Below, one piece after another: positions 1-37,745 of a DNA stretch of 37,745 bases. Origin of the DNA: Candidatus Rokubacteria bacterium 13_1_40CM_68_15 (lineage in GTDB: Bacteria > Methylomirabilota > Methylomirabilia > Rokubacteriales > CSP1-6); assembly GCA_001917585.1 (NCBI GenBank), contig MNEG01000144.1:1-37745 (forward strand). The letters run 5' to 3'. The first letter of the stretch is position 1. Every line of letters starts with the position of its first letter. Both the position numbers and the translations under genes were made by a program. A model generated the notes under the pieces. It worked only from the letters and a program-made list of their open reading frames with translations, was not told where the DNA came from and did not search any database.

Positions 1-1962
1 GCCCAGGAGTTGCCGATCGACAAGAAGAACGTCTACCGCGTGACGTTCAACGAGATCACCGAGCGCGCCGTGAAGTCGGCCTTCCTGCAGCCGGGCAAGA
101 TCGATCTCAAGAAGGTCGACGCCCAGCAGGCCCGGCGCATCCTCGATCGCCTGGTCGGCTACAGTCTGTCGCCACTCCTGTGGGACAAGGTCCAGCGCGG
201 ACTTTCCGCCGGCCGCGTCCAGTCCGTGGCGGTTCGCCTCATCGTCGATCGCGAGCGCGAGGTCGTGGCCTTCCGGCCGGAAGAGTACTGGTCGCTCCAC
301 GCGCGGCTCGAGGCGAAGCATCCACCCACGTTCGTGGCCACGCTGCGCGAGGTGGCCGGCGAGAAGGCGGACCTGCGCAACGAGGAAGCGACGCGCGCCG
401 TCATGGCGTCGCTCGACGGCGCGACCTTCGTGGTCAAGACGGTCACCCGCGGCGAGCGCCGCCGCCATCCAGCGCCCCCGTTCATCACGTCCACGCTCCA
501 GCAGGAGGCGGGACGGAAGCTCGGCTTTTCCGCGAAGAAGACGATGACGCTCGCCCAGCAGCTCTACGAGGGCATCGACATCGGCGAGCAGGGCGCCGTC
601 GGTCTCATCACCTACATGCGGACGGACTCGGTGCGCATCGCCGCCGAGGCCCAGGCGCAAGCGCGTGACTGGGTCAGCGCCCGGCTCGGCACCGAGTATC
701 TGCCCCAGAGCCCGCCCGTCTACAAGTCGCGGGGCAGCGCGCAGGAAGCCCACGAGGCGGTCCGGCCCTCGGACGTGACTCGCGAGCCGCGGCACATCAC
801 GCGCAATCTGAACAAGGACCAGCTCGCGCTCTACCGTCTGATCTGGGAGCGCTTCTTGGCCAGCCAGATGAACGCCGCCGTCTATGACACGGTCAGCGCC
901 GACATCGAGGCCGGCCGCACGATCTTCCGCGCCCAGGGCCAGACGCTCAAGTTCAAAGGCTTCACCGCCGTCTACGTCGAGAGCCGCGAAGAGGAGACGA
1001 CGGAGGACGAGGATGCCGAGCGGGCGATGCCGATGCTGGAGCAAGGCGAGCGTCTGAAGCTCTTGGGCCTCGATCCCAAGCAGCATTTCACCCAGCCGCC
1101 GCCGCGCTACACGGAAGCCGCGCTCATCAAGGCGCTGGAGGAGCTCGGGATCGGCCGGCCCTCCACCTACGCCTCCATCCTGGGCACGATCATCAACGAC
1201 CGTGGCTACGTTCACCGCGAGCGGCGGACGCTCTTCCCCACCGAGCTCGGTATGGCCGTCACCGACAAGCTCATTCCCTACTTCGCCGACATCATGAACG
1301 TCGAGTTCACGGCCCAGATGGAGGGCGAGCTCGACAAGGTGGAGGAGGGTGAGCTCAAGTGGGTGGACGCGGTGGAGGACTTCTACAAGCCCTTCACGGT
1401 CGACCTCGAGCGCGCCAAGCAGGAGATGAAGAGCGAGAAGGCCGGCGAGCCGACGGGCGAGGCCTGCCCGGAGTGTGGCGAGGAGCTCCTCAAGCGCCGT
1501 GGTCGCTTCGGCCCCTTCATCGCGTGCTCGGCGTATCCGGAGTGTCGCTACACACGCAACCTGAACGGTGAAGGCAAGGTCGAGGACGAGACGACGAACG
1601 AGACGTGTGCGACCTGCGGCCGGCCGATGGTGATCAAGCACGGGCGCTTCGGCAAATTCATCGCCTGCTCGGGCTACCCGGAATGCAAGACGACCAAGCC
1701 CGTGACGCTCGGGATCGCGTGCCCCGAGTCGGGATGCTCGGGCGAGCTGGTCCAGCGGCGCTCCAAGCGCGGCCGCACGTTCTACGGTTGTTCGGCCTAC
1801 CCGACGTGCAAGTTCGTGCTGTGGCAGCGGCCGGTGGCGGAGCCGTGCCCGAAGTGCGGGGCGCCCTTCATCGTCGAGCGCGTGGCCCGCGGCCGGACGA
1901 CACGGTCCTGCGTGCGCGAGGGCTGTGACTTCCGGCGGGAGGTCGAACAGCCGGTGGCATGA
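1..1962 (+). CDS. topA: DNA topoisomerase I, 3' part (5' end outside window)
   Basis: Type IA topoisomerase that relaxes negatively supercoiled DNA through a tyrosine-DNA intermediate. The frame is open from the first base, so the TOPRIM domain and roughly the first 115 residues lie upstream of the window. The active-site segment GLITYMRTDS is present, with the catalytic Tyr at codon 205 counted from base 1. The strand-passage core follows (LSAGRVQSVAVRL, IGRPSTYASIL). The C-terminus carries four cysteine zinc ribbons (CPECG, CATCG, CPESGC and CPKCG types), one or more than many homologues have. The stop overlaps the xerC start as ATGA, so the two are probably co-translated. The TTG at 10 is internal, not the start. 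Identification is secure. Confidence 0.97.
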   Translation, partial: AQELPIDKKNVYRVTFNEITERAVKSAFLQPGKIDLKKVDAQQARRILDRLVGYSLSPLLWDKVQRGLSAGRVQSVAVRLIVDREREVVAFRPEEYWSLHARLEAKHPPTFVATLREVAGEKADLRNEEATRAVMASLDGATFVVKTVTRGERRRHPAPPFITSTLQQEAGRKLGFSAKKTMTLAQQLYEGIDIGEQGAVGLITYMRTDSVRIAAEAQAQARDWVSARLGTEYLPQSPPVYKSRGSAQEAHEAVRPSDVTREPRHITRNLNKDQLALYRLIWERFLASQMNAAVYDTVSADIEAGRTIFRAQGQTLKFKGFTAVYVESREEETTEDEDAERAMPMLEQGERLKLLGLDPKQHFTQPPPRYTEAALIKALEELGIGRPSTYASILGTIINDRGYVHRERRTLFPTELGMAVTDKLIPYFADIMNVEFTAQMEGELDKVEEGELKWVDAVEDFYKPFTVDLERAKQEMKSEKAGEPTGEACPECGEELLKRRGRFGPFIACSAYPECRYTRNLNGEGKVEDETTNETCATCGRPMVIKHGRFGKFIACSGYPECKTTKPVTLGIACPESGCSGELVQRRSKRGRTFYGCSAYPTCKFVLWQRPVAEPCPKCGAPFIVERVARGRTTRSCVREGCDFRREVEQPVA

Positions 1963-2846
1963 CCCACCCGCTGGCCGTCTTCCTGCGGTATCTCGCAGTG
2001 GAGAAGAACGCCTCGCGCCACACGCTCCGGAGCTATCGAACCGATCTTCGCCAGTTCTGTGACTACCTCGCCACGGATTCCAGCCGAGGCGCCCCGGCGG
2101 CCACGATAGACGCCGTGGACACGCGGCAGATCCGCGGCTGGCTGGCGAGTCTGCACGGCCGCGGCCTCGACGCCACGTCGATCGCCCGCAAGCTGGCCGC
2201 AGTGCGGAGCTGGATGAGGTTCCTCGCGCGTCGCGGGCACCTCGAGCGCAATCCGGCTCTCGACGTGCGAGGACCGCGGCTCGGGCGCAAGCTCGTCTCC
2301 TTTCTTCCCATCGATGAATCCCAGGCCCTCCTCGATGATGAGAGCCTGGGCGTGCGCGACCGCGCCGTGCTCGAAATGCTCTATGCCACTGGGCTCCGCG
2401 TGTCCGAGCTGGCCGGCCTGACGCTCGCCGACGTCGACGCCGAGACCGGGACCGTGCGAGTGATCGGCAAAGGACGCAAGGAGCGGATCGTGCCGTTTGG
2501 CGGCAAGGCGGCGCACGCCCTCGAGGCCTACCTCGCCGAGCGCGGCACGACGAGGGGCGCGCTCTTCGTCGGCGCGCGTGGGCGCGCCCTCGCGGTGCGC
2601 AGCATCTACGAACTCGTCCGACGGTGCGGGCGTGCCAGCGGGATCACGCGGCGGGTGAGCCCGCACACGCTGCGCCACACGTTCGCCACGCACCTGCTCG
2701 ACCGGGGCGCCGACCTCCGCCTGATCCAGGACCTGCTCGGCCACAGTCGGCTATCGACCACCCAGCGCTATACTCACGTCGGCTCCGCCCAACTCATGAA
2801 GATCTACGACCAAGCGCACCCCCGCGCCCGGAGCAAGTCGCGGTGA
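1959..2846 (+). CDS. xerC: Tyrosine recombinase XerC
   Basis: Site-specific tyrosine recombinase of 295 residues, the usual XerC/XerD length, expected to resolve chromosome dimers at dif with a partner Xer protein. The N-terminal SAM-like DNA-binding domain occupies about residues 1-90. The catalytic set is complete: R147 in [10 protein letters not shown]171 in IGKGRKER, H236 and R239 in HTLRHTF, H262 in LLGHSRLS, and the nucleophile Y271 in QRYTHVG. The ATG overlaps the topA stop by 4 bp, and its own stop overlaps hslV as GTGA. XerC rather than XerD is inferred from the topA-xerC-hslVU order known in Firmicutes and other phyla; in many of those genomes trmFO sits between topA and xerC, and here it is absent. 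Confidence 0.93.
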
Positions 2847-3376
2847 CGACATTTCACGCGACGACCGTGCTGTGCGTACGGCATCGCGGCCAGGTCGCGA
2901 TGGCCGGCGACGGCCAGGTGACGATCGGCAACACGATCGTGAAGGCCGGCGCCCGCAAGGTGCGCAAGCTCTACCAGGACCGTGTGCTGGCCGGCTTCGC
3001 CGGCGCCGCCGCCGATGCCTTCACACTCTTCGCGCGCTTCGAGGCGAAGCTCGAAGAGCATCGGGGCAGCCTGGCGCGGTCGGCCGTGGAGCTGGCCAAG
3101 GACTGGCGGGCCGACCGGGTGCTCCGCCGGCTGGAGGCGCTGCTCGCCATCGCCGATCGCGAGCACGCGTTCATCGTGTCGGGCACCGGCGACCTCATCG
3201 AGCCCGACGACGGCCTGATCGGCATCGGCTCGGGAGGCGCCTTCGCGCTGGCGGCGGCGCGCGCGCTCGTCGGTCACTCCGAGCTCGACGCCAAGGCCGT
3301 CGTGACCGAGGCGATGCGGATCGCGGCCGACCTCTGCATCTATACCAACGACCACGTCACGGTGGAAACGCTATGA
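2843..3376 (+). CDS. hslV: ATP-dependent protease peptidase subunit HslV
   Basis: Proteolytic subunit of the HslVU (ClpQY) protease; it forms a double hexameric ring capped by HslU in the cytoplasm. The chosen start is GTG 2843, which forms a GTGA overlap with the xerC stop and gives 177 residues, the family length; a longer upstream reading would run into xerC. The N-terminus is MTTFHA followed by [10 protein letters not shown], so by homology with Bacillus ClpQ the catalytic Thr is residue 7 after loss of a six-residue propeptide. Other family marks are [29 protein letters not shown] and IGSGG. The fit to the family is very strong. The hslU gene follows after an unusual 156-bp gap that holds repeats. 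Confidence 0.96.
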
Positions 3377-3403
3377 ACGCGCGTACGCCGGCCGGAGATC
3401 GGG

Positions 3404-3534
3404 CGTGACGCAGCCCCGCGCACCTCGAGCAGGCCACCCACGGCGATTTGATCAATCGGGGGAACGGACGCAGCCCCGCGCACCTCGAGCAGGCCACCCA
3501 CGGTTAGAGCCGCACCTCGCGGCTTCGATACAAT
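3404..3534 (+). repeat. Tandem ~60/71-bp repeat before hslU (family copy A)
   Basis: A 37-bp segment at 3407-3443, with core CGCAGCCCCGCGCACCTCGA and ending CCACCCACGG, recurs exactly at 3467-3503 (60-bp period). The second copy continues into GCACCTCGCGGCTTCGATACAAT, ending at 3534. The same layout (ACGCAGCC, CCTCGA, CACCCACG, GCAC-TC, CTTCG-TACAAT) occurs before rtcB at 15701-15841 with the same 70-71 bp unit length. The terminal TACAAT is a good -10 hexamer and overlaps the hslU ATG at 3533. The two copies and their spacing are seen directly. A promoter or mobile-element role is inference. Confidence 0.85.
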
Positions 3535-4882
3535 GTCCTCGCTGACGCCGGCCCAGATCGTCGGCGAGCTCGATCGCTACATCGTCGGGCAGACGCGGGC
3601 CAAGCGCGCCGTGGCGATCGCGCTGCGGAACCGCTGGCGCCGGCAGAGCCTGCCGGCCGAGCTTCGGGACGAGGTGGCGCCGAAGAACATCATCATGATA
3701 GGCCCCACCGGAGTCGGCAAGACGGAGATCGCGCGGCGCCTGGCCAAGCTCGCGCAAGCGCCCTTCGTCAAGGTCGAGGCGTCGAAGTACACCGAGGTCG
3801 GCTACGTCGGGCGCGACGTGGAGTCGATGATCCGCGAGCTGACCGAGCTCGGCGTCAACATGGTCAAGGCCGAGATGACCGCCGCCGTCCAGGAGAAGGC
3901 CGAGCAGCAGGCCGAGGACCGCCTGCTCGATCTCCTCCTGCCGCGCCGCGGTGACGAAGCGTACGCGAGCCCCTCCCTCGAAGAGGTCGGGCCCTCGGCG
4001 CGCGAGACGACGCGCGAGAAGCTCCGGGTCCAGCTGCGCGGCGGCAAGCTCGACGACCGCATGGTGGAGCTCGAAACCCAGCAGCCGACGGCCCCCATGC
4101 TCGAGGTGCTGTCGGGACAGGGCATGGAGGAGATGGGCATCAATCTGCGCGAGATGCTCTCGAACATCCTCCCGTCCCGGACGAAGGTCCGCCGCATGCG
4201 GGTGGGCGAGGCGCGGCGACTCCTGGTGCAAGAGGAGGCGCAGAAGCTGATCGATCCCGAGGAGGCGGTGAGCCAGGCCATCCGCCGGGTGGAGAACTCC
4301 GGAATCGTCTTCCTCGACGAGCTCGACAAGGTGGCCGGCCGCGAGGGCGGACACGGCCCCGACGTGAGCCGCGAAGGCGTTCAGCGCGACCTGCTGCCCA
4401 TCGTCGAGGGCTCGACGGTCACGACGAAGTACGGGACCGTGCGGACGGATCACATCCTGTTTATCGCGGCGGGCGCGTTTCACGTCTCCAAGCCGTCGGA
4501 CCTCATCCCGGAGCTGCAGGGGCGCTTCCCCATCCGGGTGGAGCTTGACCCCTTGACGCGCGAGGATTTCGTCCGCATCCTGACGGAACCCCGGAACGCG
4601 CTGATCCGGCAATACGTCGAGCTGCTTCGCACGGAGCGCGTGACGCTGGCCTTCACGGCGGATGCGATCGACGCCCTCGCCGAGATCGCCATGCGGGTGA
4701 ACGCGGCGACCGAGAACATCGGGGCCCGGCGCCTTTACACGGTCATGGAGAAGCTCTTGGAAGAGATCTCGTTCGACGCCCCCGACCTGCCGGGCAAGGA
4801 GCTGACGATCGACGCCGGTTACGTCCACGCGCGCCTGGGCGAGCTCACCCGCGACCAGGACCTCTCGCGGTACATCCTCTGA
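3533..4882 (+). CDS. hslU: ATP-dependent protease ATPase subunit HslU
   Basis: AAA+ unfoldase that feeds proteins into HslV. It has 449 residues, normal for the family. Walker A GPTGVGKT is at about 57-64, the pore loop GYVG at 90-93, the I-domain at about 105-245, and Walker [11 protein letters not shown] near 258-267. The arginine-bearing GRFPIRVEL segment follows, and the C-terminus LSRYIL is the tail that docks into HslV pockets. The start ATG 3533 gives [20 protein letters not shown], matching homologues. It lies inside the TACAAT hexamer of the upstream repeat and has no Shine-Dalgarno sequence. If TACAAT is the -10, transcription would begin near the in-frame CTG at 3542, so the start is slightly uncertain. 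Confidence 0.95.
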
Positions 4883-4895
4883 TGGCGAGCCGGTG

Positions 4896-5762
4896 ATGGA
4901 GGAAGCGCTGCGGCGGGCCGAGATCCTGATGGAGGCGCTCCCGTACATCCGGGAGTTCCGCGGAAAGTCGATCATCATCAAGTACGGCGGCGCCGCGATG
5001 GAGCAGGCCACTCTCAAAGAGAGCTTTGCTCTCGACGTGATCCTGCTCCACCTCGTCGGGATTCATCCGATCATCGTCCACGGGGGCGGGCCCCAGATCG
5101 GCGCGCTGATGAAGCGGCTCGGCAAGGAGCCACGCTTCGTGGGCGGCATGCGGGTGACCGACGAGGAAACCGTGGAGATCGTCGAGATGGTGCTGGTCGG
5201 CAAGATCAACAAGCAGATCGTCGGCCTCATCAATCATCATGGCGGACGGGCGGTCGGCCTGTCCGGCAAGGATGCCGACCTGCTCCGCGCGCGCCGCCGG
5301 CCGCACCGGATGCCGGGCGGCGAGGAGATCGACATCGGCCTGGTGGGCGAGGTCGAGACGGTCAACCCCGAGCCGATCCGTCTGCTCAAGGAGAATGGCT
5401 TCATCCCCGTCATCGCGCCGGTCGGCGTCGGCAGTCAGGGCGAGACGTACAACATCAACGCCGACCTCGTGGCCGGGCAGGTGGCGGCCGCGCTCGGGGC
5501 CGAGAAGCTGATCCACCTGACCGACGTGCAGGGCATCAAGGACGGTGGCGGGCGCCTGGTGAGCACGCTGAGCCGCAAGGACGCCGAGCGCCTGATGCAG
5601 GACGGTGTGATCGACGGCGGCATGCTGCCCAAGGTGGAATCGGCGCTGCGCGCGCTGGAGGGCGGGACCGCGAAGGCTCACATCATCGACGGGCGCGTGC
5701 CCCATGCGATCCTGCTCGAGCTGTTCACGCGCGAAGGCATCGGGACCGAGATCGTTCTCTAA
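4896..5762 (+). CDS. argB: Acetylglutamate kinase
   Basis: Phosphorylates N-acetyl-L-glutamate, the second step of arginine synthesis, in the cytoplasm. It is an amino-acid kinase fold protein of 288 residues. KYGGAAM and HGGGPQIG form the phosphate-binding glycine loops, and the nucleotide-side segment [10 protein letters not shown] is present. An N-terminal helix precedes the kinase core ([17 protein letters not shown]). That helix is typical of the hexameric, arginine-inhibited enzymes and absent from the E. coli type, so feedback inhibition by arginine is likely (family knowledge). A GTG three bases earlier at 4893 is an alternative start. The gene follows hslU by 13 bp and leads the argBDFG block; argC, argJ and argH are not in the window. 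Confidence 0.95.
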
Positions 5763-5772
5763 GGGGATCGAC

Positions 5773-6969
5773 ATGGATACGAAGCAGCTGCTCGAGTGGT
5801 CGGGAACCTATCTCACGGCCAACGTCGCCCGCGCGCCCCTGGTGCTCGTGCGCGGGGATGGGATGCGGGTGTGGGACACCGATGGCCGGGAGTACCTCGA
5901 CTTCGGTGCCGGCCTGGCCGTCACCGCGCTCGGTCATTCTCACTCGCGGGTGACGGGCGCCATTCGAGAGGCGGCCGCCACGCTGCTCCACGTGTCGAAC
6001 CTCTATCACAACGTGCCCCAGATCCACCTGGCGAAGCTCCTGTGCGAGCATTCGTTCGCCGAGTCGGTCTACTTCGGCAACTCGGGCGCCGAGGCCAACG
6101 AAGCGGCGATCAAGATGGCGCGCAAGTACGGCAAGGAGCGCTTCTCGACCGATCGCTACGAGATCATCGCCACCCACAATTCGTTCCACGGCCGCACGAT
6201 GGCCACGGTCACCGCGACGGGTCAGCCCAAGTATCACCACGGCTTCGAGCCGCTGGTCCCGGGATTCAAGCACGTGCCCTACAACGATCTGCGCGCGATG
6301 GAGCGGGCCGTCGACAACCGCACGGCCGCGATTCTCGTCGAGCCCATTCAGGGTGAGGGCGGCGTGCACATTCCCGACGACGACTATCTGCCGGGGCTCC
6401 GCAAGCTGTGCGACGAGTCGGGGGCGCTGCTGATCCTCGACGAGATCCAGACCGGCGTGGGACGCACCGGTCGCTTGTGGGCGTACGAGCACAGCGGAGT
6501 CGAGCCCGACATCATGACGGTGGCCAAGGCGCTGGCGAACGGTCTGCCCATCGGCGCCACGCTCGCCACGCGTGACGTCGGCAGCGTCCTGACAGCAGGG
6601 ACGCACGGCACCACGTTCGGCGGCAACCCCTTCGTCACCGCGGTCGCGATCGCCAGCTTCACGACGGTCCTCGACGAGAAGATGCCCGAGCGCGCGGCCC
6701 GGATCGGCCGGTATCTGATCGAGGGCCTGCGCCGCATGGCCACGACTCGATCCGTCATCCGCGCGGTCAGGGGCAGGGGCCTGCTGATCGGCGCCGAGCT
6801 GACGGTGGCGGCCGCGCCCATCGTGGACGCCTGCCGCGAAGCGGGCGTCCTCATCCTGAGCGCGGGCGAGAAGGTCGTCCGGCTGGCGCCACCGCTGATC
6901 GCCGACGAGCGCGACTGTGACCGTGCCCTGGCCGTGCTGGACCGGGCGCTCGCTGCGAGCCCGCAGTGA
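5773..6969 (+). CDS. argD: Acetylornithine aminotransferase
   Basis: PLP-dependent class III aminotransferase that converts N-acetylglutamate semialdehyde to N-acetylornithine. It has 398 residues. Family marks are FGNSGAEANEAAIKMAR, the HNSFHGRT segment, the cofactor aspartate in LILDEIQTGVGRTG, and the PLP lysine K252 in TVAKALANGLPIGA. The start ATG 5773 has an AAGGGG ribosome-binding site 11 bp from the argB stop; an upstream in-frame ATG within argB is not credible. The stop overlaps the argF start as GTGA. Paralogues act on succinylornithine or GABA, but the position between argB and argF points to arginine synthesis. Confidence 0.94.
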   Translation: MDTKQLLEWSGTYLTANVARAPLVLVRGDGMRVWDTDGREYLDFGAGLAVTALGHSHSRVTGAIREAAATLLHVSNLYHNVPQIHLAKLLCEHSFAESVYFGNSGAEANEAAIKMARKYGKERFSTDRYEIIATHNSFHGRTMATVTATGQPKYHHGFEPLVPGFKHVPYNDLRAMERAVDNRTAAILVEPIQGEGGVHIPDDDYLPGLRKLCDESGALLILDEIQTGVGRTGRLWAYEHSGVEPDIMTVAKALANGLPIGATLATRDVGSVLTAGTHGTTFGGNPFVTAVAIASFTTVLDEKMPERAARIGRYLIEGLRRMATTRSVIRAVRGRGLLIGAELTVAAAPIVDACREAGVLILSAGEKVVRLAPPLIADERDCDRALAVLDRALAASPQ

Positions 6970-7889
6970 GCCATTTCCTCTCGGCGGCCGATCTCAGCCG
7001 CGAGCGGGCGGAGCACCTGTTCCGGGTGGCGGCGGCGCTCAAGCAGGGCTGGAAGGCCGGCCGGCGCGGCGCCCCGCTGAGCGGACGGACCCTGGCGCTG
7101 ATCTTCGAGAAGCCGTCGCTCCGAACGCGGGTGACGTTCGAAGTCGGGATCGTCCAGCTGGGCGGTCGCGCCGTGCATCTGTCCGGCTCCGAGATCGGGC
7201 TGGGCACGCGCGAATCGGTTCCCGACGCCGCGCGCAACCTCTCGCTCTGGGTGGACGGGATCGCCGCGCGGGTGTACTCGCACGAGACCGTGGAAGGCCT
7301 CGCCCGCCACGCGACCGTGCCGGTGATCAACGCGCTCAGCGACTTCGAGCATCCGTGCCAGGCCCTGGCCGACTTCTTCACGCTGTGGGAGCGCGGGATC
7401 GATCTCGGCGCCATGCGCCTCTGCTGGGTCGGGGACGGCAACAACGTCTGCCACTCGCTGATCCTCCTCGGAGCGCTGCTCGGCACGACCATCGTGGTGG
7501 CGACGCCGCCCGGGTACGAGCCGGAGGCGCGCGTGCAGCAGACCGTGCACAAGCTGGGCGGACGTCTGACCGTCACCCACGACGCGCGCGAGGCGGCGAC
7601 GGGAGCCGACGTGATCTACACCGACGTGTGGACGAGCATGGGCCAGGAGAGCGAGCGCGAGCGCCGCCTGGAGGCCTTCTCTCGCTACCAGGTCAACGAG
7701 ACGCTCGTCGCGTTCGCGCGGCCGTCCGTGCTCGTCATGCACTGCCTGCCCGCGCACCGGGGCGAGGAGATCACCGACGGCGTGCTCGACGGCCCGCACA
7801 GCATCGCGCTCGACCAGGCCGAGAACCGGCTGCATGCCCAGAAGGCCGTGATCCTCGATCTCCTCGGCGGCTCGCTCGACGATGCCTGA
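6966..7889 (+). CDS. argF: Ornithine carbamoyltransferase
   Basis: Joins carbamoyl phosphate to ornithine to give citrulline. It has 307 residues. The carbamoyl-phosphate loop is [13 protein letters not shown] (SLRTR at 51-55, in place of the more common STRTR). HPCQ is at 129-132, SMG in the ornithine loop (DVWTSMGQE), and [11 protein letters not shown] carries the catalytic Cys at 260. The SMG and HCLP pair favours ornithine over N-acetylornithine or N-succinylornithine as substrate. The GTG start at 6966 overlaps the argD stop by 4 bp, and the end overlaps argG by 8 bp. Translational coupling across argD-argF-argG is likely. Confidence 0.95.
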
Positions 7890-9087
7890 CCCGAAAAAGG
7901 TCGTCCTCGCCTACTCGGGCGGGCTCGACACCTCGGTCATCCTTCGCTGGCTCATCGAGCGGTACCGCTGTGAGGTCATCGCGTTCTGCGCCGACCTCGG
8001 GCAAGGCGAGGAGCTACTGCCGATCCGCGAGAAGGCCCTGCGGACGGGCGCTGTCGGCGTCCACATCGTCGACCTGCGCGAGGAGTTCGTGCGCGACTTC
8101 ATCTTCCCGATGCTGCGCGCCAACGCCGTGTACGAGGGCAGCTACCTGCTGGGGACGTCGATCGCGCGCCCGCTCATCGCGCGCGCTCAGGTCGACGTGG
8201 CGCTGCAGGAGGGCGCCGACGCCGTGGCCCACGGCGCCACCGGAAAAGGGAACGACCAGGTCCGGTTCGAGCTGACGTACGCCGCGCTGGCCCCGCAGTT
8301 GCGCGTGATCGCGCCCTGGCGGGAGTGGGAGCTGGACTCGCGCACCGCGCTCCTCCAGTTCGCGCGGCGCCACGACATCCCGGTACCGGTGACCGCGGAG
8401 CGGCCGTATTCCACCGACCGCAATCTCTTCCACATCTCGTACGAGGGAGGGATCCTGGAGGACCCGTGGACGGCGCCCCCCGACAAGATGTTCCAGCTCA
8501 CGAATTCCCCCGAAGCGGCGCCCGACGTCCCGCTCGAGATGCTGATCGACTTCGAGGCCGGCAATCCGGTGGCCGTCGACGGCGAGGTCCTCCCACCGGT
8601 GGCGCTGCTCGAGCGCCTCAACCGTCTGGGGGGCGAGCACGGCATCGGCCGCGTGGATCTCGTCGAGAACCGCTACGTGGGGATGAAGTCGCGCGGCGTC
8701 TACGAGACGCCCGGCGGCACCATCCTGCACGTGGCCAGGCGGGCGCTGGAGTCGCTCACGCTCGACCGCGAGGTGCTGCACCTGCGCGACTCGCTGGTCA
8801 CGCGCTATGCCGAGATGATCTATTACGGCTTCTGGTTCTCGCCGGAGCGTCGCGCGCTGCAAGGTTTCATGGACGAGTGCGCTCGGGACGTGACGGGGAC
8901 CGTGCGGCTCAGCCTGTACAAGGGCAACGCGACGGTGGTGGGGCGGCGCTCGCCCCGCTCGCTCTACCGGACCGACTTCGCGACCTTCGAGGCCGACGCC
9001 GTCTACCGCCAGCGCGACGCCGAGGGCTTCATCAACCTGAACGCCCTGCGCCTGAAGATCCGCGCTCTGCGCGACCACCGGAGCTGA
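7882..9087 (+). CDS. argG: Argininosuccinate synthase
   Basis: ATP-dependent ligation of citrulline and aspartate to argininosuccinate, the penultimate step of arginine synthesis. It has 401 residues, the standard length for the short bacterial type. The PP-loop AYSGGLDTS is at residues 10-18. The second ATP/citrulline segment [14 protein letters not shown], the citrulline-binding [12 protein letters not shown] and the [14 protein letters not shown] segment are all present. The ATG lies 8 bp inside argF. The final enzyme, argH, does not follow; the next gene is a ComB-family phosphatase 4 bp downstream. Confidence 0.97.
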
Positions 9088-9091
9088 CCGG

Positions 9092-9823
9092 GTGCGCATC
9101 GATGTCGCCCTCACGGCCAACGCGGCGGGGGCGATGCCGCTCGCGGGCATCTCCGTCCTCGTCATCGACGTCCTCCGGGCGAGCACGAGCATCATCACCG
9201 CCCTCATCAACGGCTGCGAAGCGGTCGTCCCCGTGGCCACCGCCGAGGAGGCGCATCAGCGGGCCGCCGCCTTGCCCGCCGGCACCGTGGTCATCGCCGG
9301 CGAGCGTCGCGGAGAGCCGCTTGCCGGCTTCGACCTGGGCAACTCACCGCTCGACTTCACCGTCGAGCGGGTGAGCGGCAAGACGCTGATCATGACCACG
9401 AGCAACGGCACCCAGGCGCTCCTCGCCGCCCGCCGTGGCGCCGCCATCGGAGTCGCCGGGCTCGTGAATCTCGGCGCCGCGGCGACGTGGGCGGTCGGTG
9501 GCCGGCGCGACGTGACGCTCGTGTGCGCGGGCGAGCGCGGAGCGATCTCGCTCGAGGACCACGCCTGCGCGGGCCTGCTCGTGGATCGCCTCCAGCGGGA
9601 GGAGCCGGCGGCCGAAGTGAGTCCGATCGCGCGTGAGGCGCTGGAGTTCGGCCGCCGCTACGGCAAGGACGTGGGGCGGCTGGGCGAGGACTCGCCCTGG
9701 GCCCGCCACCTGACGGCCCGGGGCCGGGGGCCTGACGTTGCCGCCTGCTTGATGCTCGACACGACGACGGTCGTGCCAGTGTACCTGCCGAACGTTGACA
9801 AGGTGGTCATCGGCTCCCGATAA
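9092..9823 (+). CDS. 2-phosphosulfolactate phosphatase family protein (ComB-like)
   Basis: A 243-residue member of the ComB family (Pfam 2-ph_phosp). Recognisable segments are VIDVLRASTSIITAL, GERRGEPLAGFDLGNSP and the TTSNGTQALL motif. Characterised ComB removes phosphate from 2-phosphosulfolactate during coenzyme M synthesis in methanogens, with Mg2+. Many bacteria without coenzyme M carry homologues of unknown substrate, and no other CoM gene (comA, comC) is visible here. The true reaction is therefore open. The start GTG 9092 lies 4 bp after the argG stop, so it is probably co-transcribed with the arginine genes. Family call is strong; function call is weak. Confidence 0.85.
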   Translation: MRIDVALTANAAGAMPLAGISVLVIDVLRASTSIITALINGCEAVVPVATAEEAHQRAAALPAGTVVIAGERRGEPLAGFDLGNSPLDFTVERVSGKTLIMTTSNGTQALLAARRGAAIGVAGLVNLGAAATWAVGGRRDVTLVCAGERGAISLEDHACAGLLVDRLQREEPAAEVSPIAREALEFGRRYGKDVGRLGEDSPWARHLTARGRGPDVAACLMLDTTTVVPVYLPNVDKVVIGSR

Positions 9824-9845
9824 TGACGCGAGCGCGCTCCGTGCA

Positions 9846-9851
9846 TAGGGT
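9846..9851 (+). promoter_or_regulatory. Possible -10 for leaderless pgsA
   Basis: TAGGGT lies six bases before the GTG start of pgsA, the same spacing seen at rtcB and the LysR gene. No Shine-Dalgarno sequence is present. The hexamer is a weak match (TANNNT only) and no -35 is evident, so this is a low-confidence call. Confidence 0.3.
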
Positions 9852-9857
9852 GTCCGC

Positions 9858-10423
9858 GTGAACTTGCCCATCGGCCTCACGATCACCCGGATCGTCGCCG
9901 TTCCTCTCCTCATCGTCTTCCTGATCTCGTCGTCCCGGGTCCATGCGGTGATCGCGGCCGGCATCTTCATCCTGGCCTCGCTCACCGACTGGCTCGACGG
10001 GGTGGTCGCGCGGCGCCGCAACCAGGTCACGACCCTCGGCACGCTGCTCGACCCGATCGCCGACAAGCTGCTGGTGGCCGCCGCGCTCGTCTCGCTCCTG
10101 CAGATCGACAAGATCGAGGCCTGGATCGTCGTCGTGATCATCGGACGTGAGCTGGCGGTGACCGGCTTGCGTGCGGTGGCGGCCGGCGTGGGCGTGATCG
10201 TGCCCGCGTCGCGACTGGCGAAATGGAAGACGGTCAGCCAGTACGTGGCGATCACGATGCTCATCGGCGAGAAAGGGTTGCCGTCGCCGGCGTTCCACGT
10301 GGCGGCCACCGCGGTGCTGTGGGTGGCGCTCGGCCTCACGGTCGTCTCCGCCGTGGACTACTTCTACCGGTTCTTCCGGAAGGCGGACTACCGCGCGATC
10401 GTCCCCGGCGAAGAACGCTGGTC

Positions 10424-10427
<4 letters not shown>
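9858..10427 (+). CDS. pgsA: CDP-diacylglycerol--glycerol-3-phosphate 3-phosphatidyltransferase
   Basis: Integral inner-membrane enzyme that makes phosphatidylglycerol phosphate from CDP-diacylglycerol and glycerol-3-phosphate. It has 189 residues with several hydrophobic helices. The CDP-alcohol phosphotransferase signature D-x2-DG-x2-AR-x8-G-x3-D-x3-D is complete: D44, D47, G48, A51, R52, G61, D65, D69. The start GTG 9858 has no Shine-Dalgarno sequence. The stop overlaps plsY as GTGA. With plsY and gpsA directly downstream it forms a three-gene phospholipid block, which favours PgsA over other CDP-alcohol transferases. Confidence 0.93.
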
Positions 10428-11016
<589 letters not shown>

Positions 11017-11020
<4 letters not shown>

Positions 11021-12006
11021 GGACGGCCGTCGTCGGCGGCGGGAGCTGGGGTACGGCGCTGGCGATCCATCTCGCGCGCACGGGCGCCGACGTCAGGATG
11101 TGGGCCCGCGAGCCCGAAGTGGTCGAGGGCCTCTCCCGGAGCCATCGCAATCCAATCTATCTCAGCGACATCGAATGCCCTGCGCGACTGACGGCGACGG
11201 CGGACCACGCGGCCGCGCTCCAGGGCGCCGAGCTCATCCTGGTCGTCGTGCCGTCGGAATTCGTCGCCGCGACGCTGAAGGATCTGCCTCGGATTCCGGC
11301 CGCCGTTCCCGTTGTCTCGGCGACGAAGGGTCTCGATCCGCAACGCCACGTGCGCATGACGGAGCTGGTGGCCGAGCGGTTTCCGGACGCGCCCATTGCC
11401 GCCCTGTCCGGACCTACGTTCGCACGCGAGGTCGCGCTCGGCCAGCCGACCGCGGCGGTGATCGCCTCGCGTGACGAGGTGCTGGCGCGCCGTCTCCAGG
11501 GCTGGCTGGGGAGCCGGGAATTCCGGCTCTACACCAATCGCGACGTCGTCGGCGTGGAGATGGGCGGTGCGCTGAAGAACGTGATCGCCGTCGCGACCGG
11601 CATCGCGGATGGGCTCGGCCTCGGTGAAAACGCCCGGGCGGCGCTGATCACGCGCGGCCTGGCCGAGCTGACGCGCCTGGCCGTGGCGCTCGGCGCTCAG
11701 CCGGCGACACTGGCCGGACTGGCCGGCATGGGTGACCTCGTGCTGACGTGCACCGGGACGCTGTCGCGCAACCGCGCGCTCGGCATGGCGCTGGCCCGAG
11801 GACAAAGTCGCGATGCGGTCGAGGGACAGACGCGGATGATCGCCGAAGGCGCCCGTACCGTGTCTTCTGCGCTCGCGCTGGCCGCGCGGCTCGGCGTCAA
11901 CCTGCCGATCTGTGCCGAAGTCGGCTCCGTGCTGTTCCAGGGCAAGTCGCCCGGCGACGCCCTGGCGGCGCTGCTCGGCCGCGCCGCTCGTCCGGAGGAT
12001 GCCTAG
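11017..12006 (+). CDS. gpsA: Glycerol-3-phosphate dehydrogenase [NAD(P)+]
   Basis: Reduces dihydroxyacetone phosphate to sn-glycerol-3-phosphate for phospholipid synthesis. It has 329 residues. The Rossmann loop GGGSWGTALA begins at residue 7, the SATKGL segment is near 101-106, SGPTFAREVA near 131-140, and the catalytic lysine is K187 in EMGGALKNVIA, followed by GLGLGENARAALITRG. The ATG overlaps the plsY stop by 4 bp. It supplies the substrate of PlsY and PgsA, which explains the gene order. Confidence 0.96.
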
Positions 12007-12007
12007 C

Positions 12008-13006
12008 GTGTCCGAGCTGAGGAAGGACCCCGTGGTGGGACGGTGGGTCATCATCTCGACGGAGCGGGCACGCCGGCCGTCGGACTTCGGCCCAGACCCG
12101 GTGCGTCCTCACCTGGTGAGCTGCGTGTTCTGCGCTGGCCACGAGGACAAGACGCCGCCCGAGATCCTCGCCGGCCGGCCACCCGGCAGCCCACCGAACT
12201 CACCGGGCTGGACGTACCGTGTGGTCCCGAACAAGTTCCCCGCGCTGCGCATCGAGGGCGAGCTCGAGCCGAGCGGCGAGGGGCCCTATGACCGGATGTC
12301 GGGAATCGGCGCTCACGAGGTGGTGATCGAGAGCCCGGACCACGCGGCGTCCCTGGCGACGATGCCGACCGACGCCGTCGCCGAGGTCCTGCTCGCCTTC
12401 CGTGAGCGCGTGCTCGATCTCAAGAAGGATGGCCGCTTCCAGTCCATCCTCGTCTTCAAGAATCACGGCGAGGCCGCCGGCGCCTCGCTGGAGCATCCGC
12501 ACTCGCAGCTCATCGCGCTCCCCATCATCCCGATCATGATCACCGAGGAGCTGGCCGGCTCCGCCAAGCTCTGGGACATCAAGGAGCGCTGCGTGTGGTG
12601 TGACGTCGTGCGCGAGGAGCGGCGCGGTCGCCGACGGCTCATCATCGACCGGGACGGCTTCGTGGCGATCGCCCCCTTCGCCCCGCGCTTTCCCTTCGAG
12701 ACTTGGATCCTGCCCACCCGGCATCGCTCGGCCTTCGAGGACTCGGGCCTGGACGAGCTGCGCGCGCTGGCCAGCGTGCTCGGAGACTTCCTGCGCCGCA
12801 TGAACCGCACGCTGCACGATCCGCCGTACAACTTCATGCTCCACAGCGCGCCCGTCCACGAGCCGGCGCTCGAGTATTTCCACTGGCACCTCGAGATCAT
12901 CCCCAAGCTGACGCGGGTCGCCGGCTTCGAGTGGGGCAGCGGCTTCTTCATCAACCCCGTGCCGCCCGAGGACGCCGCCACCGCGCTGCGCGAGGCCGCG
13001 GGCTGA
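12008..13006 (+). CDS. galT: Galactose-1-phosphate uridylyltransferase
   Basis: Transfers UMP between UDP-glucose and galactose-1-phosphate. The HIT-like fold has the active-site triad EHPHSQ, with H165 the expected uridylylated histidine. The zinc-binding pair C39 and C42 is in CVFCAGHEDKTPPEI, and a second CVWC pair lies in the C-terminal half. Two in-frame starts exist: ATG 11999 directly abuts the GGAGG at 11994-11998, while GTG 12008 sits 9 bases from it, so GTG 12008 is chosen, giving 332 residues. galK and galE are not nearby. Use in nucleotide-sugar supply rather than galactose breakdown is possible. Confidence 0.9.
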   Translation: MSELRKDPVVGRWVIISTERARRPSDFGPDPVRPHLVSCVFCAGHEDKTPPEILAGRPPGSPPNSPGWTYRVVPNKFPALRIEGELEPSGEGPYDRMSGIGAHEVVIESPDHAASLATMPTDAVAEVLLAFRERVLDLKKDGRFQSILVFKNHGEAAGASLEHPHSQLIALPIIPIMITEELAGSAKLWDIKERCVWCDVVREERRGRRRLIIDRDGFVAIAPFAPRFPFETWILPTRHRSAFEDSGLDELRALASVLGDFLRRMNRTLHDPPYNFMLHSAPVHEPALEYFHWHLEIIPKLTRVAGFEWGSGFFINPVPPEDAATALREAAG

Positions 13007-13029
13007 CTCGGAAAGGCCGGGGCCGGAGG

Positions 13030-13057
13030 TAGACGGCTCGCGGTCGCGTGATACTAT
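13030..13057 (+). promoter_or_regulatory. Promoter of the tRNA cluster
   Basis: TAGACG (13030-13035) lies 16 bp before an extended -10, TG-A-TACTAT (13049-13057). The predicted start near 13064 is about 20 bp before tRNA-Gly. It is AT-rich against a GC-rich background and stands in a 77-bp gap after galT. Confidence 0.6.
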
Positions 13058-13083
13058 ATGGCGCTGTCGCAGGAACCGGTGAT

Positions 13084-13158
<75 letters not shown>

Positions 13159-13188
13159 CCCACTCCTCGACCTGACTCCTCGTCTCAC

Positions 13189-13264
13189 GGCGGCGTAGCC
13201 AAGTGGCTAAGGCGGAGGTCTGCAAAACCTCTATGCAGCGGTTCGAATCCGCTCGCCGCCTCCA
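13189..13264 (+). tRNA. tRNA-Cys(GCA)
   Basis: The acceptor stem GGCGGCG pairs with CGCCGCC and is followed by TCCA (CCA encoded). The anticodon stem GAGGT/ACCTC encloses CTGCAAA, with anticodon GCA at 13222-13224. The T-arm AGCGGTTCGAATCCGCT is canonical. It lies 30 bp after tRNA-Gly, probably in the same transcript. Confidence 0.97.
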
Positions 13265-13287
13265 TTTCCCCTCGCTAGAATCGTGAT

Positions 13288-13374
13288 GGGGGCGTGGCGA
13301 AACTGGCAACCGCTAAGGGCTTAAAACCCTTCGCCCGCAAGGGCTTGCAGGTTCGAATCCTGCCGCCCCTACCA
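13288..13374 (+). tRNA. tRNA-Leu(UAA)
   Basis: An 87-nt class II tRNA with encoded CCA. The acceptor GGGGGCG pairs with CGCCCCT, with one G-U pair at the end. The anticodon stem AAGGG/CCCTT encloses CTTAAAA, with anticodon TAA at 13322-13324. A long variable arm precedes the T-arm GCAGGTTCGAATCCTGC. A LAGLIDADG reading frame is open through the 3' half of this tRNA and continues directly past its CCA. Confidence 0.95.
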
Positions 13375-13937
13375 ACTTCCTCTCAGTACCGCGCGTACGT
13401 ATATCTTCTCGGGATTTATCTCGGCGACGGTTGCCTCGCGTGGACCGGTCGCACGTTTCGCCTCCTCATCTATCTCAATGTGTCGCAGTCTGAAGTCATC
13501 CAGGAGTGTGTCGATGCAGTCACGATTCTCGTTCCGGAGCGACGCGTTGGCCTCGTTCGCCATGGCGCTCGCCGTGTGGCCGTGAGCAGCTACGCGCGCG
13601 CCTGGCGGGAGCTGTTTCCACAACACGGGCCCGGCCGGAAGCACACGCGGCGGATCGAGCTTTCTGCCTGGCAGCGCGGATTGGCGGACTTGTATCCGGC
13701 CGCCCTGGTTCGCGGTCTCATCCAGTCCGACGCTGCCGCCACCGCCGCGTCGTCAATGGAACCAACTATCCCGCGTATTCGTTCTCCAACCGGTCGGACG
13801 ACATCCTCGGGGTGTTTACCTGGGGCTGCGATCTGATGGGTGTACGCTGGCGACGGGCGAATCGGTCCACGATTTCCATTGCCCGCCGGCGCGACGTGGC
13901 CCTTCTCGACCACGTCATGGGAGTCGCCGATGTCTAG
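13375..13937 (+). pseudogene. LAGLIDADG homing-endonuclease relic abutting tRNA-Leu, frameshifted
   Basis: Right after the tRNA CCA the frame reads YLLGIYLGDGCLA, a LAGLIDADG helix (13405-13431). It continues with FPQHGPGRKHTRRIEL and LVRGLIQSD, the second helix region of a homing-endonuclease-like family that I recall chiefly from Actinobacteria. After GAC at 13729-13731 the frame drifts. One base later (the third forward frame) the expected ending resumes: YPAYSFSNRSDDILGVF, GVRWRRANRSTISIARR, and stop TAG at 13937. Adding one G after 13731 would restore SDGC and join the two parts. There is no ATG or plausible alternative start between the tRNA and the first motif; the only in-frame start candidates lie inside the tRNA gene (for example GTG 13294). 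It is either a decayed mobile gene or a sequencing slip. Confidence 0.8.
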
Positions 13938-14151
13938 AAGGCTGTTCCACGAGGCGCGAACCTCAGCGCTCCTCGTCGTCATGGCGGCCGTGGGGCTCGC
14001 GTTCGATCTGTCGGTCGCGGGCTGCTCGACCACCACCACGACCGCTCCGGTCCCGGCCGTCTCCACGGGGGCCGACGTCGAGCGCTGCCAGGCGTCCGGC
14101 GGTGTCTGGCGCAACGGCATGTGCACGACGATGGGCGGCGGCGGGTACTGA
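13930..14151 (+). CDS. Small hypothetical lipoprotein
   Basis: A 73-residue protein with a lipoprotein signal: basic N-terminus MSRRLFHEAR, hydrophobic stretch ALLVVMAAVGLAF, and lipobox VAGC with the lipidated Cys at residue 32. The mature part is about 42 residues: a Thr-rich linker STTTTTAP, then a short cysteine pair CQASGGVWRNGMC that could form a disulfide, then GGGGY. The ATG lies 8 bp inside the end of the endonuclease relic. The stop is adjacent to the stop of the convergent YdcF gene with no gap. No function is recognised. Export and lipidation are predicted from the signal; Lgt is encoded nearby. Confidence 0.65.
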   Translation: MSRRLFHEARTSALLVVMAAVGLAFDLSVAGCSTTTTTAPVPAVSTGADVERCQASGGVWRNGMCTTMGGGGY

Positions 14152-14799
14152 TCAGGACTTCGGGTCGAACGTCGGCAGCGGACTGCCGAGCATGAAGTGG
14201 ACGATCCCGAGGGCCTCGTGGATCGTCTCCTCCAGCGTGCGCCGTGACGCCCACCACCGCCGCGCGTCGTACGGCTCCCACGACGTCGGATACACGAGCG
14301 CGGGCACCGTGCGCTCGTAACGCGAGCTCCAGATCAGGCGTACGCGCCGGGTGTGGTTGGCCGACGTCACCAGGATCACGCGCCGGAGGCCTTGCCTGGT
14401 CGCGAAGGCGAAGTCGCCGGCGAGCTCCTGCACCGTGTTGTCCACTTCCTGGGAGAGCGTGACGATGGCGGCATCGGGCACGCCCACGTGGCGAAGGACC
14501 CGCACGGAGCGCTCCTGCCGCGACGGCTCGCCGCTGACCTGTCGGGCGATGGAGATCGCATCCCGGCCGCGCGCGACCACGACGCTTGGGGCGTACCCGA
14601 GGCGGTAGAGCGCGGCCGCCTCCAGCTCGCGAACCGGGGTTCCCCCGTCCAGGACGAAGATCGCATCGCTCGGCTGGAGGGCATCGGTAACGACCAGGGC
14701 CGCCCCCAGCGCCGGGATGCCGAGGCCCACGGCGACCAGGGCCACGGCCACGAGCGCCGGCACCACCACTGCCCACCACCGGAAACGTCGCTGGTTCAT
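14152..14799 (-). CDS. YdcF/ElyC-like DUF218 membrane-anchored protein
   Basis: A 215-residue protein with one N-terminal hydrophobic segment (about residues 9-35) and a DUF218 domain. The family marks are AIFVLDGGTPVRELEAAALYR, VDNTVQELAGD (the conserved N-T pair), ILVTSANHTRR and IHEALGIV near the C-terminus. DUF218 proteins such as ElyC and SanA act at the cell envelope in E. coli, and YdcF binds S-adenosylmethionine in vitro; no specific reaction can be assigned here. It is divergent from lgt across only 39 bp and convergent with the small lipoprotein gene. Confidence 0.85.
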   Translation of the reverse strand: MNQRRFRWWAVVVPALVAVALVAVGLGIPALGAALVVTDALQPSDAIFVLDGGTPVRELEAAALYRLGYAPSVVVARGRDAISIARQVSGEPSRQERSVRVLRHVGVPDAAIVTLSQEVDNTVQELAGDFAFATRQGLRRVILVTSANHTRRVRLIWSSRYERTVPALVYPTSWEPYDARRWWASRRTLEETIHEALGIVHFMLGSPLPTFDPKS

Positions 14800-14828
14800 T
14801 GGAAAAATGGGGCCCGGCGGGCTATCTT
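14799..14828 (+). promoter_or_regulatory. Promoter of lgt in a 39-bp divergent gap
   Basis: TTGGAA (14799-14804) and TATCTT (14823-14828) are 18 bp apart; the predicted start lies about 4 nt before the lgt ATG. The -10 region read on the other strand gives TAAGAT, a possible -10 for the ydcF-like gene, so the two may share one AT-rich core. Confidence 0.5.
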
Positions 14829-14838
14829 ACCTGACGTC

Positions 14839-15636
14839 ATGGCCTCGCCCGGCGCTATCGCGTTCGAGATCGGACCGCTCGTGGTCCGTTGGTACGGAAT
14901 CCTGATGGCGGTGGCCATCGTCGTCGGACTGTGGCTCGGCCATCGCGAGGCGAAGCGCGAGAGACTTCCCGCCGACGACATCATCAGCGCCGCGCAGTGG
15001 GCGATCCTGGCCGGCCTGGTCGGCGCCCGCCTGTACGAAGTGATCTTCAACTGGGATTACTACGGACAGTACCCGGCGAAGATCATCGCCGTGTGGGAAG
15101 GCGGACTCGCCATCCACGGCGGCCTCATCGTGGGACCGCTGGTGGGCGCGCTCCTGGCGTGGCGCTGGCGCCTGCCCGTGCTGCGGGGCTTCGACGTGGC
15201 CGCGCCCAGCATCGCGATCGGACAGGCCATCGGACGGTGGGGGAACTTCTTCAACGAGGAAGCGTTCGGTCGGCCGACGAACTTGCCCTGGAAGCTCTAC
15301 ATCTCGCCGGCGCACCGGCCGCCGGGGTTCGGCCAGTTCGAGTACTTCCATCCGACGTTCCTCTACGAGTCGCTGTGGGACTTCGCCGTCTTCGTGCTCC
15401 TGGTTGCCTGGCTGCGCCCACGGCTGCGCGAGCACCCGGGCGCGCTCTTCTTCACCTACATCGGGCTCTATTCGATCGGACGCTTTGCCATCGAGGCGCT
15501 CCGTCTCGACAGCTTCTGGGTCGGACAGTTCCGCGTCCCACAGCTCGCCAGTCTGGCCGGCGTGATCGTGGCGCTCATCGGTGTCGGCTGGACGTACCGC
15601 CGCACGCGCCCGGCGCACGGAGCCTCGAGCGCCTAG
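14839..15636 (+). CDS. lgt: Phosphatidylglycerol--prolipoprotein diacylglyceryl transferase
   Basis: Inner-membrane enzyme that attaches diacylglycerol from phosphatidylglycerol to the lipobox cysteine of prolipoproteins. It has 265 residues with about seven hydrophobic segments. Conserved parts are the GGLAIHGGLIVG loop (H93) and the Lgt signature GRWGNFFNEEAFG (R133, N136, E140), then a TM-rich C-terminus with SIGRFAIEALR. The start ATG 14839 follows a promoter-like -10 by 10 bp and lacks a clear ribosome-binding site. The frame is open further upstream, but that part is antisense to ydcF. Phosphatidylglycerol synthesis (pgsA) is encoded 4.4 kb upstream. Confidence 0.96.
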   Translation: MASPGAIAFEIGPLVVRWYGILMAVAIVVGLWLGHREAKRERLPADDIISAAQWAILAGLVGARLYEVIFNWDYYGQYPAKIIAVWEGGLAIHGGLIVGPLVGALLAWRWRLPVLRGFDVAAPSIAIGQAIGRWGNFFNEEAFGRPTNLPWKLYISPAHRPPGFGQFEYFHPTFLYESLWDFAVFVLLVAWLRPRLREHPGALFFTYIGLYSIGRFAIEALRLDSFWVGQFRVPQLASLAGVIVALIGVGWTYRRTRPAHGASSA

Positions 15637-15644
15637 ATCAGGCT

Positions 15645-15841
15645 ATTTCGCAGCCAAGCTCCTCGACCTGGCTACCGACATCACTCAACCGATAGGTAAA
15701 ACGAACGTAGCCACACGTTCCTTGACCTCTCACCCACGGCCCGAGCTGCACTCCAACGCTTCGTTACAATAACGAACGCAGCCGCGCGCCCCTCGATGTC
15801 TCACCCACGTTTCGAACTGCACTCCAACGCTTCGCTACAAT
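15645..15841 (+). repeat. Tandem repeat before rtcB (family copy B)
   Basis: Two 70-bp copies at 15701-15770 and 15772-15841 match at about 57 of 70 positions. Both contain ACGAACG-AGCC, TCTCACCCACG, CTGCACTCCAACGCTTCG and end in TACAAT. A weaker third copy of the upstream half (CGCAGCC, CCTCGA, GGCTACC) starts near 15649. The unit matches the repeat before hslU at 3404-3534 in motif order and length. The last TACAAT ends 6 bp before the rtcB ATG. The rest of the 211-bp gap after lgt shows no gene. Confidence 0.85.
15836..15841 (+). promoter_or_regulatory. -10 element for leaderless rtcB transcript
   Basis: TACAAT ends six bases before the rtcB ATG at 15848. With normal spacing the transcript would start at or next to the A of ATG. 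No Shine-Dalgarno sequence is present upstream. The -35 region is weak (TTCGAA, 19 bp upstream). Confidence 0.55.
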
Positions 15842-15847
15842 ATCCCG

Positions 15848-17248
15848 ATGAAGCTGGAGCAGATCGGGCCGTATCTCTGGCGCATCCCGCCGGACGCCAA
15901 GCCTGGCATGCGCGTGCCCGGGCTGATCGTCGCCGACGAGGCGCTGATCTCGCGCATCCGTCACGAAGCGTCGCTGGACCAGCTGGCGAACGGCGCGACG
16001 CTGCCCGGGATCGTGAAGGCCGCGCTCGCCATGCCCGACATCCACCAGGGCTACGGCCTGCCCGTGGGCGGCGTGGTGGCCACCGACGCCGAGCGCGGCG
16101 TCGTGAGCCCGGGGGCGATCGGGTTCGACATCAACTGCGGCGTGCGCCTGCTCGCGACCAGCCTCGATGCCGCCGAGGTGAGACCGCGCCTCGACGACCT
16201 CGTGAATGCCCTCTACGCGTCCATCCCGACGGGCGTGGGCTCAGTGAGCCGCGTGGCGCTCGCGCCGCGCGATCTGAGCCGCGTGCTGGAACGCGGCGCG
16301 GCGTGGGCCGTCGAGCGCGGCTGGGGGGACGGGGAGGACATCGGCCGGCTGGAATCGGAGGGACGGATCGCCGGGGCCGACGCGGCAGCTGTCTCCGCCC
16401 AGGCGCTCGATCGCGGTCGCCGCCAGCTGGGCACGCTGGGGTCCGGCAACCACTTTCTCGAGATCCAGCTGGTCGACGAGGTCTTCGACGAGAGCCGGGC
16501 GAGCGAGCTGGGAGTGCGATCAGGCCAGGTCACCGTGATGATCCATACGGGCTCTCGTGGCCTTGGACATCAGGTGTGCACGGACTACCTGAAGACGACC
16601 GAGCGAGCCTTGCGTCGGTATGGGATCACCGTCCCCGATCGCCAGCTTGCCTGCGCGCCGGTCGACTCCGAGGAAGCGCAGGGCTATCTCGGCGCCATGC
16701 GAGGCGCCGCCAACTTCGCCTTCGCCAACCGGCAGCTTCTCACTCACTGGGCGCGGGAAGTCTTCGAGCGCGTGCTCGCGCGGTCGCCGCGCGATCTCGG
16801 CATGCGCGTGGTGTACGACGTCGCTCACAACATCGCCAAGGAAGAGGAGTACGAGATCGACGGCCGGCGGCGCAGGCTCCTCGTCCATCGGAAGGGGGCC
16901 ACGCGGGCGTTTCCCGGCCAGCCGGTGCTGGTCCCCGGCGACATGGGCCGCTACTCCTTCCTCCTCGTCGGCACCGACATCGCCATGCGCGAGACGTTCG
17001 GCAGCACCTGTCACGGCGCCGGCCGCGTGCTCAGCCGGACGGCGGCGGTGAAGGCGGCGCGTGGCCGGAGCATCGCCGACGAGCTGGCCGCGCAGGGCAT
17101 CGTGGCGCGCGCCACGGGCCGCGACGCCCTCGCCGAGGAGATGCCGGAGGCCTACAAGGACGTGAGAGACGTCGTGGACGTCGTGCACAACTTCGGCATC
17201 TCGACGAAAGTGGCGCGCCTGCGGCCCATCGGCGTGATCAAGGGCTGA
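15848..17248 (+). CDS. rtcB: RNA-splicing ligase RtcB
   Basis: GTP- and Mn2+-dependent ligase joining 2',3'-cyclic phosphate (or 3'-phosphate) and 5'-OH RNA ends, in tRNA splicing or RNA repair. It has 466 residues. Metal and GTP-binding motifs are clear: MPDIHQGYGLPVGGV, GFDINCGVRLL, GSGNHFLEIQ, HTGSRGLG, VYDVAHNIAKEE, HRKGATRAFP, and CHGAGRVLSR. His389 in CHGAGR sits 77 residues from the C-terminus, matching the guanylylated His404 of the 481-residue Pyrococcus enzyme as I recall it. The start ATG 15848 is predicted to be leaderless. No rtcA or rtcR lies nearby; the next gene is a radical SAM protein 18 bp downstream. Confidence 0.96.
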   Translation: MKLEQIGPYLWRIPPDAKPGMRVPGLIVADEALISRIRHEASLDQLANGATLPGIVKAALAMPDIHQGYGLPVGGVVATDAERGVVSPGAIGFDINCGVRLLATSLDAAEVRPRLDDLVNALYASIPTGVGSVSRVALAPRDLSRVLERGAAWAVERGWGDGEDIGRLESEGRIAGADAAAVSAQALDRGRRQLGTLGSGNHFLEIQLVDEVFDESRASELGVRSGQVTVMIHTGSRGLGHQVCTDYLKTTERALRRYGITVPDRQLACAPVDSEEAQGYLGAMRGAANFAFANRQLLTHWAREVFERVLARSPRDLGMRVVYDVAHNIAKEEEYEIDGRRRRLLVHRKGATRAFPGQPVLVPGDMGRYSFLLVGTDIAMRETFGSTCHGAGRVLSRTAAVKAARGRSIADELAAQGIVARATGRDALAEEMPEAYKDVRDVVDVVHNFGISTKVARLRPIGVIKG

Positions 17249-17253
17249 CGTGA

Positions 17254-17259
17254 TACAGT
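17254..17259 (+). promoter_or_regulatory. Possible -10 for the radical SAM gene
   Basis: TACAGT lies seven bases before the ATG at 17267, directly after the rtcB stop. There is no Shine-Dalgarno sequence, so a leaderless start is plausible. The extended TGA-TACAGT form strengthens it slightly. Confidence 0.45.
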
Positions 17260-17266
17260 GACGAAG

Positions 17267-18973
17267 ATGTCTTGGAATCTAAAGAAGAAAGTCCAGGAAG
17301 TGCTCGCCGAGGAGCAGGGTACGTTCCGCAAGGAGTGGGGTGGCAAGATCGCCATCGCCCTCGTCTACCCCAACACCTACGCCGTGGGCATGTCGAACCT
17401 GGGCTTCCAGACCATCTACTGGCACCTCAACCAGCTTCCCGACGTCGTCTGCGAGCGCGTGTTCTTGCCCGACCCCGCGGACGTCGACGAGATGCGGCGG
17501 ACCGAGACCGCACCGTTTTCGCTGGAGTCTCTGCGGCCGCTGTCCGACTTCCACATGATCGGCTTCTCGGTGACCTACGAGGGCGACTACATCAACACGC
17601 TGAGGCTGCTCGACCTCGCCAGGATTCCGCTCCGCGCGGCGGAGCGCCGGCCGGGCGATCCGCTCGTGCTGATGGGAGGCGTCTGCGCGTTCTCGAACCC
17701 GGAGCCGATGGCTCCGTTCATGGACTTCATCGCCGTCGGCGAGGGCGAGGAGCTGGTGCGCGAGCTCATCGCGCTCTACCGTGACGAGGCCGGCAATCGC
17801 GACGTGTTTCTGGAGCGCGTGGCGAAGGTGGCCGGCGTCTACGTTCCCGGGCACTACGACATCGCCTACCATCCCGACGGCGCGCTCTCCGCGGTACTGC
17901 CGCGCGCGGGCGCGCCGGCCGTCGTCGTCAAGCGCCGGCTGCCCGACGTGGACCGCTTCGAGACGATCTCGCTCGTGAAGACTCCGCGGGCGGAGTACGG
18001 CCACATGGCGCTGCTGGAGGTGGGCAAGGGCTGTGGCCGCGGCTGCCGGTTCTGTCTGGAGGGGCAGGTGTACCGTCCGGTGCGTCATCGCAGCGTCGCG
18101 GCGCTCGCTGACACCGTCGCTCGCCTGGCACAGGATTCCGCCAATCGCCGCATCGGCCTCGTCGGCGCCTGCGTGTCGGACTACCCGTGGATCGGCGACC
18201 TCCTGAAGGTCGTGGAGGCGAACGGCCTCGAGCTGTCCATCTCCTCACTCCGCGCCGACAGCCTCACCGACGACCTGGTGGCGGCGATTGCCCGAGGCGG
18301 CCATCGCACACTCACGGTCGCGCCCGAAGCTGGCACCGAGCGGTTGCGCCGTGCGATCCGCAAGGCGATCAGCGACGAGCAGCTCTATGCCGCCTGCGAC
18401 CTGGTCCGGCAGCACGGCATTCCGAACCTCAAGACCTACTTCATGATCGGCCAGCCGACCGAGACCGCGGAGGACGTCGAAGCGATTCCGGACCTCGCGC
18501 GGCGGATGCTGGAGCGGCTGCGCGTCCTCGATCCGGCCGGGCGACCGTTCGGACGCCTGACGCTCTCCATCTCCTCCTTCGTGCCGAAGCCCTGGACACC
18601 ATTCCAGTGGGCGCCCTTCGACGGCGCCGAGTCGCTCTCGGCCAAGCTCGACGTCATCAAGCGCGGGGCCCGCAAGCTCTCCAACGTCCGCGTGCTTCAC
18701 GAGAACCCCCGCGAAGCGGCGCTCCAGGCGCTACTGGCGCGTGGCGATCGCCGCGTGGGCGACTTCCTCGAGATCGCGGCGCGGCTGGAGGGGGACTGGC
18801 GTCGAGCGTTGCGCGAGTGGGACGGCGATCCGGGCTTCTACACCACGCGGGCGCGCGATGTCGCCGAGCGGATGCCGTGGGACCACTTCGACGTCGGCGT
18901 CAAGAAGGCCGGGCTCGTGCGCGAGTGGGAGCGCGCGCAGGCCGAGTCGGCGACCGCCGTGGTGACGTCGTGA
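17267..18973 (+). CDS. B12-binding-type radical SAM protein (TIGR03960-like)
   Basis: A 568-residue radical SAM protein. The N-terminal third resembles the cobalamin-binding-like domain of the TIGR03960 family ([61 protein letters not shown]). The radical SAM core has the cluster motif C256-x3-C260-x2-C263 in [12 protein letters not shown], followed by [21 protein letters not shown] and [11 protein letters not shown]. In many genomes this family is fused or adjacent to a DUF2344 (TIGR03936) domain; here that domain is absent. The substrate is unknown. The start ATG 17267 is preferred over GTG 17258 because the -10-like TACAGT overlaps the latter. The stop overlaps moaA as GTGA. Confidence 0.85.
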
Positions 18974-20004
18974 CGCGCGTCGCTGACCTCTTCGGCCGGC
19001 CGCTCCGCAACCTGCGCCTGTCGGTCACGGACCGCTGCAACCTGCGCTGCCAGTACTGCATGCCGGAGGAGGAGTACGCGTGGCTGCCGCGCGACCAGAT
19101 CCTGCACTTCGAGGAGATGAGCGTGCTCGTCGACGTGTTCATCGGCCTCGGCGTGGACAAGGTCAGGCTCACGGGCGGGGAGCCGCTCCTGCGTCGCAAC
19201 CTGGCCGAGCTGGTCCGGCAGCTTGCGCGCAAGCCCGGTCTCCGCGATCTCGCCATGACGACGAACGGCGTCTTGCTTGCCGAGCACGCCCGGGCCCTCA
19301 AGGACGCCGGGCTTCATCGCGTCACCGTGAGCCTGGACACGCTTCGGCCCGAGCGCTTCCCGCCACTGACGCGCCGCCCGGTGGAGACCCACGCTCAGGT
19401 GCTGGCCGGCATCGCCGCCGTTCCGGCGGCCGGGTTCACCGGGACGAAGATCGACACCGTGGCGATGCGGGGCGTGAACGACGACGAGCTCGCCGATCTC
19501 ATCGAATTCGGACGCACGGTCTCGGCCGAGGTGAGGTTCATCGAGTACATGGACGTGGGCGGGGCGACGCGCTGGTCGATGGACCAGGTCGTGTCGCGCG
19601 CCGAGATCCTGAGCATGCTGGCTCGGCGCTACGGGACGATCGAGCCGCTCGTCGAGCCAGGGAGCACGGCCCCCGCCGAGCGCTTTGGCCTGCCCGACGG
19701 GACGACGTTCGGGATCATCGCGTCGACGACTGCGCCCTTCTGCCGTTCGTGCGACCGCAGCCGTCTCACCGCCGATGGCATGTGGTACCTCTGCCTCTAC
19801 GCGGTCGACGGTGTCGATCTGCGCGGGCCGCTTCGCCGCGGCGCCACGCGAGACGAGCTGGCCGCGCTCATTACCGGCGGGTGGCGAGGCCGCTCTGATC
19901 GCGGCGCCGAGGAGCGACTGGCCGGGCGGGACCGCGGCCCGTTGATCCAGATCGGCCAGCTCAAGCGCGATCCGCATCTGGAAATGCACACGCGGGGCGG
20001 ATAA
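18970..20004 (+). CDS. moaA: GTP 3',8-cyclase MoaA
   Basis: Radical SAM enzyme for the first step of molybdenum cofactor synthesis, cyclising GTP to 3',8-cyclo-GTP. It has 344 residues. The N-terminal cluster is C23-x3-C27-x2-C30 ([12 protein letters not shown]). The glycine-rich SAM motif [10 protein letters not shown] follows, and the C-terminal cluster ligands are C258, C261 and C275. The protein ends in Gly-Gly, which is needed for activity in characterised MoaA. The GTG start overlaps the preceding radical SAM gene by 4 bp; the frame is open upstream but the MoaA N-terminus fixes the start. Other moa/moe genes are not in the window. Confidence 0.96.
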
Positions 20005-20016
20005 CCGGAGGGACAC

Positions 20017-20736
20017 GTGAGCGCTGACGACGCGAAGGTGGACGTTCGGGAGCGCGGCCTCAAGGGACAGACGAGCGACCGGCGCCTGTACATGCAGCTG
20101 CAAGTGTTCACGGGGTGCGCCGACGCCAAGCCCGTCATCCGCGCCGTCGAGGCGAGCCGCATCGAAGGCGCGGTGTACCACGACGTCAACGATCCTCGCG
20201 GGATCGGCATCCTCGGCATCAGTGAAGACGCGACCTTCTTCGCCACCACGTTCCGTGAGCTGTTGAACACCGATGCCTTCGCCGGGCTGACCCACCGACC
20301 ACAGTTCACGATGTTCGGACGGACCTACACCTCGGGATTCGAGGCCGACATCGACGAGTGGCTGTTCCGGCGGCCGCGCCGCACCGCGCTCAACCCGGCC
20401 TGGCCCTGGGCGGTGTGGTATCCACTCCGGCGGAACGGCGCGTTCTCGCGGCTGAACGCCCAGGAACAGGGTGGCATCGTCAAGGAGCACGCGGTGCTGG
20501 GCCACGCGTATGGCGACGCCGATCTTGCCCACGACATCCGGCTGGCCTGCCACGGCGTGGACGTGAACGACAACGACTTCGTCATCGGGCTCGTCGGCAA
20601 GGACGTGCACCCGCTGTCGCATCTCGTGCAGGCGATGAGGAAGACCGTGCAGACGTCCCAGTACATCCAGACGCTGGGGCCGTTCTTCGTGGGCCACGCG
20701 CGCTGGCAGAGCGCGGCGCGGGTCGAGCGCTCCTAG
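20017..20736 (+). CDS. Chlorite dismutase family (HemQ-like) protein
   Basis: A 239-residue member of the chlorite-dismutase fold. Recognisable segments are WAVWYPLRRNGAFSRL, IVKEHAVLGHAYGDADL, HGVDVNDNDFVIGLVGKD and MRKTVQTSQYIQTLGPFFVG. The histidine in KEHAVLG (H158) fits the heme-ligand position. Family members include true chlorite dismutases and coproheme decarboxylase (HemQ/ChdC). Neither a chlorate reductase nor heme genes are adjacent, so the role is undecided. The GTG start at 20017 has a strong GGAGG site 7 bp upstream. Its stop TAG overlaps the convergent DinB stop within a CTAG palindrome. Confidence 0.82.
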   Translation: MSADDAKVDVRERGLKGQTSDRRLYMQLQVFTGCADAKPVIRAVEASRIEGAVYHDVNDPRGIGILGISEDATFFATTFRELLNTDAFAGLTHRPQFTMFGRTYTSGFEADIDEWLFRRPRRTALNPAWPWAVWYPLRRNGAFSRLNAQEQGGIVKEHAVLGHAYGDADLAHDIRLACHGVDVNDNDFVIGLVGKDVHPLSHLVQAMRKTVQTSQYIQTLGPFFVGHARWQSAARVERS

Positions 20737-21218
20737 CCCTTCTTCCAGGCGGCCACGTTCGCCTCGATCTGGCGGGCGTGATTCTCGAGGTGGTCCGCGT
20801 AGATCCTGAGCCAGTCCTCCGCCGTGTAGTGGCCGGACTCGGTGTGATGACCTTCCTTGGCCCATGCCTCGTCAGGCAGGCGGCGGATCAAGACCGACGT
20901 ATGGGCGCGCACCGCATCGACGGTGGCGAGGGCGACGTCGAGGGGGTGCGCGTGATAGTCGAGATCCCGCGCCCACTGGGCCTCGTCGTAGCCCTGGATC
21001 ACGGGGTTCTTCTCGGACATGAGAATCCGGATGCGCGACGAGGACTGCGTCTCCGAGTCGGCGCAATGGACGACGACCTCGTGGGCCGACCACTCGCCGG
21101 GCTTGGGTCGCCACTGCATCGCCGCGGCGGGAACGGTGGCCAGCGCGGCCCGCAGACGCTGGGGCCCGCCGGCGTACTGCTCGATGAGGGCATGACGTTG
21201 CGCACGCGTCATCGCCAT
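20733..21218 (-). CDS. DinB-like four-helix protein
   Basis: A 161-residue DinB/YfiT-like protein. WRPKPGEWSAHEVVVHCADSE is the typical first helix and metal-ligand histidine region, and HLENHARQIEANV near the C-terminus holds the last two conserved histidines (HxxxHxxQI). Such proteins bind a divalent metal; some act as thiol-dependent transferases or hydrolases, but no substrate can be assigned. The ATG at 21218 has an AGAGGAG site 8 bases upstream. It lies at the end of the gltBD-side minus-strand block, downstream of a second, broken DinB copy. Confidence 0.82.
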   Translation of the reverse strand: MAMTRAQRHALIEQYAGGPQRLRAALATVPAAAMQWRPKPGEWSAHEVVVHCADSETQSSSRIRILMSEKNPVIQGYDEAQWARDLDYHAHPLDVALATVDAVRAHTSVLIRRLPDEAWAKEGHHTESGHYTAEDWLRIYADHLENHARQIEANVAAWKKG

Positions 21219-21243
21219 GGGGCGCTCTCCTCTTTCCGACGGC

Positions 21244-21441
21244 TCACGGGTTGCCGGTGACGGCGCGCTCAGCCTGGGCCAGATGGTTGTCGTCGTGGGA
21301 GGCCATCAGCCCCGTCCAGTCAGCGAACGTCACGCGCCCGAGCGTCGGATGCTGACAGCGACGCTGCCATTGCTCCGGCTGGAGCCGCGCGAAGAAGTCC
21401 AGCGAGTCGCGGCGCCGCCGCCGAAACGCCTCCAGCGCCAC
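21244..21441 (-). pseudogene. C-terminal remnant of a second DinB-like gene
   Basis: About 65 codons encode the back half of a DinB-like protein: RDSLDFFARLQPEQWQRRC, HPTLGRVTFADWTGLMASHDDNHLAQAERA, with the HxxxHLAQ helix. The N-terminal half, with the first metal histidine, is missing. The only in-frame start candidate is GTG 21441. In another frame an ATG at 21496 overlaps the gltD stop and reads [16 protein letters not shown], possibly the true start cut off by a frameshift or deletion. Together they suggest a truncated paralogue beside the intact DinB gene. No product is likely to be functional. Confidence 0.6.
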
Positions 21442-21498
21442 TGAGCCGGTCGAGGCGCTGAGCGAGAGGGAGGCGGGCGTACTCCTCCCGCGTGGCCA

Positions 21499-22947
21499 TC
21501 AGGGCAGTGGCGCCGGCAGGTCGGACTTGCCCATGAGGTAGAGATCGACGCCGCGGGCGCAGGAGCGTCCCTCGGCGATCGCCCACACGATCAGTGACTG
21601 GCCGCGCTGCATGTCGCCGCAGGTGAACACACCGGGCGCGCTGGTCATCCAGTTCTGATCGCGTGCGACGTTGCCGCGGTCGGTCAGCTTGATGCCGAGC
21701 CCCTGGATCGGACCCGTGCGCTCGGGCCCGAGGAAGCCCATCGCGAGCAGGACGAGGTCCACGTCGAGCGTGAACTCCGTCCCCGCGAGCGGCTTGAAGT
21801 CGAGGCGTCCCCCTTCACGGACCATCGCGACCTTTACCGCGTGGAGCTGCTTGACGCGCCCCGCGGCGTCGCCGGTGAAGCGCTGGGTGGAGACCGCGTA
21901 GACGCGATCGCCGCCTTCCTCGTGGGCGGAGGAGACGCGGAGGATGTTCGGCCACTGCGGCCACGGGTTGTCGGGAGCGCGCTCATCGGGCGGGCGTGGC
22001 AGCAGCTCGAACTGGTGCACGGACAGCGCACCCTGACGATGCACGGTGCCCAGACAGTCCGCCCCGGTGTCGCCGCCGCCGATGATCACCACCCGCTTGC
22101 CCTGGGCCGTGATGAACTCCTCGTCGGCGATCGCGTCGCCCTCGCAACGCCTGTTCTGCAGCGTGAGGTACTCCATCGCGAAGTGGATGCCGGCGAGCTC
22201 GCGCCCGGGCACGGCCAGGTCGCGGGGCGCATCTGCGCCGCACGCCAGCACGACCGCGTCGAAATCGGCCTGCAAATCCCTCACCGGTATCGCCGTGCCG
22301 ATGGCAGCGTTGGTCTGGAAGATCACGCCGTCCTTCTCCATCAGCCGCAGGCGTCGGTCGAGGAATTTCTTCTCCATCTTGAACTCGGGGATGCCGTAGC
22401 GGAGCAATCCGCCGATCCGGTCGGAGCGCTCCAACACGGTCACCCAGTGGCCGGCGCGATTGAGCTGCTCCGCGGCCGCGAGGCCGGCCGGGCCCGAGCC
22501 GACGACTGCGACCTTCTTGCCCGTGCGTACGGCCGGTGCCTGTGTCGCCACCCAGCCCTCGGCGAACGCGCGCTCGATGATCGAGACCTCGACGGCTTTG
22601 ATGTGGACGGCATCGTCGTTGATGCCGAGCACGCACGACCCCTCGCAGGGCGCCGGGCAGAGCCGGCCGGTGAACTCCGGGAAGTTGTTGGTCGCGTGCA
22701 GCCGCTGGATCGCCTCGTGCCAGTGATCGCGATAGACCAGGTCATTCCAGTCCGGAATGAGGTTCCCGAGCGGACAACCCTGGTGGCAGAAGGGAATGCC
22801 GCAGTCCATGCAACGGGCGGCCTGGCTCTTGAGGTCGGGCTCCGGGTAGGGAAGATAGACCTCGTTCCAGTCGTGCAGGCGATCGGCCACGGGCCGGGTC
22901 GGCCACTTCTTCCGCTTGATCTCGAGGAAGCCGGTGACCTTACCCAC
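21499..22947 (-). CDS. gltD: Glutamate synthase small subunit (NADPH)
   Basis: The beta subunit takes electrons from NADPH via FAD and passes them to the large subunit. It has 482 residues. The N-terminal iron-sulfur region has C46, C49, C54, C58 and C97, C101, C105 ([23 protein letters not shown]). The FAD loop [13 protein letters not shown] is at about 148-160, the NADPH loop [11 protein letters not shown] near 288-298, and [15 protein letters not shown] is near the C-terminus. The start GTG 22947 overlaps the gltB stop by 8 bp and gives the exact family N-terminus [16 protein letters not shown]; a longer open frame runs upstream but antisense logic and homology exclude it. Confidence 0.96.
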
Positions 22948-25630
22948 TGGTGGCGCCCACCAGCTCGGCGAACGTCGGCTCGCGGCCCTCGCGGCGCGCC
23001 CGCGCCTCGGCCAGCAGCACCCGCTTGTAGTCCTTGGGCATGACCTTGACGAAGCGCGACTGGATCTCGCGCCAGCTGGCGAGCAGCCGGGCGGCGTACA
23101 CGGAGCCGGTCGCCGCGACGTGCCGCTCGATGAGGTTGCCGACGAGCTCGATGTCCTCGGGCTGATCGAGCGCCCCGACATCGACCATGCCGACGTTGCA
23201 GCGTCGCTTGAAGTCGCCGTCGACGTCGAGGACGTAGGCGATGCCTCCCGACATGCCGGCGGCGAAGTTGCGTCCCGTCCGCCCGAGCACGACCACGCGG
23301 CCGCCCGTCATGTACTCGCAGCCGTGGTCGCCGATGCCTTCCACGACGGCATGGGCGCCGCTGTTGCGGACGGCGAAGCGCTCGCCGGCGACGCCGCGGA
23401 CGAAGGCCTCGCCGCTCGTCGCGCCGTAGAGGGCCACGTTGCCGATGAGGATGTTCTCCTCCGGGGTGAAGGTGGAGCGCCGCGGCGGGAAGACGATCAA
23501 TCGGCCGCCCGAGAGCCCCTTGCCCCAGTAGTCGTTGGCGTCGCCCTCGAGCATGAAGGTGATGCCACGCGGCACGAATGCGCCGAATGACTGCCCGGCC
23601 GAGCCGGTGAAGTGGATCTTGACCGTGTCGTCGGGCAGGCCGCTCCCGCCCCAGCGGGACGTGACCTCGTAGCCGAGCATGGTCCCGACCGTGCGATTGA
23701 CGTTGCGGATGGGCAGCGTCAGCTCGACGCGCTTGCCGTACTCGATCGCCTCCCGGCAGGCGGGAATGATCGTCGTGCGGTCGAGTGCCCGGTCGAGCCC
23801 GTGGTCCTGCGCCACCACGCGGTGGCGGCCCACCTCGGCCGGCATATCGGGCTGGTAGAGGATCGGCGCCAGGTCGAGACCACGCGCCTTCCAGTGCTCG
23901 AGAGCCCGCTTGAAGTTCAGACGGTCGACGCGTCCGATCATCTCGTCCATCGTCCGAAAGCCCAGGCCGGCCATGTACTCACGGACCTCCTCCGCGATGT
24001 AGCGGAAGAAGGTCTCGACGAACTCCGGGCTGCCGGTGAACCGCTTGCGCAGCTCCGGATCCTGGGTGGCCACGCCGACCGGGCAGGTATTGAGATGGCA
24101 CACCCGCATCATGATGCAGCCCATGACGACGAGCGGCGCCGTGGAGAAGCCGAACTCCTCGGCGCCGAGCATTGCGGCGATGACGACGTCGCGTCCCGTC
24201 TTCATCTGACCATCGACCTGGACGACGATCCGGTCGCGGAGCTTGTTGAGCACGAGGACTTGCTGGGTCTCGGCCAGGCCGAGCTCCCAGGGCACCCCGC
24301 CGTGCTTGATCGAAGTCAGCGGCGATGCTCCCGTGCCGCCGTCGTGCCCGGAGATCAATACAACATCGGCGTGGGCCTTAGCGACTCCGGCCGCGACTGT
24401 TCCAACTCCCACTTCCGCGACCAGCTTGACGTGAATTCGTGCTTTTGGATTCGAGTTCTTTAGATCGTGGATCAGCTGGGCCAGGTCCTCGATGGAGTAG
24501 ATGTCGTGGTGCGGCGGCGGCGAGATCAGGCCCACCCCCGGTGTCGCGAAGCGAACCCGGGCGATCCACGGGTAGACCTTGTGGCCGGGCAGCTGACCGC
24601 CCTCGCCGGGCTTGGCGCCCTGGGCCATCTTGATCTGGAGATCGTCGGCGTTGACGAGATACTCGCTGGTCACGCCGAAGCGCGCCGAGGCCACCTGCTT
24701 GATGGCGCTGCGGCGCCAGTCGCCGTTGGGATCGCGACGATAGCGCGCGGCGTCTTCGCCGCCCTCGCCGGTGTTCGACTTGCCGCCGAGGCGGTTCATC
24801 GCGATGGCGAGCGTCTCATGGGCCTCCTGGCTGATGGAGCCGTACGACATGGCGCCGGTGGCGAAGCGCTTGAGGATGGAGTCGACCGACTCGACCTGGT
24901 CGAGCGGAATCGGCGTGGCGGCGGGCTGCAGCTCGATCAACCCGCGGAGCGTGGCGAGACGGCGCGACTGGTCGTCGACCAGCTTCGTGTACTCGCGATA
25001 CACCGTGTACTGGCCGGCGCGGGTGGCGTGCTGGAGCTTGAAGACGGTGTCGGGATTGAAGAGGTGGTATTCGCCGTCGCGTCGCCACTGATATTCGCCG
25101 CCCCAGTCCAGCCCGGCTTCTCCCACCGGCCGGGTGGGGAAGGCGTGCTCGTGGCGGAGCCGCACCTCTTCGGCGATCACGTCGATGCCGATGCCGCTCA
25201 CGCGCGACGTGGTGCCGGTGAAGTAGGTGTCGACGACCTCCCGGTTGACGCCGATGGCCTCGAAGATCTGGGCGCCGCAGTAGCTCTGCAGCGTCGAGAT
25301 CCCCATCTTGGCCATGACCTTGAGGATCCCCTTGTTGAGCGCCTTGATGTAGTTCTTGACCGCCTTGTCGTGGTCGACGCCGACGAGGAGGCCCTGGGCG
25401 ATCATGTCGTCGAGCGTCTCGAAGGCCACCCACGGATTGACGGCGCCCGCGCCATAGCCGATGAGCAGGGCCATGTGGTGGACCTCGCGAGCGTCGCCCG
25501 TCTCCACGACGAGGCCGCAGCGCGTGCGTTCGCCGCGGCGCACGAGGTGGTGGTGCACGGCGGCAGTGGCGAGCAGGCTCGGCATGGCGGCCCGCTCGCG
25601 ATTGACGCCGCGGTCGGACAGGATGATCAC
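22940..25630 (-). pseudogene. gltB: Glutamate synthase large subunit, C-terminal part of a broken gltB
   Basis: An 896-codon frame carries the end of the central domain ([19 protein letters not shown]), the FMN-binding synthase domain ([25 protein letters not shown]), the 3Fe-4S ligands in [13 protein letters not shown], and the C-terminal GXGXG beta-helix ([19 protein letters not shown]). It starts with GTG 25630, which overlaps the stop of the N-terminal part as GTGA. In intact GltB an extra stretch of about 17-20 residues joins the two parts; here it is missing and the frame changes. It could be a disrupted gene, an assembly error, or a split enzyme whose second part is translated by coupling. 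All catalytic residues I can identify in this part are present. Confidence 0.85.
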
Positions 25631-27462
25631 GTTGGCTCGAGCCCGGGCGCGCCGTCCGCGATCGAAAAGAGCATCGGCAGCGTGGTGGCCTTGAACCAGG
25701 GATGGGCCACGTGCCGGAGCTTGGCGACATCCTCGTTGGAGAGCACGGGATCGGTCAGGTTGATCTGGCGACAGGATTCGGGCTCGGGCTCGAGGAGATT
25801 CCGCTCGGGCCCCACCGTCGATTCCATGGACGTCACCAGCTCTTCACGAATCTGGTCGAGCGGCGGATTGGTGACCTGGGCGAAGAGCTGCTTGAAGTAG
25901 TCGTAGAGCGGTCGCGGCCGGTCGGAGAGGACGGCCAGCGCGGTATCGGTGCCCATGGAGCCGATCGGCTCCTCACCGTTCTTGGCCATCGGTCCGAGCA
26001 GGAGGCGCACGTCTTCGTGCGTGTAGCCGAAGGCGATCTGGCGCGTGAGCACGGTCTCGTGGTCCGCCTCGGCCATCGGCTGGGCCGGGAGATCCTCGAG
26101 GCGAACCAGGTTCTCGCGCAGCCACGCGCCATACGGCTTCTCGGCGGCGAGCTGAGCCTTGATCTCCTCGTCGGCGATGATCCGGCCCTGCGCGGTGTCC
26201 ACCAGGAAGATGCGGCCGGGATGCAGTCGTCCCTTGGTGAGGACGTTCTCGGGCGCGATGTCGAGCACGCCGACCTCGGACGCCATGATGACGAGGTCGT
26301 CCTTGGTGACGTAATAGCGCGAGGGGCGGAGGCCGTTGCGGTCGAGCACCGCGCCGATCACCGTGCCATCGGTGAAGGCGATGGAGGCCGGGCCATCCCA
26401 CGGCTCCATGAGCGACGCGTGATACTCGTAGAACGCCCGGCGCTCCGGGCTCATCGACTCGTGGTTCTGCCACGGCTCGGGAATCATCATGAGGATCGCG
26501 TGCGGCAAGGAGCGCCCGCTCATGACCAGGAACTCGAGCACGTTGTCGAAGGTCGCCGAATCCGAGAGGCCCTCGCGGGTCACCGGGAAGACCTTGGCCA
26601 GGTCGTCGCCCAGGACGCCGGACTGGCAGAGCGCCTCTCGCGCCCGCATCCAGTTGATGTTGCCGCGCAGCGTGTTGATCTCGCCGTTGTGGGCCACGTA
26701 ACGGTAGGGATGGGCCAGCGGCCACGACGGGAAGGTGTTCGTGCTGAACCGCTGGTGGACGAGCGCCAGCGCCGACTCGACGTCGCGATCGGTGAGGTCG
26801 GGGAACATGCCCTCGATCTGGTCGGCCGAGAGCATGCCCTTGTAGATGAGCGTGTTCGACGAGAGGCTGGGCACGTACACGAGCTTCTTCTCGGCGAAGT
26901 CCATCGCGGCCACCGCGTTCTCGATGCGCTTGCGGACGACGTAGAGCTTGCGCTCGAAGTGGGCGTGGTCGCTCACGCCGGGCCCCCGGCCGATGAACAT
27001 CTGCTTGATGTTGGGCTCCACCGAGCGCGCGGTCGCGCCGAGGTGGCGATCGTCGGTCGGCACGTCGCGCCAGCCCAGGAAGCGCTGACCCTCCTCGACC
27101 ACGATGGTCTGGATCAGCGCCTGCACCTTGTCGCGCTGGAGAAAATCGCGGGGCAGGAACACCAGCCCGGCGCCGTACTCGGTGGCCGCCGGCAGCGTGA
27201 TGCCCAGGCGCGCGCACGCCTTGCGGAGGAACTTGTCGGGCATCTGGAGGAGGATGCCGGCGCCGTCGCCGGTGTTCGGCTCGCACCCACAGGCGCCGCG
27301 GTGCAGGAGGTTGATCAGCACCTGGAGCGCCTGGCGCACGATGGCGTGCGACTTCCGGCCCTTGATGTCGACGACGAAGCCGACGCCGCATGCGTCGTGT
27401 TCGTGCCGGGGATCGTAGAGACCCTGAGCGGGCGGTGGTCCGAGCTCGTGCGGCTCCATCAT
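25627..27462 (-). pseudogene. gltB: Glutamate synthase large subunit, N-terminal part of a broken gltB
   Basis: A 611-codon frame carries the glutamine amidotransferase domain and most of the central domain. The nucleophile is C25 in HDACGVGFV, preceded by a 24-residue propeptide that would be cleaved. [41 protein letters not shown] and RNGLRPSRY are all intact. The frame ends at GLEPT-stop where homologues continue for about 20 more residues to the ILSDRG segment found in the next frame. The start ATG 27462 has GGAG 5 bp upstream (a second ATG follows at 27459); the open frame extends to 27516 but across the promoter. Confidence 0.85.
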
Positions 27463-27494
27463 GAACACTCCATCGCCTTGTGAACGGTTGCACG

Positions 27495-27523
27495 ATACTA
27501 CCGGCCAGGCGAACATAAGTCAG
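27495..27523 (-). promoter_or_regulatory. Promoter of gltBD
   Basis: Read on the minus strand: CTGACT (27523-27518), a 17-bp spacer, then TAGTAT (27500-27495). The predicted start near 27488 leaves about 26 nt of leader before ATG 27462. It lies in the divergent gap with the LysR gene. Confidence 0.6.
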
Positions 27524-27532
27524 CCCAAAAAA

Positions 27533-27561
27533 ATCATATGATGTGAATTAGAAATGCTAAT
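27533..27561. promoter_or_regulatory. Candidate LysR-type operator between gltB and the LysR gene
   Basis: Two dyads lie in an AT-rich patch. ATCATATGAT (27533-27542) is a perfect palindrome. ATTAG-AAATG-CTAAT (27547-27561) is a perfect interrupted repeat that contains the T-N11-A pattern (T27548, A27560) typical of LysR-type sites. The second overlaps the LysR gene promoter and lies about 24 bp upstream of the gltB -35, where an activator would bind. Binding is inferred. Confidence 0.6.
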
Positions 27562-27563
27562 GC

Positions 27564-27569
27564 TAGACT
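27564..27569 (+). promoter_or_regulatory. -10 element for leaderless LysR gene
   Basis: TAGACT ends six bases before the GTG start at 27576; no Shine-Dalgarno sequence is present. It is adjacent to the ATTAG-N5-CTAAT dyad, so bound regulator would block its own promoter. Confidence 0.5.
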
Positions 27570-27575
27570 GACGCC

Positions 27576-28499
27576 GTGCATCTGGAGACGCTGCGCCTGT
27601 TCTGCGACATCGTCCGTCTCCGCTCGTTCTCCCGGGGCGCCGAGCAGAGCTTCGTCTCGCAGTCGGCAGCCAGCCAGGCCGTGCAGCAGCTCGAGCGCGA
27701 CCTGGGGGTGGCCCTGGTGGACCGGACGAAGCGGCCGTTCGTCGTGACTCCCGAAGGGCAAACGTTCTACGAGGCCTGCCGATCGCTCCTCGAGACATGG
27801 GAGAAGGCCAGGGCCGAGGTCGCCTCGGTGAAGGCTCGGGTCGACGGTACGGTGCGGGTCGCCGCGATCTACTCGGTCGGCCTTCACGACATGAGCCATC
27901 ACTTGCAGCGTTTCATGTCCCTCTACCCGAACGCGCGCGTCCAGCTCGAGTGCCTGCATCCCCACAAGGTCGTGGAGGCGGTGCTCAGGGATGAGGCCGA
28001 CGTGGGGATCATGTCGTATCCGCCGACCGATCGCGCGCTCAGCGTGGTGCCGCTCCGGGCCGAGCCCATGGCCTTCGTGTGCCATCCGAATCACCGGCTG
28101 GCCCGGCGCCGTCTCGTCGCGCCCCACGACCTGAATGGCGAGCCGTTCGTGGCCTTCGACCGCGAGCTGACGATCAGGAAGGCGATCGATCGGGCACTGC
28201 GCCAGCGAGGCGTGAAGGCGAACATCGTCATGGAGTTCGACAACATCGAGACGATCAAGCAGGCCATCATGATCGCCGCCGGAGTCAGCATCCTGCCGCG
28301 TCACACCGTGGAGAAGGAAGCCAGCATCCGGACGCTGGCCGTCCTGCCGTTCGGGATCGCTGACCTCGTGCGCCCCGTCGGCATCATCCATCGCCGGCAG
28401 AAGCCGCTCACACCCTCGGTGAACCGCTTCGTCGAGCTTCTGCAGGCTTCGAACGGCGACACGCCGCCGGCCCGCCAGCGCGAGACCCGCCCTCGCTGA
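27576..28499 (+). CDS. LysR-family regulator, probably of gltBD
   Basis: A 307-residue LysR-type transcription factor. The winged helix-turn-helix occupies about residues 1-60 (LRLFCDIVRLRSFSRGAEQSFVSQSAASQAVQQLERDLG). The effector-binding domain covers about 90-290 (GTVRVAAIYSVGLHDM, EADVGIMSYP, NIETIKQAIMIAAGVSILPR). It is divergent from gltB, the same arrangement as gltC/gltAB in Bacillus subtilis, where GltC activates glutamate synthase in response to 2-oxoglutarate. Regulation of gltBD here is inference from position. The GTG start has a -10-like hexamer six bases upstream. No effector can be read from the sequence. Confidence 0.9.
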   Translation: MHLETLRLFCDIVRLRSFSRGAEQSFVSQSAASQAVQQLERDLGVALVDRTKRPFVVTPEGQTFYEACRSLLETWEKARAEVASVKARVDGTVRVAAIYSVGLHDMSHHLQRFMSLYPNARVQLECLHPHKVVEAVLRDEADVGIMSYPPTDRALSVVPLRAEPMAFVCHPNHRLARRRLVAPHDLNGEPFVAFDRELTIRKAIDRALRQRGVKANIVMEFDNIETIKQAIMIAAGVSILPRHTVEKEASIRTLAVLPFGIADLVRPVGIIHRRQKPLTPSVNRFVELLQASNGDTPPARQRETRPR

Positions 28500-28504
28500 C
28501 CTCG

Positions 28505-28533
28505 TTGCCGTATCCCTGCGACAGGACTACCAT
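28505..28533 (+). promoter_or_regulatory. Promoter of the CBS-domain gene
   Basis: TTGCCG (28505-28510), a 17-bp spacer and TACCAT (28528-28533) lie just after the LysR stop and about 40 bp before the CBS start. Confidence 0.55.
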
Positions 28534-28572
28534 TCCCGCTTGGGCCGGTGCTTGGCCGGCTGGAGGTGGTTG

Positions 28573-29097
28573 ATGACGGATTTCGACGACGACCGTTCGC
28601 GTGACATCGAGGAAGAACTCCAGGAGATCCGGGGAGCTCTGCTCGGGGACACCATCGCGGTCCTCTCTGCCGCCGAGCCGATCTGCCTTCGTCCAACGTC
28701 GACCGTCGGCGAGGCGGTGCAGGCGATGCTCGGGAAGCGTCAGGCGGGTGTCCTCATCGTTGATGGGGAAGGCCGGCTCACCGGTATCTTCACCGAGCGC
28801 GACGTGCTCCGTCGTGTCGTTGGCGTCGGCCGGGACGTGGCGACGACACCGCTGTCGGCGGTGATGACGCCGAGTCCCGAGGCGCTTTCGGCCGGCCAAC
28901 GGGTCGCCTACGCGGTGCATTGCATGAGCGTCGCGGGCTATCGCACGGTTCCGCTCATCGATGCGGACCGACGGCCGATCGGGGTTGTCACGGTGACCGA
29001 CGTGATCCGATGGTTGGCCAATCTCTTCCCCGAGGCGGTGCTCAACCTCGCGCCCGGCGACGCGATCAAGCATCCGGAGCGGATCGACGCCGGCTGA
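28573..29097 (+). CDS. CBS-domain pair protein
   Basis: A 174-residue protein with an acidic N-terminus (DFDDDRSRDIEEELQEI) and two CBS domains at about residues 35-90 and 100-160. Typical segments are GVLIVDGEGRLTGIFTERDVLRR and TVPLIDADRRPIGVVTVTDVIRWL. Such pairs bind adenine nucleotides or related ligands and usually regulate a partner. No partner domain is fused. Its position between the glutamate synthase regulator and korAB suggests a link to 2-oxoacid or nitrogen metabolism, but this is a guess. The start ATG 28573 has a strong GGAGG six bases upstream; the longer upstream frame lacks a site. Confidence 0.85.
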   Translation: MTDFDDDRSRDIEEELQEIRGALLGDTIAVLSAAEPICLRPTSTVGEAVQAMLGKRQAGVLIVDGEGRLTGIFTERDVLRRVVGVGRDVATTPLSAVMTPSPEALSAGQRVAYAVHCMSVAGYRTVPLIDADRRPIGVVTVTDVIRWLANLFPEAVLNLAPGDAIKHPERIDAG

Positions 29098-29129
29098 AGC
29101 GGTGAGATGGTCTAACCACGCGGCAAACC

Positions 29130-29158
29130 TTGCTCCTTTGCTCGCAGTCCGATAAGAT
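29130..29158 (+). promoter_or_regulatory. Promoter of korAB
   Basis: TTGCTC (29130-29135), a 17-bp spacer and TAAGAT (29153-29158). A start near 29165 would leave about 117 nt of leader before korA. Confidence 0.5.
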
Positions 29159-29285
29159 GAAGTTTGACCTGTCCTGGGCGCAGGAGCGGGGACAGTCATG
29201 CAGTCCGGCGCGAATCCCGACGGGGCGACTTGGCGGAAGGGGTGTGCGCCGGGGCTCGACAAGGGGAAAGGACAGCGATCGATGA
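29157..29285 (+). other. Possible 42-codon upstream ORF overlapping korA start
   Basis: An ATG at 29157 opens 42 codons (starting MKFDLSWAQERGQS, ending GKDSDR). Its stop TGA at 29283-29285 overlaps the korA ATG at 29282, the same coupling used between real genes here. The ATG lies inside the predicted -10, so translation from it would need an upstream transcript. The product is Arg/Gly-rich and unrecognised. It may be chance; the rest of the 184-bp gap shows nothing else. Confidence 0.25.
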
Positions 29286-31153
29286 GCGAGACGGTGGCTC
29301 CGGTCAAGGGCACCGAAAAGCCGCGCAAGGGCCTGGAACGCGCCGTGATCCGCTTCGCCGGTGACTCCGGCGACGGGATGCAGCTCACCGGAGAGCAATT
29401 CACCACCGAATCCGCGTGGGCCGGCAACGACATCGCGACTCTGCCCAACTTCCCGGCCGAGATTCGCGCGCCCGCGGGCACGCTCTTCGGCGTTTCCAGC
29501 TTCCAGCTGCAGTTCGGCAGTCAGCGCGTCTACACGCCGGGTGATCGCCTCGATTGCCTGGTGGCCATGAATCCCGCCGCGCTCAAGGTGCACCTTCGCG
29601 ACTTGAAGCCGGGCGGTCTGCTCATCGTCAACACCGCGGCGTTCGACAAGCGCAATCTCGACAAGGCCGGGTACGCACAGAACCCGCTCGACGACCCCGC
29701 ACTGGCCGAACGCTACCGCTTGCACAAGGTCGACATGACCGGGCTCACGCACGAGGCGATCAAGGACCTCGCGCTGAACACCAAGGAAAAGGACCGGACG
29801 AAGAACTTCTTCGCGCTCGGCCTCGTGTCGTGGATCTACACGCGCCCGCTGGAACCGACGCTCGGCTGGATCAACAAGAAGTTCGCCAAGAGCGCCGACA
29901 TCGCCGAGGCCAACACGCGCGTGCTCAAGGCCGGCCACGCCTTCGGCGAGACGGCCGAGATCTTCGGCGAGCACTACACGGTCGACGCCGCCGACATGGC
30001 GCCCGGGCTCTACCGAGCGATGACGGGCAACCGTGCGCTCGCGTGGGGACTGCTGGCCGCCGCCGAACGCTCGAAGGTTGCCATCGTCTATGGCGCGTAT
30101 CCGATCACGCCGGCCAGCGGCATCCTCGAAGAGCTGGCCATGCACAAGCGCTTCCGCATCCGGACGATCCAGGCCGAGGACGAGATCGCCGCGGTGACGG
30201 CGGCCATCGGCGCGTCGTTCGGCGGCGCCATCGGCGTGACGGGGTCGAGCGGCCCCGGCATCGCGCTCAAGGGCGAGGGCATCGGCCTGGCCGTGACGGC
30301 CGAGCTACCGCTCGTGGTCCTCAACATCCAGCGTGCCGGCCCCTCGACCGGCATGCCGACCAAGACCGAGCAGGCCGACCTGATGCAGGCGCTGTACGGC
30401 CGCAACAGCGAATCACCGGTGGCGGTGCTCGCCCCGGCGACGCCGGGCGACTGCTTCTACGTCGCCTACGAGGCGGTGCGCATCGCGGCCAAGTACATGA
30501 TGCCGGTCATCGTGCTGAGCGACGGCTTCCTGGCCAACGGGTCGGAGCCGTGGTTGATCCCCGACGTCAACACGCTGCCACCGATCGACATCCAGTTCCG
30601 GACATCGGCGGATGGCTTCTTCCCGTACCTGCGTGACCCGGCCACGCTGGCGCGGCCCTGGGTGCGCCCGGGCACGCCCGGCCTCGAGCACCGCATCGGG
30701 GGCATCGAGAAGCAGGACGTGACCGGCAACATCTCCTACGACCCCGAGAATCACGACCACATGGTGAAGACGCGCGCCGAGAAGGTCCGGCGCGTGGCCC
30801 AGGAGATTCCGCCCACCACCATCAACGGGCCGGCCACGGGCGACCTGCTGGTCGTGGGCTGGGGCGGCACGTACGGGGCGATCACCGCGGCCGTGGAGCG
30901 GGCTCAGACGGAGGGGAAGTCTGTCGCGTCGGTCCACCTGCGCCACCTGAATCCGCTGCCGCCCGATCTCGGCCACATCCTGCGCGAGTACCGCAAGGTG
31001 CTCGTCCCCGAGATCAACAGCGGCCAGCTCGTGCGGGTGCTGCGCGCGGAATACCTGGTCGACGCGGTCGGCTTCAACCGGGTGCGTGGCTTGCCGCTGG
31101 CGTCGGAAGAAATCTACGAGGCGATCGTCCAACTCATCGGGAGCAAAGCATGA
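29282..31153 (+). CDS. korA: 2-oxoacid:ferredoxin oxidoreductase, fused gamma-alpha subunit
   Basis: Oxidatively decarboxylates a 2-oxoacid, probably 2-oxoglutarate, to acyl-CoA with reduced ferredoxin. It has 623 residues: a gamma-type domain at about 15-200 (FAGDSGDGMQLTGEQF, NFPAEIRAPAGT) fused to the alpha domain from about 230, with the conserved YPITPASGILEEL at about 273 and the EDEIAAVTAAIGASFGGA segment. RAGPSTGMPTKTEQADL is typical of KorA. The start ATG 29282 has AAAGGA upstream; an in-frame ATG at 29198 would add 28 atypical residues. The ATGA overlap with korB implies equal expression. Substrate choice is inferred from similarity to two-subunit KorAB. Confidence 0.92.
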   Translation: MSETVAPVKGTEKPRKGLERAVIRFAGDSGDGMQLTGEQFTTESAWAGNDIATLPNFPAEIRAPAGTLFGVSSFQLQFGSQRVYTPGDRLDCLVAMNPAALKVHLRDLKPGGLLIVNTAAFDKRNLDKAGYAQNPLDDPALAERYRLHKVDMTGLTHEAIKDLALNTKEKDRTKNFFALGLVSWIYTRPLEPTLGWINKKFAKSADIAEANTRVLKAGHAFGETAEIFGEHYTVDAADMAPGLYRAMTGNRALAWGLLAAAERSKVAIVYGAYPITPASGILEELAMHKRFRIRTIQAEDEIAAVTAAIGASFGGAIGVTGSSGPGIALKGEGIGLAVTAELPLVVLNIQRAGPSTGMPTKTEQADLMQALYGRNSESPVAVLAPATPGDCFYVAYEAVRIAAKYMMPVIVLSDGFLANGSEPWLIPDVNTLPPIDIQFRTSADGFFPYLRDPATLARPWVRPGTPGLEHRIGGIEKQDVTGNISYDPENHDHMVKTRAEKVRRVAQEIPPTTINGPATGDLLVVGWGGTYGAITAAVERAQTEGKSVASVHLRHLNPLPPDLGHILREYRKVLVPEINSGQLVRVLRAEYLVDAVGFNRVRGLPLASEEIYEAIVQLIGSKA

Positions 31154-32178
31154 GCGCGAGTGGAGCGGGGGCGGCCGAAGCCCGTCGCTATACCAAGAAG
31201 GATTTCGAGTCGGATCAGGACGTGCGCTGGTGCCCGGGTTGCGGAGACTACGCGATCCTGAGCGCCGTGCAGAAGAGCATGCCCGATCTCGACATTCCCA
31301 AGGAGAACATCGTCTTCATCTCGGGGATCGGCTGCTCAAGCCGCTTCCCGTACTACATGAACACGTACGGATTTCACACGATCCACGGCCGCGCGCCCGC
31401 CATCGCCACCGGCCTCAAGCTGGCCCGCCCCGACCTCAAGATCTTCGTGGTGACGGGTGACGGCGACGGGCTGTCCATCGGCGGCAACCACCTGCTGCAC
31501 GTGCTCCGGCGCAACGTCGGCGTGACGGTGCTGCTCTTCAACAACCGGATCTACGGCCTCACCAAGGGCCAGTACTCGCCGACGAGCGAGCAGGGGAAGG
31601 TGACGAAGTCCACGCCGATGGGCTCGGCCGACCGGCCCGTCAATCCGCTCTCCTTCGCGTTGGGCTGCGGCGCGACGTTCGTCGGCCGCACGATCGATCG
31701 TGACATCCGCCACATGGAGGAGACGCTCAAGCGCGCGGCCCACCACAAGGGCACGGGCTTCCTCGAGATCCTCCAGAACTGCAACGTGTACAACGACCTC
31801 GCGTGGAACGTCGTGTACGAGAAGGAGTCGAAGCTCCAGCACGAGCTGAAGCTCGAGCACGGGAAGCCGCTGTTGTTCGGGCCGCCCGACGATCGCAAGG
31901 CCGTCGTCATGGAAGGCGTCATGCCCAAGGTTGTGAGCGCCAAGAGCGTCCCCGAGAGCGCGCTGTGGATCCACGACGAGACCAACCTCAACGCGGCCAA
32001 GCTGCTGGCCGACCTGTGGACGCCGGAGTTCCCGATCCCGGTCGGCGTGTTGACGGCGCGGCCGGCGCCGACGTACGAGGAAGTTCTGCTCGAGCAGGAG
32101 CGTCGCGCGATCTCGGACCGCGGACCTGGCGACATCGCGAAGCTCCTCGTGTCCGGCGACACCTGGAAGATTGAGTAA
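31150..32178 (+). CDS. korB: 2-oxoacid:ferredoxin oxidoreductase, beta subunit
   Basis: The thiamine-diphosphate-binding subunit that partners the upstream gamma-alpha protein. It has 342 residues. The ThDP motif runs from GDGDGLSIGGNH (103-) to FNNRIYGLTKGQYSPTS (N131, N132). The cysteines of the 4Fe-4S site begin with CPGCGDY (C28, C31), with C62 in SGIGCSSR and C195-region NCNVYND further on. No separate delta (ferredoxin) subunit follows, as usual for the two-subunit type. The reductive direction would serve CO2 fixation, but no other reductive-TCA gene is in the window. Confidence 0.94.
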   Translation: MSASGAGAAEARRYTKKDFESDQDVRWCPGCGDYAILSAVQKSMPDLDIPKENIVFISGIGCSSRFPYYMNTYGFHTIHGRAPAIATGLKLARPDLKIFVVTGDGDGLSIGGNHLLHVLRRNVGVTVLLFNNRIYGLTKGQYSPTSEQGKVTKSTPMGSADRPVNPLSFALGCGATFVGRTIDRDIRHMEETLKRAAHHKGTGFLEILQNCNVYNDLAWNVVYEKESKLQHELKLEHGKPLLFGPPDDRKAVVMEGVMPKVVSAKSVPESALWIHDETNLNAAKLLADLWTPEFPIPVGVLTARPAPTYEEVLLEQERRAISDRGPGDIAKLLVSGDTWKIE

Positions 32179-32180
32179 CT

Positions 32181-32204
32181 CGGAGGGGGAGTGCTCCCCC
32201 TCCG
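32181..32204 (+). terminator. Hairpin after korB
   Basis: A perfect 10-bp inverted repeat (CGGAGGGGGA with its complement, 4-nt loop) begins 2 bp after the korB stop. It is very GC-rich but is not followed by a T-run (AAACCTCCCCC follows), so intrinsic termination is uncertain; transcript-end protection is an alternative. Confidence 0.5.
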
Positions 32205-32224
32205 AAACCTCCCCCAGTAGAGTT

Positions 32225-32243
32225 GCGCCGGCGCAGCCGGCGC
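32225..32243 (+). repeat. Second hairpin in the korB-glcD gap
   Basis: GCGCCGGC and GCCGGCGC pair around a GCA loop. Together with the hairpin at 32181-32204 it fills most of the 100-bp gap. A possible TAGGAT at 32252-32257 lies between it and glcD. Confidence 0.4.
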
Positions 32244-32278
32244 TCGAAGCGTAGGATAGGTCGCTCGGAGAGCTCGAT

Positions 32279-33639
32279 TTGCCTTTGACGGCCGCCGTCC
32301 TCGATGAACTGCGTGGGATCCTCGACACCGACGGGCTCGTCACCACGCCCGAAGGCCGCATGGTCTACGAGGCGGACATGCACACCTTCTACAAGGGCGC
32401 TCCCGACGCCGTGGCCCTGCCGCGAACCACCGCCCAGGTGCAAGCCGTCGTGAAGCTCTGTCGGCGTGAGAGCGGATGGACGCCGTTCTCGAGATCGACT
32501 TGCCGAATCGGTGCGCCGTGGTTCAGCCCGGGCTCATCAACCTGTGGCTCACGACCGCCGTCAGTGACCGCGGGTATTTCTTCGCGCCCGATCCGTCGAG
32601 CCAGATGGTGTCGTCCATCGGCGGCAACGTCTCCACCAACGCGGGCGGCCCCCACTGTCTCAAGTACGGCGTCACGACGAATCACGTGCTCGGCCTCGAG
32701 ATGGTCACCGGCGCCGGTGAGCTGGTCCGCATCGGAGGCAAGGCGGCCGAGAGACCAGGCTACGACCTGACGGGCACCGTCGTCGGCAGCGAAGGGACGT
32801 TCGGGCTCGTCACCGCCATCACCGTCCGGCTGCTCCACACCCCTGAAGCGGTGAAGACCGCGCTCGCGACGTTCGCGTCGATGACCGAGGCGTCCGAAGC
32901 GGTGTCGGAGATCATCGCGAGCGGCATCGTCCCGGCGGCGCTGGAAATGCTCGACGCCGCCATCATCAGCGCCATCAACGCCAGCATCGGGAAGATCTAT
33001 CCCGATGCCGCCGACGCGGTGCTCCTGATCGAGCTCGACGGACCGCGCGCCGAGGTGGAGGCGCAGGCCGAGCGCGTCGCCACGATTTGCCGCCGGCACG
33101 GCGCCGTGTCGGTCACGGTGGCGGCCGACGAGATGGAGCGGGCGCTCCTGTGGAAGGGGCGGAAGGAAGCGGCCGGTGCCGTCGGTCGCCTGACGTCTTC
33201 CTATCTCCTGCAGGACGCCGTGGTCCCGCGCTCGAAGCTGCCCCAGATCATGCGCGAGATGAAGGCGATCGCGGCGCGCCATCGGGTGGTCATCGCGAAC
33301 GTGTTTCACGCCGGCGACGGGAACCTTCACCCGCTCATCTGCTACGACGATCGCAGCGCCGAGGAGCTCGAGCGCGCCAAGCAGGCCAACGAGGAGCTGC
33401 TCGGCGCGTGCATCGCCCTCGGCGGCTCGGTCACCGGCGAGCACGGAGTCGGCCTCGACAAGGCCAAGAACCTGCCGCTCCAGTACGGGGAAGCCGATCT
33501 CAACTTCATGTTCCGGTTGCGACGCGTCTTCGATCCGGCGGGCCTCATGAATCCGGACAAGCTCCTGCCGTCCCATCCCGCCTGCGGCGAAGGATTCCGG
33601 CCCAAGCGGCCGGTGCTGCCGGCCGGCGCCTGGATCTGA
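32279..33639 (+). pseudogene. glcD: Glycolate oxidase subunit GlcD, broken by internal deletion
   Basis: FAD-linked oxidase of the GlcD/LldD-like family that would oxidise glycolate or D-lactate. The N-terminus starts at TTG 32279 with GGAG 8 bp upstream and reads LDTDGLVTTPEGRMVYEAD to VVKLCRRE. After about 32470 the frame changes and resumes as RMDAVLEIDLPNRCAVVQPG, continuing intact to WI-stop: FAPDPSSQM, GGNVSTNAGG, GYDLTGTVVGSEGTFG, FHAGDGNLHPL, GEHGVGLDK. Homologues have about 29 more residues at the junction, including the PRGAGTGLSGG loop that holds the FAD pyrophosphate. As written, no functional GlcD can be made. glcE, immediately downstream, overlaps by one base and is intact. Confidence 0.87.
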
Positions 33640-34952
33640 TGGCGGTCTCCGCGGCATCGGTTGCCGGTGTCTTCGCCGAGCGCCTCGGGCCGGAGCGGCT
33701 CGTCGTCGATCCCGGCGCGCTGTCCGCCGCGGCCATCGACGGCCACACGCCGCGCTGGCTCGTCCGGCCGGCATCGATCGACCACGTCGCCGCGGTGCTG
33801 GCCGTGGCCTGGGACGAGAACCTCGCGGTGGTGCCGCGCGGGGCGGGCACCGCGCTTGGTCTCGGGCCGCCTCCATCGCGCGTCGACGTCCTCCTCGATC
33901 TGACCGCGCTCGACCACGTCCTCGAGGACAACCCCGACGACCTCACGGTCAGCGTCGAGGCCGGCATCACTGCCGGCGGTCTCGCCGAGCGCCTCGCCGG
34001 CCGGCGTCAGTGGCTGCCGGTCGATCCGCCGGGATGGCGACGACGGACGCTGGGCGGGATGACGGCGACCAACGCCGCCGGGCCGTTGCGCGCGCGTTAC
34101 GGGACGCTGCGCGATCTCGTCCTCGGCGTGCGCTTCGTCCAGGCCGACGGTGTGGTGACCTGGGGTGGCGCGCGCGTCGTGAAGTCGGTGACCGGTTACG
34201 ACATTCCCAAGCTGATGGTCGGCGCGCTGGGAACGCTCGGCGTTGTGTGCGAGCTGACGCTGCGACTGCATCCCATGCCCGATGCCGAGCAGACGTGGCT
34301 GGCGACGTTCACGTCGGTCGAGGCGGCCCAGGCGTTCGTCGCACGCGTCGTCGACTCGTCACTCCAACCCACGCGCCTCGAGCTCCTCAACGAAGCGGCG
34401 TTGCGTGTGTGCCACGCGCCGAGCGCACCCTTCGGCGTGGCCGTCGCCATCGGCAGCGCCCATCCCGCCGTCCGTGAGCAGGGTGAGCGGCTCGCCGCCC
34501 TCGGGAGCAGCGAGGGCGTCCGCATCGCCGCCGTCGGCGACAACGTGTGGACGCACTACGACACCGCGCTGGCGCCGGCCGAGGGCGAGGTGGTGCTCCG
34601 CATCGGATCGCTGCCGAGCCGGCTGGCCGACACCGTCAAGGTGATCGAACGGGCGTTGCCGGCGGCCGAGCGGGCCGCCCTGATCACGGGCTGCGCCGCG
34701 CTCGGCACGCTGCGCGTCGCGATCACCGGAGCCGACCCGGACACCGTCCGGCGTCTCGTCGAGGACCTGCGCGCCCTCACCGGCGAGTTCGGGGGCGCCG
34801 TGGTCATCGAGAGCGCACCGACGGCCGTGCGCACCGGGCTCGATCCGTGGGGACCGGTCGAGCCGGCGACGCTCAACCTGATGCGCGCGATCAAGCAGGA
34901 GTTCGACTCGCGCGGCGTGCTCAACCCCGGACGGTTCGTCGGCGGGCTCTGA
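33639..34952 (+). CDS. glcE: Glycolate oxidase subunit GlcE
   Basis: The second FAD-binding subunit of the membrane-associated glycolate oxidase complex. It has 437 residues. The PCMH-type FAD loop VVPRGAGTALGLG is at about 64-76, followed by the GGMTATNAAGPLRARYG segment, VKSVTGYDIPKLMVGALGTLG, and the C-terminal LDPWGP and FDSRGVLNPGRF that define the family. The ATG shares its A with the glcD stop (TGATG), and its own stop does the same with glcF. The frame is open further upstream but only inside glcD. The gene is intact while its partner GlcD is broken. Confidence 0.92.
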   Translation: MAVSAASVAGVFAERLGPERLVVDPGALSAAAIDGHTPRWLVRPASIDHVAAVLAVAWDENLAVVPRGAGTALGLGPPPSRVDVLLDLTALDHVLEDNPDDLTVSVEAGITAGGLAERLAGRRQWLPVDPPGWRRRTLGGMTATNAAGPLRARYGTLRDLVLGVRFVQADGVVTWGGARVVKSVTGYDIPKLMVGALGTLGVVCELTLRLHPMPDAEQTWLATFTSVEAAQAFVARVVDSSLQPTRLELLNEAALRVCHAPSAPFGVAVAIGSAHPAVREQGERLAALGSSEGVRIAAVGDNVWTHYDTALAPAEGEVVLRIGSLPSRLADTVKVIERALPAAERAALITGCAALGTLRVAITGADPDTVRRLVEDLRALTGEFGGAVVIESAPTAVRTGLDPWGPVEPATLNLMRAIKQEFDSRGVLNPGRFVGGL

Positions 34953-36199
34953 TGGCGGCGGTCACCCCTGACATCGACGATCTCAGGCTGTGCGTGCACT
35001 GCGGGATCTGCCTGCCCCAGTGCCCGACCTACCGCGTCCTGGGCGAGGAGATGGACTCGCCACGCGGGCGCCTCTATCTCATGCGGGCGGCCGCGGAAGG
35101 CCGCCTCGGCTTCACGGAGACGTTCGCGCGCCACCTCGATCTCTGTCTCGGTTGCCGCGCGTGCGAGACGGCGTGCCCGGCTGGCGTCCCCTTCGGCTCG
35201 CTGCTCGAAGCCACGCGGTCGCAGCTCGCCGAGCGTGGACCGCGGCCCCGCGCCGCTCTGCTCTGCCGCCTGCTGCGCGGGATGTTCACCGAGCCGAGAC
35301 GCCTGGGCGTGATGCTGGGCGGCCTGCGGCTCTATCAGCGCAGCGGATTGCGGCACCTGGTGCGCGCGACTCGCGTGCTGGCGCTGGCGCCGCGTCTGGC
35401 CGCCATGGAAGCGCTGCTCCCAGACGTTCCGAGCGCTCCGGCGTTGCCCGAGCTGATCCCCGCCCAGGGCCGCCGGCGACTGGGCCGCGCCGGGCTCCTG
35501 ACCGGGTGCATCCAGCGGCACCTCTTTCCCGACGTCAATCGCGATACGGCGCGCCTGCTGAGCCTGGCCGGGTACGACGTCGTCGTGCCGCGCGACCAGG
35601 GGTGCTGTGGCGCGCTCGAGCTCCACGCGGGATTCCTCGACGACTTCCGCGACCGCGCCCGGAGCCTGATCGCGACGTTTCCGGTCGATCTCGACGTGAT
35701 CGTCGTCAACGCCGCCGGCTGCGGCTTGGCGATGAAAGAGTACGGGCGCTGGATGCCGGGCGAGGCGGTCGTGGCCGCGTTCGCCGAGAAGATCAGGGAC
35801 GTCACCGAGGTCCTGGTCGACGCGGAGCTTCCACTGGGCCCACTCGATCTCACCGCGACGTATCACGACGCCTGCCACCTCGCCCACGGCCAGCGCATCC
35901 GCGCCGAGCCGCGTCGGCTGCTCGGGAGGATCCCGGATCTGCGTCTGGTGCCGCTGACCGAGAGCGATCTCTGCTGTGGGAGCGCCGGCGTTTACAATCT
36001 GCTCGAGCCCGAGGTGGCGGATCGCTTGCTCTCGATGAAGATCGATCGCATCGCCGAGACCGGCGCGGCGGCCGTGGTGACGGGCAACCCCGGCTGCCTC
36101 CTGCAGATCGCCAAGGGCTGTCAGGAGCGTGGGCTCGGCATCGAGGTGGTGCATCCCGTGACGCTGCTGGCTCGCGCGACGAGGCGAGCGGTGAAATGA
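34952..36199 (+). CDS. glcF: Glycolate oxidase iron-sulfur subunit GlcF
   Basis: Passes electrons from the flavin subunits to the membrane quinone pool. It has 415 residues. Two 4Fe-4S motifs lie near the N-terminus: C14, C17, C20, C24 (CVHCGICLPQCP) and C65, C68, C71, C75 (CLGCRACETACP). Two CCG domains follow (DQGCCGALELHAG and, after YHDACHLAHGQR, DLCCGSAGVYNL). The ATG overlaps the glcE stop by one base. The order glcD-glcE-glcF is the standard operon. Confidence 0.95.
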   Translation: MAAVTPDIDDLRLCVHCGICLPQCPTYRVLGEEMDSPRGRLYLMRAAAEGRLGFTETFARHLDLCLGCRACETACPAGVPFGSLLEATRSQLAERGPRPRAALLCRLLRGMFTEPRRLGVMLGGLRLYQRSGLRHLVRATRVLALAPRLAAMEALLPDVPSAPALPELIPAQGRRRLGRAGLLTGCIQRHLFPDVNRDTARLLSLAGYDVVVPRDQGCCGALELHAGFLDDFRDRARSLIATFPVDLDVIVVNAAGCGLAMKEYGRWMPGEAVVAAFAEKIRDVTEVLVDAELPLGPLDLTATYHDACHLAHGQRIRAEPRRLLGRIPDLRLVPLTESDLCCGSAGVYNLLEPEVADRLLSMKIDRIAETGAAAVVTGNPGCLLQIAKGCQERGLGIEVVHPVTLLARATRRAVK

Positions 36200-36217
36200 A
36201 ATGATCGGAGATCCCTC

Positions 36218-36541
36218 GTGAAGATCCGCATCAAGGACCGGGCGGAGTTTCGCGCCGACAAGATGGCGAAGGTCGCCCTGGCGACCACGTCGCGCACGCA
36301 GCTCGATCTTTACTGCCTGGAGCCGGGCCAGGAACAGAAGCCCCACGCGCACGCCGACCAGGACAAGATCTACCTCGTCCTCGAGGGGCGCGCGCGCGTC
36401 GTGCTGGACGGCAAGGAGGAGCTCCTCGAGCCGGGTGAGGCCGTGGTCGCCGCCGCCGGCCAGGAGCACGGGCTCAGGAACGCCGGCCCCGGCCGATTGC
36501 TCGCGGTCGTCGTGGTGACCCCGCCCCCGCCGCACGCTTGA
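36218..36541 (+). CDS. Small cupin-domain protein
   Basis: A 107-residue single-domain cupin. The metal-site motif 1 is PHAHADQDKIYLVLEGRARV (two His, Asp/Glu) and motif 2 ends in AAGQEHGLRNAG with the third His. The Pro-rich tail TPPPPHA is unusual but short. Such small cupins may be isomerases, dioxygenases or ligand sensors; nothing here chooses among them. The GTG start 36218 has CGGAG 7 bp upstream. It sits between glcF and lutA, sharing one base with the latter, so it is probably part of the same glycolate/lactate operon. Confidence 0.85.
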   Translation: MKIRIKDRAEFRADKMAKVALATTSRTQLDLYCLEPGQEQKPHAHADQDKIYLVLEGRARVVLDGKEELLEPGEAVVAAAGQEHGLRNAGPGRLLAVVVVTPPPPHA

Positions 36542-37275
36542 TGGCGTCGCTCGTCCGTGCGTCGCTGATGATCACCTGCCTCGGCGACATGTTCTTTCCC
36601 GAGGTCGGCGTCAAGATCGTGCGCCTCCTTCGCCGCCTCGGCGTGACCGTCGAGTTTCCCAGCGGCCAGACGTGCTGCGGACTGCCGCTGTTCAACTCCG
36701 GCTACCACGACGAGGCGGCCGCCGTGGCCGCCCGCACGATCCCGCTCTTCAAGGACGCCGAGCATGTCGTGGTGCCGTCGGGATCCTGCGCGTGGATGGT
36801 GAAGCGGGAGTATCCGGGCCTGATTCACGACCCCGTCCTCAAGGCTGAAGCCGAGCGTCTCGCCTCCCGCACCTTCGAGCTATCGCAGTTCCTGGTGAAC
36901 GTGCTGGGCCAGACCCGCTTCGCCAGCGCGGTGAAGGGCCGGGTGACGTATCACGACTCCTGCCACCTCCTGCGGGGCCTCGGCGAGTCGGCCACGCCGC
37001 GCACGCTGCTCACGAACCTGGAAGGCGTCGAAGCCGTCGAGCTCCAGGGGCACGACGAGTGCTGCGGCTTCGGCGGCTCGTTCGCGGTCCGTCTGCCGGA
37101 GGTGTCGACGGCCATCCTCGACAAGAAACTGGCCAACATCGAAGCGACGGGCGCGGATTTCGTGACCGCCTGCGACGCCGGCTGTCTCATGCAGATGTCG
37201 GGCGGGCTGACCCGCCGGGGCTCGCGTGTGCGCGCGCTCCATCTGGCCGAGCTGATCGAAGGCCACGACGCGTGA
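36541..37275 (+). CDS. lutA: LutA/LldE-type (Fe-S)-binding protein
   Basis: A 244-residue protein of two CCG domains with no ferredoxin motif, the LutA/LldE type. It is one subunit of the iron-sulfur complex for L-lactate oxidation. CCG segments are GQTCCGLPLFNSG (C45, C46) and HDECCGFGGSFAV, each preceded by the companion cysteines in LMITCLGDMFFPEVG and YHDSCHLLRGLG; CDAGCLMQMSGG closes the C-terminal half. The ATG 36541 overlaps the cupin stop as TGATG. The next gene, lutB, starts in its last codons. LutC may lie beyond the window. Confidence 0.92.
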   Translation: MASLVRASLMITCLGDMFFPEVGVKIVRLLRRLGVTVEFPSGQTCCGLPLFNSGYHDEAAAVAARTIPLFKDAEHVVVPSGSCAWMVKREYPGLIHDPVLKAEAERLASRTFELSQFLVNVLGQTRFASAVKGRVTYHDSCHLLRGLGESATPRTLLTNLEGVEAVELQGHDECCGFGGSFAVRLPEVSTAILDKKLANIEATGADFVTACDAGCLMQMSGGLTRRGSRVRALHLAELIEGHDA

Positions 37276-37745
37276 GTGATCTCCGGACGCCCTTCCGGGA
37301 GCGGGCGGCGGGCGCGCTGCACGACCGCTTCCTGAAGCAGGCGCTCGACATCGCCACCACGAAGTTCCTGGCGCTGCGCCGCGACGCCTTCGGTCAGTTC
37401 CCGGAGGGCGAGACGCTGCGCGACCGGGCCCGCGCCATCAAGGAGGCCACGCTCCAGCGCCTCGACCATCACCTCGAGCGGCTGGTCGCCAACGTGGAGG
37501 CGCAGGGCGGCCACGTCCACTACGCCACCACGCCGGCCGAAGCGCGCGACATCGTCCTCGACATCGCGCGCAAGAGTGGCACGCGGCTCGCCGTGAAGAG
37601 CAAGTCGATGGCGACGGAGGAGATCGACCTGAACGAAGCGCTCGAGCACGCCGGCGTGACGCCGGTGGAGACCGACCTCGGCGAGTACATCATCCAGCTC
37701 GCCCACGAGAAGCCGTCGCACATCATCGCGCCCGCCATCCACAAG
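37272..37745 (+). CDS. lutB: LutB/LldF-type iron-sulfur protein, 5' part (runs off window)
   Basis: Open from GTG 37272 (GTGA overlap with the lutA stop) to the last base, 158 codons with no stop. It is therefore easily missed. The N-terminus begins MSDLRTPFRERAAGALHDRF and later reads GGHVHYATTPAEARDIVLDI, VKSKSMATEEIDLNEALE and ETDLGEYIIQLAHEKPSHII. These match the LUD domain of LutB/LldF, which in full-length proteins is followed by ferredoxin-type 4Fe-4S motifs. The missing part should lie downstream. Together with lutA it would oxidise L-lactate to pyruvate. Confidence 0.88.
   Translation, partial: MSDLRTPFRERAAGALHDRFLKQALDIATTKFLALRRDAFGQFPEGETLRDRARAIKEATLQRLDHHLERLVANVEAQGGHVHYATTPAEARDIVLDIARKSGTRLAVKSKSMATEEIDLNEALEHAGVTPVETDLGEYIIQLAHEKPSHIIAPAIHK

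Follow-up and report, generated by a model that had tools for sequence, protein, structure and literature searches.

SegB, one of the tRNA-associated free-standing endonucleases of T4-like phages, is a GIY-YIG enzyme; the LAGLIDADG part of WhiA is degenerate; and engineered home-and-rescue drives combine a nuclease with a recoded, cleavage-resistant copy of its target gene. SegB cuts within tRNA genes and promotes inheritance of the region that contains them (PMC2988022, PMC13096335), and for SegB-type endonucleases no preference among isotypes was observed (PMC13096335). WhiA is a conserved regulator (PMC3781837). In mycobacteria, phage-like tRNA clusters with HNH endonucleases have been described that include a short-variable-loop tRNA-Leu(UAG) (PMC6582537).

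The DNA analysed here, referred to as the window, is a stretch of 37,745 nucleotides that constitutes contig 11 of the 4.1 Mb metagenome-assembled genome of Candidatus Rokubacteria bacterium 13_1_40CM_68_15. It probably holds a decayed member of a mobile homing cassette, in which an HTH-LAGLIDADG nuclease and a tRNA-Leu travel together and replace the resident tRNA. As with SegB and the other tRNA-associated endonucleases of T4-like phages, the genes of this family stand beside tRNAs and appear to spread by recombination. However, SegB is a GIY-YIG enzyme of phages, whereas this family combines an HTH with LAGLIDADG motifs (its predicted fold is LAGLIDADG and not GIY-YIG), is found mostly on bacterial chromosomes, at tRNA-Leu in nearly all cases, and, unlike SegB, appears to replace a single tRNA gene by one of different structure. 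The mycobacterial clusters resemble the family in their short-variable-loop tRNA-Leu, horizontally moved DNA and endonuclease gene, but they comprise many tRNAs together with HNH enzymes, while here a single tRNA is exchanged at its own locus. We found no earlier report of the family, or of a nuclease gene exchanging a single tRNA for a structurally different one, in a search of openly accessible journal papers.

Results

Structure of the window locus

The window contains a tRNA-Gly, tRNA-Cys, tRNA-Leu cluster that recurs in most related loci (Table 1), and Rfam detected these three tRNAs in the window and nothing else. The preliminary description of this DNA had noted a LAGLIDADG frame that lacks its own start codon and stays open upstream, through the tRNA, as far as GTG 13294, and this was confirmed by ARAGORN, Rfam and direct reading of the frame. 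The reading frame through tRNA-Leu(UAA) has no stop and shares its phase with the LAGLIDADG frame, which opens with AYVYLLGIYLGDG..., 18 nt past the CCA, and no ATG, GTG or TTG occurs in the 18 nt between the CCA and AYVYLLGIYLGDG. The frame reads YLLGIYLGDG...LIQSD. Because it breaks at ~13729-13733, directly after LIQSD, with the remainder (CRHRRVVNGTNYPAYSF...) in a different frame, the copy is a pseudogene as assembled. Both motif aspartates lie in the first frame, and the glycine that follows the second lies past the break. No second convincing copy of the gene was found elsewhere in the window's genome.

Table 1. Features of the tRNA cluster and the adjoining LAGLIDADG frame, in window coordinates.
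Feature	Position	Strand	Identification and remarks
tRNA-Gly(GCC)	13084..13158	+	ARAGORN, Rfam RF00005; heads the conserved Gly-Cys-Leu cluster
tRNA-Cys(GCA)	13189..13264	+	ARAGORN, Rfam
tRNA-Leu(UAA), class II, long variable arm, CCA encoded	13288..13374	+	ARAGORN, Rfam
GTG, furthest-upstream in-frame start codon, within tRNA-Leu(UAA)	13294..13296	+	
TTG, second in-frame NTG, variable arm/T stem of tRNA-Leu(UAA)	13345..13347	+	
18-nt trailer from CCA to LAGLIDADG core, encodes TSSQYR, without start codon	13375..13392	+	
LAGLIDADG core, N-terminal two thirds, with FPQHGPGRKH and motif 2 ending LIQSD	13393..13731	+	
Motif 1, LLGIYLGDG, of the LAGLIDADG core	13405-13431	+	
C-terminal third of the same LAGLIDADG protein in shifted frame, NGTNYPAYSFSNRSDDILGVFTWGCDLMGVRW...	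13728..13937	+	aligned with relatives
Stop codon of the shifted C-terminal frame	13935-13937	+	

Pfam and NCBIfam scans of the window's LAGLIDADG fragments gave no match, and the copy was placed by direct alignment with relatives, defined as proteins with an HTH and a two-motif LAGLIDADG part. Most relatives have their own start codon and a transposase-type N-terminal HTH followed by the LAGLIDADG part; because of this, the window copy is, by comparison, a shortened, 5′-truncated form in which the HTH has been lost.

Predicted fold of the full-length protein

Among 32 full-length relatives, Pfam LAGLIDADG_3 was detected in 30 and HTH_23 likewise in 30, and the family gave a profile match to I-AniI. 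An AF2 model of one full-length member (L054; pLDDT 92) contains two LAGLIDADG repeats, and Foldseek matched it to I-Tsp061I, I-AniI and I-DmoI, with WhiA structures also listed. The aspartates of the YLGDG and (S/A/T)DG motifs are invariant in the 32 aligned relatives. By predicted fold and motif aspartates, the family is at the protein level a LAGLIDADG homing endonuclease, its cleavage activity being putative, and the earlier assignment of the frame to a homing-type protein is supported to this extent. I-Tsp061I, I-AniI and I-DmoI share with the family the predicted fold, the two LAGLIDADG motifs and the conserved aspartates; they are intron-encoded, whereas the family is non-intronic, fused to a transposase-type HTH and accompanied by a tRNA gene.

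Linkage of the family to tRNA genes

When 95 genomes of the phylum were searched, 17 had a match, the window's own among those listed, and every match is immediately 3′ of a tRNA-Leu(UAA), in most cases within the Gly-Cys-Leu cluster. An alignment-based scan of genome contigs recovered >500 relatives. Among the best 80, which were kept and come from Rokubacteria, Chloroflexi and Actinomycetota, every one has a tRNA within ~500 bp, a tRNA-Leu (CAA, UAG, UAA or CAG) in 78 cases and a tRNA-Trp in 2. An evenly drawn sample of Actinomycetota added 15 further loci (L192-L206), all beside a tRNA (14 Leu, 1 Trp). A small clade of the nuclease (L068, L107, L205) stands beside tRNA-Trp(CCA) in place of tRNA-Leu.

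The gene was present in 85 of 121 Streptomyces genomes, and tRNA-Leu(CAA) lies 80-480 bp upstream of the matched part in 80/80 of the genomes in which both were located. With ~68 tRNAs in 8.3 Mb, we estimate that a random gene of a Streptomyces genome would fall this near to any tRNA in ~1/100 of cases. Since all other matching genomes of the phylum, and the relatives from other phyla, also have the gene beside a tRNA, nearly always a tRNA-Leu, the adjacency is far beyond chance by these counts. A tandem nuclease pair stands behind one tRNA-Leu(CAA) in two Streptomyces genomes (G131:C1:2578979-2580340 and G143:C50:6985-8341), as if the site had been invaded twice, and in Mycolicibacter icosiumassiliensis the same nuclease sequence occurs by tRNA-Leu(UAG) in two loci (L092, L094), ~10 kb apart and inverted.

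These loci bear on the earlier proposal that the family often lies directly at tRNA 3′ ends and uses them as its site. The association itself was borne out: every relative locus read adjoins a tRNA, and several genes (L023, L041, L054, L071, L104) start 4-8 nt past the tRNA 3′ end. Most homologues have a start codon of their own and an HTH, which the preliminary description had named as a sign of simple 5′ truncation, and this applies to the window copy. The tRNA 3′ end as specific site did not hold up. The tRNA is just upstream of the gene in most relatives, but the two are divergent in mycobacteria (UAG) and the tRNA is downstream in one actinobacterial group. By the exchange data given below, the mobile unit is the tRNA gene together with the nuclease gene, not an element specific for 3′ ends.

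Searches with tblastn of GenBank phages and of plasmids gave no match to the nuclease. Six viral candidates (L028-L033) were excluded, as they carry YLLGVYLGDG only, have no tRNA and look like a different LAGLIDADG family.

Exchange of tRNA classes in Streptomyces

The single tRNA-Leu(CAA) gene of Streptomyces is of class I (74-77 nt, short variable loop) in some strains and of class II (83-87 nt) in others. Class I genes were found with the nuclease gene in 49 strains and without it in 23; for class II the numbers were 31 and 7. Both classes occupy one syntenic locus with flanks common to both, and intact, decayed and empty states of this locus coexist, the decayed ones being partial or stop-broken copies of the nuclease gene.

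On a tree built from 4.15 kb of upstream flank in 39 strains, tRNA class is scattered as at random (13 changes, vs. a shuffled mean of 13.2). In a set of 20 strains with intact genes, the number of changes in class was 9 for the flank tree and 2 for the nuclease tree, against a shuffled mean of ~6.9, and 0/500 shuffles were as low as the value for the nuclease tree; the strains for these trees were picked to hold both classes, which biases the frequencies, but the two trees are contrasted on the same rows. By this comparison tRNA class follows the nuclease, not the host. The tRNA isoacceptor label is likewise clustered on the nuclease tree. The coexistence of occupied and empty alleles, and a conflict between trees that points to spread faster than host descent, are traits of homing elements.

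Alignment of sister strains located the borders of the exchanged segment. L135 and L170 are 94.6% identical until 41-45 bp before the tRNA, unlike across the tRNA and HTH, and alike again from the C-terminal half of the nuclease on. Between L153, which lacks the nuclease, and L166, which has it, the unlike stretch begins 82-87 bp ahead of the tRNA and ends 152 bp past it in L153 and ~810 bp past it in L166. Overall, the upstream breakpoints lie 41-87 bp ahead of the tRNA, and the downstream ones fall at the nuclease gene or past it. No breakpoint was detected in the same-class pair L144/L145. As a control, tRNA-Leu(CAG) in the same Streptomyces sample had one length in 116/116 genomes matched.

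These data allow the possibility to be weighed that the nuclease gene is a passenger, and that tRNA-Leu was swapped by ordinary horizontal transfer and homologous recombination. Streptomyces strains of either tRNA class without the nuclease gene exist, and the near-identical flanks make plain recombination possible. We nevertheless regard this explanation as unlikely in view of the near-absolute linkage across phyla, in several orientations and with different isoacceptors, the control tRNA-Leu(CAG) that shows no class change, the clustering of the tRNA label on the nuclease tree and the conservation of the catalytic aspartates.

It is still less likely that the protein is a domesticated DNA-binding regulator of the adjoining tRNA-Leu, comparable to WhiA with its HTH and inactive LAGLIDADG part. 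The architecture is the same in both, and WhiA structures are among the Foldseek matches. Unlike the conserved WhiA, however, the family is patchy (85/121 Streptomyces genomes, some copies partial or stop-broken) and appears mobile, its swapping goes with the tRNA and not with vertical descent, and both motif aspartates are invariant; it shows neither the vertical conservation nor the degenerate catalytic motif of a regulator of the WhiA type.

Phage forms, nested tRNAs and displaced tRNA fragments

In one phage contig (L026), a 5′ piece of a class II tRNA-Leu (GCCGGTGTGGCGGAATTGGCATAC) precedes the HTH; next come an in-frame class I tRNA-Leu(CAA) and the LAGLIDADG part, and last a 3′ tRNA-Leu piece (GGGTTCGATTCCCTCCACCGGTA) that overlaps the nuclease stop codon. 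The anticodon arm of the broken tRNA-Leu is missing from both fragments. A 5′ tRNA-Leu piece together with a nested tRNA-Leu(UAA) was found in L022. In L071 the 3′ piece of a different tRNA-Leu lies at most 3 nt after the nuclease stop, with a second such piece 195 bp on, and L206 has an intact tRNA-Leu(CAA) along with the 3′ part of another tRNA-Leu. Displaced tRNA fragments were present in these four loci only (twice in L071). Because the pieces break off between D arm and T arm, they suggest a cut site near the anticodon/variable-arm region of tRNA-Leu. A second tRNA-Leu-like sequence in L026 (4798-4930) also seems to be interrupted between the D arm and the T arm.

The nested gene would be translated through its tRNA, since the frame is open in three lineages and the tRNA has the same position after the HTH in each. 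In a protein model of L026, the tRNA-encoded stretch is partly helical (residues 45-54). Linkers of Chloroflexi members were considered as fossils of nested tRNAs and rejected at the DNA level, where they score no better than codon shuffles; the linker of L027 was rejected as well, as it has no Rfam match.

A viral scan with a class I tRNA pattern identified many phage tRNA-Leu of class I, and no nuclease was found beside a viral class I tRNA-Leu apart from the L026 contig. Class I tRNA-Leu that carries the GGTGTANCCCAANNGGCAGAGG motif is frequent among viral contigs (L207-L235), and these may be the source of bacterial class I tRNAs.

The broken tRNA of L026 also bears on the idea that the locus is a remnant of an intron or intein, of archaeal or group I type, within tRNA-Leu. 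LAGLIDADG proteins often reside in introns, and the nearest folds are intron-encoded. We consider this explanation extremely improbable, however, as the window and nearly all relatives have a complete tRNA-Leu without interruption, the three tRNAs are all that Rfam reports for the window, and splicing could not restore a tRNA from the L026 fragments, which have no anticodon arm. An intron with rejoinable exons is refuted for the loci read, where flanking exons of a complete tRNA are absent.

The HTH-less form in Rokubacteria

Exchange of tRNA class extends to the window's own family, in which tRNA-Leu(UAA) is of class I in eight genomes and of class II in most others, including some with the same genus code. 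At the Gly-Cys-Leu locus, L186, with a class I tRNA, and L177, with a class II tRNA, share 90% identity until 8 and 26 nt before the tRNA. L010, L013 and L019 have a class I tRNA nested in frame, after the HTH and ahead of the LAGLIDADG part, and their C-terminal parts are broken.

Other arrangements were observed at these loci. In several Rokubacteria (L007, L009, L010 and L012), tRNA-Cys and tRNA-Leu are separated by a conserved gene for a small protein (MAELIKRVGPPKATDLKGDEFTWTIQL..., ~100-125 codons) that the window lacks. The tRNA-Leu(UAA) of L183 (1676-2020) is inverted relative to tRNA-Gly and tRNA-Cys, and L174 (G074:C57:7324-7424) apparently has a repeated class I tRNA-Leu(UAA), the two copies being 71 nt apart and the first possibly incomplete.

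For intact HTH-less copies from Rokubacteria, dN/dS was ~0.15-0.3, a signal that may include, inseparably, selection predating the loss of the HTH; the near-identical pair L012/L191 gave 0.53, with few changes. Of the 13 HTH-less Rokubacteria copies whose junction can be read, 11 have the LAGLIDADG frame in phase with the tRNA frame; the exceptions are L004 (trailer of 56 nt) and L191 (35 nt), and the in-phase trailers have seven different lengths (18, 21, 27, 36, 45, 48 and 57 nt). Were the phases free to vary, the probability that six independent length changes would all be multiples of three would be ~0.001, a value to be read with the relatedness of the copies in mind. Because of that relatedness, the conserved junction phase provides moderate support for expression through the tRNA. 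An in-phase NTG in the variable arm occurs in all class II relatives examined, where it is also ordinary tRNA-Leu sequence, and translation could plausibly begin within the tRNA in the window's lineage.

The HTH-less form was probably expressed in this lineage, given the dN/dS of ~0.15-0.3 and the single junction phase over seven trailer lengths. The same two results count against the view that the window copy is an ordinary 5′-truncated pseudogene, left after tRNA exchange and without expression of its own. That view concerns the window copy only and is compatible with the cassette reading; for this copy, which has no HTH, a frame break at ~13730 and no start codon, and several of whose sister copies are broken too, we consider it slightly more probable than its converse. 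Of the earlier suggestion that the frame is expressed from the tRNA transcript, what stands is that expression through the tRNA is plausible for the lineage, and a start within the tRNA no more than plausible.

Discussion

We favour the reading that nuclease and tRNA-Leu form one homing cassette. The nuclease would cut a resident tRNA-Leu gene of a sequence type unlike its own, and recombinational repair would copy in the cassette, comprising ~40-90 bp of upstream sequence, a full tRNA-Leu and the nuclease gene. The carried tRNA-Leu would escape recognition by its own nuclease and would rescue the loss of the one that was cut. The HTH is missing in the window's lineage, where the remaining core runs on in frame from the native class II tRNA-Leu(UAA); in the window copy the frame itself is broken. 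Nuclease activity, a cut site in the anticodon/variable-arm region and immunity of the carried tRNA are steps that we infer from sequence. Cutting followed by repair from the cassette would explain the linkage, the isoacceptor clustering on the nuclease tree, the swapping and the fragments. As a counterpoint, many strains keep a swapped tRNA without the nuclease; rescue may be dispensable, depending on whether tRNA-Leu(CAA) is essential.

On a further step we are evenly divided, namely that the family represents a natural home-and-rescue drive, in which competing cassettes, each with a tRNA-Leu of one type and a nuclease directed against the other, mutually replace one another at single loci, while phage forms and some Rokubacteria forms nest the rescuing tRNA in frame, so that one stretch of DNA would be both tRNA and protein linker. 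Compared with engineered home-and-rescue drives, such a system would be natural and bacterial, and the rescue would be a tRNA, with an immunity that is putative.

tRNA genes are regarded as among the most stable parts of genomes, yet sister strains of Streptomyces can differ in the class of a leucine tRNA gene, which changes together with a homing-type nuclease gene. Should the nuclease be what drives the swap, the family would be a natural counterpart of engineered home-and-rescue gene drives, with a directly testable cutting target, and would provide a mechanism for the replacement of tRNA genes and for the entry of phage-type tRNAs into chromosomes. In the nested HTH-tRNA-LAGLIDADG genes, one stretch of DNA would serve as tRNA gene and as coding sequence, a rarely seen dual use.
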